64,000 nucleotides of DNA, from the NCBI GenBank assembly GCA_016782225.1, contig JADDOW010000074.1:1-64000 (forward strand). Direction: 5' to 3'. The notes beneath the pieces are model-generated. The model searched no databases. It saw only the letters and a list, made by a program, of their open reading frames with translations, and was not told the origin of the DNA. The DNA is from Nitrososphaeraceae archaeon (GTDB lineage: Archaea > Thermoproteota > Nitrososphaeria > Nitrososphaerales > Nitrososphaeraceae). Shown here one piece after another: positions 1 to 64,000 of this stretch (the first letter of the stretch is position 1; every line of letters starts with the position of its first letter). The position numbers and the translations under genes are program-made.

Positions 1-1160
1 CGTTAAGTTAACAGTGCCTGTTTTTCTATGTCTGAATTTCATCTTAAATTTCTATTGGTAGTCATAGTTGACATTATGTGATTAATATGCTGCCATTGAA
101 TTATGTGTTGCATATCCTGTCGATGTATATATGTGTTAATTGATTTAGGTGAAACTTTTTCGGATATACTAAAAAAGGAGTGTGTTTTATCGGTGTATTA
201 TTATGAGTAACATAATTGTATTTTCGCATATTCGTTTAATTTGATATCTAGTTTATGGTAATAGTGAACATATCTTAATTAGATAATGGGTTTATATCTA
301 ATCTTGATTCTTGTAAAAAAAATATCAATCAATATTTGGGAAATAATAATAATAAATTGCTTTAGTTTTTTTTATATGTTACTGTTTAAAAGATTTAAAT
401 CACTTTTTGATATTGAAATACGATGCAGGATTGTTGAATATGCCTATAAATTAAAGATGTAATACCAAAGCAAAAGAAACAATATCTAAACATTAAAAAT
501 ATCCATGATATAATTTTATAATCGAAATTGGAGTTGTGATCTTGACAGTCTATGGCGTCATAAAAACCTGAATATTTGTGTAAGAAACTGCAATATGGTA
601 AAACATAATTTTATCGGTACTTTCATTGAAAAAATCAATCATATAATTTTTATAATGCATGGAGGCATATAATAAATATATGAAAAAATTCATAGAGACG
701 TTTGATAAAAGAAAGGGATCATCTAATCCGGAAAATGGCACGAGAAGGATACAAAGAGAGACAGACGGAGTAAATCATCTTCAAATATTTTATAATGGTA
801 GTTGGAGACATGATATAAAATGTAAATTAAAGACCAATAAGGACTGTACAATTGAAATATAGGCTTTTATCGTTTCAAAAAATGCCCCCAAAGGCATACG
901 ATTTAAAAAAACTGAGAATAATAACAAATTATGCTTTAGGCATTATATCTTAACAATAAAAAAAATCTGTATTGACCTATTTTATCTATATGGTGATAAA
1001 ATTGAATTTTTAATCATTAAGTACATTTAAAGTTATGTTATAGTCGACTTGGCTTGTGCCACATGATTTATGGTTTTATTAAAAAAATGGCTATGGCATA
1101 AATATTATTAAAAAAGAGAATATTGTATGGGCGCATATTGGTTTTGTATGATTCGTCTCT

Positions 1161-1343
1161 GTGTTTTTGATAGGAGAACTTATATGGTGTCTCTTAATTT
1201 ATAGGAATACGAAAAAAACGATTTATGGAAAGTGCCCAAATTGTAGGACGAAAGGGCAACTGGATGTAATATCTAGTAATCCTGGAAAAGAAAAATTCAA
1301 ATGTAACTCATGTTACCATAAGTTTGGTATGTCTGATCTATAA
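1161..1343 (+). CDS. small protein with N-terminal hydrophobic segment and zinc-ribbon-like CPNC...CNSC motif
   Basis: ORF track; GKCPNCRTKG...FKCNSCYHKF, two CxxC pairs. Confidence 0.45.
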   Translation: MFLIGELIWCLLIYRNTKKTIYGKCPNCRTKGQLDVISSNPGKEKFKCNSCYHKFGMSDL

Positions 1344-2031
1344 CTTATTTTTTTAGTGTTGGTTTTATTTATGTATTTTTAAAATGAGTTATCTTACGAA
1401 TGTAAAAAGTTTACTGTAACATAATATATGCCAGATGTATGTTGTCATGTAGATAATTTAATATTTTGAATGAAAAAATTTAATTTTTTTTTGTTTTTGT
1501 GACTGCAAATTGTTAAATGAAACTATAATTGTTTGATAATGTAATATATTTTGAGTTACCTATTTTGGTATTTTATGGTGGATTGGTTGTCTAATACTTT
1601 ATAAAATGCTTTACTTTCCAATTATGTCTTAATTTTATATACAATCTTTATTGTTGCTATTGATCATATGCAAAAAACCACGTAATCATTAATGAGCCTC
1701 TAAAAGAATGTATATTTTAAGCCGATTAATGGTTAATTTCCTTATTTGTAACAATCCCTATTTTCAAAGATATCTTTTCCTTTTATCGGGACACATGCCA
1801 CAGATATTGTTAGGTTTGATACTTTGATCATCATATGACATGGTGTATTCTTTTTCTTCTTTTTGCAATATTGTATTTTTAGGTGATTGTTTTTTTTAAT
1901 TTGCCTGTCTTTTTAATACGCCTCTTAGAGAAATGTATGACTAGAGTATATTTTATTTATTATGGCAATGAATTAAATTATTTGAGTAGTTGTTGATTTG
2001 ATATAAAACAGACAGTAAAATTTAAAATGCT

Positions 2032-2325
2032 ATGGTTTCAATACTACATATGGCTGCTACTTTTTTAGTTTTCTATAGATTTAAAACAATGACTCCTGAA
2101 GAAACAAAGAAAGCAAATGAACAATGGAAGGATATTAAAAAAAGTCTACCCCCTGGAATAGAACTAATGGGTGAGTACAACCACGCATGGGGGACAGAAT
2201 ATAATGGGTTTTTACTTTTTGAAGCCGATAGTAGTGATGATTTTATGGATTGGTGGTCCAAATTTAAAGATGGTATCAGATGGTATGTAGATCATACGCA
2301 TACAATTACAGCAAGAAGAAAATGA
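2032..2325 (+). CDS. DUF3303-like small protein
   Basis: ORF track; pattern FYRFKTMTPEETKKANEQWK...LMGEYNHAWGTEYNGFLLFEADSSDDFMDWWSKF. Confidence 0.5.
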   Translation: MVSILHMAATFLVFYRFKTMTPEETKKANEQWKDIKKSLPPGIELMGEYNHAWGTEYNGFLLFEADSSDDFMDWWSKFKDGIRWYVDHTHTITARRK

Positions 2326-2372
2326 TTTTGGATACTTTTTTTGGTATTTGAAGGCAACAATTTTATTTTATA

Positions 2373-2624
2373 ATGTGTGGGAATAATGTAATGGGATTTA
2401 ATGCCTTTGTTTTGATTAATTGTGGTCTTGGTTCGGAAACAAGGGTACTAGATGAAATTAGGGTTCTGAACTATGTAGAAAAAGTTTATCGAGTATATGG
2501 TGTATATGACATTATAGTCAAAGTTGTCGCAAATGACAAAGAAGATTTACAACGAAAAATTCTGCTGCTAAGAAGAATTGATGAAATTAAATCTACATTG
2601 ACCTTGTTAGAACTAAATAAGTAA
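2373..2624 (+). CDS. Lrp/AsnC ligand-binding (RAM) domain protein, stand-alone
   Basis: AFVLINCGLGSETRVLDEIRVLNYVEKVYRVYGVYDIIVKVVANDKEDLQ; no HTH domain present. Confidence 0.75.
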   Translation: MCGNNVMGFNAFVLINCGLGSETRVLDEIRVLNYVEKVYRVYGVYDIIVKVVANDKEDLQRKILLLRRIDEIKSTLTLLELNK

Positions 2625-2846
2625 ATATCTTAAACATATTTAAATTCTAAATTTGGTCAATTTGTTAATTGCTTTTTGTTTTCTATAAATAATATTATTT
2701 TTATTTGAATCAATTGGACCATTTTTAAATAACTGAATTGATTTGATGCAACCTGTTCCATTGATATAGTGGATAATTTGTTTGATGTGTGTAAAAAAAA
2801 TTTTAAGTTTATTCCAAGGCTGTGATATTATATTTCCTTGATGGTT

Positions 2847-3107
2847 TTAGGGACATCCTTCCATTTTTTGGATATAGTAGCCATTATCCCTGATACTTTT
2901 TTCAACCATAGGCGGGGCTGCCTGGATATGGCAGAATTGACATTCTTCTTGTGTCATTTTTTGTTCTCCTTGGTCAACATTTCGCAAAAATTCTTTGCCA
3001 TACTCTATCGCTTTTTCATGTGGGGTGTTTGCTTCTACAATGACATCAAAATGCATTATTCTGCCATCTTTTTTTGTAACATATGTATCATAAACTGCGC
3101 ATTCCAT
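2847..3107 (-). CDS. DUF2024-like protein
   Basis: MECAVYDTYVTKKDGRIMHFDVIVEANTPHEKAIEYGKEFL with CQFCH motif. Confidence 0.6.
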   Translation of the reverse strand: MECAVYDTYVTKKDGRIMHFDVIVEANTPHEKAIEYGKEFLRNVDQGEQKMTQEECQFCHIQAAPPMVEKSIRDNGYYIQKMEGCP

Positions 3108-3224
3108 AACTTTAGTTGATTGTTATTCTATTTATTTTATTTCATTGATTTATATTTTATGGGATGTTAAAAAGATAAATATGTTTAATCTTGTCATATC
3201 TCTATTAGGGAGATCTTTTCATTA

Positions 3225-4310
3225 TTGATTTTATTTTTTTCCAGTCCTATAGGTCTAGGTCATATTACTAGAGATATGGCGATTATGACTAAACTTGTAC
3301 AATTATATGGTTACAGTAATTTTGGGTTTGTTACAGGGTCTTCAGCATATGAATTTATTTTTAATGTGAATAATTCTGTAAATCATAATAAAATGTTTAT
3401 ATCGAATTTGTATAAACCCCCTAATTTTTCGATAGTAGACGGAAAATTAAACAACGGTTTTCTATGGTTATTGAAATATGTTTATTACTATGCCAATTGC
3501 AAAAAAAAACTAAAGGATTTCTTTTACTCTCATGACTTCCCCCAAATTCTAGGTGATTTGATAATAAGTGATGAGGATTTTGCTATATTATCATTCACTA
3601 AATACCATGGAATAAAAAAAATATTTATCACGGATGTGCTAAACACCAAATTTGGCAAATCTTTTCTATCGTCCAAGTTTGAAAAAATTCTTAATGATTC
3701 AATGCGCAGTTTGATTAGATCCTCTGAATGTGTTATAATTCCGGAGTTGGGTCAAGACAAAGACAATCTTTTTTATGTTGGGCCTATTGTTAGGGAAATT
3801 GGTAATACTAGGGACGAATTGAGAAAAAAATTGTCATTTGACAAGAAAACCGTTTTAGTATCTACTGGAGGAACTCATGCAGGATTGTATCTGTTGAAAA
3901 AAACCATTGAATCGTTTTCTCGTTTAAAGAATAATCATGAATATGATTTAGTTATTTTATCGTCTTATGGTGACGTGTTACCAAAATTAAGTCAAAACTG
4001 TAGATATGTTGGATTTACAGACAATGGCCATGAATACGTTAAAGCGGCAGATTTAGTTATATCCCTCGCAGGAAAATCAACAATTGATGAAAGTGTGGTT
4101 TATGGAACTCCTGGTATATTTATTCCAATAAAAGATCATTTTGAACAGGAACACCGTGCTAATTCTTTGGGATTCAAATACGATGATGTTTTTAGATTGG
4201 CTGGGTTAATGGAGGAAAAACTTTCTAGTACTAGTCATACTGAACCAAAGAAAGTTGAAAACGGTGTTTTAAGGGCTGCTAAACTAGTACATAAAATTTT
4301 AAATTATTAA
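3225..4310 (+). CDS. MurG-like glycosyltransferase (GT28/GT1 type)
   Basis: SSPIGLGHITRD N-term; C-term AADLVISLAGKSTIDESVVYGTPGIFIPIKDHFEQEHRA. Confidence 0.65.
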   Translation: MILFFSSPIGLGHITRDMAIMTKLVQLYGYSNFGFVTGSSAYEFIFNVNNSVNHNKMFISNLYKPPNFSIVDGKLNNGFLWLLKYVYYYANCKKKLKDFFYSHDFPQILGDLIISDEDFAILSFTKYHGIKKIFITDVLNTKFGKSFLSSKFEKILNDSMRSLIRSSECVIIPELGQDKDNLFYVGPIVREIGNTRDELRKKLSFDKKTVLVSTGGTHAGLYLLKKTIESFSRLKNNHEYDLVILSSYGDVLPKLSQNCRYVGFTDNGHEYVKAADLVISLAGKSTIDESVVYGTPGIFIPIKDHFEQEHRANSLGFKYDDVFRLAGLMEEKLSSTSHTEPKKVENGVLRAAKLVHKILNY

Positions 4311-4317
4311 TAACTCG

Positions 4318-5751
4318 ATGATTTATTATTTTATATTGGAACAGCTGATAATAGTAAAATTTGGAGGGTCTGCTTTAGGTATCGATGGTGTAAAAATACC
4401 TATTGTAATCCGCAGGATTAAGGAATTAAAAAGGAATGCCAAGATTGTCTGTGTGTTTTCTGCCCCACTAACGCATTATGAGGGAAGAAATCTATCCATG
4501 ACTGACGTTGCTATTAGGGTATCTAGAAATTATGCTTCACTTAATCCTGTTGATATTGATATTCTTAAAGAAGTTTACCTAAAAATATCTGACAAGTATT
4601 TGCCGTATGACTACAGACAAAAGTTTGCATCCGACTTAGAAAAATTCACTGAGATTGTACTAGTTTCACTTAAACAGGTAGCTGAAAATAGGCGATTTGT
4701 GGACGTCAGTAGGTCAAGGATACTTGCCTACAGTGGTGAAATTGTTATATCTTGCCTAATGAACTATATCTTGAAAAGCAATGATGTTAATTCTGAATCT
4801 GTCTCTGTAGGTGAATGGCCTATTGTTACCGATGACAATTTTGAAGCTGCCAATTTTATGTTGGATGAATCCAAAAAGCATCTAAGCTCTTTGGTTGATT
4901 TATTGGAATGCCATGATGTTTTGTGTATTGGCGGATTTATTGGGAAAACGATTGATGGTTTAGAAACTACGTATGAAAGAGGTGGTTCTGATAGAACAGC
5001 TGCAGATCTAGGCATTTTACTTTCTTCTAGTTATGATGTCCTTATTGATTTTGAAAAAGATAATGCAGTATTAAGTGCGGACCCTCGAATTATTTCAGAT
5101 AATTTGCAATACGTAGAATCTCTTTCATACAATGAGGCTAAACTAGCTGGAATGTTTGGTATGAAAATACTGGACCCTGTAGCTATAAAAGATATTGATG
5201 ATAATAACCTGGATATACCAATTGTAATAACAAATATTTCCGACCCTGGCCGTTTTACAAAAATTAAAAAACAAATATCCTTTGAGGAGATGGAACGTGA
5301 ATCTAAAATTAAAATAGTCACTGGAAAAAGAAACTGCGTTATAGTCCGAATGGAGTCTATTGCCGCATCTCATCTGGTAGCATTATTGGAAAAACAACGA
5401 CAATACCATGATTTTGTAAAATTGTCGCCTTATAGGCAAGATAATTATGAAATCACCAGGTTTTTGTTTTTAGATGCTGATTATGTTAAAAGGCATGAAA
5501 AGGTTTTTCGGTCTTTTTATTCTAAAGCGGAAATGGTGTATGCAAGAGGTGTTGTTACTCTCATAGGTGATTCGATGTGGAAAGTTCCAAAAATTGTATC
5601 TGAAACAAGCAGTATAGTTAGTCAACAAGATATCAACATACTAAACATAGATGCACAAGAGGAAACCTCGAGAATCCTTATAGTTGTTGAAGATAACAGT
5701 GTCGAGGATGTAATAAAATCTATACATTCAAAAGGCACAATTATAAACTAA
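4318..5751 (+). CDS. lysC: aspartate kinase
   Basis: VKFGGSALG start motif, TYERGGSDRTAADLG, C-terminal ACT-like region. Confidence 0.8.
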   Translation: MIYYFILEQLIIVKFGGSALGIDGVKIPIVIRRIKELKRNAKIVCVFSAPLTHYEGRNLSMTDVAIRVSRNYASLNPVDIDILKEVYLKISDKYLPYDYRQKFASDLEKFTEIVLVSLKQVAENRRFVDVSRSRILAYSGEIVISCLMNYILKSNDVNSESVSVGEWPIVTDDNFEAANFMLDESKKHLSSLVDLLECHDVLCIGGFIGKTIDGLETTYERGGSDRTAADLGILLSSSYDVLIDFEKDNAVLSADPRIISDNLQYVESLSYNEAKLAGMFGMKILDPVAIKDIDDNNLDIPIVITNISDPGRFTKIKKQISFEEMERESKIKIVTGKRNCVIVRMESIAASHLVALLEKQRQYHDFVKLSPYRQDNYEITRFLFLDADYVKRHEKVFRSFYSKAEMVYARGVVTLIGDSMWKVPKIVSETSSIVSQQDINILNIDAQEETSRILIVVEDNSVEDVIKSIHSKGTIIN

Positions 5752-5774
5752 TTGAATTTATCTAATGAAAACTA

Positions 5775-6692
5775 ATGTTGGAAAGTAAAAAAATATGGAT
5801 TAACGGGGAGTTGATAGATTATGATGAAGCCAAAGTACATGTATTAACTCATGGATTACATTATGGAACAGGAGTATTTGAGGGAATAAGATCTTACGCT
5901 ACTGATGATGGCGCTGCAATTTTTAGGCTTGATGATCACATAAAAAGATTGTTTAATAGTGGCAAAGCTTACTTTATGAATTTTGGGTGCAGCAAAGATG
6001 AACTTGGACAATCTATAATAGACACTGTAAAAGCCAATAGCGCCGATGAATGCTATATTAGAATAATTGCATTTTATGGCTATGGTAAACTAGGTGTTAA
6101 TCCTTTACCAAACAAGGTTTCTATTGTTATCGCTGTTTTGAATTGGAGTGAGCATATAAAAAAAGAAAACAGGGAAGAAGGGATTACAACTATAGTCTCA
6201 TCTTGGATGAAGTTGGATGCAAGAACAATGCCAACTCATGCTAAAGGTGTTGCAAATTATGCTAATTCTGCATTAGCTAGGATGGAGGCCATAAAGTCGG
6301 GTTGTGATGAGGCATTAATGGTAAATTCCAATGGGTTTGTTGTAGAGGCCAGTGCAGAAAATATCTTTTTGGTAAAAGACGGTGTACTATATACTCCACC
6401 GATTTCTACTGGTGCTTTAGAAGGAATAACCCGTGATACTGTTATTGAAATAACAAAGCAAAATAACATTCCTTTACGGGTGGATAATATGACTAGGGAT
6501 GAATTGTATTATTTTGATGAAGCCTTTTTAACTGGTACTGCATCTGAGATTGTACCAATAGGTAAAATTGATCACCGAATTATTGGTGATGGAAATATAG
6601 GGCCAATAACAAGAAAAATTCAAAATCATTATGGGCAGATCGTAAGAGGTAAATGCAAAATCAATTCTTCTTGGTTGACCTTTGTTACATAA
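5775..6692 (+). CDS. ilvE: branched-chain amino acid aminotransferase
   Basis: KIWINGELIDYDEAKVHVLTHGLHYGTGVFEGIRSY; EASAENIFLVKDG; GTASEIVPI. Confidence 0.9.
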   Translation: MLESKKIWINGELIDYDEAKVHVLTHGLHYGTGVFEGIRSYATDDGAAIFRLDDHIKRLFNSGKAYFMNFGCSKDELGQSIIDTVKANSADECYIRIIAFYGYGKLGVNPLPNKVSIVIAVLNWSEHIKKENREEGITTIVSSWMKLDARTMPTHAKGVANYANSALARMEAIKSGCDEALMVNSNGFVVEASAENIFLVKDGVLYTPPISTGALEGITRDTVIEITKQNNIPLRVDNMTRDELYYFDEAFLTGTASEIVPIGKIDHRIIGDGNIGPITRKIQNHYGQIVRGKCKINSSWLTFVT

Positions 6693-6896
6693 ACAATCAA
6701 TTCCTGAATACAGAAATGATTTTTGATTAATCGAATAACCTTGGATTTTTATTTTTAGTTATGCTGAGAGCAAATCTTGCAAATTATGTGCTATTTGTAT
6801 TATTTTGTTGCGATTGTATCTATTCTGTAACCGATCAAGTTTTTAATAGGTGAGGTATCAAAATAGATATATGCATATATATACTTAACATATGGG

Positions 6897-7889
6897 TTAT
6901 GAAATAGATTTGTATATTTTTGATAAAGATGTTGCATACCTAAAACTCGTATTGAAATGCCCGCCATCATATTGAAGGTATTCGTGTTTTATTCCAAATC
7001 TTTTGCATTTTTCACTAAAAACCTTTGTTCCAATGAATAGATTGAATTCGTCATCTTTTCCACAATCAAAATATAACAAGTCTATGCTTTTTAAATTATT
7101 TTTGAAATTGTCAATCATATTTATAGGGTCTTTGTTTTTCCATTCACGCCATACTTGTTCGTCTATTTCTCCTGTTTTTAGATCAAATGGGAGATTAAGT
7201 CCTGCTCTGGTGCCATTGGTTTTTTTTGGAGAATAATGAGCTGCCATGGATAATATATTTAGAGTGGTGAGATCACTTTTTTCATTTTTATTTTCTTTGT
7301 TCCAAAAATTTGTTAACCATTTATTTGGACCTCCAGCTTTTTTCAGCACCTTAAATGCTAGGGGAAAATCTGGTAAATAACAATACTCAAATGCTGAATC
7401 AAATGAGTGAGCAGCTATTGCTTTAAACATCTTTGGATATTCCATGCCAATTGTAACTGCTCCATATCCACCAGAAGATTTTCCTAACAAACTTTTATTG
7501 GCGATGTTGTATTTGGAGTCTACGAAAGGTATGATTTCCTCAAGGATGTAGTCTTTATAATGGCCAATTGCACTTGAGTTTATGTATTGACTGCCTCCAA
7601 ATTTATTAAAGCAATCCACAACAACAATTATCATTTCACCACATTTGCTTTCGCTAATTAGGTTTTCTAGTGTCTGAAAAATTGTTAAAGAAAAGGGGTT
7701 TTTATTGATGGATGAATAGTTGTTATTTCCAAATGCTGGCAACAAAAAGACTGTTGGATAACCTTTTGAAAAACTCTTTGAATACTTCTCAGGAAGATAA
7801 ATTATTATGTCTCTTATATGTGGGTCCTTTAGCGGATTGTTTTTTAATACCATGCTATGGAATTTATCTATTTTTATTTGCCCTTTCAA
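6897..7889 (-). CDS. alpha/beta hydrolase, putative esterase (esterase D-like)
   Basis: DIIIYLPEKYSKSFSKGYPTVFLLPAFG; nucleophile elbow GKSSGGYGAVTIGMEYP; GGHFNTSFR. Confidence 0.7.
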   Translation of the reverse strand: MKGQIKIDKFHSMVLKNNPLKDPHIRDIIIYLPEKYSKSFSKGYPTVFLLPAFGNNNYSSINKNPFSLTIFQTLENLISESKCGEMIIVVVDCFNKFGGSQYINSSAIGHYKDYILEEIIPFVDSKYNIANKSLLGKSSGGYGAVTIGMEYPKMFKAIAAHSFDSAFEYCYLPDFPLAFKVLKKAGGPNKWLTNFWNKENKNEKSDLTTLNILSMAAHYSPKKTNGTRAGLNLPFDLKTGEIDEQVWREWKNKDPINMIDNFKNNLKSIDLLYFDCGKDDEFNLFIGTKVFSEKCKRFGIKHEYLQYDGGHFNTSFRYATSLSKIYKSIS

Positions 7890-7892
7890 TTT

Positions 7893-8441
7893 TTATCCAT
7901 AACTAGGATATCTGTCCTTAATCTTTTTCTTTAGATTTGTTGCTAATTTTTCTGATATGTTTTTATGATACGGATTATTCTCTATGATGTTTTTATTTGT
8001 AAATAGAAATGGACCATACAGATAATCAATACCTTTTTCTGGGACTGTTGGTTCAAGTGAACCTAAAAATGAATTTAGTTCATTATTTACATAGTCCATA
8101 TCTTTTCTTGCAATCATTTCTTGTTCCTGGGATATTTTTTTAAACAAGTTCATTATCATTGGTGGGTCTATTTTTCTATATCCAAATGGAGCCATATCTT
8201 TATTAAACATTTTTTTCATTTTTGATGATTCTATATCTAATTTTGTTCCCGTAATTATTGGTAGGGGTTTGTATAAAGAATCAATTTTTAACTGCCATGC
8301 TTCATCAGGACTTGTTATAGTGGCATCAAAAAAACCGTCATGAATTGATGTTGTAGAAATTATGAAATTCCAATTCTTTGGATTGACGGTATATTTTTGG
8401 AATATGTTTTTAGCTAAAATTTTATCATCAAGTATTTCCAT
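7893..8441 (-). CDS. hypothetical protein in same-strand cluster with the esterase
   Basis: 182-aa ORF, 3-nt gap to downstream esterase ORF. Confidence 0.6.
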   Translation of the reverse strand: MEILDDKILAKNIFQKYTVNPKNWNFIISTTSIHDGFFDATITSPDEAWQLKIDSLYKPLPIITGTKLDIESSKMKKMFNKDMAPFGYRKIDPPMIMNLFKKISQEQEMIARKDMDYVNNELNSFLGSLEPTVPEKGIDYLYGPFLFTNKNIIENNPYHKNISEKLATNLKKKIKDRYPSYG

Positions 8442-8498
8442 ATCTTATAGTGATAGATAATTTAATAATAGGTTTGCGATTATGGCGTATGTAGATTA

Positions 8499-9233
8499 TC
8501 ATGTGTTGATTAACTTGTCCAGTGTAGTAAACGGTGGATTTTTTCCGGTTAATCTAAAAGATGTTGAATTACCTTTTCTACCGTTCTCTTTAATATACCC
8601 TAATTTTTTAAATATCGCTAAAGATATCTTTCCACGTTGTCTGTTATTTCCACAGGCCTTTCTTTCTTTATCTTGTAAATCTTGCAAAATGAAGTCTCCT
8701 TTTTTTGTTGTTTGGGATAGTTGCTGACAAGCTTTCCATAACTTTGAAATGTTGGAATCATTTTGTCTTAGCGATCCCATGTGTAATATTCGTGAATGTC
8801 TTTGAGTTATTATTTGGGCTGAAAAATCTAAATCGTCTGTTTTCTTGTAATATAGATTGTATATGCTTTTTTTTTGGCGTGGATTTTCTTCTATATTGAA
8901 CCAAAAGTTGTATCCTTCTGGTTCAGCAAAATACTGATTTACGCTCTTGTTTTCTTTATCATTATGTCTCTTATATGTCCAGTTTCTGTTATCATTTAAT
9001 ATTTTCTGAGCATCATTCAATCTTTCATAATTGACAATAAACTTTTTTCTTTTATTAGTTTCTAATTTTAGCAGTATGCCACTGTCCACTAAAATGTTTA
9101 GAGCAATTGTTAGATTATTTTCGTAGTGCCTTCCTGATAGTTTTTTTATCTGATCCTCAAACAATACGTTATGAATTCCCTCTCCAATTAAATTATACAA
9201 TATCCATCTTTTCCATTCAGAAATGGAGGTCAC
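8499..9233 (-). CDS. hypothetical protein, possible N-terminal winged-helix-like region
   Basis: 244-aa ORF; N-term SEWKRWILYNLIGEGIHNVLFEDQIKKLSGRHYENNLTIALNILVDSGILLKLE. Confidence 0.6.
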   Translation of the reverse strand: MTSISEWKRWILYNLIGEGIHNVLFEDQIKKLSGRHYENNLTIALNILVDSGILLKLETNKRKKFIVNYERLNDAQKILNDNRNWTYKRHNDKENKSVNQYFAEPEGYNFWFNIEENPRQKKSIYNLYYKKTDDLDFSAQIITQRHSRILHMGSLRQNDSNISKLWKACQQLSQTTKKGDFILQDLQDKERKACGNNRQRGKISLAIFKKLGYIKENGRKGNSTSFRLTGKNPPFTTLDKLINT

Positions 9234-9271
9234 ACTATTTTATCTACCAAAAAAGATATTCTTGTCAATGT

Positions 9272-9550
9272 TTAGGAGCATTTTATATTCCCAAGATATG
9301 ACAAAAAGGATGTCAAAGAATCGCATTTTTCACTTCCAGTTATTGTTGTATTGCATTCACCCAACTTTATCTCCTCGTCATTTATGCTTGTGCTTTCATT
9401 CTTTATTTTTTGAAATGTGTCATTTCCGTTATCTGCTTTAAAATACAAAATATCTTGAGAGTTGTCATGATGCGTAATGTATGCATTGACAAGAACTGTT
9501 ACTGATGGTAATATGGATACTGAGCCTTTTTTTATTCTATTTGCAGCCAA
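9272..9550 (-). CDS. hypothetical protein (weak; TTG start)
   Basis: 92-aa ORF between same-strand genes; no recognised motif. Confidence 0.3.
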   Translation of the reverse strand: MAANRIKKGSVSILPSVTVLVNAYITHHDNSQDILYFKADNGNDTFQKIKNESTSINDEEIKLGECNTTITGSEKCDSLTSFLSYLGNIKCS

Positions 9551-9640
9551 TCTTTATTTTACTAGTGTATCGTTAGGCATGATGGATTTTAAGTCTATCT
9601 CTTTCTTTTATTTTGAAACAAGTGTAACTTATTTTTCATG

Positions 9641-10381
9641 TCATTTTATCACTGTATCTTTATTGTCTGACGTCAAAAAATCATCTACTTTTGTTTGAAT
9701 TTGTTGAAATACTTGTTCAATATTTTTATTTCCATCTATGTTAATTAAGCTGTATCTTGATCTCATCTTTTCAAATTCTTTTTTTAATGCATATTGATAT
9801 TTTATAAAAGAATCATAAATGTCGTTGGAAATCCCAAGATCTGCTCCTGATTCATAGTAATCCAGAGAGTAGTTTTTTTGAAAAACTCTATGTATCAAAT
9901 TGTGTGAATCAACATCTAAATAAAACACCAGATCTGGTTCTATGGCAAAGCTAAACAAATTATGAAGCCAGTTTTTGTTTATTCCTCTAACAGAACTTCT
10001 TGCTATGAGTGTATAGATATACCTATCAGAAATTACAATAAAACCCGATTTTAGCGCTGGAATGATTTTGTTCTCTAGTTGGTCTGCAAAATCTGCAGCA
10101 TAATAGAGAGCCATGGTTCTTTTTCCCAACAAAAAATTTCTTTTTGCTTCTATGATTCCTTTGGAAATAAGGTCTGATCTTCTCAGCCCTGCATTTATTA
10201 CTGCGTGCCCATCACCTTCAAGTTTTGTTGTTATTTTTTGTATCTGGGTGCTTCTCCCCGAAGCGTCGGGACCCTCTACCACAATAAAAGACCCTTTTAT
10301 TTCTATGTCTTTGAGATATTTTATGCCCGATTTTATAAATTTTATTTTATTTTTCTTTTCAGTTGATTTTTTTAATATCAT
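9641..10381 (-). CDS. thymidylate-kinase-like P-loop protein with atypical Walker A (GPDASGRST)
   Basis: FIVVEGPDASGRSTQIQKI; SDRYIYT; tandem paralogue of the next gene. Confidence 0.75.
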   Translation of the reverse strand: MILKKSTEKKNKIKFIKSGIKYLKDIEIKGSFIVVEGPDASGRSTQIQKITTKLEGDGHAVINAGLRRSDLISKGIIEAKRNFLLGKRTMALYYAADFADQLENKIIPALKSGFIVISDRYIYTLIARSSVRGINKNWLHNLFSFAIEPDLVFYLDVDSHNLIHRVFQKNYSLDYYESGADLGISNDIYDSFIKYQYALKKEFEKMRSRYSLINIDGNKNIEQVFQQIQTKVDDFLTSDNKDTVIK

Positions 10382-10414
10382 TCTGTAATTTCACATCTTT
10401 ATGGTTAACTGTTT

Positions 10415-11104
10415 TTACTCCAACTTTTTTTTGTTATTTAATATCTTTAGAATGTGTTTTCTTGTTATGTTTTGTTGTTTTTCGATATCCATTGTCGCAT
10501 CAATTACCGTAAATTTTTCTGAGTCTACCATTGATTCATATTCATCAACAATTCTACCTTGAAATATTCTATAGCTTTCAAATGGATCTTTGCTTATATT
10601 TAAATCCATACCTGCTTCATAATGTTTTAACTTTGGCCTTCCTGAGATGATTCTATCAACCGCTATTTCAATTGGTATTCGAAAATAAAATACTATATCC
10701 GGTTGGATGGCATAATTATAGATGTTTTCCACCCATTTCCTGTCACATCCTCTTACAATGTCTCTTGCTAATGCAGTATAGACGTACCTGTCCGCAAGTA
10801 CAATGTATCCACCTCTTAATAGTGGGTAGACGTTTCTTTCATATCTATCTGCAAAATCTGTGGCATGAAGGAGGGAAAAAGTTGTGGGTGTCAATAAAGC
10901 CTTTTTCTTACCCTTGGAGGTGATTTCTTTAACAGATGCAGAAGAGTTCCATTCAGTAAGAAAAACATTATATCCCTTTGACCTTAACCATTTCTCTAAT
11001 AAATGTATTTGAGTTGACTTTCCTGAGCCGTCAATACCTTCAACTACTATAAGACTTCCAAAATCTTTCCTATCATTAATTTTGTATCTATTAGAAAAAT
11101 GCAA
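10415..11104 (-). CDS. tmk: thymidylate kinase
   Basis: LIVVEGIDGSGKSTQIHLLEKWL; LADRYVYTALARD. Confidence 0.85.
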   Translation of the reverse strand: MHFSNRYKINDRKDFGSLIVVEGIDGSGKSTQIHLLEKWLRSKGYNVFLTEWNSSASVKEITSKGKKKALLTPTTFSLLHATDFADRYERNVYPLLRGGYIVLADRYVYTALARDIVRGCDRKWVENIYNYAIQPDIVFYFRIPIEIAVDRIISGRPKLKHYEAGMDLNISKDPFESYRIFQGRIVDEYESMVDSEKFTVIDATMDIEKQQNITRKHILKILNNKKKLE

Positions 11105-11537
11105 TAAAATACCTCTATATTCATAATATGTGTTATATTTACCAAAAATACTTTTCCCTTTGGCCCATTTCTAATCCTGACACTCTTTTGGCCAGTAATC
11201 GACCATTTCTTTGTCTTATGATGCGTAATACTTGTATATGTTTTTGTTAATTGTGTGCGTCATGTGTTACTTATCGGCTCTGTTCGCTTAAGGTTTTGTT
11301 TGTTAGTTTCTCTCCTCAGCATCGGTTGATTTTGTTGTGTTGAAAACGGTTATGTCGTTAAAATAACATTGATTTTTTACATAGTTTTTTTTTGTTTGCA
11401 TTTTTATCATTACTGACGATGAATTTTTTCCTTCATTTTTGCTGTTATTTTTTCTAGTATATCCATTAGAATCATAATAATAGCACTATCAAAGGAAATG
11501 CAATTATAATTTATTCTTTTAGATAAAGCAATCGGAT

Positions 11538-11834
11538 ATGAACTTGATATTTAAGTCTATTGCTATTTCATCTATTGTCTTTGTGATGATCCTATCCGCC
11601 GATAACCACTATATTAAATATATTTTCTCAGAGTCATTTTCAAGTCATAATCCTGCTTCTTTTTATTCAAATAGTTTTAAATCAAACCAAACTTCTTTAG
11701 ATACCGGTTGTGATTTCTTAAATCTTTGTGGAAAAAACATTGATAATAAATTAAGTGCGGTTAGTTTGCCTTTTAATAATAAAATTGTTGATATCTCTTA
11801 TCTCAATTCCTATCTGCAATTGCCATTTCCATAA
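11538..11834 (+). CDS. hypothetical protein with N-terminal signal-like segment
   Basis: 98-aa ORF, hydrophobic N-terminus SIAISSIVFVMILSA. Confidence 0.35.
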   Translation: MNLIFKSIAISSIVFVMILSADNHYIKYIFSESFSSHNPASFYSNSFKSNQTSLDTGCDFLNLCGKNIDNKLSAVSLPFNNKIVDISYLNSYLQLPFP

Positions 11835-11902
11835 CTGTTTATACCTTTTAATAACAAACAACTATAGGATTAGGTTTTATTCTTATTGCTGTAAGTCGTC
11901 TA

Positions 11903-12268
11903 TCAGTTTTGGATCCTTTTTTTTAGTATCATTATAAATCTTTCAAGTTTTTTTATGGTTTGAGGATGAAGGTGGTGTTCTATTCCTTCGGCGTCTAAAT
12001 GCGCAGTTTCATTATCCACTCCGATCATCTTTAAAAACTCTACAAATAAACTGTGTTTTTCCTGGATGTTTTTTGCAATGTGAATGCCTTGAGATGTCAA
12101 TCTTAATCCCCTGTATTTCTCATAAATTAGATAGCTGTTCTCATCCAGTTTTTTTACCATCTTGGTTACACTTGGGGAACTGACGTTGAGATATTTGGAA
12201 ATGTCTGCAGTTGTAGCATATCCTTTTTGTTGAATCAGTTCATAGATTACTTCGAGATAGTCTTCCAT
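11903..12268 (-). CDS. DtxR/MntR-family metal-dependent transcriptional regulator
   Basis: MEDYLEVIYELIQQKGYATTADISKYLNVSSPSVTKMVKKLDENSYLIYEKYRGLRLTSQG...HLDAEGIEHHL. Confidence 0.85.
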   Translation of the reverse strand: MEDYLEVIYELIQQKGYATTADISKYLNVSSPSVTKMVKKLDENSYLIYEKYRGLRLTSQGIHIAKNIQEKHSLFVEFLKMIGVDNETAHLDAEGIEHHLHPQTIKKLERFIMILKKRIQN

Positions 12269-13239
12269 CCTATCTGTTCTAATTTAATTATCTTTTTTTT
12301 CGTTATGAGCACTACGAATACAGTCCAATCTTTTTTCAAATTGATTGTTCTTTATCCTTTGTGATTCGTCTATTGACAAACCATTTTGTTTAACTTTTCG
12401 TACAACATAATCCTTTCCCTTTTATGGGTCTAAAAAATGACCCAAGAATATCCATTTTAGATAGTTGTGAAATTAACTCAATTATAAACAGGCTCTGTTA
12501 TTTATTAGTGCAATAGGCGATAATCAATAAACTTTCTTTAGTGTTTCTTTGTACTTGTAATTATCTATGCCAGTTTATACTGTAGGACCTGTAGGTAAAT
12601 AACATGAATGCATGTTATGTAAAAGAAACTAGGATAATTTTGGTTATTGCTTCTACTGCGCGGGCTTTAAACAAAATCATAACACTAGATCTGTCTATTT
12701 TTTTAGTAATATCTCTGTCAAATTATGGGCTGTTTACTTCTCCTTCTTTGAATGAAAGGTCATTTTTTTATAAAAGTAAAAAAGAAATGACTAAGAAGAA
12801 AAAGTTAAACATGTTGTGATTGGGTATAATTTAGAATAAATGGATTGACGATACATGACAGACATATAAAATTTTTAATCGAAAGATTGTTTAATCCATG
12901 CATTTGGTTTCTTTTATTGGGGATTTTTCAAAAGTATTGATTGATTGATTTTGACGGTCTCAAATAGCTATAAAATAAAAAGCGATAACACCGTCACCAA
13001 CATCGACAAGAAAAGATGGGATTTATATTACCTTGGGGTAATCTTCTGCTGAATCCGTAACATATGTTCACCCTGCTAACCATTCTCTTCTTTCGTTTTT
13101 ATGAACATTCCGATCAGTTTCAAGGCGATTGTTACTGTTTACATTTAGTTTACCATCTGTTATTTTAACAATGCATTGCTTCTCTGAAAATATTTTACAA
13201 GTGCTTTTAGTTGATTTAACGTATACATGCATATCACCC

Positions 13240-14470
13240 TCAGGATGGTATCGGCAATGATGTGGGGTACATAATTGCCATCACTATTACGAATCCTGAA
13301 ATAACGGGAGCACTTAGGAAAGATCGCTTCTTATTGTTCTCATTGTTGTTTTGATCATTGTTTTTATTGCTGTCTTTTACCATCATTGAGGCAATGGGGA
13401 ATACCACTTGAAATATCGCACCGGCGCCTATTGCCAAAAATATTATGGCAGCTAAAGGGGAATACATAAACCCACCAATCCATGCTCCTATAATCGTAGG
13501 GACTCCGGCTATTAATCCCATTAGCAATAGTTTTCGTATCTTGACTTTACCTGCCTTGGCCATTGGGGCTACTATAGCCAAACCCTAGGTGGTGTTGTGT
13601 AGTGTGAATCCAATTATTAAAAAAGTGCTAAATGCGACTTGACCTAACAGCACTGCAGCACCTATCGCCAAACCCTCACCGAAGTTGTGTAATCCTATGT
13701 CTATTGCTATCATCAAAGATATTGCTAGGGGCTTTGCCATCATTTCTTTTTCAGAGACTGGGTTAGGGGCAGGCAATAGTGTTGGTGTTGGTGACGGTGT
13801 TGTTACATTGGCATAGTGTGAATTTTTTATAGCCGTAGCGCGTTCAACGAGTTTTTCGGATATGTACAACAATGACAAAAATGAAATGATTGTAACCATT
13901 GCAATCAACACCTGGCCGTTAAAGGCTCCAGCAACATTTTCTCCCGAAATTTCATTTCCCTCCACTAGGGCATCTATACCCAAAAACACCAGCAGGCCGG
14001 CAGTAAGACTTAGGAAGAAACTGTACTTGTTTGTGCTCAGCCTTTTTATGAATGGGTACCACAAAAGACCTATCAATACGGGAATAACCCCAACATAAGT
14101 ACCAATGACTGCAAAAAAAGATGCTTGTTGTATATTTGGGGTAGGAGCCAGAGCCGCAGCTTCCACGCCCTTGCTAAATCTCGTGCCATCAGAAGTTGTA
14201 ATTCCAATATCATGAGGAACTCCTTCATTCCAATTGAAGGGTATTATGACTTTAGCTTCTGCTAGCCTTGGCAAAGTTTTACTTGGTTCAATTGCAGCTG
14301 CCGTTATTCTGTCATTCACGTCCGCCTGTGATATTTCAATTGTCTCAGGCCCTGTGTTTCTAATTAATGATATGATTTTACCCTCGTGAAATTCTTGTCT
14401 TTCAATGGTTAGATCAGGTAGTGGTGTTCCTGTTTAAGGATTGACTGTCCAGGACCAAAAAGAAAAACAA
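13240..14470 (-). pseudogene. decayed ZIP-family metal transporter (ORFs 13240..13581 and 13585..14319 plus upstream out-of-frame TM segment)
   Basis: Two ORFs in the same frame separated by TAG at 13585..13587: ...LIIGFTLHNTT*GLAIVAPMAKAG. TM1 (TKTVVIALIPLVVLAGMIVFLFGPGQSIL) lies in another frame from ...PLPDLTIERQEFHEGKIISLIRNTGPETIEISQADVNDR. Confidence 0.8.
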
Positions 14471-14599
14471 TCATTCCTGCTAATACCACTAAAGGAATTA
14501 ATGCAATGACAACTGTTTTTGTTTTGCTAAACCTATTGTCGCTTTTATCATCATCACCAAAAGTATTTTCTTTTATTTTCTTTGCAGTATATACTACCT

Positions 14600-15880
14600 T
14601 CCCTTATTGCTCCATTAGCTAGGTTGGCCTTGCCGAGTAATGAATGCCACCTTTAAAATTAGAGGAGTTTGTTTCAATTTCATCTTTAGCATAAGAAGTA
14701 GTAGCATTATTATTAATCTCAGCTGGGTGGGGTGACTTTTCTCCACTATTCAGTGCCACGATATCTTGTTGACTTTTGGATTTTTTCACCAAAAACGAGC
14801 CTATCCAGCCTTTTTCTGCAAACTCTGTCTTGTGAGCCGAAACAAATAGGGGCCGGGATATTTATATGTAAATTCCAATATTCCCCTTTCACGCTGACTC
14901 ATTGTCACTATATCGGTGTACTCGTTAGGGGTTAGGCTGGTTCCACTGCTATAAAAGTTAAACATATTGGCATGCAAATGAAAATTGTTTATTTGGTCAA
15001 ACTCAAGCATGTTTGCCAAATATATCCGTATTAATCTGTCCTTTTCTATTTCAATGGGTTGGTGTATATAGTAATTGAAAATTCCTTTAACGGTGTAAAA
15101 GTTGTTTTCAGTGTCAAAATCCGTATCATATCCATTCATTACCATAACCATTTCGTCAGCCGGGGGCCTTGTTGTGTTTTTGGGGTCAACAATATACACT
15201 CCATAAAGACCTCATTGAATATGTTCTTCTAAAGGTTGTATGTGGCAATGATATGGAAAAACCCCAAAAAGGTTCGGCAATAAATTCATATACAAACTTC
15301 CCACCTGGTGCAACACCATTAAACACTCCGTCCATTTCTGATTTGTGTAATCCGTGGAAATGCATTGTGTGGGCATGTGAACCATTGTTTATGAAATTTA
15401 TTCTAACTATGTCTCCTTCTGTTGCTCTAATGGTTGGACCTGGGATCGTTCCGTTAAAAGTCCATGTATAAAAAAAACGCCAGGCTATATCTCCAGGTTC
15501 TTGTCTTGTGCAACTATTGTGAAATCTCTCACCGTTGTTCCATTTTCATTTGCAGAGACCCGCCCATAGTTAAACTCCCTTAGATATTCCGTAGGCTCTA
15601 TATCAGCTTTAGATCTAGAGTCTTGGTTCATAGAATCTAAAACATCGCCAGAGGTGTCAATAGAGCCATATCCACTCCCGTGCCCGCCAGCAACAACTTT
15701 TACATTTTTTTCCCCTTTCTCTTCATCCGAGCCATTTTGTGCAATGACATGAATCTGATTAACTGAAGACACAACAAGTGTTATGGTTATTACGGATAAT
15801 GCAAAAATTGAAATCAACAGTATTTCTGTCTTTGACAATAATGGATAATTGTTAAGGGAGATTATAAATGTTAGTCTCAT
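14600..15880 (-). pseudogene. decayed two-domain multicopper oxidase (NirK-like), remnants include ORFs 14801..15199 and 15485..15880
   Basis: Out-of-frame pieces TWTFNGTIPGPTIRATEGDIVRINFINNGSHAHTMHFHGLHK..., GVFPYHCHIQPLEEHIQ*GLYGVYIVDPKNT, NFHLHANMF, HKTEFAEKGWIG align by eye with the intact oxidase at 36903..38108; several frameshifts plus TGA at 15212..15214. Confidence 0.85.
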
Positions 15881-15902
15881 CTAAGATAATTAACTATAGT
15901 GA

Positions 15903-16274
15903 TTTAACAATAAGATTTATTTAATAAAGCCTTGTAAAATTTGTATTCGCAAAAAAAAAGTAAATAAGAAAAGAAATCTGTCTGCTTCAAATGATTTTTC
16001 AGAGTCTGATGTTGAATTTTTTTTAAGTAAAATTAAGGATGTTACACCATTTCCTAAGTTAAGGGATCTCAGAAAGATTTTAACGCCTCACTTAACATTG
16101 GATAAGATTAACGCTATATTGAGGTATTTGGAAAGATCTAATCTTATCATAATTGATTTAGATGGTAACATTGTGTGGATAAAAGAAAAAAATTTAAGGG
16201 AAGATTCTAATTTGATGGACATTGGAAAATTTTCAAATGATTTTTTGGAGTACTTTGGCAATTCTAAAAAATAA
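15903..16274 (+). CDS. open reading frame without ATG/GTG before the coding-like part; possible truncated or frameshifted hypothetical gene
   Basis: Frame open from TGA at 15900 to TAA at 16272; reads SESDVEFFLSKIKDVTPFPKLRDLRKILTPHLTLDKINAILRYLERSNLIIIDLDGNIVWIKEKNLRED...; absent from the ORF track. Confidence 0.45.
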   Translation, partial: FNNKIYLIKPCKICIRKKKVNKKRNLSASNDFSESDVEFFLSKIKDVTPFPKLRDLRKILTPHLTLDKINAILRYLERSNLIIIDLDGNIVWIKEKNLREDSNLMDIGKFSNDFLEYFGNSKK

Positions 16275-16317
16275 ACTATTACAAATATTTAAATTAAATT
16301 CAATCTATATATTACAT

Positions 16318-17325
16318 ATGGCTGGTATTTTTCGAAATAAACGAAATAGGCGTTATACTCCAGATGGCGAACCGTTAGAAGATGTTGGTGGTGGAGGGGG
16401 GTCCGGTTTATCCAGCCCTCTCCGAATAGCAATTCCTGCAATAATTGCAGTAATAGTTATCTTTGTTATTTTATCATCCAGCATAAAAATTGTTGATGCT
16501 GGTCACCGAGGTGTGTTGCTTAAGTTTGGTGCAGTAGACCCAGGTGTCTCATTAAGTGAGGGCCTTCATTTCGTTCTTCCTTTTAGAGATTCGATTCTCC
16601 AATTCGAAGTTAGAACACTAAAGATAGTTGAAAGTACAACCTCCGCATCAAAAGATCTTCAAAATGTAGCTACAGAAGTTGCGTTAAACTATCATGTAGA
16701 TCCTGACACGGTTCCTGCATTGTATAAACAGCTTGGATTTGATTATTCTAGCAGAGTTATAGTTCCTACTATTCAGGAATCAGTTAAGCAAGTTACCGCT
16801 CAATTCAATGCTGAAGAATTAATTACCAAAAGGGAACTCGTAAAAGATGAAATTGAAACCCAGATAACGGCTAGATTGTCTCCATATAACATAATTCTTG
16901 ATGCCATTTCAATCACTGATTTCGCATTCTCTGATCAGTTTGTCAGGGCTGTAGAGTCTAAAGTGGAAGCTGAGCAACGCGCATTACAAGCTCAAAACGA
17001 ACTTCGAAGAATACAAATTGAGGCGCAACAGGCTGAAGCCAGGGCCATAGGAGAACAAAGGGCAAATATTGCACAATCTGAAGGATTAAGGCAATCTAAC
17101 ATACTAAAGGCGCAAGGTGAATCCGAAGCTATTAGCATCATTGATAGACAACTTAGAAATAGCACCGGATACCTTGATTGGCTTAAATCTCAAAAATGGG
17201 ATGGACAGCTTCCATTAGTAACTGGCAATTCCGGTGGCGGCGGCGAAGGCGGTGGCGCAGGTAACGCGGGTGCAGTTCCATTTATAAATATCCCACTAGG
17301 AGAGAGAGCCAATTCCACTCGATAG
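16318..17325 (+). CDS. SPFH/prohibitin-family membrane protein (start probably 16318, not 16222)
   Basis: MAGIFRNKRNRRYTPDGEP... TM helix, IKIVDAGHRGVLLKFGAVDPGVSLSEGLHFVLPF, coiled-coil EQRALQAQNELRRIQIEAQQAEARAIGEQ. Confidence 0.85.
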   Translation: MAGIFRNKRNRRYTPDGEPLEDVGGGGGSGLSSPLRIAIPAIIAVIVIFVILSSSIKIVDAGHRGVLLKFGAVDPGVSLSEGLHFVLPFRDSILQFEVRTLKIVESTTSASKDLQNVATEVALNYHVDPDTVPALYKQLGFDYSSRVIVPTIQESVKQVTAQFNAEELITKRELVKDEIETQITARLSPYNIILDAISITDFAFSDQFVRAVESKVEAEQRALQAQNELRRIQIEAQQAEARAIGEQRANIAQSEGLRQSNILKAQGESEAISIIDRQLRNSTGYLDWLKSQKWDGQLPLVTGNSGGGGEGGGAGNAGAVPFINIPLGERANSTR

Positions 17326-17865
17326 TAATTTTATTTTGAGTCGAACTAGAGTGTTATTATACTAATTTTTTTATTTTTAAATTATGCTGGTTGGATGGAC
17401 TGATGGTTTTTGTTTTATTGTTAGTGTTTGTTAAATGGATTAATCTTGGCACGATTTGTACATAAAAGCCGGAGATTTTTGGGCTATTCTTATTTAGAGT
17501 GTCTTACCATCCGGATACTTATTCATTGAATTGGTCGTCCTCTTGTTGCATAAATTACAATGGAACTTGTTGTTTTCTTATGCTTTATAGATATAATTTC
17601 TGCATTTTCTTTTTTTATGTTGCATGGATCTGTAAATCTCTTTTATAGGTGGATGAACTGTTCTAGTTAAATTTGGGGGTTTTAGCACGATAAGCTCGTG
17701 TAATTGTTACTTTTTTGTTGTATTTTGTTTAATAAAGCAATTGGTAAAAAATAAATTGGTTATTCGATTAAAAAAAAGATAATGTGAACGTGAATATCGT
17801 TTTGCCCACAATGTTGTTTTATGTAACCGTAATTAAAGTTTCAGTATTATTTTTTATGGCGTAAC

Positions 17866-19302
17866 CTAAATTACATCAACATCATGAGGCTGACTTTCTT
17901 TGTAGCCTGCCGCGGTAATCTTGATAAACTCTGCGTTTTCTTGCATTTCGCTAATTGTTTTTGCACCGCAATAACTTAAGCCAGACCTAACACCTCCAAC
18001 TAATTGCCGAATAATTTCTATTACGCTTCCCTTATACGGAACCATTGCTTCTACTCCTTCCGGTACAATGTCGTTTAAATCATCATTATCTATACTCATT
18101 CCTGCGTTTTCCCTATATTTTCTACCTAATGATGCAGAAAATGAAGCCATCCCTCTATACATCTTATACTTTTTACCGTTTTTAGTCAAAGTTTTACCTG
18201 GACTTTCATCCGTACCGCCAAACAGGCTTCCTATCATTACCGACGATGCTCCGGCAGCTAAAGCTTTGGTTAAATCTCCCGATGTCCTGGTACCTCCGTC
18301 AGAAATTATAGGGATGTCATATTCCTTTGCCGTTTTCGCGCTATCCCCTATTGCAGTTAATTGAGGAACGCCAGAACCTGTTACTATTCTTGTAATACAT
18401 ATAGAGCCTGAACCTACTCCTACCTTTACCGCGTCTACCCCTGCCTTTATTAAATCCTCTGTTCCTTTTTCAGTAGCTACGTTTCCTGCCATGAGCTCGC
18501 AGGTTGGGAATGCTTTTTTTATCATCTTTACTGTGTTGATTGCGTTATCGCTATGTCCATGGGCTATATCAACTACGATTATATCTGCCCCATTGTTTAA
18601 CAAATCCTCTGTTCTTTCAAGATAATCTCCCTTTACCCCTACTGCCGCGCCAACCAACAACCTTCCCTTTTTATCTTTTGAAGCATTAGGGTATTTTTCA
18701 ATTTTTAGTATATCTTTGCCTGTTATTAGCCCAAAGATTTTTTTCTCTTCATCAATTATGGGCAGTTTTTCGACTTTGTATTTATGTAGTATCTCTTTTG
18801 CTTGTTCTGTTGTTGTTCCGACTTTTGCCGAAATGACGTCTTTTGTCATTAGACTTGAAACTTCTGTGTTTAAATTTTTTTCAAATACTATGTCTCTTCT
18901 TGTTAAGATCCCACAAAGTCTTTTGTTGTTATCCTCCACTAACAAACCTGAAATACCTTTTTCTGACATAATCGTGTTGGCTTCTTTTATTGTGTTATTT
19001 GGACCTATTGTGTAAGGCTGCTCTATTATAACTGATTCACTTCTCTTTACCCTTAATACCTCTTTAACTTGATCCTCTATAGTCATAAACCTATGAATTA
19101 TTCCTATGCCTCCTTCTCTTGCCAATGCACTAGCCATGTCTGATTCAGTTACAGAGTCCATATTTGCACTGATTATTGGAATATTAATTTTGATATTGGC
19201 TGATAATTTTGTTTTTAAACTAGTTTGAGATCTTGAAACAATGGGTGATCTCTTTGGAACCAGAAGAACATCATCAAAGGTCAGACCTTCTTTGAAATGC
19301 AA
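17866..19302 (-). CDS. guaB: IMP dehydrogenase with CBS domains
   Basis: [79 protein letters not shown]. Confidence 0.95.
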
Positions 19303-19552
19303 TGTTACCTTTATCCTTAGTATTTGCTAGGATTATAAGCGTTTTCTTTTTGTTATGTTTTCATAAATGTATTATTGATTTTGTTATTATTGAGTTCCAA
19401 AGGGTTATTGTTAAATGCTGTGATAAAATTATGAGAATAGATAACAAGTAATATTTCAAATATGTTCTTCATTCCAATATTTATTCATTAAAAAGTTAAT
19501 AAATTAAAAAAGAATACTATATTTTAATTAATTTGTTTCTTTTCCCATGGTT

Positions 19553-20569
19553 CTATCTGTTGTGGTTTTTCCTTCTATCTATGGTATCGTTGATTTCAGC
19601 TCCGGTACCAATAATTGTAACTGGAAGGCCTGTTTCGGATTCGATATTCTCTACAAATTGCATTGCTTCCTTTGTAAGTTTTGAATAGTCTTTTATGCCT
19701 TTACATTGAGGAAAAACAATGTCTAGTTTTGTTAATGCAATCTGAGTTGCACTGTTAATTTGTATGGATTTTTTTGCAAGGTTAAAATTAAACGGCGCAG
19801 ATCTTCTTTGCCTTCCAGTCACACTACCATATTCTAACCAATTTTTTTCTTTTGCTTCTTCAGAACTTATCTCATTTGTTAGTGGACCTTCTCCCACTCT
19901 TGTAACATATGATTTAAAAACAATCAAAACCTCGTCTATTTTTTTTGGACCCACACCCACATCGGAACAAATAGCAGACGCAGTTACATCCTTTGAGGTG
20001 ACAAATGGGTATATTCCATGATATAGTGATAGAAATGTCCCTTGGGTTCCTTCTATAAGCACATTCTCTTTGTTGTCTATCGAATAGTTAATCGAATTGC
20101 TTACATCTTCTAAAAAAAGTGCAACTTCGGGGATATCTTTTGCAAGTTTTATCTTTCTTAGTGCTCTGTCGGCATTGGCAGGGCCAGTGCCGGTTCCAGT
20201 AGTGCCTATGGTATCCTTAAGATGGTTATCTTCATTGTCTTTCTCTAGATGGTGTTGTTCGATTATACCGCACTGAAAGTCAATGAATGTCCTATCTATC
20301 GCATCAAATGCATTAATTTCTCTTAAGAGTGTATTTGGTTCAACCAATACGCCCGAACCAATTAGCAATCTTGTATCTTTATTTAATACTGCACTTGGTA
20401 ACATCCTTACTTTGTATTCGTTATTGTTTTGTACAAATGTATGTCCTGCATTAGGTCCTACTCCTCCCCTGGCTGCCACATTATATTTATCATTTGTCGC
20501 TAAATAGGCTATGATTTTTCCTTTTCCCTCATCACCATAAAATCCACCTACTGTAACTAAACAAGGCAT
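19553..20569 (-). CDS. purA: adenylosuccinate synthetase
   Basis: GGFYGDEGKGKIIAYLA; GVGPNAGHTF; EGTQGTFLSLYHG.YPFVTSKDVTASA. Confidence 0.92.
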   Translation of the reverse strand: MPCLVTVGGFYGDEGKGKIIAYLATNDKYNVAARGGVGPNAGHTFVQNNNEYKVRMLPSAVLNKDTRLLIGSGVLVEPNTLLREINAFDAIDRTFIDFQCGIIEQHHLEKDNEDNHLKDTIGTTGTGTGPANADRALRKIKLAKDIPEVALFLEDVSNSINYSIDNKENVLIEGTQGTFLSLYHGIYPFVTSKDVTASAICSDVGVGPKKIDEVLIVFKSYVTRVGEGPLTNEISSEEAKEKNWLEYGSVTGRQRRSAPFNFNLAKKSIQINSATQIALTKLDIVFPQCKGIKDYSKLTKEAMQFVENIESETGLPVTIIGTGAEINDTIDRRKNHNR

Positions 20570-21193
20570 ATTGTTTTTATAAAAATTATATAATATTTAA
20601 TCTTAATAGTTCTATTTTATCCTGATGCATTTTGCTTACCATTATGTTTTTTCATGGCGTTTATCCTGTTTGACATTAGGCAACTTGACCTATCTTTTTA
20701 TATTTGGTGTTTAACTCAAAATCCGGGGACATGGTTCTATTATGTTACAAAAAGATTTTGTCTGATCTTTTGGCTGACTTTCCTATTCTTATATGCCCTA
20801 TATTGAAATTGAGCGATCGCAATTTTTTTTAATTTGGAATTCCCGGAATAATAATGTCTGGTAAAATTTTCTTTTTGACACCCTTGGTTAGGGTTATCCA
20901 TTGATTTTGCTATTTGTAAAGATGACTCACCTATTTTGCTATTTAAATTAGCCTAATTGTATTTCCAATCTTATTAGGCCTTTTTTTTTGAGCGCTATTA
21001 TCAAAAACTTGGAATAGGTGATATTTGCCCTCATAAAGCAGTGAGAAATCTGTTTTATTTGTGGATCTGAATTTATGTAATTTATAGATGTGAGGAAAAT
21101 CGAGTTTTTGGTGATAATCCATAGATGTTTTAGAGATATTTCATTAATAAGGACAATAATAGAAATTAGGAAAATCTTTATGTAATGATGATA

Positions 21194-21481
21194 TCAACGG
21201 TAATTCCTGACTTCTTTCACTGCGGATAATATCCTATAGCCTTGAGTGTATTTTCCTATGCAAACACCCGATTTTCTACCTGTGACTGAAATATACCAGT
21301 CTGCAGTGGGCATTAATGTCCCATCATCCATAGATTGTATATAGGTGATACCTTGCCTATTTATATGCAAAATTAATGGCAGTCTGATGTCTTGACTTCC
21401 ATATAAGTAATTACTTGTATCACAAGCAAATAGGTTGCCTGGTTTAATACGGGCAACCATTCTTACATTTGTGTATAGCAA
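21194..21481 (-). CDS. hypothetical protein
   Basis: 95-aa ORF; TGACGG repeat array directly upstream. Confidence 0.5.
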   Translation of the reverse strand: MLYTNVRMVARIKPGNLFACDTSNYLYGSQDIRLPLILHINRQGITYIQSMDDGTLMPTADWYISVTGRKSGVCIGKYTQGYRILSAVKEVRNYR

Positions 21482-21505
21482 AATGAAAATAGAGAAAATT
21501 CAAAA

Positions 21506-21541
21506 CCGTCATTTCCGTCATTTTTTCCGTCAAAACCGTCA
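21506..21541. repeat. four copies of CCGTCA / TGACGG
   Basis: CCGTCA at 21506, 21515, 21527 and 21536 (spacing 9, 12, 9). Confidence 0.85.
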
Positions 21542-21723
21542 AATTATTTGTCAAAAATCAAGTTGAGCGTAAATGTGGATGCAGGTTTGGTGCGGTTTGA
21601 TGTCTTGGATCTAATTAGTTATTGGTCCTAATTAACGGGTATGCCTCATTTTAGGGTATCATGAATTATGCGAAAACACACAATAGGTAAACAGGATAGA
21701 TATTTCGGTGTGTGTAAAATGCA

Positions 21724-22236
21724 ATGTGTTGGCTATATGGCATCGTTAGTAAGAGAAAAATTATCGAATTTGTATTTTCATGTATGAGCTATGACTCTAC
21801 ATCAAAATTTGTAGAAAATATTCTAATAATTTTATCAAATCTGCCTTATGGACTTAGAACTGGTATTATCAAAAATCGATTAATTGAATTTGATGGTTTT
21901 GATAAATCTGAAAAGAAAGAGATAATTAATAATATTTTGAAGAACTTTCATAAGATAGGGAGAGCCAAGGTTATGAGCCTTTTTGAATCATGGCTGAATT
22001 CGCTGTATGAGATGGATGCTTCTTCGATCAACTCAATTTTTAATTCATATCTGTTAGAGTTATATTTAAATCCAAATGACCTTGAAAATTTTGATAATCC
22101 TTTTATTTTGTCTTTGGTTAAAGTATTAAACGATTTACCTAAAAATAAAAGGGATAAACTGTGGTATTGTTTTATGGAGTCAGTATTGAATACACCTGAC
22201 CCTAAAATGTTTATAAAATTAATTCCTCAAAACTAA
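21724..22236 (+). CDS. hypothetical protein
   Basis: 170-aa ORF, helical; no family recognised. Confidence 0.55.
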   Translation: MCWLYGIVSKRKIIEFVFSCMSYDSTSKFVENILIILSNLPYGLRTGIIKNRLIEFDGFDKSEKKEIINNILKNFHKIGRAKVMSLFESWLNSLYEMDASSINSIFNSYLLELYLNPNDLENFDNPFILSLVKVLNDLPKNKRDKLWYCFMESVLNTPDPKMFIKLIPQN

Positions 22237-22285
22237 ATAAATAAGGCAATCTCGCCCACAAGATATTTAAATTATTAAGTAAAGT

Positions 22286-22555
22286 TTATTTGTTTTCTGG
22301 TTTTTTTTCTAATTCTCCAAGAGTTTTTTCAAAAAATCCCTTTTCATATTTTCTTAGGGCTTTTCTGTGTTCTGGAAGTGACATGTCCAGTCTCATTTCA
22401 TTCATCACCATTACAGCATAAGTGGTCCATTCTTTCCAGCAGTCTGGGCAGGACGGATATTTTTGTGATGTTGGATCTTCTACTTCGCTCTCCTCAAAGG
22501 TTCTGTTGCATTTTATACAGGTTTTAGACATCGTTTTATTAAAGTGAATTAACAA
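22286..22555 (-). CDS. small zinc-ribbon protein with YggX (Fe2+-trafficking)-like C-terminal part
   Basis: CIKCNRTF...SCPDCWKEW...VMNEMRLDMSLPEHRKALRKYEKGFF. Confidence 0.55.
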   Translation of the reverse strand: MLIHFNKTMSKTCIKCNRTFEESEVEDPTSQKYPSCPDCWKEWTTYAVMVMNEMRLDMSLPEHRKALRKYEKGFFEKTLGELEKKPENK

Positions 22556-22731
22556 CCTTATTATGTTTTTTTATTATGTGTTATGACGAAAACCCTAGCC
22601 AAGTTTTATTTATCAATATGTGAATATGGGCATAATCTATACCTAAGATTTTGATAGGTAAACTTAATGTAATATAAGTTTTTTTCATAATGATCCAATA
22701 ATATTTATTAACTCTCTATTTAATATAAAAA

Positions 22732-23157
22732 ATGATGAAAATGGTCAATAAACCAGTTTATGTCACAGCAAGTTTGCTTGCAATTCTTAGTGTAGTAGTT
22801 ATTACATCAAGTGGAAACCTTTCTGTTTTCGCTCAAAGCCCAGCTGTCCAAGTATCTATTGTGCCTGGGGCAACCACCTTGGGAGAAACATCATGGAGCC
22901 CAAATCCTATTGAGGTATCGGTTGGCCAAAAAATTATATGGACAAATAATGATAATGCTGGCCATACAGTTACATCAGGAAACCCTGGCTCTGCAGACGT
23001 TGGTAAGCTATTTGATACTGGATTTACAAAAAGCGCAACAGGACCGGGAATACTCAATAAAGGACAAACATTTGAATTTACACCTACTACTGCAGGAGAG
23101 ATACCATACCACTGTTCATTACATCCAAACATGGTTGGCAGTATAGTAGTAAGCTAA
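22732..23157 (+). CDS. plastocyanin-like blue copper protein, secreted
   Basis: Signal peptide; VSVGQKIIWTNNDNAGHTVTSG ... AGEIPYHCSLHPNMVGSIVV (His...Cys-x2-His-x4-Met ligands). Confidence 0.92.
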   Translation: MMKMVNKPVYVTASLLAILSVVVITSSGNLSVFAQSPAVQVSIVPGATTLGETSWSPNPIEVSVGQKIIWTNNDNAGHTVTSGNPGSADVGKLFDTGFTKSATGPGILNKGQTFEFTPTTAGEIPYHCSLHPNMVGSIVVS

Positions 23158-23198
23158 ATCCTCTTTTTTTTATTTATGTAATATAGTTACAGTCATCT

Positions 23199-23813
23199 TT
23201 GAGTATTAATTCATCGCTATTAACTTATATCCTGGATAATTTTGATTCTGGGATGGATAATTTTGGCATTGTTAATGATGACATCTTCAATGAGTTACTG
23301 TTTTTTTTGTCTCATCACAACATAAGGATAAAAAGCAACAAAATCGATGTTTCTTCTTTTAACAAACTCTCTATTGCATTGTTAGCTATTCGTAATGGCG
23401 CTGATATGGTCAAAATATGCGGCAAAATAAATTGGCATGATTTTGAATTGTTTTCGTCTGAAATAATGAAATATCATGGTTATCGTGTTTATACAAACTT
23501 TCGATTAAAAAACCCTAGGCGAGAAATTGATGTAATAGGCATAAAGTCTAATAAGGCTTTGTTAGTTGACTGCAAACATTGGAAAAAAAATTCTTTATCC
23601 AACCTTGAAGAAATCGTTGACAAACAAAAAAAACGTGGTATGCTTTTTTTACAAAAATCCAACATGAAAATAGAAAATGCTGTTCCAATTATACTGACAT
23701 TATTGCCCAATGAGTTTCAATTTGTAAATGACGTTCCGATTATAACTATCGATAAACTAAATTCTTTTTTGTTGGATTTTGATATGTACTATCAAAATAT
23801 ATTTAAAATTTAA
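23199..23813 (+). CDS. PD-(D/E)xK nuclease-like protein (Mrr/resolvase-like)
   Basis: HDFELFSSEIMKYHGYRVYTNFRLKNPRREIDVIGIKSNKALLVDCKHW. Confidence 0.65.
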   Translation: MSINSSLLTYILDNFDSGMDNFGIVNDDIFNELLFFLSHHNIRIKSNKIDVSSFNKLSIALLAIRNGADMVKICGKINWHDFELFSSEIMKYHGYRVYTNFRLKNPRREIDVIGIKSNKALLVDCKHWKKNSLSNLEEIVDKQKKRGMLFLQKSNMKIENAVPIILTLLPNEFQFVNDVPIITIDKLNSFLLDFDMYYQNIFKI

Positions 23814-24259
23814 TTTGTATTTATATTATTTATCTTTGACGTAATAAGAAATTCATTTGCATTTCTTAAAACCTTTTTGCTGTTATCAAATGATAATTTT
23901 TCTAACGCATGATTGAAATCTAACCACGCAAAGTTGATGTGTTCAAATGACAGTACTACTTTGTTAGTCCTTGTTTCTGCAAGATAATATATGACTGTTT
24001 TATTGACTATTTTTGACTTTTTTCTATATCTATAAGATATCTGTTGCCTAAAACCTTCTATTACTTTTATGTCTTTAATGGCGGTTTCTTCCATTACTTC
24101 TCTTTTGATGGTTTCTGTTTCGGTTTCTCCACTTTCAATGTTTCCCTTTGGAAAGTCCCAGTGGCCATAACTATAATTAAGAATGAGGTATTTAATTTCG
24201 AAATTTTCATCAACAATATACAATACTGCGCCTGCAGAAATTTCGTCATACATTGCCAT
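23810..24259 (-). CDS. NUDIX hydrolase
   Basis: GHWDFPKGNIESGETETETIKREVMEETAI = NUDIX box GX5EX7REUXEEXGU-like. Confidence 0.9.
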   Translation of the reverse strand: MAMYDEISAGAVLYIVDENFEIKYLILNYSYGHWDFPKGNIESGETETETIKREVMEETAIKDIKVIEGFRQQISYRYRKKSKIVNKTVIYYLAETRTNKVVLSFEHINFAWLDFNHALEKLSFDNSKKVLRNANEFLITSKINNINTN

Positions 24260-24312
24260 GAGTGATTTCTACGCTTATAAAAATATGTCCATGATTTTTT
24301 ACTTTTTGTTCT

Positions 24313-24450
24313 CTAATCAATTTTAATGTTTAACTCTTCAAAATTTCCATTTATGCTATAATCATGTATGTCTTCCCATTCCTCAACTGTCATCCAATAC
24401 CCACAGTATATTTTTTTTGTTTCGTTATCGGTTTCTCCGTGTTTTGGCAT
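24313..24450 (-). CDS. small acidic hypothetical protein (45 aa)
   Basis: Read directly: MPKHGETDNETKKIYCGYWMTVEEWEDIHDYSINGNFEELNIKID*; below track size cutoff. Confidence 0.45.
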   Translation of the reverse strand: MPKHGETDNETKKIYCGYWMTVEEWEDIHDYSINGNFEELNIKID

Positions 24451-24501
24451 TATTTATGATATGAATTAATTAATAAGGTATTAATGATTTTCTTGTCTTT
24501 T

Positions 24502-25311
24502 TCATTTTCCATATCTTCTTGATCTTTTTTGATATGTTCTTATTGCTCTCATCAAATCTATTTTTCTAAATTCTGGCCAAAAAACATCCACAAAAATGAG
24601 TTCACTGTATGCACTTTGCCATAATAAAAACCCACTTAATCTTTTTTCACCAGAGGTTCTTAGTATTAGATCTGGTTCTGCTTGTGGAAGATGTGCTGTA
24701 TATAGGTTCGACTCTATTAGTTTTTCATTGATTTCATCAATGTCAATTCTTCTTTCTTGAATCGATCTTGCTATTTTCTTTATTGCGGTCAATAATTCCT
24801 GTTGCCCACCATATGCAATAGCTATATTCAAGTACATGTTCTGATAATTTTCTGTTCCTGATTCCAGCTTTTTTAAAATCTGCTGAAGTCCATCAGGTAG
24901 TTTTTTGAAGTCCCCTATCGATTTAATTCTTATTTGTTTATTGTGTATTCTCGCATCATCGTGTAATCTTGTGAGTTTCTCTTCTAACAGTGAGTAAATA
25001 TTATCTATTTCAAAAGGATCTCTTTCCAAGTTTTCATCTGAAAGTACATAAATGGTGGTTATTTTTATTCCTAAATCATAAATCCAATTCAGAAGATCTT
25101 CTGCAATGTCTGCACCAATCTTGTGACCTTTCTCTTTTTTTACCTCCTTTATCTTTGACCATCTTCTGTTGCCATCTAAAATAATTCCTATGTGTTGAGG
25201 GAATGGATATTGGATTATTTGATTTAGAAGGTGTTTCTCATATATTCTATATACTATATTTTGCCTTGAAAAATCATATAGTTTCTTTAAACACTTATCT
25301 AACACATGCAT
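24502..25311 (-). CDS. uppS: polyprenyl (undecaprenyl-type) diphosphate synthase
   Basis: PQHIGIILDGNRRWSK; TTIYVLSDENLERDPFE; PDLILRTSGEKRLSGFLLWQSAYSELIFVDVFWPEF. Confidence 0.93.
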   Translation of the reverse strand: MHVLDKCLKKLYDFSRQNIVYRIYEKHLLNQIIQYPFPQHIGIILDGNRRWSKIKEVKKEKGHKIGADIAEDLLNWIYDLGIKITTIYVLSDENLERDPFEIDNIYSLLEEKLTRLHDDARIHNKQIRIKSIGDFKKLPDGLQQILKKLESGTENYQNMYLNIAIAYGGQQELLTAIKKIARSIQERRIDIDEINEKLIESNLYTAHLPQAEPDLILRTSGEKRLSGFLLWQSAYSELIFVDVFWPEFRKIDLMRAIRTYQKRSRRYGK

Positions 25312-25356
25312 GGTAATTTTTTTTATATTTGGTAAATTCCGACTCCTAATGAATTT

Positions 25357-26544
25357 CTATTGGTTATCGTGTTTAAGTGCTTCTCCCCCTTTTCTGTTCC
25401 TGAAGTATTGAAAAAGGAATGTTGCAACTATTAAAGTTATTGCAAGGCCTATCAACAAAGATGAAATCAAGTTGAATGGGTTTCCCCTTGCAGCTATGAG
25501 GGATGTAAACTGTAACATGGGTATATACAACAATGCCAAAACTACCAGTCTTAAGATATCGTATATTATTTTAATACTGCCCTTAAACCAATTGCTCAGT
25601 AGTATTCCTGCAAAAATTGTTGATATCCCTATCCACAATAACGTAATGATCCCAGACACAAAATTTCCCAATATTATCTTGTTTGTGATTATTGATGCAA
25701 TTCCATTCTGTGATTCTAATGCATCAGGTGGAATTTGGGAAATCCCATTCAGTATCGAAGCTAAAATAATCAATGTTCCGGCGAAGTAAGAGAATATTCT
25801 AATAAATCCTGAAGGTGTTGGTTTTGAGAACGAAACTATCGCTTTGTCTATGTCAAAGGCCCTTAGAATAAACGCCAAACCCAATATGCTTAAACCCAAG
25901 GCAAATGCTTCCCTCGAAAACCCGAAAATTATGGAAAGGCCACTAGTTATAAACAACGCACCAGGTAAACCGAGAAAAAATTTTGAATATCGTGGATCAT
26001 AAAATAATATTTTTAAATATCGGGCCAAAATGGCATAAGAGTATTCTACGCTTCTACTTTGCCTTACTATAACTCTTTGAAGCGATATTATTGGAATTTT
26101 TCCTTGAATTATGGGAATTGCCGTTTCATCGTCTTCTCCATCTGATACAACTACAGCCCCGTCTGCATTATATCCATCAAGCACCTTGTCTATTTCCTGC
26201 GCAATCTTCACATCTCCTTCTACACCTCTGTTGAATTTGCCTGCTACAATGGTAACCTCTGCGTCGTATCCTTTTGTTCTAAATTCTTCATATGACTTGA
26301 TTGCTCCAAAGATTGCATTAGAGTCCGAATCTTCAGGATCCTCTATAGCAAGCCTAGTTCCTGCTTCAATGCAATGATCTTTGCCTATTACTGGCGTTTC
26401 TATCCCGCTTTTTATGCCAATATCGTCATCTCTATCTATACAAATTATTAATATTTTTGTACCGCCCTGAAATGACTGTATTTCGTTATAGTTTTTATTG
26501 TCTGTAAAATTTACTTTGTTTTTTAATTGGCCTGCCCTAGGCAT
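25357..26544 (-). CDS. DUF373-family membrane protein
   Basis: ICIDRDDDIGIKSGIETPVIGKDHCIEAGTRLAIEDPEDSDSNAIFGAIK ... VSDGEDDETAIPIIQ, multiple TM helices. Confidence 0.8.
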   Translation of the reverse strand: MPRAGQLKNKVNFTDNKNYNEIQSFQGGTKILIICIDRDDDIGIKSGIETPVIGKDHCIEAGTRLAIEDPEDSDSNAIFGAIKSYEEFRTKGYDAEVTIVAGKFNRGVEGDVKIAQEIDKVLDGYNADGAVVVSDGEDDETAIPIIQGKIPIISLQRVIVRQSRSVEYSYAILARYLKILFYDPRYSKFFLGLPGALFITSGLSIIFGFSREAFALGLSILGLAFILRAFDIDKAIVSFSKPTPSGFIRIFSYFAGTLIILASILNGISQIPPDALESQNGIASIITNKIILGNFVSGIITLLWIGISTIFAGILLSNWFKGSIKIIYDILRLVVLALLYIPMLQFTSLIAARGNPFNLISSLLIGLAITLIVATFLFQYFRNRKGGEALKHDNQ

Positions 26545-26631
26545 TAATTATACAACAAAATAATGTATCTTCTATATAATTAAGTTACTTGAGAGTGTTT
26601 TCTGTTAGAAAAAGATGGCTTTTTTTATAAA

Positions 26632-27057
26632 CTATTGAAACAATCTTCGGTGCTCCTCTAGCATGCATCTGTTATACACAACTTTTATTCCTTTTTCTGT
26701 GGCAATCTCTTCTGCTTCTTTATTGTATATGCCCTTTTGCATCCATACCACTTTTATCTCTTTTTTGTCTATCGAGTCTTCTACCACTTTTAACACATCC
26801 TCTGATCTTCTAAATATATCCAATATGTCGATTGAGTCTGGAACCTCTGAAACTTTTCCATAGGCTTTTCTATTTAGAATTTCGGAATAGTTTGGATTAA
26901 TTGGGATTACGTTATATCCTTTTTCTATCAGGTATTTTGAGACATGGTTTGATGGTTTCCCTTCGGTAGGTGATATTCCTGCTATTGCAATGTTTTTCAA
27001 CTTATAAATCTCTCTAATCTCTTCATCTGAGAAATCATCGGTTTTCATTTCGCTCAT
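26632..27057 (-). CDS. CoA-binding-domain protein
   Basis: KNIAIAGISPTEGKPSNHVSKYLIEKGYNVIPINPNYSEILNRKAY...VVWMQKGIYNKEAEEIATEKGIKVVYNRCMLEEHRR. Confidence 0.85.
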   Translation of the reverse strand: MSEMKTDDFSDEEIREIYKLKNIAIAGISPTEGKPSNHVSKYLIEKGYNVIPINPNYSEILNRKAYGKVSEVPDSIDILDIFRRSEDVLKVVEDSIDKKEIKVVWMQKGIYNKEAEEIATEKGIKVVYNRCMLEEHRRLFQ

Positions 27058-27188
27058 AATTATTATACGTTGTTGATATTTGTTTTTTTATTAATAAATC
27101 TGGCTATGGAAAAAACAACATTTGGTCTATTTCTAAATTTAATGATGCTTGTGTATTCTGATAGATAAAAGGATAATAATATTAGAAT

Positions 27189-27950
27189 GTGATAGATTAT
27201 GTTAGGTTGAGGTTTGCTGATTGGTACCCATATTATTTGGAAATATCATCCAATTTGCACCTTGATGTAAAAAAAGACATACTATCCTCTATTATTTTAT
27301 CTAATTTGATACCCAATGAAACCTCGGATTTAAACTGCTTAAATAAATTGAACAGTAAAAAAACATTGATAATTGGTGCGGGGCCAAGCATAGAGGACTC
27401 TTCGGTACAAAAATTTATCCGTGATCGTTCAGACTTCGTTATAATATCATCTGATGGATCCACAGAACTATGCCTTCAGTTAAACATTGTTCCTGACTTT
27501 GTTGTGACTGATCTCGATGGTGATATTGACTCTTTATTATCTGCCAATAAATCTGGATCAAAGCTGGTAATCCATGCTCATGGTGATAATATCGATAAAA
27601 TTCTTAGATTTGCCCCACGTTTTAGGAATTTCTTTGGGACAACACAAGTTTTTCCACTCCGAAATGTTTTTAATTTTGGCGGATTTACTGATGGCGATAG
27701 ATGTGTGTTTCTTGCCGATGAGTTTCAGTGCGCTGAAATTTGGTTAGTTGGCATGGATTTTAGTTCCTCAATAGGCTATTTTTCAAAAAAAAGGCGGATA
27801 TGCAATTTAAACCTAAAAAGGAAGAAATTACTTGTCGGTAAGAATTTGATTGAGATGTTGGCAAAAAGATCTGACTCTATCATGATCAATGTTACAACTT
27901 TTAAATTTAACTCATTAATTAATGGTACAACTGAATATAAATTAAAATGA
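27189..27950 (+). CDS. MptE-like 6-hydroxymethyl-dihydropterin pyrophosphokinase (DUF115)
   Basis: TLIIGAGPSIED...SSDGSTELCLQLNIVPDFVVTDLDGDIDSLL...VIHAHGDN...FTDGDRCVFLADEF. Confidence 0.8.
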   Translation: MIDYVRLRFADWYPYYLEISSNLHLDVKKDILSSIILSNLIPNETSDLNCLNKLNSKKTLIIGAGPSIEDSSVQKFIRDRSDFVIISSDGSTELCLQLNIVPDFVVTDLDGDIDSLLSANKSGSKLVIHAHGDNIDKILRFAPRFRNFFGTTQVFPLRNVFNFGGFTDGDRCVFLADEFQCAEIWLVGMDFSSSIGYFSKKRRICNLNLKRKKLLVGKNLIEMLAKRSDSIMINVTTFKFNSLINGTTEYKLK

Positions 27951-28123
27951 ATACAAAAAAAATTCTTGGTATTACTGGCTTTGGTCTTGCTATATTGGGT
28001 GGTTATTTGTGGATGATAAACCAATATCCATTATCTTTGATAGTGTGGGGTTTAACCTTTTTGATAATTCTGCGTTTAAACCGTATGAAAAAAACCCAAA
28101 ACAACTATAAAAGAAAAAGATAA
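27947..28123 (+). CDS. small membrane protein (58 aa), start overlaps preceding stop
   Basis: Read directly: MNTKKILGITGFGLAILGGYLWMINQYPLSLIVWGLTFLIILRLNRMKKTQNNYKRKR*. Confidence 0.5.
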   Translation: MNTKKILGITGFGLAILGGYLWMINQYPLSLIVWGLTFLIILRLNRMKKTQNNYKRKR

Positions 28124-28389
28124 TTGTTTTTGGGAAACAAAACCTTGGATTTAAACAATCCCTGTAGTAGTTTGTTTTCTATTCTTGTTTGATGACATTG
28201 AATTTGTTTTACCTTTTTGGTTTTAGTATATTAACTTTGGTAAATCTTGATGCTTTCCGAATAATGAACCTATTTGTATTGATGTGTTTTATAATGATGT
28301 GGATTACAAAAAGGTTTAGCCAATTCATTAAATTCTTTATTGAGTGGTACTCTTTGTACATGTGAATAAAAATTTCTAAACGTTTAACA

Positions 28390-28587
28390 TTAGACATCTT
28401 TTACTGTGCGAAGTGCCTTGGTGATCTTTTCTGAATACTGTTGATGATTAAAATTATGTTTAATTAATGCCCAAAACCAATTGGGTTTGAAAATCTGTCT
28501 ATTTGTCCACTGTCCCGTCAGCAGCTCTCTGTATGTTTCGTAGTTTTCTTTTTCTTTGTAAAAGTCAAATTCTGCTTTTGGTTGTAT
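28390..28587 (-). CDS. open reading frame lacking ATG/GTG/TTG start; possible 5'-damaged gene
   Basis: IQPKAEFDFYKEKENYETYRELLTGQWTNRQIFKPNWFWALIKHNFNHQQYSEKITKALRTVKDV*; in-frame TGA immediately upstream. Confidence 0.35.
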   Translation of the reverse strand: MQPKAEFDFYKEKENYETYRELLTGQWTNRQIFKPNWFWALIKHNFNHQQYSEKITKALRTVKDV

Positions 28588-28653
28588 TCAATTTATTTTT
28601 GATATGGTGTTAATTAAAGTATGTTGCATCTAAATAGATGTGTTCTTTAAAAT

Positions 28654-29799
28654 ATGAAACTAATAAAAGCCAATCATTTGTTTGATGGCGTTAGCGAAAG
28701 AAAAGACGTTTTCATTGGTTTTGATAATGATGAGATAAAGTATGTTGATGGTAGCAAACCTGAAGAAGGTGGCGAAATAATCGCTGAAGGCAAAGATGTT
28801 GTTGTCACTCCCGCATTTATTGATCCACACAGTCATATTGGATTGCAAAGGTCCGCTGAATACAGTGGGCAATATGAAGAAAACGAGCAAATGGATTCTA
28901 CTACCCCAATGGTAAACGCACTACACAGCCTATACATGGACGATCCCTCATTCAGAGAGTCAGTTGAGCATGGCGTTCTTTATTCTGCAGCATTTCCAGG
29001 AAGTGGCAATGTAGTTGGAGGCAAAATAGTTCTGATAAGAAACTATGCCAAAGATATTGAGGAGGCCTTTATCGGTGACATTGGAATTAAGGTGGCATTA
29101 GGATATCATCCACGTGTTATGACCAGTTGGAAAGGGAAACGACCTACAACCCGAATGGGTGTAGTGTCGATATTGCGGGAAAATTTCATCAAGGCCAAAA
29201 AGATGCAAAACCTTTTAAAATCCGAAAAAAAAACATTAGATGAGGTAGATCCAAATACTGAGGTTTACATGGATATGCTTGCCCATAAGCACAGGATAAT
29301 GGTGCATCTTCACAAAGAGGACGATGTGAGGATTCTTATCCAACTGGCAAGGGAGTTCAATTTGAAAGTTGTTGCAAATCATCTCCTTGATGTGCACCGT
29401 GAAGAGATCTTTGCAGCCCTAAAAGCAAATTCAATCCCAATTATTTATGGCCCCATGGACTCTTTTTCAAATAAGGATGAACTAAGGCACAATAACTGGA
29501 GGAACGCTGGATTGCTGTTGAAGTCAGGTGCAAAATTCTCTCTTATGAGTGATCACCCAATTACTCTCCAGAGGACCATGTTTTTTACCCTAAGGCATTT
29601 ATTGCGATTTGGATTATCAAGGCCTTCTGCAATATCTAAAATTACTTCAGAGGCTGCTGGAATATTAGGGATACTGAACATAGGCCAAATAAGACCTGGG
29701 TTCAAATCGTCTTTTATAGTTTGGAATGGCGATCCTTTTTCAATCTCTAGTTATCCAATATTGGTAATTGGGGAGGGAAAAGTAGTATTTGAGGACTAA
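28654..29799 (+). CDS. amidohydrolase-family protein
   Basis: VVTPAFIDPHSHIGLQRSAEYSG; VHLHKEDDVRILIQLAREFNLKVVANHLLDVHREEI; SDHPITLQRTM. Confidence 0.85.
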   Translation: MKLIKANHLFDGVSERKDVFIGFDNDEIKYVDGSKPEEGGEIIAEGKDVVVTPAFIDPHSHIGLQRSAEYSGQYEENEQMDSTTPMVNALHSLYMDDPSFRESVEHGVLYSAAFPGSGNVVGGKIVLIRNYAKDIEEAFIGDIGIKVALGYHPRVMTSWKGKRPTTRMGVVSILRENFIKAKKMQNLLKSEKKTLDEVDPNTEVYMDMLAHKHRIMVHLHKEDDVRILIQLAREFNLKVVANHLLDVHREEIFAALKANSIPIIYGPMDSFSNKDELRHNNWRNAGLLLKSGAKFSLMSDHPITLQRTMFFTLRHLLRFGLSRPSAISKITSEAAGILGILNIGQIRPGFKSSFIVWNGDPFSISSYPILVIGEGKVVFED

Positions 29800-29967
29800 A
29801 TCTATACATTTATTTTATTGTTGAGATGAACTATAAAAATAAAATGGATCTCAAAATCTTTATTTGAGAAATTCCATTACAATAAAAATCTTGATGTTAT
29901 CCATCTATGCTGATTTTATCTTTTGTGTTTTTGTCTTCTTGTTTCTGAATTATTGCTGTGGTATTGA

Positions 29968-31503
29968 TTATTGGGGCTCAATTGTGGCTGGGGGTTTGCT
30001 GGATATTGCATAAGTAACCCATGTTACATTTTCTATTTCATTTGTTATTTTCGAACTGATTTTTTCTAGGGTGTTGTACGGAACCCTTACCCAATCTGCT
30101 GTCATGGAATCTTTTGATTGAACTATTCTTATCGTTACTATATGACCATATATTCTCCTGTCGCCTAAAATGCCAACAGCTTTGTCATCACCTACCATTG
30201 CATAGGCTTGCCAAACTTTGTTGTACATGTTGTCTTCCGATAATGCATCTTCTACAATTTTACTTGCTGCTTTTGATATCATTATCTTTTCGTCATTTAT
30301 CTCGCCTAAAATTCTTACAGCGAGTCCAGGGCCTGGAAAGGGATGTCTTGAAAGCAATTCTTTGGGTATTTGAAGTATTTTGGCGGCCTCCCTGACTTCA
30401 TCCTTATACAAATACCTCAAAGGTTCTATTACCTTTAGGTTCAGCCAGCTAGGCAATCCGCCTACATTGTGGTGTGTTTTGATGACTGTTGCTGGACCTT
30501 TGGACACACCACTCTCTATAACGTCTGGATATAGTGTTCCTTGCGCTAGCCATTGAAATGGGCCTTCTTCTTCTGCAAATTCCGTAAAAACCCTTGCAAA
30601 CTCTTCTCCGATTATCTTTCTTTTGTCTTCTGGGTCCGATACTCCTTTTAATTTTTGTAAAAACCTTTCTTGTGCCTCAATGTATTTAATGGATATGCCT
30701 AGTTTTTCATTGAAAAGTTCCCTTACAACATTTTCTTCGTTCTCTCTTAGTAATCCATGATTGACAAAAATACAGGTCAAGTTTTCTTTGATTGCCCTGT
30801 GAATTAAAACAGCTGTTGTTGTTGAATCTATTCCGCCGCTGACAGCGCACAACACTTTATCTTTACCAACTTTTGTTTTTATGTTTTCTATACTGCTTTG
30901 AATGAAATCACTCATATTCCAATCTGGTTTTGCTCCGCTGATTACATTGCAGAAATTGTTTAGTATCTGGATCCCATTTTCGGTGTGCGCCACTTCCGGA
31001 TGAAACTGTAACCCAAATACCTTTCTTTCCATGTTTCCAATGGCTGCTGAGGATGAACTATCGGTCTCCCCTAAAATATCAAATCCTTCTGGGATTATCT
31101 CGGCTGTATCGCTGTGACTCATCCAGCACTGGATGTTACTTGTTTTGATGTCTTTGAACAAATTGTTTTTATTTTTTATTTTTAATACTGCGTTCCCGTA
31201 TTCTCTATTTGTGACTCTTCTTATTCTTCCATTGAAATGATCTACTATGACCTGGTGCCCATAGCATATCCCTAAAATTGGAACACCAATGCCAAATACT
31301 TTTTCATCTGGCTTTGGGGAATTTTTTTCGTAAACACTGGCTGGTCCGCCTGAAAAAATAATTCCCTTTGGTTTGAAGTCTGAAATTGTTTTGATTGGTG
31401 TATTGTAGGGCAATAATTCACAATAAATATTGGACTCTCTTATCCTTCTGCATATTAGATGACTGTATTGCGACCCAAAATCTAAAACAATTATTTTATC
31501 CAT
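29968..31503 (-). CDS. guaA: GMP synthase (glutamine-hydrolysing)
   Basis: IIFSGGPASVYE; GICYGHQ; FGLQFHPEVAHTENG; CAVSGGIDSTTTAVLIHRA; SRHPFPGPGLAVRILGE. Confidence 0.96.
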   Translation of the reverse strand: MDKIIVLDFGSQYSHLICRRIRESNIYCELLPYNTPIKTISDFKPKGIIFSGGPASVYEKNSPKPDEKVFGIGVPILGICYGHQVIVDHFNGRIRRVTNREYGNAVLKIKNKNNLFKDIKTSNIQCWMSHSDTAEIIPEGFDILGETDSSSSAAIGNMERKVFGLQFHPEVAHTENGIQILNNFCNVISGAKPDWNMSDFIQSSIENIKTKVGKDKVLCAVSGGIDSTTTAVLIHRAIKENLTCIFVNHGLLRENEENVVRELFNEKLGISIKYIEAQERFLQKLKGVSDPEDKRKIIGEEFARVFTEFAEEEGPFQWLAQGTLYPDVIESGVSKGPATVIKTHHNVGGLPSWLNLKVIEPLRYLYKDEVREAAKILQIPKELLSRHPFPGPGLAVRILGEINDEKIMISKAASKIVEDALSEDNMYNKVWQAYAMVGDDKAVGILGDRRIYGHIVTIRIVQSKDSMTADWVRVPYNTLEKISSKITNEIENVTWVTYAISSKPPATIEPQ

Positions 31504-32202
31504 TTATTTTTCACTTTTTTCTAACATTCTGGTAAACACCCATGCTACTGTATTGAATATTTCATTTACCCTTTCTTTATCTCTATAGTTTTTGATTTCA
31601 ATTTTTTTTATGGTGTTATCATTGTTGTCTTTAGGTATTGTATTGTAGGCAATTATGTTTGCAGTGTCTATTTGGCCTTGTTTGACTTTGTCTAAATCTT
31701 TACTTTTCATTCCCTCTAGAATTCTATTTATGAAAAATGATTTGAATGGTGGGGTGTCTATATTAAAGTTAATTGATTCCATGGGTGTTATCTCTATTTT
31801 TTCTCTTGAAACTTCTACATTTGCAATTAAGGTATTGTCTTTCATTCTTTTTATTTGCCTGGTTTCTATTGATTGTGATTGTTCGTCATGATTCCGTTGT
31901 AATTGTGGGTTCTTGTCTCTTTTAATCTCATTTTCACCACTAGATGATTTTTCGTTAGGAAATGATTTTTTGTTTAAATTAAGGTTTGCTGCGGTCCTAA
32001 AACTCCCTTGTTTTAATACAGTGTCAATTAATGATAATGTTATTTTCATTCTCTCTATCTCATCTTGTTTTTCAGAAATTAATTTGGTCAACCACTCCCT
32101 TATCTCTGCTGCATTTTTAACATCGTCTTCCGGGTAACCTGTCATAATGACATTTGGATTATTTTTCAATATTAAATGTTGTTTTCTTTTATTAAACCAC
32201 AT
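31504..32202 (-). CDS. hypothetical protein adjacent to guaA
   Basis: 232-aa ORF ending directly upstream of guaA; low-complexity middle. Confidence 0.6.
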   Translation of the reverse strand: MWFNKRKQHLILKNNPNVIMTGYPEDDVKNAAEIREWLTKLISEKQDEIERMKITLSLIDTVLKQGSFRTAANLNLNKKSFPNEKSSSGENEIKRDKNPQLQRNHDEQSQSIETRQIKRMKDNTLIANVEVSREKIEITPMESINFNIDTPPFKSFFINRILEGMKSKDLDKVKQGQIDTANIIAYNTIPKDNNDNTIKKIEIKNYRDKERVNEIFNTVAWVFTRMLEKSEK

Positions 32203-32711
32203 TTGAAAAATCCATTCTTAAGAATCCTTTTTTATTTAACCGCTTTTCATTCTCCTATCTACCTAATAGCTGATCACAATCTTGTTTTCTTTTCTATTCT
32301 TTTAGAATCATGAGAACATTCTTCTCTGAGTGTGTGTTTTTTTGAGTCTGCGAATATTCTAAAGATTAATGTCTTTTGTATATCCTATTTTGTGCTGTCT
32401 TTTCTTCCTTCATTTACATTGCTCCATACGATCCATAAAGTCATACCATTTTTAATTTTATCCAGGTAACCTGTTTGACTCGCCTTTATCATGTTTATTA
32501 TTTGTGTTAAATAGCCATTTTCTCCTTTAGATCGATTTTTTTTATTGTATAGTTTTGACACTTGGATCAAATCTGCATTTTGATTAGATTCCGTTGTTTA
32601 TCTTTTTTATATATGGCGCTCAAAAAACCCATGAGAATACATTGTTTTGTTAATGCTGGTTATGCTGGATTTTTTGTATAAGAATAATTATATTAGATAA
32701 AAACCACCCAC

Positions 32712-33512
32712 TTGTTAAATCATAACATGTCAAGACCGATTCCTTTTTCAGAAAGAATGGACATTTTAAGTAAAGACAAACAAAGTAATTTAATTCTGGC
32801 TATAGATCCAATATATGGTACAAATAATTTATTTAGTTATGTGTTAAACACAATTACCAAATTGGGTAAATATTTATGCGCTATCAAATTGAATTTTCAT
32901 GTAATTCTACCATTATCTTTTACCGAATTGCAAAAAATAAATCTTGTGGCGCATAGAGAACGATTGCAGGTTATAGCTGACATAAAATTAAACGACATCC
33001 CAAACACAAATGATGTGACTATTCGGTATCTACATGCAATGGGGTTTGATTCCATTACAGTTAATCCCTTTATTGGAAAAGATAACCTTAAATCCACAGT
33101 TATCTCTGCCCATTCTTTAAACTGTGGGATTATCTCGCTTGTATACATGAGCCATAGTGGCGCCAATGAGGGATTTGGCTCATCTGTATCCATTCAGTCA
33201 TTAGATGGGCTGACAAACACTACAAGTCGGTTTTATAATGTTTTTTATGAAAATTCAAAAAACTGTGATGTAGATGGTGTTATTATAGGAGGTAACAGAT
33301 TGGAAGTTTTAAGTGAACTTTCATCAAAAAACCTGAAAAAAATTCCTGTCTACTCCCCAGGATTGATTAAACAAGGCGGAGATATCAAATCTGCATTGGA
33401 GTGTGGGTCTGATTATTTGATAATTGGAAGGGCTATAATAAATTCCCCAGACCCCTTAATGGAATTGCAAAATATTTATAAATTGATTAGCCATCGTTTT
33501 GATAAAAAATGA
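32712..33512 (+). CDS. pyrF: orotidine 5'-phosphate decarboxylase
   Basis: LILAIDPIYGTNN; VIADIKLNDIPNTNDVTIRYLHAMGFDSITVNPFIG; SPGLIKQGGDIKSALECGSDYLIIGRAI. Confidence 0.9.
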   Translation: MLNHNMSRPIPFSERMDILSKDKQSNLILAIDPIYGTNNLFSYVLNTITKLGKYLCAIKLNFHVILPLSFTELQKINLVAHRERLQVIADIKLNDIPNTNDVTIRYLHAMGFDSITVNPFIGKDNLKSTVISAHSLNCGIISLVYMSHSGANEGFGSSVSIQSLDGLTNTTSRFYNVFYENSKNCDVDGVIIGGNRLEVLSELSSKNLKKIPVYSPGLIKQGGDIKSALECGSDYLIIGRAIINSPDPLMELQNIYKLISHRFDKK

Positions 33513-33546
33513 ATGCCGTCTTATAAATTTATTATTCTCAAGAAAA

Positions 33547-33879
33547 TTAATACATTCCGCTAAATTTGAATATCATTAGAAAAGGGACATTTTCTACTGT
33601 TTTTACACTATTTTTTTTAGCAAGATTAAGACTTAAAGCCAGGTCCACTATGTCTTTTCCAACCAGGTTTATTATGGAGGATGACTTTAAAACCTTTATG
33701 GCGTCTTCTTCTGTGATCTCTTCACTATAAAAATAGTCTTTTGAAATGCTAATATTAAAATCGCCTTGATTGATTTCTTTACCTATTAAGTTTAAATCGC
33801 ATATGTTAATCATTTGAGTTTCTTGATATTTTATTTTACGTAGAGCATAATTATAATCTTGATTGATTTCGGTCATCAT
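33547..33879 (-). CDS. hypothetical protein
   Basis: 110-aa ORF, C-terminal SSIINLVGKDIVDLALSLNLA. Confidence 0.55.
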   Translation of the reverse strand: MMTEINQDYNYALRKIKYQETQMINICDLNLIGKEINQGDFNISISKDYFYSEEITEEDAIKVLKSSSIINLVGKDIVDLALSLNLAKKNSVKTVENVPFLMIFKFSGMY

Positions 33880-33992
33880 AGCTCATTAGTTTATATTTTT
33901 AGGTTGTTTTTTATTTAACCTTTTCTTAAACCGATCTATATTTATGTATGATAATCAAAAAGTAATAATTATGTTTTGATTAAAAAGAACTA

Positions 33993-34514
33993 TTGTCATC
34001 GGATGGTAATAAATATAACAGTGGTAAGACAAAAAAGTACAACAAAAAGGGGATAATTTTAACTTCTTGTATAGTTGTTGGTATTATTGGGGCTAGCTTT
34101 TTAATTTGGTTTCTGCCACAAGGAAATGTAGAAAACAATACCACAAATGATACTATGATGCTTTTTTCAAATCCTAACGATACACTGGTTTCTGTCAATA
34201 ATCAATATGTGCTCTTGAGGGATGAAGTTGATAATCAGTTAAAAAACATCTCAATTACAAACAGATCCAATTTGACGCCAATTAGAAATAGCTTGGATGT
34301 TTCTATAACACAAAACAATCAACTGATGCAAACCCTGTTAAACGGAAATCCGTCTGGCTCTTTGGTCAATGAGTATGTTAAACTAATGAATACTCTTAAA
34401 AATTTTTCTTTCTATCTTGTTGATGTAAAAAACATAACCTCCTCATCCCAATCTTCATCTGACAGTTTGATGAATGATTTGGCAACTGCGAAGAAAAGGT
34501 GGTTTGGTGGCTGA
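33993..34514 (+). CDS. hypothetical single-TM membrane protein
   Basis: 173-aa ORF (TTG start), TM GIILTSCIVVGIIGASFLIWFLP. Confidence 0.6.
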   Translation: MSSDGNKYNSGKTKKYNKKGIILTSCIVVGIIGASFLIWFLPQGNVENNTTNDTMMLFSNPNDTLVSVNNQYVLLRDEVDNQLKNISITNRSNLTPIRNSLDVSITQNNQLMQTLLNGNPSGSLVNEYVKLMNTLKNFSFYLVDVKNITSSSQSSSDSLMNDLATAKKRWFGG

Positions 34515-34565
34515 TGATGATGAAATGGGATTGTTTATAAATAGTATTTTCAAATCTTTAGAAAG

Positions 34566-35675
34566 ATGCGATTACTTGAATATCAAGGAAAGGAGCTCTT
34601 TAATCAATATGGAATAAAAACTCCAATGTCTTTTTTAGCCTCAAATGTTGACGAGGGTAAAAAAGGCACACAAATGTTGGGTTTTCCATTTGTTTTGAAG
34701 TCTCAATTAACTGTTGGGGGGAGAGGAAAAGCTGGTGCAATACAAAAATGTAAAGAACCTTCAGAATTTGAACCAAAATTCAATGATATTTTACACAAAG
34801 AGGTAAAAGGTGAATTGCCGCGGGGTATTTTGCTTGAAAAAATGGTTGACATCTCTAAAGAGCTCTACTTGTCGATTTTTTTAAATAGGAGTAAAAGATG
34901 TTTTACTATAATTGCATCAGCAGAAGGTGGAGTGGATATTGAACAAACGGACAATAAGGTTATGCAAGATATACCACTAGATGGAATTGATTTGGAATTA
35001 GCTAACGAGATTTCAAACAAATTGAATATCTCGGATAATTCTAAAAGCGGCTTTGTTGAGCTGTTGTTTAGTCTTTTTAAATTGGTTATTGAAAAAGAGG
35101 CAGAACTTGCAGAAATTAATCCAATTGCAATTTTATCTGATGGCTCTTTAATTGCATTGGATGCCAAAGTGATTATTGATGATAATTCTTTGTTTAGACA
35201 CGATGATTTAAAAAAATATCTTTATTTAAGCGAATTAGAGATACAAGCATCAAAAAATAAGTTTTCATTTGTGGAATTAGATGGTGACATAGCTATTATA
35301 GGAAATGGGGCTGGGTTAGTAATGTCCACATTGGATATGGTTTCTGATGCTAATGGTCAAGCAGGGTCGTTTTTAGATTTTGGTGGAAAGGCTACCAGTG
35401 AAACTATTTATAAAGCCCTTGGTGTTATCAGTGAACTACCCAAAATAAAAGCAATTCTTGTAAATCTTTACGGTGGGATAGTTAGAACCGATCTTGTGGC
35501 ACAGGGTATCTTGGATGCCTACAAAAATAATATAATAAATGTACCTGTATTTGCTAGAATATCTGGTGCAGAATCAGAAAAAGCAAAACAAATGCTTCAG
35601 GGAAGTAGGGCAAAGTTATTTGATACTGTAGAGGAAGCAATAAATGCAGTAGTTTTAAACGTAAATACTACTTAA
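34566..35675 (+). CDS. sucC: succinyl-CoA synthetase (ADP-forming) beta subunit
   Basis: MRLLEYQGKELFNQYGIKTP; GGRGKAGAIQKC; AEINPIAILSDGSLIALDAK. Confidence 0.92.
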   Translation: MRLLEYQGKELFNQYGIKTPMSFLASNVDEGKKGTQMLGFPFVLKSQLTVGGRGKAGAIQKCKEPSEFEPKFNDILHKEVKGELPRGILLEKMVDISKELYLSIFLNRSKRCFTIIASAEGGVDIEQTDNKVMQDIPLDGIDLELANEISNKLNISDNSKSGFVELLFSLFKLVIEKEAELAEINPIAILSDGSLIALDAKVIIDDNSLFRHDDLKKYLYLSELEIQASKNKFSFVELDGDIAIIGNGAGLVMSTLDMVSDANGQAGSFLDFGGKATSETIYKALGVISELPKIKAILVNLYGGIVRTDLVAQGILDAYKNNIINVPVFARISGAESEKAKQMLQGSRAKLFDTVEEAINAVVLNVNTT

Positions 35676-35676
35676 A

Positions 35677-36603
35677 GTGATAGAATTGACTTCACAATTT
35701 GATATATTTAAAATACTGGTTGGCTCAACTTCAGATAAGGATTTTGGGAATAAACCCGTAATAATTCAGGGCATTACAGGATCCTTTGGTTCTACCCATA
35801 CAAAATTAATGAAAAGTTATGGAACAAATATTGCTGCAGGTGTCACTCCTGGCAAAGGCGGCTCCAAATTCGATAACGTTCCTATTTATAATACTATGCA
35901 AGAAGCAGTGCAATCAACAGGATCTTTAATTTCAGGTATTTTTGTGCCCGCTCCTTTTTTTTATGATGCGGCAAAAGAAGCACTTGACAGTGGAATAAAA
36001 TTAATTGTTGCTATACCTGAACATGTGCCGGTGTTAGATTCAATAAAGGTATTTGAATATGCAAAAAAACAAGGTGCTAAAATGATAGGGCCCAATACCC
36101 CTGGTGTTATTGTCCCTGAAGTTATGAAGGTGGGAATTATGCCTGCCCAACCATTTACAAAAGGAAACACTGTGGTATTTTCTCGAAGTGGGACTCTAAT
36201 GTACGAAGTATCTTCCTACCTTTCCGAATATGGCTTTGGTCAACGATTGGGATTAGGCATTGGCGGAGATCCAATTAATGGTTCTAATCTTATCGACTCT
36301 TTTGAGTTAATAAGAGACCGTGATGATGTTGATTCTGTAGTGGTAGTGGGTGAGATTGGAGGCGATGCAGAAGAGCAACTATCTGATTATATTATAAAAA
36401 CTAACTTTTCTAAACCCGTTGTTGCCTATATTGCTGGACGATCTGCACCGAAAGAAAAACGAATGGGACACGCCGGAGCAATTGTATACGGGAATTATGG
36501 TTCTGCAGAATCAAAAATCAATAACTATTCAAAAGCAAATGTACCTGTAGCAAAAAGCCCAAGGGAAATTCCGTTGTTACTTAAAGAACAATTAAAAAAA
36601 TAA
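35677..36603 (+). CDS. sucD: succinyl-CoA synthetase (ADP-forming) alpha subunit
   Basis: VIIQGITGSFGSTHTKLM; GPNTPGVIVPEVMKVGIMP; GRSAPKEKRMGHAGAIV. Confidence 0.93.
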   Translation: MIELTSQFDIFKILVGSTSDKDFGNKPVIIQGITGSFGSTHTKLMKSYGTNIAAGVTPGKGGSKFDNVPIYNTMQEAVQSTGSLISGIFVPAPFFYDAAKEALDSGIKLIVAIPEHVPVLDSIKVFEYAKKQGAKMIGPNTPGVIVPEVMKVGIMPAQPFTKGNTVVFSRSGTLMYEVSSYLSEYGFGQRLGLGIGGDPINGSNLIDSFELIRDRDDVDSVVVVGEIGGDAEEQLSDYIIKTNFSKPVVAYIAGRSAPKEKRMGHAGAIVYGNYGSAESKINNYSKANVPVAKSPREIPLLLKEQLKK

Positions 36604-36685
36604 AGATTTAGTCTAAATCAGTTTTTAGTCGAGTCTTTATTTTATTTTGTATTGTATTATATGCATGTTTATGTGATGTTTTGGA

Positions 36686-36853
36686 ATGGAGAGGAGATTT
36701 TGTACTAATTGCATGTTAAAGACATCCCATGAGTTCAATGACGAATCAGATGTTATCTATACCTATAAGAGAAAACGTTTGTACAAATGCTTAAACTGTG
36801 GTTATTTGTCAAAAAAAAGGGGATTGAGACCTTCTTCCGAATCGGTTTACTAA
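36686..36853 (+). CDS. small zinc-ribbon-like protein (55 aa)
   Basis: Read directly: MERRFCTNCMLKTSHEFNDESDVIYTYKRKRLYKCLNCGYLSKKRGLRPSSESVY*. Confidence 0.5.
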   Translation: MERRFCTNCMLKTSHEFNDESDVIYTYKRKRLYKCLNCGYLSKKRGLRPSSESVY

Positions 36854-36902
36854 ACAAGGAAAAAAGTTGATGGGTTAATGGTCTGAGTTACTCTTTTCTG
36901 GG

Positions 36903-38108
36903 TCATGCATCCTCATCGTCGATGTTGTTTTTTGATTCTGCTACGTTAAAAAAACCCATCCATCCTAAATCTGTAAACTCTGTTTGGTGTGCGTGAAACA
37001 TGTATTTTCCTGGAAACTCTGGTTTGAATTCGAGTATGCCTCTGTCACCTTGGGATAGGATTACTATGTCGTTTTTGTATTCAGGTTTCTCTCCTGTTCC
37101 TGATGCAATATAGTCAAACATGTTTCCGTGTAGATGAAATGAATTTATTAAATCAAATTCAAGCATATTAACCAAATATATCCTATAGTCTTCACCCTGG
37201 TTTACCTCTATGGGGTTATCCATATATTCAAATGCCTTGCCGTTTACCGTATAGATTTCGTTTTCTATCCCCGCATTTTCATCTCCTGATACAAAATTTG
37301 TAGGATCTTTTTTATCGACCACCGGTAACGTGATTGGCCCTTCCAACTCATAGTTCATATCATAACCATTCATAAGCATTGCATGCTCTTGCATTTTCTC
37401 GCGCGGTTCTTTTGGGTCTATGATGAACATGCCATATAGACCTCGGTTAATATGGTCTGCAATTGGATTAACATGGCAGTGATATGGGTACACACCGTAT
37501 GGACTGGCCATAAATGTGTATGTAAAGTTTTGTCCGGGGACTATGGTTCCACCAGGTCCTTCTACTCCATCCGATTTCCCCGGATGGATTGAATGCATAT
37601 GGAGTGAATGGGAGAAATTGTTTTTACCTGCATTTATCACTGTGATTTTTACTAAATCGTCTTCGGTCATTCTCATGGTAGGCCCTGGTATGGTTCCATT
37701 ATATGTCCATGCTTTGAATTTGTGACCTTGATTTGAAATGGGTATTGTATTGTTTTCTTCAACAACTAAAGCGAAATCCCTTGATGTTTTCTTGTTGTTG
37801 TCATCTATGTTAACATGCCCGCAATTAAAATACGTCAAGTATTCTGATGCGTCTGGTATTTTGTCCAAATCTTTGGAACAGTTCTTATCTTTGTCATATT
37901 GTATAATTTTTTCTATATTTTCTCTATTTTCCTTAATTCCATTTTTATTGTTTTTATCGTTTGATTCTTGTGCATATATCTCATTAAGGGAGTAGTTTGA
38001 TAAACTTGAGAAAACTAGTAAACTTATAAATCCAACCCCAAAAATATTTGTTTTTTGGGCCATTTTACTTATGTTATATATCTTTGTTATTCTATAAAAA
38101 ACAGTCAT
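36903..38108 (-). CDS. two-domain multicopper oxidase (NirK-like), secreted
   Basis: HSLHMHSIHPGKSDG; GVYPYHCHVNPIADHINRGLYGMFIIDP; NSFHLHGNMF; KYMFHAHQTEF. Confidence 0.88.
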   Translation of the reverse strand: MTVFYRITKIYNISKMAQKTNIFGVGFISLLVFSSLSNYSLNEIYAQESNDKNNKNGIKENRENIEKIIQYDKDKNCSKDLDKIPDASEYLTYFNCGHVNIDDNNKKTSRDFALVVEENNTIPISNQGHKFKAWTYNGTIPGPTMRMTEDDLVKITVINAGKNNFSHSLHMHSIHPGKSDGVEGPGGTIVPGQNFTYTFMASPYGVYPYHCHVNPIADHINRGLYGMFIIDPKEPREKMQEHAMLMNGYDMNYELEGPITLPVVDKKDPTNFVSGDENAGIENEIYTVNGKAFEYMDNPIEVNQGEDYRIYLVNMLEFDLINSFHLHGNMFDYIASGTGEKPEYKNDIVILSQGDRGILEFKPEFPGKYMFHAHQTEFTDLGWMGFFNVAESKNNIDDEDA

Positions 38109-38221
38109 ACATAGTTATATAACAATGTTCTAATCTTTCGATAGGTTAACAGGTAGGTTTTAAAATTTCTTAAAATTTTATTGATCTGAAATTTTAACTG
38201 TTGTTAAATTATGTTAATTAG

Positions 38222-38848
38222 TTGTTTTGGTTTGATACATTGTATATGGATAAAAGATATATGATTTACATAAATAATAAAAATAAAAAATATTCCCCAG
38301 AGAACTACAAATATGTATTGATGCATGTTAGGTCTTTATTGAAAGATTTTTCTGATGTTTTGGTAAGAGACGTCAGAATTTCAAGCTATTTTATTGAAAT
38401 GGATGTAAGTATATACAATACCAAAGAAATCTTTGTTTCTCCGAAAATAACGGAAAAGTTAAATTCTGTTGGCTCTCTGTTGTTGTGTGATGACCTCTCT
38501 GAACCCAAATTCTGTTTAACTAAAGATTGTATAGTAAACCATGCAATTTATTTATTTAATTTAGAGCGATTCTGGAAATCTCATGAAGTATTAGAAGAAA
38601 TATGGAAAGAATCAACGGGATCAGAAAAACGGATTTTAAATGGCATCATATTGATAGATGCCGCGTTTGTCCATTACCAAAAAAATGAATTTGATGTTTT
38701 TATTTCTATCCTAAAACGATCAATAGAAAAGTTGCGTGGAAATTTGGGCATGTTTTATAATTTAAACTTAAATGAAATAAAAGAAAATTTGAATAATATA
38801 ATTGATAAAAAAAATCATCCTTACACCTTTAGAATTTCTGTATATTAA
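38222..38848 (+). CDS. DUF309-like protein
   Basis: HAIYLFNLERFWKSHEVLEEIWKESTGSEKRILNGIILIDAAFVHYQK. Confidence 0.7.
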   Translation: MFWFDTLYMDKRYMIYINNKNKKYSPENYKYVLMHVRSLLKDFSDVLVRDVRISSYFIEMDVSIYNTKEIFVSPKITEKLNSVGSLLLCDDLSEPKFCLTKDCIVNHAIYLFNLERFWKSHEVLEEIWKESTGSEKRILNGIILIDAAFVHYQKNEFDVFISILKRSIEKLRGNLGMFYNLNLNEIKENLNNIIDKKNHPYTFRISVY

Positions 38849-38871
38849 AATAATTAATCATCAATGAGAGA

Positions 38872-38964
38872 GGTGGGGAAGGGATTCGAACCCTTATATA
38901 TTCGCTATCTGAATGGTATTTCCAAATTCTGCAGGCGAACGCATGGCCGCTCTGCCACCCCACC
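38872..38964 (-). tRNA. tRNA-Cys(GCA) with about 22-nt intron at 37/38 (intron ~38907..38928)
   Basis: Acceptor GGTGGGG/CCCCACC, T-arm AAGGG-TTCGAAT-CCCTT, anticodon stem TTCGC/GCGAA, loop CTGCAG^A, U discriminator. Confidence 0.88.
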
Positions 38965-39037
38965 AATAAGAAATTTCAGTTATTTGAAAACTTATATTTC
39001 TTTTGCAATTGCCCGTTTTTTTAATTTATTTTTATGC

Positions 39038-39268
39038 TTATCTTTGATAGTTTTTCGCGGCGAGAATGATGTCTTCAGTTTTTATTGTTTTTCTGCCTGC
39101 ATGAAATGCAAGATCGACAGCCTGTTTTGCTATATTTTCACCTATTCTTTCTAATATTTTTCTTAATTCATTTGCTGCATCATCACTAACCCTTTCTGCA
39201 CCAAATTTTTTTATTATTCTGATTGTGGAAGCTAATGCTATTTCAGATTCGGAAGACATTTGATACAA
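39038..39268 (-). CDS. archaeal histone
   Basis: IALASTIRIIKKFGAERVSDDAANELRKILERIGENIAKQAVDLAFHAGRKTIKTEDIILAAKN. Confidence 0.95.
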   Translation of the reverse strand: MYQMSSESEIALASTIRIIKKFGAERVSDDAANELRKILERIGENIAKQAVDLAFHAGRKTIKTEDIILAAKNYQR

Positions 39269-39376
39269 TTTATTTTTCTTATTTAAATAATTTGCTCATT
39301 GTGTTTAACTTTCTGTTATGTTTTTATTTTGAAATTTTTCCATTCATTATTATATCTATAAATTCAAAAATACATA

Positions 39377-40153
39377 ATGTGTTTTGTAGACTCTCATATT
39401 CATCTTTCTGATAGTGCATATGATGAATATTTGATGTTGATGATTGGAATTATAAATAATTTAAAAATTCGGGTATATTCGGTATCAGAGGATTTAGAAT
39501 CATCTGTCAAAAATTTAAATATAAAAAAAAAATATTTTGTAAATTCTGAATCGTTTAAAGCGTTTGTTGGCATTCACCCTCAACATGCTTCTGCTAAACT
39601 GTTGGAATCTTTCAATGATTTTTTTTTACGCAATACAGAAAGCGTAGATGGAATAGGCGAGATTGGTCTTGATCCAGCATACACCACTAACAATGGCTCG
39701 AATACAATTGAATCTCAAAGGACTGTTTTTAGTCAAATGCTATCTATAGCTGAAAAAATTAACAAACCTGTTTCAATACATTCGAGAAGATCTTTGAAAG
39801 AGGTATTGGATATCTTACCCTCCTATCGGTTAAAGAGAGTTGTTTTCCATTGGTATGACGGAAACAAAAGTTTCTTGAAGAAAATTAATGAATTTGGTTA
39901 TTATGTGTCTTTTGGTCCCTACTTGCTATATTCAGAGGATAAGAAGACTTTATTGACTAAATCGGATTTATCCTTGTTATTATTGGAAACTGATGGTCCT
40001 GTATCCTACAGGCACTGTTTTAATAATTCTGTTACATCTCCAATATTTATAATAAGCTTGCTTAATTTTGTTTCAACTGTTCTTAAAAAAAACTTCAATG
40101 ATGTGTCTGAGAAAATTTTTAGGAACTCGGTTGACTTTTTAAATACCAAATAG
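39377..40153 (+). CDS. TatD-family metal-dependent hydrolase
   Basis: MCFVDSHIHLSD; FVGIHPQHA; GIGEIGLDPAY; PVSIHSRRSLKEVLDIL; LLLLETDGP. Confidence 0.88.
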   Translation: MCFVDSHIHLSDSAYDEYLMLMIGIINNLKIRVYSVSEDLESSVKNLNIKKKYFVNSESFKAFVGIHPQHASAKLLESFNDFFLRNTESVDGIGEIGLDPAYTTNNGSNTIESQRTVFSQMLSIAEKINKPVSIHSRRSLKEVLDILPSYRLKRVVFHWYDGNKSFLKKINEFGYYVSFGPYLLYSEDKKTLLTKSDLSLLLLETDGPVSYRHCFNNSVTSPIFIISLLNFVSTVLKKNFNDVSEKIFRNSVDFLNTK

Positions 40154-40223
40154 TATTACTTTGCTATTTCAAAAAAACTTTTCAAAATAAAAGATAAAAT
40201 ACCTTTGCTTTTTTCCTAATGTT

Positions 40224-40463
40224 GTGGATAGAGTTAAACGCATGTCTAATGAATTATTAGAACGTTTTCCAGACAAGTTTACAATTGATTTTAATGAAAA
40301 TAAGGAAGCAATTAAAAATTATGCACAGGTGCGTTCTAAAGAATTAAGAAACAAGATTGCCGGTTATATTACCTCCGTGGTTAATAGAAACTTGGCCCAA
40401 CAAAACGCTTCTATGGCTTATTCTGAAGATGTTTTAGAATCAACAAAAGAATCTAGAGAATAA
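40224..40463 (+). CDS. rps17e: ribosomal protein S17e
   Basis: VKRMSNELLERFPDKFTIDFNENKEAIKNYAQVRSKELRNKIAGYITSVV. Confidence 0.85.
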   Translation: MDRVKRMSNELLERFPDKFTIDFNENKEAIKNYAQVRSKELRNKIAGYITSVVNRNLAQQNASMAYSEDVLESTKESRE

Positions 40464-40465
40464 TA

Positions 40466-40720
40466 TTGATAAAAATCAACTTGTTGGGTGGCATAAAAAA
40501 ATCTATAGGGCAGTCAAATTTACAAATAAATGAAGAATCCGCCAGTATAAATGGAATTATCTCTTATTTGGAAAGCAATTATTATTCAAATAACAAAATA
40601 AACGAAAGGGACATAATGGTAGCTATCAATGGGATTGAATCTTCTGTATTGGGTGGCTATAATGCAAAAGTCTCTTCAGGGGACACTGTGACTATTCTGT
40701 CAATTGTTCATGGCGGTTAA
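40466..40720 (+). CDS. MoaD/ThiS-type ubiquitin-like protein
   Basis: Beta-grasp pattern ending in GDTVTILSIVHGG (C-terminal GG). Confidence 0.85.
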   Translation: MIKINLLGGIKKSIGQSNLQINEESASINGIISYLESNYYSNNKINERDIMVAINGIESSVLGGYNAKVSSGDTVTILSIVHGG

Positions 40721-40800
40721 ATTAGTTTATTTGGGCATTGCTTATTAGTATTTCTTTTAGGTATTGAAATATATTTAATTTATTTTAATGATTATTTATT

Positions 40801-41385
40801 GTGACTTTTAACGGAATTTTTAAGGTAATTAAGGTTTCAAAAGATAGAGTTGGCGTTATAGTCGGTAAAAAGGGCTCTGTAAAGTCTGAAATAGAATCCA
40901 AATGTAATGTACGTCTTGAAATAGATGGTGAATCTGGTGACGTCAGTATTGGATTTAAAAATAATGCCTCATCTATTGAAATTGGAGTTTTTAAAGCCTC
41001 TGAAATAATAATGGCTATTTCAAAAGGATTTTCACCCGATAGGGCCTATAGTTTGTTAAATGAGGATAATGTACTTCAGTTGATTGATCTGCGAGAGTAT
41101 TCGGGAAAATCCACCAGTTCTCTTGATCGAATAAAATCTCGGATAATAGGACAGAGCGGAAAATCTAGGAGAAACATTGAGGACTTTACTGGTGCTTATT
41201 TATCAATATATGGTCATTTTGTAGGATTTATCGGAAATTATGAAGAAGCCTCTTTGGCCCTTGATGCTGTTACCATGCTGTGTAAGGGAAGTTCTCATAA
41301 ATCGGTTTATCATATGCTTGAAGAATATAGGAGAAAGAAAAAACTAGAAAAAATGGATCTTTGGGAAAAAAACGACATTCAATAG
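40801..41385 (+). CDS. KH-domain rRNA-processing protein (Dim2/Pno1-like)
   Basis: VIVGKKGSVKSEIESKCNVRLEID; RIIGQSGKSRRNIEDFTGAYLSIYG. Confidence 0.85.
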   Translation: MTFNGIFKVIKVSKDRVGVIVGKKGSVKSEIESKCNVRLEIDGESGDVSIGFKNNASSIEIGVFKASEIIMAISKGFSPDRAYSLLNEDNVLQLIDLREYSGKSTSSLDRIKSRIIGQSGKSRRNIEDFTGAYLSIYGHFVGFIGNYEEASLALDAVTMLCKGSSHKSVYHMLEEYRRKKKLEKMDLWEKNDIQ

Positions 41386-41400
41386 TCAAATGCATGATGA

Positions 41401-41440
41401 ATGGCGGACGACTAACATCCGCTTTCACTTTTTATTTTTC
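41401..41440. terminator. hairpin GCGGA(CGACTAACA)TCCGC followed by T-rich tract
   Basis: Perfect 5-bp stem then tttcactttttatttttc, directly downstream of the KH gene. Confidence 0.45.
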
Positions 41441-41486
41441 ATCTTTTTCGCAGCTTGATTATTATGGTACTAATAATTATTAAATT

Positions 41487-41759
41487 ATGGAATTGGACAA
41501 AGATCATGAGGATTATGTCAGCAATGATTCAAAAAAGGGCAATAAAATTGATAAATCTACATTTTACTATTTGAGTACAATCGTAGCATTGGTTATGACT
41601 ATACCTGGCATCATAACCCTTATCACTATGCGATTTTATACTGATAGCCCTATTTTACAATTAAGTATAACTTCTTTTGTTTTTTTAATAAGCTTGATTT
41701 TTTCTATCAAAATAGCTAAACTATTATCTATAAGAGTTGAACACAAACAACTCAAATAA
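41487..41759 (+). CDS. small membrane protein, two TM segments
   Basis: 90-aa ORF with two hydrophobic helices. Confidence 0.55.
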   Translation: MELDKDHEDYVSNDSKKGNKIDKSTFYYLSTIVALVMTIPGIITLITMRFYTDSPILQLSITSFVFLISLIFSIKIAKLLSIRVEHKQLK

Positions 41760-41811
41760 CGACATAACTACTTTTTTATTGATCTGTTGGTTTTCAATTG
41801 ATTTTTTAGTT

Positions 41812-42387
41812 TTATGCTTTGCTGTTGTCCCATCTTTTAAAAGCTTCATTGCTTATGTCAAATTGATCTAAAGTTTTACCTACAATGTGTAAAACTAGAT
41901 CATTTACTGTTTTTGGTCTGTGATAAAAGCCTGGCATGGCAGGCAAAATGATGACTCCTATTTTTGCAAGTTTTAGCATATTCGATAAATGAATCTGCGA
42001 TAATGGTGTTTCCCGGGGTACAATAACCAGTTTTCTATTCTCCTTAATTGTAACTGAAGCTGCTCTTGAAATTAAGTTGTCATCATATCCATTTGCTATG
42101 CTTGATAACGTTTTCATACTGCATGGAATTATTATCATTCCGCTTGTCTTAAAAGAGCCACTTGAAATTGACGCTGCCATATTGTTTTCTTCATACTCAT
42201 AGGCTGCTAATTCTTTTATTTTTGAGATATTCTCATCAGTTTCGATTTCTATGTTTTTTTCTGCCCATTTACTTAACACTACATGAGTTTCAATCTCCAA
42301 CTTATTGAGAAAGTATAGCAATTTTATCCCGTAAATTACTCCGGAACTCCCTGTAATGCCGACTACTATTTTGAGTTTTTTCTCCAT
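41812..42387 (-). CDS. ubiX: UbiX-like flavin prenyltransferase
   Basis: IVVGITGSSGVIYGIKLL; IIPCSMKTLSSIANGYDDNLISRAASVTIKENRKLVIVPRETPLSQIHLSNMLKL. Confidence 0.92.
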   Translation of the reverse strand: MEKKLKIVVGITGSSGVIYGIKLLYFLNKLEIETHVVLSKWAEKNIEIETDENISKIKELAAYEYEENNMAASISSGSFKTSGMIIIPCSMKTLSSIANGYDDNLISRAASVTIKENRKLVIVPRETPLSQIHLSNMLKLAKIGVIILPAMPGFYHRPKTVNDLVLHIVGKTLDQFDISNEAFKRWDNSKA

Positions 42388-42395
42388 CTAAGTGT

Positions 42396-43358
42396 TTGAT
42401 ATCTCAATTCCAATATTTTATATTTAATACTTTAATTTTTTTATATGTGTTAACAGTCTTTGGTTCAATAGCTCTAGATACGACTAGAACTCCATTTCAA
42501 ACAAAAGAACGTATATTGGGAGGTGCTGCTACCTATGCTTCACTGTCTGGGTCCTTTTTTGTGCCTGCATCACTCATTGGTATAGTGGGGTATGATTTTC
42601 CTCAAAGTTATCAAACTCTTTTAGAAAACAAGGTAGATACAAAGGGTTTGATAAAACATGCCGAAAAAAAGACTTTTTTTTATGACTCCTCTTTTGATTA
42701 TGATTTGTCTCATAGGACTACTAATAAAACCGAATTGAATGTAATAGAGAACTTTGAGCCTATGGTGCCTATGGAGTATGCCAATTCAAAATTTGTCTAT
42801 CTTGCTAATAATGATCCAGATCAAAATTTAAAGATATTAAAAAAATTTGATCGCCCCGAATTGGTTGTTTGTGATACTATTGAATATTGGATTCGAGAGA
42901 AAAAAAATTCTGTGATATCCATGATGGAGAAAACTCATGGTGTAATAATCAACGATCAGGAGGCGAGATTATTATGCGATTTGCCAAACCTGATTAAATG
43001 CGGAAAACAAATTCTATCATGGGGACCTAGTTTTGTTATTATAAAAAAAGGAGAACACGGTGTTCTTTTCTTTTGCAATGACGACGTTTTTCCAATTCCT
43101 GGATATCCTATAGAAGATATTGTAGACCCGACAGGCGCTGGTGACTCGTTTGCAGGCGGTTTTATGGGATATCTTATTTCCAAATACCAAAAAAACTTTT
43201 TCGATAATATTGATATGGTTAAGGAATCCATCCTGTTTGGAAATATTATGGGCACGTTTGCAATAGAGGATTTTGGAATCAATAAATTAGTTAATATTGG
43301 CATCAACGATATTATGGATAGAAATAAGAGGTATAGGAATTTGTTATCGTTGGGTTGA
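42396..43358 (+). CDS. PfkB-family carbohydrate/nucleoside kinase (true start probably downstream, near GSIALD)
   Basis: FGSIALDTTRTPF; ILGGAATYASLSGSFF; IVDPTGAGDSFAGGFMGYL. Confidence 0.85.
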   Translation: MISQFQYFIFNTLIFLYVLTVFGSIALDTTRTPFQTKERILGGAATYASLSGSFFVPASLIGIVGYDFPQSYQTLLENKVDTKGLIKHAEKKTFFYDSSFDYDLSHRTTNKTELNVIENFEPMVPMEYANSKFVYLANNDPDQNLKILKKFDRPELVVCDTIEYWIREKKNSVISMMEKTHGVIINDQEARLLCDLPNLIKCGKQILSWGPSFVIIKKGEHGVLFFCNDDVFPIPGYPIEDIVDPTGAGDSFAGGFMGYLISKYQKNFFDNIDMVKESILFGNIMGTFAIEDFGINKLVNIGINDIMDRNKRYRNLLSLG

Positions 43359-43416
43359 TTTTTTATTTGGAAGATATATAATCATCTTTATGCTAATAGA
43401 TATGATCTCAAAATAA

Positions 43417-44007
43417 ATGAAAATTTTGATCATTGATAATTATGATTCATTTGTTTACAATATTGCCCAAATGATGGGCCTTCTTAATACAACTCCTTTT
43501 GTAGAAAGAAATGATAAGATTACTTTAAAAGATATTTTGAAGATGAATCCAGATGCAATTGTTATATCGCCTGGACCTGGACACCCAAAGTTTAAAAAGG
43601 ATTTTGGAATTTGCAGTAACGTAATAACACAATTAGGACCTAAATTTCCAATCTTAGGAATTTGTTTAGGCCATCAAGGAATAGTTCATGCGTATGGCGG
43701 AAAAGTTAAAAGGGCAATAAAAATTAAACATGGTAAGACTAGTGTGATTGAATATTACTCAAACTCTAGTTTATTTGAAAACGTCAATAATCCATTTACT
43801 GCTACTAGGTATCATTCTCTGGTAGCAGATAATGAGACTCTCCCTAAATGCTTAAAGATAACGTCAAAATCTTTAGATGATGCTGAAATAATGGGGATTA
43901 GACATGAAAAGTACATGATAGAGGGGATTCAATTTCATCCCGAATCCATCTTAACTGGAGAAGGAAAAAAAATTTTATCGAATTTTATCAACGTGATAAA
44001 AAAATGA
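43417..44007 (+). CDS. trpG: anthranilate synthase component II
   Basis: ILIIDNYDSFVYNIAQ; VISPGPGHPK; ILGICLGHQGI; IEGIQFHPESILTGEGKKIL. Confidence 0.92.
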   Translation: MKILIIDNYDSFVYNIAQMMGLLNTTPFVERNDKITLKDILKMNPDAIVISPGPGHPKFKKDFGICSNVITQLGPKFPILGICLGHQGIVHAYGGKVKRAIKIKHGKTSVIEYYSNSSLFENVNNPFTATRYHSLVADNETLPKCLKITSKSLDDAEIMGIRHEKYMIEGIQFHPESILTGEGKKILSNFINVIKK

Positions 44008-45122
44008 ACACAAACAATCAAAGCTTCGGTTACCCTGACCGATACCAAAATCAAAATCACTACATATTGAAAAAATTATCGGAAAAAAAGAATCTAACTA
44101 TCAAAGAAGTTTTTGATGTCGTTTCTGATATTCTCGATGGTAGTTGTTCTGATGTGTTTATTTCGGCTTTTTTGATGTCCTTATTGTTAAAAGGCGAAAG
44201 TCTGGATGAGATTAGTGGAACGGTAAAAGCTATAAAATCTAAATCCATTAAAATTTCGCCATCTGTCAATCTACCTATTATAGACAATTGTGGAACTGGG
44301 GGAGATTTTTTAAACACTTTTAATATAAGCACTGCCTCGGCCCTTGTAGCCAGTTCCTGTAGTGGAGTTGCAGTTGCTAAGCATGGTAATCGATCTTCTT
44401 CAAGCTTGTGCGGAAGTGCAGATTTTTTTGATCATCTCGGTTATGATCTGGATATCGAACCTACATCGATTGCTCAATCTGTCGATACACTTGGTTTTGG
44501 TTTTATCTTTGCCCCAAAGTTTAATCCCGGTTTGAGAAATGCCTCAAAGGTGAGGAAGGAACTGGGTTTACGTACAATTTTCAATAAGGTAGGTCCATTG
44601 TGCAATCCATGTACAAATTTATATGGTCAAATTATAGGAGTCTCCGACCCTAGTCTATTGGATATAATCCCACAGGTGATTCCTATTTTGGGTTTGAAAA
44701 ATGCTATGATTGTTCATTCGCATGACGGGATGGATGAATTATCTACTAGCAGTAAAAATACTGTGATTTGTGTGTCTTTGCAGGACGGGGACTATTCTTT
44801 TAACAAAACTGTTGTTGAGCCCTCTGATTTTGGAATGCCAAAATCTACTCTGAATGAACTTGCTGTAAAAGATAAATTGCAGTCCATAACGGAAACAATG
44901 CGTGTAATATATGGGATTAGATCAAACAAATCCAGAGAAAACATTGTGTTGCTAAATAGTGCTGCAATATTGTTAATTGGGAACATAGTTGATTCATTTA
45001 AAGATGGCCTGTCCATTGTAAAGCAGTCTTTAGATGATGGTGGTCCCCAAAAAAAACTAAGGAGTCTTATAAATAAATATGGTGATATTTCCAAACTTGA
45101 TGAAGCAGAGAGATTACTCTAA
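44004..45122 (+). CDS. trpD: anthranilate phosphoribosyltransferase
   Basis: DNCGTGGDFLNTFNISTASALVAS; VAKHGNRSSSSLCGSADFFDHLG; FAPKFNPGLRNASKVRKELGLRTIFNKVGPLCNP. Confidence 0.95.
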   Translation: MNTNNQSFGYPDRYQNQNHYILKKLSEKKNLTIKEVFDVVSDILDGSCSDVFISAFLMSLLLKGESLDEISGTVKAIKSKSIKISPSVNLPIIDNCGTGGDFLNTFNISTASALVASSCSGVAVAKHGNRSSSSLCGSADFFDHLGYDLDIEPTSIAQSVDTLGFGFIFAPKFNPGLRNASKVRKELGLRTIFNKVGPLCNPCTNLYGQIIGVSDPSLLDIIPQVIPILGLKNAMIVHSHDGMDELSTSSKNTVICVSLQDGDYSFNKTVVEPSDFGMPKSTLNELAVKDKLQSITETMRVIYGIRSNKSRENIVLLNSAAILLIGNIVDSFKDGLSIVKQSLDDGGPQKKLRSLINKYGDISKLDEAERLL

Positions 45123-45764
45123 TGCTTTATAGTTTGAATTTAGGTATTGGTTATTCTGATTTGTAGTTGTTCTTTTTTTGTATCTTTTACATAGCACGTA
45201 TATTTCACTGCTTTGTTTTCTGCTTGCATCGGGTTTTGTTATGATTACGTTTAGAAAAAATTCTTTTAGATAGTTTATAAATTCTGCAGTGTCTTCCCCC
45301 TGAAATACCTTGTACAGCGCATAACCGTTTTCTTTCAATACTGTTTTTGTGAATTCTAGTGCTTTTCTAGTCAAATCTATTTGTTTTATGTGATCCATCT
45401 CCCACAGGCCCGATACGTTTGGGGCTAAATCTGAAAGCACTACATCTGCATTTCCACCTATCAGGTTGATTAATTTGGATATATCTTTTTCTTCTTCTAT
45501 GCTTCCAACAATTGTAATTACATTTGGAATCGGTTCGATTTCTTTCAGATCTATTCCAATAACTGTTCCCTTTGGACCGGTTATTTTTGAGGCAAGCTGC
45601 AGCCATCCGCCTGGGGCTGCGCCTATATCTATAACTTTCATTCCTTCTTTTAGAAAATGATGTGATTTGTTTAACTGAGATAATTTGTATACCGCACGAC
45701 TTCTATACATATTTTCTTTTGCAAGTTTTCTATATTGATCTCTACGTGCATCGGATAATTTCAT
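45114..45764 (-). CDS. rlmE: RlmE/FtsJ-family RNA 2'-O-methyltransferase
   Basis: YRSRAVYKLSQLNK; VIDIGAAPGGWLQLASK; VLSDLAPNVSGLWEMDH. Confidence 0.93.
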   Translation of the reverse strand: MKLSDARRDQYRKLAKENMYRSRAVYKLSQLNKSHHFLKEGMKVIDIGAAPGGWLQLASKITGPKGTVIGIDLKEIEPIPNVITIVGSIEEEKDISKLINLIGGNADVVLSDLAPNVSGLWEMDHIKQIDLTRKALEFTKTVLKENGYALYKVFQGEDTAEFINYLKEFFLNVIITKPDASRKQSSEIYVLCKRYKKRTTTNQNNQYLNSNYKALE

Positions 45765-45805
45765 CTAGACTCTCTTTGTTTGGTTATTGCATAATCTAAA
45801 TAATA

Positions 45806-46393
45806 TTGTTTATGTTATTTGGTTGTTCTAGAAATGTTTTTTATGGGCATGAAAAATTTATGGATATGGATAAAGGTCGTATTCAAAGCCTTATTAAAGA
45901 TTATCCTGATTTTCCAAAACAAGGTATTCTATTTAGAGATCTCACTCCTGTATTTAGGGATGGCCACTCACTAGCCTTTTTAGGCGAATATTTCTATGAA
46001 AATTTTAAAAATACCAATATGGATTATGTGGCTGGAATCGAAGCTCGTGGATTTGTTTTGTCTACAGTCTTAGGTTTGAAATTTAACCGTGGTGTACTTA
46101 TGATAAGAAAAGCAGGAAAACTACCTGGTAATACAGTAAAACAAACATATGAGATAGAATACGGTAACGCAGTAATGGAGTTACAGCATGAATCCATTAA
46201 AAAAAACGACGATATATTGATTGCTGATGATTTGTTGGCTACCGGCGGAACAGCCTTTGCTGCAGCAAAACTGATTGAAGAACTAGGTGGTAATGTAATT
46301 GGATTTGCATTTGTCGTGGAGTTATCTGCACTTGGGGGCGGAAAATTATTGCGAGAGAAAGGCTATTCTGTGCATTCAATGGTGGTTTATTAA
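45806..46393 (+). CDS. apt: adenine phosphoribosyltransferase (real start probably MDMDKGRIQSL)
   Basis: YPDFPKQGILFRDLTPVFRDG; VAGIEARGFVLSTVLGLKFNRG; ILIADDLLATGGTAFAAAKLIEELGG. Confidence 0.93.
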   Translation: MFMLFGCSRNVFYGHEKFMDMDKGRIQSLIKDYPDFPKQGILFRDLTPVFRDGHSLAFLGEYFYENFKNTNMDYVAGIEARGFVLSTVLGLKFNRGVLMIRKAGKLPGNTVKQTYEIEYGNAVMELQHESIKKNDDILIADDLLATGGTAFAAAKLIEELGGNVIGFAFVVELSALGGGKLLREKGYSVHSMVVY

Positions 46394-47206
46394 ATGTATA
46401 AAAAGGAAGATAATGGCGCAGTCGAGATTGCAATAATCGGTGGAACTGGGATATATGATAATGATTTATTTCGGGAGGAAAAAACAATTAAATCTCATAC
46501 ACCTTATGGCCCTCCATCGGATTCTATAACTGTGGGTATGTTCGGTGAAAGAAAAATCGCATTTCTTCCGCGACATGGAAAAGGCCATAGAATCCCTCCC
46601 CATATGATAAATTATCGAGCTAATATATGGGCTTTAAAGGATTTGGGCGTAAGAAGAATAATTGCACCTTCTGCGGTAGGTAGCCTAAACTATAGTTATG
46701 CTCCTGGAGATATAATGTTGCCTGATCAATTTATTGATTTTACAAAGAATCGAAATTATTCATTCTTTGATGGTTCCCAAGCATGTCACATATCAATGGC
46801 CGATCCTTTTTGTAATGATTTAAGAAGAACTGCTAATAAATGCATAAATGATCTTGGCATTAAATTTCATGATAAAGGAACCTATGTTTGTATTGAAGGA
46901 CCACGATTTTCAACCCGATCGGAATCTAAAATGTTTAGGGATGTCTATCATGCAGATATTATAGGAATGACTTTGATTCCAGAATGTATTCTTGCACGAG
47001 AAAGTGAAATTTGTTATTTGTCTATTTCAACAATAACTGATTATGATGTTTGGGCAGAACAACCTGTATCCTCCAAAGATGTTATTGAAATATTGCAAAA
47101 GAATGCAGACACTACCAGAACAATAATCTCCAAATTAATACCGTTGATCTCTAATGACAGAAATGATTGTTCCTGTGGTTCTGCATTGGATGAGGCATTA
47201 CTATAA
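46394..47206 (+). CDS. mtnP: S-methyl-5'-thioadenosine phosphorylase
   Basis: IAIIGGTGIYDNDLF; FLPRHGKGHRIPPHMINYRANIWALKDLGV; IEGPRFSTRSESKMFR; TDYDVWAE. Confidence 0.93.
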   Translation: MYKKEDNGAVEIAIIGGTGIYDNDLFREEKTIKSHTPYGPPSDSITVGMFGERKIAFLPRHGKGHRIPPHMINYRANIWALKDLGVRRIIAPSAVGSLNYSYAPGDIMLPDQFIDFTKNRNYSFFDGSQACHISMADPFCNDLRRTANKCINDLGIKFHDKGTYVCIEGPRFSTRSESKMFRDVYHADIIGMTLIPECILARESEICYLSISTITDYDVWAEQPVSSKDVIEILQKNADTTRTIISKLIPLISNDRNDCSCGSALDEALL

Positions 47207-47219
47207 TCAGTGATGTCAT

Positions 47220-47603
47220 CTATTCCATAGCTGTTCTTCTTTTCAAATCCTTTTCATCAAAGGCTATATCGCCTTCAATTATCTTTTTCTGGATTAAACT
47301 TAAGACTATTTCTGGATCCATGCCCATTTTTTTAATTTGATTGTATTTTGTTTCAGAAATTTTTATGTTGATGTTCTGCCCTCCTATGCGTCCAAATGCC
47401 ACTGCCTTAAAATTAACCGTATTATTGCCAATTGAAAAAAACCCCGATATCTTACTTGCCACTGCCCCTTCTACAACGTTCTTGACATGTATTTTAAAAT
47501 CAATCTTGTCGTATTCTTCGGGAATATTGGATTTCATTTTTGTATTATTTCCTTTGATATTTCTACGCTTCTGTTGATGTTCTTGGAAACTAAAAAGCTC
47601 CAC
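47220..47603 (-). CDS. hypothetical protein (start probably internal, MKSNIPEEYDK)
   Basis: Compact 3-gene same-strand cluster; 5' end of longest ORF overlaps upstream ORF. Confidence 0.5.
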   Translation of the reverse strand: MELFSFQEHQQKRRNIKGNNTKMKSNIPEEYDKIDFKIHVKNVVEGAVASKISGFFSIGNNTVNFKAVAFGRIGGQNINIKISETKYNQIKKMGMDPEIVLSLIQKKIIEGDIAFDEKDLKRRTAME

Positions 47604-47962
47604 CAGTCTGGATCTATTATTCTTAAGTTTTCTATTATTACGGAAATCTTTGTCTCGTCGTCAGTATCTAAAAAATCAACTTTGCCGTTTTCTGGTATTT
47701 TTATTAGTTTCCATCTGTCTTTTCCTTTTCTGTGCTTGTTTACTGCTAATGCCCATGTTTCTTTATCGCTAATGGTTGGCATTCCAATATCTTCAGATAT
47801 ATCTAGAATTCCTGGTCTTTTTTCTTCACATAAAATTTTTTTTGTAATTGCACTTCTCCATATATCGATTGCACCTATGTTTTTACCATTTTCATTAATG
47901 TTTATTACACCAAAGTAAACAATCTTGTCTTGGTTTTTCTTAGAGGAATCTGAAGATTGCAT
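47534..47962 (-). CDS. hypothetical protein
   Basis: 142-aa ORF, IVYFGVININENGKNIGAIDIWRSAITKKILCEEKRPG. Confidence 0.55.
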   Translation of the reverse strand: MQSSDSSKKNQDKIVYFGVININENGKNIGAIDIWRSAITKKILCEEKRPGILDISEDIGMPTISDKETWALAVNKHRKGKDRWKLIKIPENGKVDFLDTDDETKISVIIENLRIIDPDWWSFLVSKNINRSVEISKEIIQK

Positions 47963-48012
47963 GATAGGTAATGATTTGATGTTTTTCCCCTATTTAGGCC
48001 TTGCACTCATCG

Positions 48013-48360
48013 CTATTGTTTATCCTGATAATTTTCTAGCATTATTCCTATGTTGTCAATTTTGATATTTTTTTTGAAATGAATATTTTTCTCTGCGCAT
48101 AACCTCCTATATCTGTTTACGATTGCAAATCTTGGATGAAGGACCTGAAATTCATTCTCGTTTATCTCTATTATCATTCCTTTTTGCTCAAGCTTTTTAC
48201 AGTTTTCAATCATTTTTTCCGCATTCCAGTCGAAATGTTTTTTAAAGTTTGTTGATGATGTTTTCTCCTCTTTTATCAATGCTAAAAAAATTTCCGCCTC
48301 TTCTTCACATAATTCCAGATCATTGACAATATTTTTTTTAAGCTGATTGAATTGGTTCAT
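48013..48360 (-). CDS. TrmB-like winged-helix protein
   Basis: LGLCEEEAEIFLALIKEEKTSSTNFKKHF-like region and CKKLEQKGMIIEI. Confidence 0.45.
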   Translation of the reverse strand: MNQFNQLKKNIVNDLELCEEEAEIFLALIKEEKTSSTNFKKHFDWNAEKMIENCKKLEQKGMIIEINENEFQVLHPRFAIVNRYRRLCAEKNIHFKKNIKIDNIGIMLENYQDKQ

Positions 48361-48480
48361 ATGTGTTTTTGGTTCTAAATCCTTTAGATAAGTTTTTTAC
48401 TACTTGGTATTTGTTGTCTGAGGTGATTTTTTTTACCCTCTTATGCGAATATTCAAATATCATCCATTGTTAGCTATAGT

Positions 48481-49998
48481 ATGCCTATTAGAAATGGGTC
48501 TGAATATATAGAAAGTTTAAGAAATAGGAATTTACAAGTTTATCTTTTTGGAGAGTTGGTGAAAGAGCCAGTTGATCACCCTATGATTAGACCGTCAATT
48601 AATGCCCTTGCTGCTACTTATGATTTGGCAGTCGATGATCCGGATTTGGGTTCCACAACGTCCTCTTTGACGGGATTAAAGGTTAACCGATTTTTACACA
48701 TTGTAGAAAGCGCTGAGGATTTGGTGAATCAAAATCGGATGCAAAGAAAATTGGGTCAAAAAACAGGCACCTGTTTCCAGCGCTGTGTTGGGATGGATGC
48801 ACTAAATGCTTTGTATTCTACGACTTTTGATATTGATAAAAAACACAATGCAAGGTACCATGAGCGTTTAGTTGATTTTATCAAAAAGATACAATATGAA
48901 AATGTTGTTATAGGAGGAACGATGACCGATGTAAAAGGTGATCGTAGCCTATCTCCGTCTCAACAAGACGACCCGGATATGTTTGTGCATGTTGTAAAAA
49001 GAGACGATAAGGGGGTTTACATTAAAGGGGCAAAAGCACATCAAACAGGTTGCATAAATTCCCACTGGCTAATAGTAATGCCTACAATGCGTTTAAAACC
49101 CGAAGACAAAGACTATGCTATAGTAGGAGCAATTCCTGTTGATGCAAAAGGCATTACCTATATCTATGGGCGACAATCCTGTGACACTAGGAGCATGGAA
49201 CCAGGTGATCTTGATTCGGGTAATGCTCAGTTTGGAGGCCAAGAGGCATTAATTATTTTTGATAATGTCTTTATTCCAAACGAGTTAATTTTTATGGACG
49301 GTGAGGTGGACTTTGCGGCTTCTTTAGTTGAGAGGTTTACCTGTTATCATAGACGAAGTTATGTATGCAAGACTGGGCTTGGAGATGTGATAATTGGCGC
49401 TGCGGCATCAGCTGCCGAGTACAATGGAATTACAAATGCTTCCCATATAAAAGATAAATTAGTTGAGATGACTCATCTGAATGAAACTATTTTTGCAACT
49501 GCAATTGCCTCTTCCCATCAGGCCTATAAAACTGCCTCTGGTAATTATATTAACGATGAGATGCTTTCAAATGTTTGTAAACACAATGTGACTCGTTTTC
49601 CATACGAGATTGGACGCCTTGCCCAAGATATAGCCGGAGCCTTAATGGTTACTATGCCATCAGAACAAGACTTTCGAAGCCCTGTGACCGGCCCTCTTTT
49701 AGAAAAATACCTGAAAGGTAAAAAGGGAGTCGCTACTGAAGATAAAGTTAGAATGATGAGGCTTATTGAAGACATGACCATGGGACGTAATGCTGTGGGT
49801 TACCTTACCGAGTCTATGCATGGTGCTGGATCACCACAAGCTCAGCGTATTCAAATTGCAAGGCAAATGCAATTGGAATACAAGAAAAAACTTGCGAGAA
49901 ATTTGGCTAACATAAAAGAAGGCGAGAATACTCCTATGGGATTATTATCCGAACCATCTGATTATTTTGATCGTATATTTGGCACAAAAAATAACTAA
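48481..49998 (+). CDS. abfD: 4-hydroxybutyryl-CoA dehydratase
   Basis: Cluster/FAD signature TGTCFQRCVGMDAL; GAKAHQTGCINSHWLIVMPTM; FTCYHRRSYVCKTGLGDVIIGAAA; AGALMVTMPSEQDF. Confidence 0.95.
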   Translation: MPIRNGSEYIESLRNRNLQVYLFGELVKEPVDHPMIRPSINALAATYDLAVDDPDLGSTTSSLTGLKVNRFLHIVESAEDLVNQNRMQRKLGQKTGTCFQRCVGMDALNALYSTTFDIDKKHNARYHERLVDFIKKIQYENVVIGGTMTDVKGDRSLSPSQQDDPDMFVHVVKRDDKGVYIKGAKAHQTGCINSHWLIVMPTMRLKPEDKDYAIVGAIPVDAKGITYIYGRQSCDTRSMEPGDLDSGNAQFGGQEALIIFDNVFIPNELIFMDGEVDFAASLVERFTCYHRRSYVCKTGLGDVIIGAAASAAEYNGITNASHIKDKLVEMTHLNETIFATAIASSHQAYKTASGNYINDEMLSNVCKHNVTRFPYEIGRLAQDIAGALMVTMPSEQDFRSPVTGPLLEKYLKGKKGVATEDKVRMMRLIEDMTMGRNAVGYLTESMHGAGSPQAQRIQIARQMQLEYKKKLARNLANIKEGENTPMGLLSEPSDYFDRIFGTKNN

Positions 49999-50329
49999 AA
50001 ACTATATCAGACCCTTATTTTTTTTTGTTTTGTTGATTAGCAATAGGTAAAATATTATTGTAATATGCACCTTTATGTGGTTAATGTACATAATAAATGG
50101 GTTAAACTTGATTTTTCTCTATTGAAATTTCAGATACTAATTTTCGGTATTGCATAGTTGTTGTTTTTTTAATTAGATTAGGTATGTCTTATGTCGTTTG
50201 GTATTGTATTATTTTAAATGCCTTGTTATGGATGCATTAAACTGTAAAATTGAAGATGATTTGTATAACTGCTATAAGTATCTAAATTGAAGAATGTTTA
50301 TTATTTGTTTAAAATAATCGCAATGGTGT

Positions 50330-51370
50330 TTAAAATTCTTCTTCCAATATTTTTCTTTTCTTTTTTATGCCGAATATTTTTTCTGTTTGTTTTAGCGCTT
50401 CTGCTTTGGATTTTTTTAAAACCATTGATTGTATGAGCATATAGTTCTCTGGTATCACCATCCCCGTTTGATCATCTGAATACGATATCTTCACAACATC
50501 ATCTTGAATTTTTAAAATTTCTTTATGGATATGAATCATGCCTGTATCACCATGTTCGAATTTTAATTCAATGGCTTTGTTTCGTATGTCTGCAGTGCCT
50601 TTTGCTTTGTCGATCACAGCAACACCATATTCTTTATCAAATATTTCTAGAATTTTGTCTTTGGAAGGTGGTTTATCTTTAAACCTTATTGCCATTTGAT
50701 GTAGATGCATCATCCGAGAAGGAACTTTTAATGAATCAACATACAAATTTATGGATGGAATAAAGTCTTTGACATCGTCCTGGTGATGAGGTTGCCTGTC
50801 CCACTCGATAGTGTCTTTGATTTCTTTTGCATCTTCTAAATCCGCCCATCTTCTGACCAAATTGACATCATACCTTTTGATTGATTCGCCATAGTTTTCC
50901 AAAAGTGGCTGAATAATCCTGCCCATTCCAGTTACATTGCAGCTTCCTTGAATTACATACTCTTTCTCATATGTTTTGTTATAATTTACTCGTGAATTGT
51001 GAATAATATCAGCTACAGAAAACCTTCCGTTTCTGTCTTCCCCACCTTGAAAGATGGCTTTTTTCTTTAATGGGGAATAATATTTATTTTTGTTTTGAAA
51101 ACCTTTGCCTTCTTTTGCAGCATCGATAATGATGTCTGCTTGATTAATTGCATCTTCAACTGTGCCGCTAATCTTAAAGTTTTTGTTTTGAAAACCCTCC
51201 TTCATCTCACTGGGAACAAAAACGTTATATCCTTTGTCTAAAGCGTTTTGAGTTTCTCCATCTGGTGAATATTTTGCGACACCAATTAATTCAATTGATT
51301 TATCTTTTGATAGAGCAGTAGCTAAACGCCTTCCAATATTTCCATATCCATTAATGAAAATCCGAACCAA
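50330..51370 (-). CDS. gap: archaeal type II glyceraldehyde-3-phosphate dehydrogenase
   Basis: RIFINGYGNIGRRLATAL; DIIIDAAKEGKGFQNK; VIQGSCNVTGMGRIIQPL; VRRWADLEDAKEIKDTI. Confidence 0.93.
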   Translation of the reverse strand: MVRIFINGYGNIGRRLATALSKDKSIELIGVAKYSPDGETQNALDKGYNVFVPSEMKEGFQNKNFKISGTVEDAINQADIIIDAAKEGKGFQNKNKYYSPLKKKAIFQGGEDRNGRFSVADIIHNSRVNYNKTYEKEYVIQGSCNVTGMGRIIQPLLENYGESIKRYDVNLVRRWADLEDAKEIKDTIEWDRQPHHQDDVKDFIPSINLYVDSLKVPSRMMHLHQMAIRFKDKPPSKDKILEIFDKEYGVAVIDKAKGTADIRNKAIELKFEHGDTGMIHIHKEILKIQDDVVKISYSDDQTGMVIPENYMLIQSMVLKKSKAEALKQTEKIFGIKKKRKILEEEF

Positions 51371-51666
51371 TAATGGGATTTACTTTTTTACAATATTAAT
51401 ATATTATTGTTTTCTGTTTTTTCCATTATACATATCCAATAAATTTGGAATTGACATGTGCTGAAATATCCGGTTTATTTTGTTATTGTTGTTATAGATA
51501 AAATTGCCGATATGTTTTGTTTTATGTTAATTCTGATATGTGACTGGTATTTTTATTGTAAGTGGCAAAACTAGAAACAGATTTGTTAAACCAAAAAGGT
51601 TTAATTATACTTTTTTCTGATAAAAAGAAACATATTGTATTTAAATATTAACAATTAGCAAAATAC

Positions 51667-51831
51667 ATGAATCCAAAAAAATCCGAAAAATCAGATAGTG
51701 ATAAAAAAGAACAATCTGCAATGAATGATATTAAAAAAATTGAAGAGAAACTTAAAGATTTGACACTAAATGTAAACAAACTAAAAACTCTGTTTAAACC
51801 AAAAAGTGATACAAAAAAGAAAAACGAATAA
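51667..51831 (+). CDS. small charged coiled-coil-like protein (54 aa)
   Basis: Read directly: MNPKKSEKSDSDKKEQSAMNDIKKIEEKLKDLTLNVNKLKTLFKPKSDTKKKNE*. Confidence 0.5.
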   Translation: MNPKKSEKSDSDKKEQSAMNDIKKIEEKLKDLTLNVNKLKTLFKPKSDTKKKNE

Positions 51832-52014
51832 TTGTCATATGGGTATAAAAACCCGAACTAGAACACGACAATATGTTTGACTTTCTTTTTGCATGTTGAT
51901 ATGCTCTCCAATAAAATTTTTAAATCGGCGAAATATCCCAAACTTTATTCATAACGTACGGACAGTGGATTTTGAGGTCAAAGTTATAATATGGTACAGT
52001 AAATTATATATATT

Positions 52015-52506
52015 ATGGCAATAACTGGTGCAGAAAATAATCGCAATATGGCAGAGCATTCAATCAACGAGATGATCCAAGAATCCAAATTATTGGAATC
52101 GTATTATAACGATATCCTATCCAAAGAGTCGATGTTGCATAGACTTTTAGAGGAGTCTCATAATTCATTTGAAGCAATAAAAAATTTATCTCTAGATGTG
52201 GAAACTTCGTCATTGATTCCCCTTGGCATAGGGATATATGTTAAAAGCGCCATTTATCCTATAAATAAGGTTCTTGTTAATGTCGGGGGCGGAGTAGTAA
52301 TTGAAAAGAAAAAAGAGGATGCAGTTAATTTTATTGAGCAACGAATCAAGGAGTTTGAAACAGCATCAAAGCAATTATCCTCGCAAAAACAAAAAATATC
52401 TTATCGAATGATGGAAATTCAAAATACTGTTAACTCTTATGTGGGTCAAATGCAAGGGCAAAACTATAATCAATCGGATCATTCTGGTCATCACCATCCC
52501 CATTAA
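52015..52506 (+). CDS. pfdA: prefoldin alpha subunit
   Basis: Coiled coils flanking SSLIPLGIGIYVKSAIYPINKVLVNVGGGVVIEKKKEDAVNFIEQRI. Confidence 0.85.
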   Translation: MAITGAENNRNMAEHSINEMIQESKLLESYYNDILSKESMLHRLLEESHNSFEAIKNLSLDVETSSLIPLGIGIYVKSAIYPINKVLVNVGGGVVIEKKKEDAVNFIEQRIKEFETASKQLSSQKQKISYRMMEIQNTVNSYVGQMQGQNYNQSDHSGHHHPH

Positions 52507-52568
52507 TTTAATTTATCTATGCTGAATTTTTTGTTGATGCCTGATATTTTAATAGTAAGTGAATTTGT

Positions 52569-53942
52569 ATGTTTGATAAATTAAAAAGAGCGTTTTCTAA
52601 TGCTGCCAAGAGTATTAGTCAAAAAGAACTTTCTGAAAAAGAATTGGACGAAAGCCTTTTTGATTTACAAGTTGCCCTTTTAGAAAGTGATGTTTCACAA
52701 GAAGTTATTGATGACCTTTCCATTCAAATAAAAAACAATTTAGTTGGCATGAAAATTCAAAAAAACGAAACAGCGGAGCAGATTATCGCGTCTACGTTAA
52801 AAAATAACTTTAGGGAAATATTGTCTAAAGCTGGATCAATTGATTTATTGGGTCTGATTCAGGAAAAGAAACAGAAAAAAGGGGGACCTTTTGTAATTGT
52901 TTTCCTTGGTATTAATGGAACTGGTAAAACTACTACCGTTGCTAAAGTCGCAAATTTATTAAAAAAAAATGGCCTTTCTGTGGTTATTGCTGCAGCAGAC
53001 ACTCATAGGGCTGGCGCAATAGAGCAAATAACTGCTCATGCTGAAAACCTTTCCATAAAGATTATATCTCAAAGATATGGTGCTGACCCATCTGCTGTAG
53101 CTCGAGATGCATTAGAATACGCTAAAAAACATTATGTTGATGCTGTATTGATTGATACAGCGGGGAGAATGCAGACTGCAAAAAATCTCATGTTTGAGAT
53201 AGGTAAAATTGTCAAGGTCATAAAGCCCGATATGAAATTATTTGTTGGGGATTCGCTTTCTGGTAACGACACTATAAATCAAGCAAGAGAGTTTTTTTCT
53301 TATACTGAATTTGACGGTGCAATTTTAACAAAATCTGATGCTGACGCAAAGGGGGGTGCTGCAATATCTATATCGTATATTACATCTAAACCTATAATGT
53401 ATCTTGGTATGGGGCAAGGGTATGATGATTTGGTTTTATTCAATAAAGAAAAATTTATTAATACTGTATTCAGTCACGATTCTTTATACAGCTCTGATGA
53501 TGAATTGTCTTTAACTGGTTCCTATAAAACAGAGCAACATTTTGACTCTCGTGATGCTGCAGAAGAAACACAAACAATAAAGTCATTTTCAAAGTCTAGT
53601 GCGGGAATTGGCTCAAGCGATGATAAAAGTACAGCGGTGGATCCGATTTCTTTGGATAGCATTATAAAAAACCAGCAAAAAAGTGCCATTGAAATAACTG
53701 ACTTGACGCCAGAAATTAACGCACAACCGGAATCCAAAGCACTTGACAATTCGCATTCTGATTTCAATGCCAATTCTATGAAAGATGCTGTATCAGAATC
53801 TATACCAAAAGATACTGATATTACTACTGGAGATGGTGGTAAATTGAAAGTTGGAGAAGAAATTAATTCAAATGTTGAGAACAAATCTGATTCTAGTGAT
53901 AAGAGGGGCTTGTTTGGATGGTTTAAGAAAAAAAAACCCTAG
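52569..53942 (+). CDS. ftsY: signal recognition particle receptor FtsY with C-terminal extension
   Basis: FLGINGTGKTTTVAKVANLL; AADTHRAGAIEQI; VLIDTAGRMQTAKNLM; KSDADAKGGAAISISYITSKPIMYLGMGQGYDDL. Confidence 0.95.
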   Translation: MFDKLKRAFSNAAKSISQKELSEKELDESLFDLQVALLESDVSQEVIDDLSIQIKNNLVGMKIQKNETAEQIIASTLKNNFREILSKAGSIDLLGLIQEKKQKKGGPFVIVFLGINGTGKTTTVAKVANLLKKNGLSVVIAAADTHRAGAIEQITAHAENLSIKIISQRYGADPSAVARDALEYAKKHYVDAVLIDTAGRMQTAKNLMFEIGKIVKVIKPDMKLFVGDSLSGNDTINQAREFFSYTEFDGAILTKSDADAKGGAAISISYITSKPIMYLGMGQGYDDLVLFNKEKFINTVFSHDSLYSSDDELSLTGSYKTEQHFDSRDAAEETQTIKSFSKSSAGIGSSDDKSTAVDPISLDSIIKNQQKSAIEITDLTPEINAQPESKALDNSHSDFNANSMKDAVSESIPKDTDITTGDGGKLKVGEEINSNVENKSDSSDKRGLFGWFKKKKP

Positions 53943-54018
53943 ATGTCCGCTACCTTTTATTTACCCTTTCTCCTCACTTTTGAAAACATTAAATTAAAGA
54001 ATTTTTTCATTTTTAATA

Positions 54019-54969
54019 TTGAATAAAAATGTTTTAAGTATTTGTGATTTGTCAAAAGAACAAATTATTTCTGTTATTGATGTTGCTAATTATTTAAAAA
54101 ATCCATTAAATGCCCGTGGTTCAAAAACTCCAATATTAAGGGGTAAAATATTGGGCATGATTTTCCAAAAACCCTCCACAAGGACAAGGATTAGCTTTGA
54201 AACTGCGATATTGCAGTTAGGGGGAAATGCCATTAACCTCGCTTATAATGATTTGCAAATGTCTAGAGGCGAGTCCATAGAGGATACTGCAAGAACACTT
54301 TCGTTATATCTTGATTGCATTGTAGCAAGGGTGTATGCTCATGGCGACCTGGAGAAACTGTCTTTACACTCAAACATACCTGTCATAAATGGTTTATCTG
54401 ATCTATTTCATCCATGTCAGATATTGTCTGATTTGATGACTATTTATGAATACAAAAAGAAACTTGATGGCATTACACTGGCATTTGTCGGTGATGGTAA
54501 TAATATCTGCAATGATTTGTTATTAGGGTGTTCAAAACTGGGAATTAATGTAAAAATATCGACCCCTCCAGGTTTTGAACCTTTGAAATGGGTAATTAAT
54601 ACTGCAATAGAGGAGAGCAAAAAAAACGGTAGTTATGTTCTGATAACTAATGATCCTGTTGAAGCTGTTAAAGAAGCGGATATAGTAACTACAGATACTT
54701 TTATATCAATTGGAAAAGAGGATGAAAAAGAAAAAAGGGATACCATTTTTTTACCGTTATACCAAGTTAACAAGAATTTAATTCAGAATGCAAAAAAGGA
54801 TTTCATTTTTATGCATTGTCTACCCGCTAAAAGAGGCAAAGAGGTGACATCTGAGATAATTGATGGCCCTCATTCTGTTGTTTGGGCCGAAGCAGAAAAT
54901 AGGTTACATGTACAAAAAGCACTGTTAATAAAGTTGCTTAACCCTGAATTTGACTATAAAGAATTTTAA
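54019..54969 (+). CDS. argF: ornithine carbamoyltransferase (non-ATG start)
   Basis: IFQKPSTRTRISFETA; NGLSDLFHPCQILSDLMTI; FMHCLPAKRGKEVTSEI. Confidence 0.93.
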   Translation: MNKNVLSICDLSKEQIISVIDVANYLKNPLNARGSKTPILRGKILGMIFQKPSTRTRISFETAILQLGGNAINLAYNDLQMSRGESIEDTARTLSLYLDCIVARVYAHGDLEKLSLHSNIPVINGLSDLFHPCQILSDLMTIYEYKKKLDGITLAFVGDGNNICNDLLLGCSKLGINVKISTPPGFEPLKWVINTAIEESKKNGSYVLITNDPVEAVKEADIVTTDTFISIGKEDEKEKRDTIFLPLYQVNKNLIQNAKKDFIFMHCLPAKRGKEVTSEIIDGPHSVVWAEAENRLHVQKALLIKLLNPEFDYKEF

Positions 54970-55012
54970 CAATTGTATATAGTTTAAAATACTTATTTTA
55001 TTATAAATTTTT

Positions 55013-55324
55013 ATGACAAAGTTTTTAGTAGATACCGCCGAAAATCTTCCTCAGGGCTATTTGAAAAATATTACTGCAGGTGGGAAAGAAATTTTAGTTG
55101 TAAATATTGACGGAAATTATTACGGCATAAATAATATTTGTAATCACGCAGGAGCTAAACTGCATGAGGGATCTATTCTTAATCATAAAGAATTGGTCTG
55201 TCCTTGGCATGCCGCAAAGTGGAACATTAAAAACGGTGAACTTATTTGGTTTCCCCAAAAATTAAAGAAACAAGAGACCTATCAAATTGTTATTGAAAAC
55301 AATAATGTGTATGTGGAAATCTGA
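55013..55324 (+). CDS. Rieske-type [2Fe-2S] ferredoxin
   Basis: NNICNHAGAKLHEGSILNHKELVCPWHAAKWNIKNGE (CxH...CxxH). Confidence 0.92.
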   Translation: MTKFLVDTAENLPQGYLKNITAGGKEILVVNIDGNYYGINNICNHAGAKLHEGSILNHKELVCPWHAAKWNIKNGELIWFPQKLKKQETYQIVIENNNVYVEI

Positions 55325-55392
55325 TTTCGTTAACCTTGACCAATGACTAAAATTTTATCTGTCTATTTCCATATTAAAATTAATTTTTATAG

Positions 55393-56181
55393 GTGATAAA
55401 AAAAATAGTATTATTGAAAATAGGTGATTTTATTGCAACTCTTCCCTCATCTGTAATATCGGGTGATGATGTTGTGATTCCCGATAATTTTTTTAGAAAA
55501 ATGTTCTCTTTTTGCGAATTAAATCAGAATGATGTATTTTATCATTTGGGTGTTGGTAAAAATTTTTCATCACTTTTGATTGCAAGCAGAGAATATGGTG
55601 TTAGAAAATCTGTTGGTATAGAAATCGATCCGAATACTATTAGTCATATAAAGTCCAAAATAAATCCATCTGTTGATCAGATAGATATTATAAATGAGGA
55701 TGTAGTTAAATCGTCACTGGCTGAGGCCACGGTTATATTTTCTTGGTTTACTGATGAAAAAATCAATGAGAGATTACTTGATAAATTCAAATATGATGTC
55801 AGAGATGGTACAAGGATAATATCTATTTGGTCTCCACCTGGTTTGTTTATCCCTGATAAAGTCGATTTCCCACTTATTTTGTGTAAGAAGCCATTTACTT
55901 TTGGAGTTGATATCAGAGACCAATTAAAAAAACTTTATGGTACCAAATGTATTGATTTCACAGCATCATGGCTTTTATCTGAAAAATATATTCAATCATT
56001 TGGGATTGTTGAAAGCCAGTATGTTCGATTCCTTAATATTTTACAAAGTGTTATGATATGGTTTAACGCCAGGGATTTGGACCTCGTTTGTGAAGATGAA
56101 ATTCCACCACCAATTAAAAGCTATGTTGGAATTCTTAAGTATTTCTTTAATATTGATTTATCTGATCTTTTAGTTAAATAG
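55393..56181 (+). CDS. SAM-dependent methyltransferase-like protein
   Basis: DVFYHLGVGKNFSSLLIASREYGVRKSVGIEIDPNTISHIKSKI. Confidence 0.65.
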   Translation: MIKKIVLLKIGDFIATLPSSVISGDDVVIPDNFFRKMFSFCELNQNDVFYHLGVGKNFSSLLIASREYGVRKSVGIEIDPNTISHIKSKINPSVDQIDIINEDVVKSSLAEATVIFSWFTDEKINERLLDKFKYDVRDGTRIISIWSPPGLFIPDKVDFPLILCKKPFTFGVDIRDQLKKLYGTKCIDFTASWLLSEKYIQSFGIVESQYVRFLNILQSVMIWFNARDLDLVCEDEIPPPIKSYVGILKYFFNIDLSDLLVK

Positions 56182-56381
56182 CGAATTTTAGTGCTTTTCT
56201 ACTTTTAGTATATTTTTATACCGAGAACCTTTGTTATATTTTTTAAGTAATTTAATTTGTTTTGTAATAAATTATAAAAATATTCTAACAAAAATAAATT
56301 TTTATAATTTATTACATGTATCTTTAATAACAATCTACCCCAAAGATTATAACCATTGGTATCATGAAGCAAATCTAGAAG

Positions 56382-57941
56382 ATGGAATTGACAATTAATC
56401 AGGGGCGAAAGAATTTATCGGTTCCTCTATTAGTTGAATCAGCTATTTTAAATCATGAAGGTGAACTGTCTTTTACAGGTTCCTTGTCTGTAAAAACTGG
56501 AAAATTTACCGGTCGATCCCCTGAAGATAAATTTATTGTACGTGATGAGATCACTGCAAATTCTGTTGATTGGGGAAAGGTCAATCATCCAATATCGGAG
56601 GAGAACTTTGACAAAATTTTTGATAAAATGATGAAGTTTATTGAGGAAAATAAATTGAAAGATAAACTGTATGTTTTTGATGGATTCGTTGGAGCAGACT
56701 CATTTTCTCGTTTAGCTGTCAGGGTTATAACTGATAAAGCTTGGCATAGCCTATTTGCAAATCAGATTTTTATAAAACCATCAAAAGATGAGATATCAAA
56801 TTTTATTCCTGAATTTACACTTTTGTCTATCAATGATTTTACCGCCGTACCTGAAGTCGATGGAACGAAATCTGAGACATTTATAATAATGAATTTTAAA
56901 AAGAAGCTAGTCCTTATGGGTTCCACCTCTTATGCTGGTGAGATAAAAAAGTCCATGTTTTCAATAATGAATTTTATTTTACCTACCAAAGGGATTTTTC
57001 CTATGCATTGTTCTGCAAATTTAGGGGATGATGGTAATTCTACGTTATTTTTTGGTCTTTCAGGAACCGGAAAAACGACTCTTTCAGCAGACGAAAACCG
57101 TAGGTTAGTCGGTGATGATGAGCATGGGTGGTCTGATAGCGGTGTCTTTAATTTTGAGGGCGGATGTTATGCTAAATGTATAAACCTAAATAGAAATAAA
57201 GAACCCCAGATTTGGGATGCAATTAAATTTGGATCTGTGATGGAAAATGTAGTAATTGATCCCGTATCCCGTGAACCTGATTTTTCAGACGGCAGCCTAA
57301 CTGAAAACACTAGAGTCGTTTATCCTCTTAATTTTATACCTCGTTCAGTAATACCCAGCATTTGTGGTCATCCTTCTGTTATTATTTTTTTAACTGCTGA
57401 TGCCTTTGGGGTTCTGCCACCAATATCAAAGTTATCAAAAGAAGGGGCTATGTATCATTTTATGTCTGGCTATACTAGTAAATTAGCAGGGACTGAAAGA
57501 GGCATTACCGAACCAAAGGAGACTTTTTCACAATGTTTTGGCGCTCCTTTTATGCCTCGTAGGGCAACAGAGTATGCAAAACTATTGGGTGACAAAATTA
57601 CTAAACATAATTCCAAAGTCTATCTTATCAATACTGGCTGGTCTGGAGGCCCATATGGTATTGGGAAAAGAATAGATCTAAAATATACTCGTCTGATGGT
57701 TTCTTCTGCTATAAATGGGAATTTGAATGATGTTGATTATCATCACCATGAAATTTTTAATCTTGATTATCCTAATACCTGCCCCAACGTGCCTTCAGAG
57801 ATATTAGACCCGAAGAACACCTGGCATGATAAAGAAAAATATGATTTCTCAGCAAAAAGATTATCCAATCTCTTTGTTACGAACTTTAAAAAATTCAAAT
57901 CTGTTCCTGAGGAGATACTCAATGCAGGACCATATATATAA
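56382..57941 (+). CDS. pckA: phosphoenolpyruvate carboxykinase (ATP)
   Basis: GKFTGRSPEDKFIVRD; FFGLSGTGKTTLSADENRRLVGDDEHGWSDSGVFNFEGGCYAKCI; NTGWSGGPYGIGKRI. Confidence 0.96.
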   Translation: MELTINQGRKNLSVPLLVESAILNHEGELSFTGSLSVKTGKFTGRSPEDKFIVRDEITANSVDWGKVNHPISEENFDKIFDKMMKFIEENKLKDKLYVFDGFVGADSFSRLAVRVITDKAWHSLFANQIFIKPSKDEISNFIPEFTLLSINDFTAVPEVDGTKSETFIIMNFKKKLVLMGSTSYAGEIKKSMFSIMNFILPTKGIFPMHCSANLGDDGNSTLFFGLSGTGKTTLSADENRRLVGDDEHGWSDSGVFNFEGGCYAKCINLNRNKEPQIWDAIKFGSVMENVVIDPVSREPDFSDGSLTENTRVVYPLNFIPRSVIPSICGHPSVIIFLTADAFGVLPPISKLSKEGAMYHFMSGYTSKLAGTERGITEPKETFSQCFGAPFMPRRATEYAKLLGDKITKHNSKVYLINTGWSGGPYGIGKRIDLKYTRLMVSSAINGNLNDVDYHHHEIFNLDYPNTCPNVPSEILDPKNTWHDKEKYDFSAKRLSNLFVTNFKKFKSVPEEILNAGPYI

Positions 57942-58034
57942 TTCTAACAATATGTGGCCATTTCATATTTTTATATAAATTGGTCAATACGGAAATTTAA
58001 CAGGCCTGTTATTTTGTAATTGATTATTTTCAAG

Positions 58035-58171
58035 TAGCCCGGAGCAGATTCGAACTGCTGTCTCCAGGTGTCTTTTCTACTATGAGATTCAGAGCCTGGA
58101 ATCCTTAGTCCCTTGGAGTTTGACCGCTAGATTCGGCACCAATGTTGTAGTTTTATTGGTTCGACCGGGCT
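58035..58171 (-). tRNA. tRNA-Gln(CTG), multiply interrupted: canonical 37/38 intron (~58070..58088) plus ~45 extra nt in the position 8-26 region (within 58100..58164)
   Basis: Acceptor AGCCCGG/CCGGGCT, T-arm AGCAG-TTCGAAT-CTGCT, anticodon stem CCAGG/CCTGG, loop CTCTGA^A, A discriminator; 65 nt where about 19-23 nt of D region is expected. Confidence 0.8.
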
Positions 58172-58259
58172 TCACGAGCTACCACTATCATAAAACTTTT
58201 CCACTATTTTATTTTATCTTTGACTAAAAATCAGAATACCTGTCTTTGAGTTATAATAT

Positions 58260-58664
58260 CTATTTTTTTGTGTTTACTTCTCGTATCACAGTACCATAAT
58301 CCAAATTAACCTTTTTTCTCATATATGGTATAAGCTTATAATGGATAGAATAGATGTTTTTCTCGCGAATTAAAATTCCTTTAACTAATAGTGATACAAA
58401 CCCACCAGCAACCTTTGATGGAAAAATATTTCTCTCCTTGCAAATTGTATCCCTTTGTATGTGATATTCTTTTAATGTAAAATAGTTTCTATTGACATCA
58501 AGCACCAGTGGCCAAATAACATATTCCCATACTAATCGACGATTTTCTGTTGAAGACGCATGTTTTCCTTTTTTTCTTTCTTTGGATATGGAGTTTTCTA
58601 ATGACATTTTCTTTTTATTTGGTTCATTATCTTTTTGAGTGATATCATAGTCACATTTAAACAA
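58260..58664 (-). CDS. hypothetical protein
   Basis: 134-aa ORF, basic N-terminus, no recognised family. Confidence 0.5.
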   Translation of the reverse strand: MFKCDYDITQKDNEPNKKKMSLENSISKERKKGKHASSTENRRLVWEYVIWPLVLDVNRNYFTLKEYHIQRDTICKERNIFPSKVAGGFVSLLVKGILIREKNIYSIHYKLIPYMRKKVNLDYGTVIREVNTKK

Positions 58665-58684
58665 CGGGTTTTATAATCTTACAT

Positions 58685-59434
58685 ATGATGACTATTTCCA
58701 ATACTGGATCTGATGAAACCAGTCTCATTTCTTTATCCCTTGATATGCTTTCTAAAAAATGGGATATAGATCCGATTGTGAGGGAATTACACTTAGGAAA
58801 AAGGATGGATTTACAAGACTATCAAATAAAGATAAATCAAGTTACTTTTCACATTCCATATATAACAGATCCATCTCTTTTCCTTTTATGGGATTGTTTA
58901 TGGCCTGATTGTCATAATTGTTGTAATCGGCAGGGCCGTTTACCATTAACTGTTGATGATATTGCAAAGATTTCTCAAGGTTTGGGTTATAAAAATAAAT
59001 CTGATTTCATAACAAATGAAACATACGTTGCATCATGGGATACCAATTCTGCCACCAATTCCGATAATTCCAATCTTATAACCACATTAACGATGATCAA
59101 TTTAAAAAGAAAAAGTGATGAAAATGAGGTTGATAACGGAAACCCCATCTCTTGTAGATTTTTAGACGATCATGGTTCCTGTGATCTTCATCCCGATAAA
59201 CCGGGAGTTTGTTGGCTGTATCCTTTTTTTTCATGGAGCCAATATGAAAATAACCGTATGTCCGTTCATGCTTCTTTTCAACTTACTGGCGATTGCCCTG
59301 GTTTTTATATGAGCAAAAACATCGATGATAAAATGATGACCATCCTGAATGACTATTCAATAAAGATCTATGACTATACTATGAATGTCAATACCACAGT
59401 TAGGGAGGGATTTGGACGAATTGACTTTAATTAA
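58685..59434 (+). CDS. YkgJ-like cysteine cluster protein
   Basis: CLWPDCHNCCNRQGRLPLTVDDI...CRFLDDHGSCDLHPDKPGVCWLYPF. Confidence 0.75.
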   Translation: MMTISNTGSDETSLISLSLDMLSKKWDIDPIVRELHLGKRMDLQDYQIKINQVTFHIPYITDPSLFLLWDCLWPDCHNCCNRQGRLPLTVDDIAKISQGLGYKNKSDFITNETYVASWDTNSATNSDNSNLITTLTMINLKRKSDENEVDNGNPISCRFLDDHGSCDLHPDKPGVCWLYPFFSWSQYENNRMSVHASFQLTGDCPGFYMSKNIDDKMMTILNDYSIKIYDYTMNVNTTVREGFGRIDFN

Positions 59435-59486
59435 CGGTGTTATTGATTGGTAAAAGAGTCTGGGGTTAAAATAAATAAATAATTGG

Positions 59487-60110
59487 TTAGCTTCTTACTT
59501 TATCAAACCTGCTACTTACATCATCCCAGTTAATCAGATTCCACCATGCATTAACATAGTCGGGTCTCTTGTTTTGATATTTTAGATAGTATGCATGTTC
59601 CCATACATCACATCCTAAAAGAGGCACTAACCCTTCTGTTCTTGGGCTTGTTTGATTTGGCATCGATTTGTATTCCACCTTTCTGCTTGATGGATTATAT
59701 ACTAACCATCCCCATCCACTGCCTTGAATGGCTATTGTTGCAGCCGAGAATTTTTCCTTAAAATTCTCAAAGCTTTCAAATGATGAATTTATTGCATCTG
59801 AAATTGAACCACTTGGTTCTCCACCTCCATTTGGGGATAAGTTGTTCCAAAATATGCGGTGGTTATCAAATCCACCTCCATTAAAATTAATTGCACCTCT
59901 TAATTCGGCTGGTACTTGATCAAGGTTGGATAAAATTTCTGTTACATCTTTATTTTGAATGTCATTTGAACATTTTTCAATAGCTGCATTAAGATTGTTG
60001 GTATATGTTTGATGGTGTTTTGTATGGTGGATTTCCATAGTTTTTGCATCAATATGTGGCTCTAAGGCATCATAACTATAAGGGACAGATGGTAATTCGT
60101 ATTTATTCAT
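59487..60110 (-). CDS. sod: Fe/Mn superoxide dismutase
   Basis: YELPSVPYSYDALEPHIDAKTMEIHHTKHHQTYTNNLN; GSGWGWLVY; LLGCDVWEHAYYLKYQNKRPDYVNAWWNLINW. Confidence 0.96.
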   Translation of the reverse strand: MNKYELPSVPYSYDALEPHIDAKTMEIHHTKHHQTYTNNLNAAIEKCSNDIQNKDVTEILSNLDQVPAELRGAINFNGGGFDNHRIFWNNLSPNGGGEPSGSISDAINSSFESFENFKEKFSAATIAIQGSGWGWLVYNPSSRKVEYKSMPNQTSPRTEGLVPLLGCDVWEHAYYLKYQNKRPDYVNAWWNLINWDDVSSRFDKVRS

Positions 60111-60292
60111 TAAATTACCATTATTTCTAAAACCTTTTATCCTTTTCTTTTTTTGTCAATATTTTAAAGTTTTATCTATATACTTTTAATAATGAGCCTT
60201 ATAATGCTTCTCTAGATTATTACTATTGATTTAGTTTTATTATTTGATTTCGGAAACATATTTATTTATTCAAGGAAAAATAAAAAGTTATT

Positions 60293-60736
60293 ATGGTAAT
60301 CAATAGCGAGCTCCTTGAACAACGCAAAAAGATTTCCGACCGACGTCCAAAATTTAAACGACAAGAAAGCTGGAGGTATAAAAGATTAGCGACCAATTGG
60401 AGAAAACCAGATGGCATTGATAATAAAATGCGTAAACAATACTCTGGAGTTCCACCACTAGTCAAGATTGGCTACGGTGGTCCAAAACTAGCTCGTGGGT
60501 TACATCCTTCAGGTTTTGTAGATAATTTGGTTTATAATGTTAATGATTTGTCCCTATTGGATAAAAACAAAGATGCAGCACGCATTGCTCATACTGTAGG
60601 GAATAAAAAACGATTGGAAATAATCGAAAAAGCTAAATCATTGGGAATCAAATTGCTTAATGGAACAAAAGGCAAAACAAAAACGGAAACATCATCTGAA
60701 ATAAAGGATTCTGATAAAAAAGAACAAAAGGTGTAA
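60293..60736 (+). CDS. rpl32e: ribosomal protein L32e
   Basis: RRPKFKRQESWRYKRLATNWRKPDGIDNKMRKQYSGVPPLVKIGYGGPK. Confidence 0.93.
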   Translation: MVINSELLEQRKKISDRRPKFKRQESWRYKRLATNWRKPDGIDNKMRKQYSGVPPLVKIGYGGPKLARGLHPSGFVDNLVYNVNDLSLLDKNKDAARIAHTVGNKKRLEIIEKAKSLGIKLLNGTKGKTKTETSSEIKDSDKKEQKV

Positions 60737-60741
60737 TAATT

Positions 60742-61188
60742 ATGGTTGTTAACATTCGTAAAAAAAGAGAATTGGTTTCTAGAATCCTTGGAGTGGGTAT
60801 TAATCGTGTTAGATTTGAACCTGATAAGTTAGATGATGTCGCAGATTCAATCACCCGCGAAAACATTAAATCTTTAGTAAAAAATGGGTCTATTTGGACT
60901 GCAAAGATCAAAGGTACTTCTAGAGGTAGAACAAGAACAAAACTGCAAATAAAAAAGAAACATGGAACTGGTCCTGGATCGAAGAAAGGAAAAAAAACCG
61001 CCAGAGTGGGTAAAAAAGAAGTTTATGTTATAAAAGTGCGTTCTATGAGACGCCATTTGAAAATACTAAAAGAAAGAAAAGACCTAACAAATGAACAGTT
61101 TTGGAGTCTTTACAAAAAGGTAAATGGTGCACAGGTGAGGTCCTTATCACATCTGCGGGAGTTAGTTAAAGTTGCCAGAACACATTAG
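60742..61188 (+). CDS. rpl19e: ribosomal protein L19e
   Basis: RILGVGINRVRFEPDKLDDVADSITRENIKSLVKNGSIWTAKIKGTSRGRTR...GPGSKKGKKTAR. Confidence 0.94.
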   Translation: MVVNIRKKRELVSRILGVGINRVRFEPDKLDDVADSITRENIKSLVKNGSIWTAKIKGTSRGRTRTKLQIKKKHGTGPGSKKGKKTARVGKKEVYVIKVRSMRRHLKILKERKDLTNEQFWSLYKKVNGAQVRSLSHLRELVKVARTH

Positions 61189-61689
61189 TAATTCCCATTT
61201 CTTTTGATTTTTAACATAATTTTTGCTTTAATTCTTACAATTAACTGTTTGTTTTTCTAAGTCTCTGGTTATTCTTTTTTTAGCCTATTTCGATTGTGAG
61301 TACTCTTTAAGGAAATTGTTTTTTTTTTGGTTGGTAAGATTATGCCGTATCTGATTTTGCTGAAACCATCCGTGTTGTTAAAACAGTTGTTTGATTTCTT
61401 CAGCTGATTTGTTTTTTTTTTGGTGCTCAGAATGGTTGTTGAAAAAACATCATGGAAAGACTCCGTCGATTCAAATGCCCATCAAGTAATACTAAATTAT
61501 ATATAATTTCATAGTATTATGATAGTGTTACATTTGCATTGGAAAACGCCTGTAGCTCTAGGTATACCGGACTTATAAGAATTCACCTTAAATATATCTA
61601 TCGCTGAATCTTATTTAAATGTCATATAATTCTACAACGTAGTGTACGACATAGTCTGATGGAAAGTTTTTTACTTGCCTTTGTTTTGC

Positions 61690-62300
61690 TGCAAAAGAAA
61701 AGGACAACCAGAAAAAATATTGAAAATATTGAAAACTTTGGAGACAGTAACAATGTTTGATGAACTAGCAAAAGAGTTTTTGGCTAAACCAGACTCTACT
61801 ACTCCAAACAAAGAACAAATAGTTATGTCCTGATTCACCAAAAGAATGGTTTTGTGTGCGTGAAGCTACATTATACAAGAAATACAAGATTTTTGATGAC
61901 ACAGAAGAAGGAAATGGGAAACATGCGATCCGTTAGAATCCAAAATGTTAAACTCAATTCAATTCAATTCAATGGTATGGGCTGCAAAACCTGAAATATT
62001 TCAATGATACTGAAACAATGGCACAAGGGGAAGGATAAAAAAATTGAATTCAGGGAATCCGATAGCAGACGACATTTTAAAAACTGAGGATTAAATGAGC
62101 AGTGTTTAGACACCTCACAATCTTTTATCAAGACTTGTTTATTAGAAGATGCAAGGAAATGATATCTCTACTGATGATGATACAATTGCCCTAGTTGCCG
62201 AAGTTAGAAAAATACGTGGATTGATTCACAACCTACCGCCGAAAAATGAAACCCCTTTTTCGACACCCGATGGGGATGCAGAACCCAATTTTATATAATG
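61690..62300 (+). pseudogene. decayed coding remnant(s) of unknown identity
   Basis: Short coding-like fragments MFDELAKEFLAKPDSTTPNKEQIVMS*, CPDSPKEWFCVREATLYKKYKIFDDTEEGNGKHAIR*, MQGNDISTDDDTIALVAEVRKIRGLIHNLPPKNETPF separated by stops and frame changes. Confidence 0.4.
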
Positions 62301-62614
62301 ATATTTTTCACCCATTCTTAAACACCCAAAAATAACGCCAAATGATTGGACAGAACACCTGTTTCTCACAAATTTATTTACTCTATCCTCTTTGTGTTTA
62401 GATCTGTATTTTTTCTTCTCTTGAATTAATATTCAATTTCATTTTCATTAATTGATAATAACCATATTGCCTGTAATTACTATCCTCATCATTTCTTATT
62501 TTAACAAAATTTATCTTGGATTTTTCAATTCTTATATTTTTTAATATTTTAAAATGTTTAATTCTGTTTCTTAAATATTTGATGAGGGATGCTTTTATGG
62601 AAATGGTTTGCCTA

Positions 62615-63490
62615 TCAAATAAAAATGATCTCTAAATCTTGAGAGTTCAAAATGTTTAATACTTTCTCTTTATCTTTGCCTAATCCTTTATCATCGACAT
62701 ATATGTGATTTATTTTTTCGATGCTTTTTCCTTTGACTTGTTTCATTATTTGTTCATTTATGAAAGCAAGATTGTACTTGCTGATTACGGGCCCAAAGGC
62801 TACATTGGAGAAAAGAATCAGTTCATTATATTTTTGTGGATAGTGATTACCACCAATTCCTATACCTATGGTTGTGTTGTTATTCTCAATGTATTTTTCA
62901 ATATCTATTATAGATTCCAATACACTTTTACATACTATTGACGCAGTTGTTTTGTTTACCCATTGATTTTCTGAGGAACCTATTTCTATAAATAGGATTG
63001 GATTTACCAATGAGGTGGGTCCATGATGAGTGGCCTCTATTGTCAAATCATAGCCAAAAAGTTCTTGCCTTTTTTCATATATCTTTTTCATATAGACTTT
63101 TTGAAAGGATGGAAATGTGTTTCCAATTTCCTTTGGCTTCCCACCTGATAAAACGATGTCTGAAAAATTTCCAGTGCTATGAGAAGTCAAAGTTGGGGTT
63201 TTACTTTTAGACGCATGTTTTGATAAAAATATTACCATGTTTTCTTTTGGTATTATCCCATCTAGATTATTGATATTAATTAAATCTCGATTTGTAATGA
63301 CTAGTGCAGTATTTAAATGCTTTAAAGAACCCAATACTTTAAAATCTGTATTTGTATTGTTATGATTATTCTGATTTTCTATGATGCCTTTGTTTGTTAT
63401 TTCAAATTCTTCGTTATCTAATAGATAATTTATCATTGTATTACTTGCTGGATCTTTTGTGGATGTTAGTATTGTAAAATTCTTTATCAA
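62615..63490 (-). CDS. dtdA: D-aminoacyl-tRNA deacylase (DtdA/GEK1 type)
   Basis: LTIEATHHGPTSLVNPILFIEIGSSENQWVNKTTASIVCKSVLESI; GIGGNHYPQKYNELILFSNVAFG. Confidence 0.9.
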   Translation of the reverse strand: MIKNFTILTSTKDPASNTMINYLLDNEEFEITNKGIIENQNNHNNTNTDFKVLGSLKHLNTALVITNRDLININNLDGIIPKENMVIFLSKHASKSKTPTLTSHSTGNFSDIVLSGGKPKEIGNTFPSFQKVYMKKIYEKRQELFGYDLTIEATHHGPTSLVNPILFIEIGSSENQWVNKTTASIVCKSVLESIIDIEKYIENNNTTIGIGIGGNHYPQKYNELILFSNVAFGPVISKYNLAFINEQIMKQVKGKSIEKINHIYVDDKGLGKDKEKVLNILNSQDLEIIFI

Positions 63491-63608
63491 TAAAATAAAA
63501 TCTGTATTTATTATTTTATCTTTTATATTAAAATATATTGGTATTCGACATCAAATGCATTATAAACTTATAAATTCCAAATAACTAAGTTTAATGATTT
63601 CAATAAAT

Positions 63609-64000
63609 ATGCCAAAAAAGCTCACTGATGGTGATGGAGACTTGGACTTGATGGATATTGATTCCGATAATACTGATGTTGTTGATGATGACATCGACAA
63701 TGATGATGATGCTCTTGGGGTAAATACTGATAAATTGTCTCAAAATAAAAATAAAAATAAAAGTAAATCCCTCTCCATTTTACAAGAAGATACGAAAAAG
63801 GGTAAAAAAAACAACAAACAGGAAAACCAAAAATTGGTAAAGAGTGACATAGAAACTGAATCGTCACATTCAGAAGAAGGGGATGATGATTCGGATTCTA
63901 AATTTTTTGTCGTTAGGGTTTCTGGTGGTCAAGAGAGTTTGATAGCTTCTACGCTTTATAGTAGATTATCGTCAAAAAAGATTGAAGGCATTTACTCTAT
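63609..64000 (+). CDS. spt5: Spt5/NusG-like transcription elongation factor with acidic N-terminal extension (partial, runs off window; alternative in-frame ATG at 63594)
   Basis: MPKKLTDGDGDLDLMDIDSDNTDVVDDDIDNDDDALG...SHSEEGDDDSDSKFFVVRVSGGQESLIASTLYSRLSSKKIEGIYS; the last part reads like the start of an NGN domain. Confidence 0.7.
   Translation, partial: MPKKLTDGDGDLDLMDIDSDNTDVVDDDIDNDDDALGVNTDKLSQNKNKNKSKSLSILQEDTKKGKKNNKQENQKLVKSDIETESSHSEEGDDDSDSKFFVVRVSGGQESLIASTLYSRLSSKKIEGIYS

Follow-up and report, generated by a model that had tools for sequence, protein, structure and literature searches.

An acidic, low-complexity N-terminal tail before the NGN domain of Spt5 in the archaeal family Nitrososphaeraceae, best read as a single gain

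The window analysed here is the whole stretch of 64,000 nucleotides that forms the first part of a contig (C39, 69774 bases) of a Nitrososphaeraceae archaeon. At its 3' end, an ORF was found to be open from position 63594 past the end of the window, with its stop at contig base 64334 (Table 1). The complete product (246 amino acids from 63594, or 241 counted from the conserved start) was identified as Spt5, with the Spt5-NGN domain (PF03439) matched at residues 103-183 (E=1e-17; 64.3 bits against a cut-off of 22.4) and a single C-terminal KOW domain (PF00467) at residues 195-224 (E=8.8e-7; 29 bits against a cut-off of 22.3). The protein scored 96 bits with the NCBIfam equivalog of archaeal Spt5 (TIGR00405), above the cut-off of 69.95, and did not reach the cut-off of the bacterial NusG equivalog (TIGR00922; 19.4 bits versus 135.7). 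These results bear out the original prediction of an Spt5-like protein with an NGN domain, with the sequence past position 64000 confirming NGN and KOW together and the model searches favouring Spt5 over NusG. The product was the sole NGN match in its genome, an Spt4 gene was found on another contig (C54), and the closest named relatives were Candidatus Nitrosocosmicus and other Nitrososphaeraceae.

On the 3' side, spt5 is followed by genes for L11 and a thermosome subunit, while on its 5' side the divergent dtdA gene occupies the spot held by secE in relatives from other families. The window also carries, together with spt5, a gene for an archaeal histone. Two further observations were made on this part of the window. 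The approximately 1.4 kb between the genes for L19e and dtdA (61190-62614) were found to hold no ORF of at least 60 amino acids, no tRNA and no Rfam match, and ribosomal protein L32e (60293-60736) was found to possess a charged low-complexity C-terminal tail (KGKTKTETSSEIKDSDKKEQKV) past its Pfam domain.

Table 1. Features of the window discussed in the text, with positions given on the window unless stated otherwise.
Feature	Position	Strand	Basis or remark
Archaeal histone gene, only histone match in the genome	39038..39268	-	PF00808, E=2.4e-12; candidate partner only
dtdA (D-aminoacyl-tRNA deacylase), divergent 5' neighbour of spt5	62615..63490	-	PF04414, E=9.7e-58
Two adjoining TATA-like elements, TTATAAA	63560-63566 and 63568-63574	+	3' copy kept upstream of spt5 family-wide
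Upstream in-frame ATG and four more codons (MISIN)	63594..63608	+	Probably not the start
Spt5 N-terminal tail, acidic, low-complexity, 97 aa	63609..63899	+	Family-wide; weak purifying selection; predicted disordered
Acidic-hydrophobic N-terminal segment (MPKKLTDGDGDLDLMDIDSDN...), the most conserved stretch of the tail	63609..63680	+	Genus alignment identity
Lys/Asn-rich middle of the tail, little conserved	63741..63836	+	Sequence and genus alignment
NGN domain of Spt5	63900..64000, onward to contig base 64142	+	Pfam; KOW and stop at 64334 lie beyond the window

The first in-frame ATG of the ORF, at 63594, was found to be common only to this sequence and that of the nearest species (L033), with the remaining members of the genus having either no such codon or an unrelated upstream ATG (MILLMPK). 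The ATG at 63609, which opens with MPKK, MPKN or MPKD, was kept in all genus members with a readable start. Since the MPK start is kept through the genus and the upstream codon is confined to the nearest species, the true start is most likely to be 63609, and the earlier choice of the first ATG was not sustained. The nearer of the two TATA-like elements lies 38 nt 5' of the ATG at 63609; among genus members the centre of the TTATAAA element was placed 36-38 nt 5' of the MPK ATG, and other Nitrososphaeraceae genera were found to carry AAATTTATAAA upstream of spt5 at a median of 35 nt from the start. In archaea, the usual spacing between TATA element and transcription start site (TSS) is about 26 nt. 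A TSS is thus predicted near 63597, approximately 10 nt 5' of 63609, with the tail lying entirely inside the transcript; use of the more upstream element would place the TSS near 63590. The element proposed by the original prediction is conserved and the predicted transcript does include the tail as it had suggested, but the position of the element and the usual spacing point to a transcript with a short leader (about 10 nt) instead of a strictly leaderless one.

When the first 97 residues of the 48 long ORFs within the window were compared, the N-terminus of Spt5 ranked lowest in hydrophobic fraction and also in entropy. AlphaFold2, run on 19 relatives, gave residues 1-93 without structure (pLDDT <50), with the confidence of the NGN part of the same model likewise only moderate. 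Mean pairwise identity within the genus was 0.69 over columns 1-12, 0.43 over columns 13-24 and 0.20-0.37 in the middle of the tail, returning to 0.69 in the last six columns, which are acidic and end in DS. Of 55 tails, 48 carry a D/E-S pair where the tail meets NGN. An acidic-hydrophobic pattern like DDLDLIDLNDD was present within the first 35 residues of 41 of the 55, compared to 13.3 +/- 2.9 after shuffling of those residues, a count to be read as a lead and not as a test, as the pattern was picked after viewing the sequences and these are related. No second protein with such a tail was found in the genome.

The selective constraint on the tail was examined using 15 non-overlapping pairs of relatives, giving a pooled pS of 0.26 and pN of 0.125 (ratio 0.48), with pS exceeding pN in 15/15 pairs (binomial P=2e-15). 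Values of dN/dS were mostly 0.25-0.77 for the tail and mostly 0.01-0.07 for the Spt5 core, and the differences in tail length between relatives were found to preserve the reading frame. Read from these alignments, the tail is translated and loosely constrained, with its start and the NGN junction being best kept. The acidic, low-complexity extension that had been noted at first is thereby upheld, at approximately 97 amino acids and, judging by the synonymous excess, as translated sequence.

Searching 70 Nitrososphaeraceae genomes with PF03439 gave matches in 62, and an extended open frame was identified in 60 of these. The two apparent exceptions were due to a contig edge (L006, genome G038) and a frameshift (L035, genome G015); the latter was considered as a short tail and rejected, a full-length tail being readable in another frame. 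Readable tails of the family measured about 45-123 amino acids with a net charge of -4 to -21, and were present in every Nitrososphaeraceae genus sampled. Spt5 of families f2 and f3 and of 11 further families of the order (13 in all) starts 4-12 amino acids before NGN. This agrees with the statement of the original prediction that typical archaeal Spt5 begins almost at NGN, and the alignment of thaumarchaeal Spt5 that it proposed places the tail family-wide in Nitrososphaeraceae and finds it absent in the 13 other families. No paper on Spt5 tails in Thaumarchaeota was found in the literature. Spt5 of the Nitrosocosmicus kind was seen in two records titled Nitrosopumilus sp. (L034, L038), and a third record, titled 'bacterium' (L054), belongs to Nitrososphaeraceae; these are probably misnamed MAGs.

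The search was extended to 299 genomes of the phylum, with open-frame lengths taken for roughly the top-scoring half of the matches, 30 of these being read and the longest open frames being read one by one. Among the matches read, a tail was found elsewhere in the phylum in one genome only (G237, of family f2 in the same order). The other long open frames were rejected as acidic tails, many of them resembling secE in another frame. The exception, a 43-amino acid acidic extension of Spt5 (L168, G237:C1:591000-593000), consists of a 21-bp unit repeated in tandem almost perfectly (VQSTEEVQSTEEV...), and secE has kept its place directly 5' of this spt5. It is a separate, second and recent birth of an acidic tail through repeat expansion. 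An extension at the other end of Spt5 was also seen, in three proteins of phylum family f6 (L157, L159, L169), where it follows KOW and ends in a conserved KTDIFEAF.KLEEE.

A tree was constructed from 119 Spt5 cores (147 columns, with the tail left out), in which all 56 tailed proteins of the family were found to form one clade with support of 96/82. The tree needs one change of tail label, a value as low as this being obtained in 0/500 shuffles. As the tailed proteins form one clade with a single label change, the tail is best read as having been gained once, at the base of Nitrososphaeraceae. The genomic position of spt5 was compared along with this. In those genomes of the other families in which both genes were found, secE (TIGR00327) is the immediate 5' neighbour of spt5 and has the same orientation. 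In Nitrososphaeraceae, secE (matched in 24/25 genomes) was away from spt5 in every genome with a match, including the one-contig genomes G007, G008 and G009; in the genome studied here, it lies on C68 and spt5 on C39. With secE elsewhere in all matching genomes of the family and the tail at the family base, both changes therefore fall on the same branch. Each is one event, making this a sensible coincidence rather than statistical proof, and the link could be due to chance. The upstream neighbour of spt5 was seen to vary within the family (by eye, over 700 bases), being often dtdA and elsewhere other genes, and the place has therefore been rearranged more than once after the loss of secE.

Among PDB entries, the best matches were to canonical archaeal Spt5 (Pyrococcus furiosus 3P8B, Thermococcus kodakarensis 9BCT and Methanocaldococcus jannaschii 4ZN1). 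The protein resembles these (TIGR00405) in having one NGN, one KOW, a single gene copy and an Spt4 gene in the genome. It differs at the N-terminus, where those chains have 1-3 residues ahead of the matched NGN and this one has a 97-amino acid acidic tail, and in that spt5 is not preceded by secE. The bacterial NusG chain of PDB 8E74 (238 amino acids) is probably likewise a housekeeping NusG/Spt5 protein with extra residues before NGN, because its KOW match sits about 50 residues further in than that of Escherichia coli NusG; unlike the Nitrososphaeraceae protein, it is a bacterial NusG and independent. Actinobacterial NusG N-terminal extensions of the 8E74 type are probably acidic.

According to Evrin et al. 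2022 (PMC8886531), eukaryotic Spt5 is unique in that its NGN is preceded by a tail that is acidic and for the most part unstructured. This region, Spt5N, is essential in yeast and uses conserved residues to bind H3-H4, the histone-binding residues in Schizosaccharomyces pombe being F146, E150 and V153, i.e. F...E..V (PMC8886531). The tail of the family is similar in being acidic, predicted unstructured and directly before NGN, but the archaeal protein has one KOW and no C-terminal repeats, and its tail has a separate origin. A profile of the tail matched no Spt5 chain of the PDB up to E=5, in a test limited by low complexity. The F...E..V pattern was found in 0/55 tails, and a relaxed form in 2/55 compared to 1.8 in shuffles. 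A match of the tail profile to SLX4IP (PDB, E=3.3) was dismissed as chance, and one of the whole protein to Atg16 (phmmer, residues 8-91, E=0.04) was taken as a chance match due to low complexity. With no homology found, F...E..V absent and sister families tail-less, the resemblance to the eukaryotic tail is judged to be convergence, not ancestry. Of the two possibilities that the original prediction had raised, independent acquisition is supported, and an evolutionary link, which shared position and composition alone would favour, is extremely improbable given a single gain inside the order, in a comparison that covered archaeal Spt5 of this phylum.

In T. kodakarensis, the NGN domain of Spt5 binds Spt4 and polymerase and contacts the nontemplate strand immediately ahead of the upstream edge of the bubble, and the KOW domain extends to FttA (PMC11616081). 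As NGN lies near nontemplate DNA and the tail is fused to its first strand, the tail should project beside the DNA. The explanation that we favour, at a probability of roughly 0.5, takes up the translated, family-wide tail of single origin on an NGN-KOW protein, and the coincident loss of secE linkage, and holds the tail to be a tethered acidic arm on RNA polymerase. On this reading, a normal Spt5 gained a disordered acidic extension of approximately 45-120 amino acids once, in the Nitrososphaeraceae ancestor, on the same branch on which spt5 was separated from secE and came under its own TATA promoter; this release from the upstream gene may have given spt5 room to grow at its 5' end. NGN and Spt4 would together clamp RNA polymerase in the usual way, while the tail, attached to NGN and flexible, would extend alongside the DNA and make transient, charge-driven contacts with a basic partner, mainly via the conserved acidic-hydrophobic N-terminal segment. 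This putative partner may be a chromatin protein, whether histone or other, or a basic patch on polymerase or ribosome, and the effect of the contact is likewise putative. The variable middle of the tail would act as a spacer. Against a full arm function, this middle is fast-evolving, and a large share of it may serve as spacer or be close to neutral.

A more specific possibility is that the tail acts as an acidic histone chaperone tethered to polymerase, catching archaeal histones during transcription and depositing them again, and that it has converged independently on the Spt5N arrangement thought unique to eukaryotes. Its position and character match those of the H3-H4 binder essential in yeast (PMC8886531), and histone genes are present in nearly all tailed genomes (24/25 Nitrososphaeraceae genomes searched). 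However, the invariant yeast residues are missing from every tail, and most of the tail-less families of the order also encode histones. In T. kodakarensis, whose Spt5 is without a tail (from PDB chain length and match), Spt4/5 has already been reported to speed up transcription of histone-bound DNA (PMC10899632). A histone role is possible but not indicated, and the chaperone reading is regarded as rather unlikely. An autoinhibitory, nucleic-acid-mimicking tail, which would limit the off-target binding of RNA or DNA by folding onto a basic surface of NGN, KOW or Spt4, would fit the net negative charge kept family-wide despite poor sequence conservation, as a charge-only function would predict; the lack of structure in the AlphaFold2 model, the Lys-rich stretch also held by Nitrosocosmicus tails and an N-terminal block conserved beyond charge make this unlikely.

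It is also unlikely that the tail is mostly a non-functional by-product, in which upstream DNA turned coding once spt5 quit the secE operon and is tolerated as a solubility tail. The coincidence with the operon break, the high dN/dS and the range in length from 45 to 123 amino acids are in keeping with this, but no tail loss was confirmed in the whole family, a synonymous excess is present and the N-terminal segment is conserved. That the acidic stretch is an untranslated leader, annotated as protein through a wrong start codon, could be suspected from its low complexity and poor conservation; it is made very improbable by the extended frame in the family genomes, by the same synonymous excess and by a promoter that sits before the tail.

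The bearers of the tail are one family of soil ammonia-oxidising archaea, with the rest of the order, among the proteins read, being without a tail of the family type. A whole histone-bearing archaeal family has, in front of NGN, an acidic tail of the sort that had been described as unique to eukaryotic Spt5 (PMC8886531). With this tail gained once and kept on an otherwise minimal Spt5, the family offers a small natural system for studying whether such an arm on the elongation factor helps polymerase with chromatin, and how an arm of this kind may arise when a gene leaves its operon and gains its own promoter.
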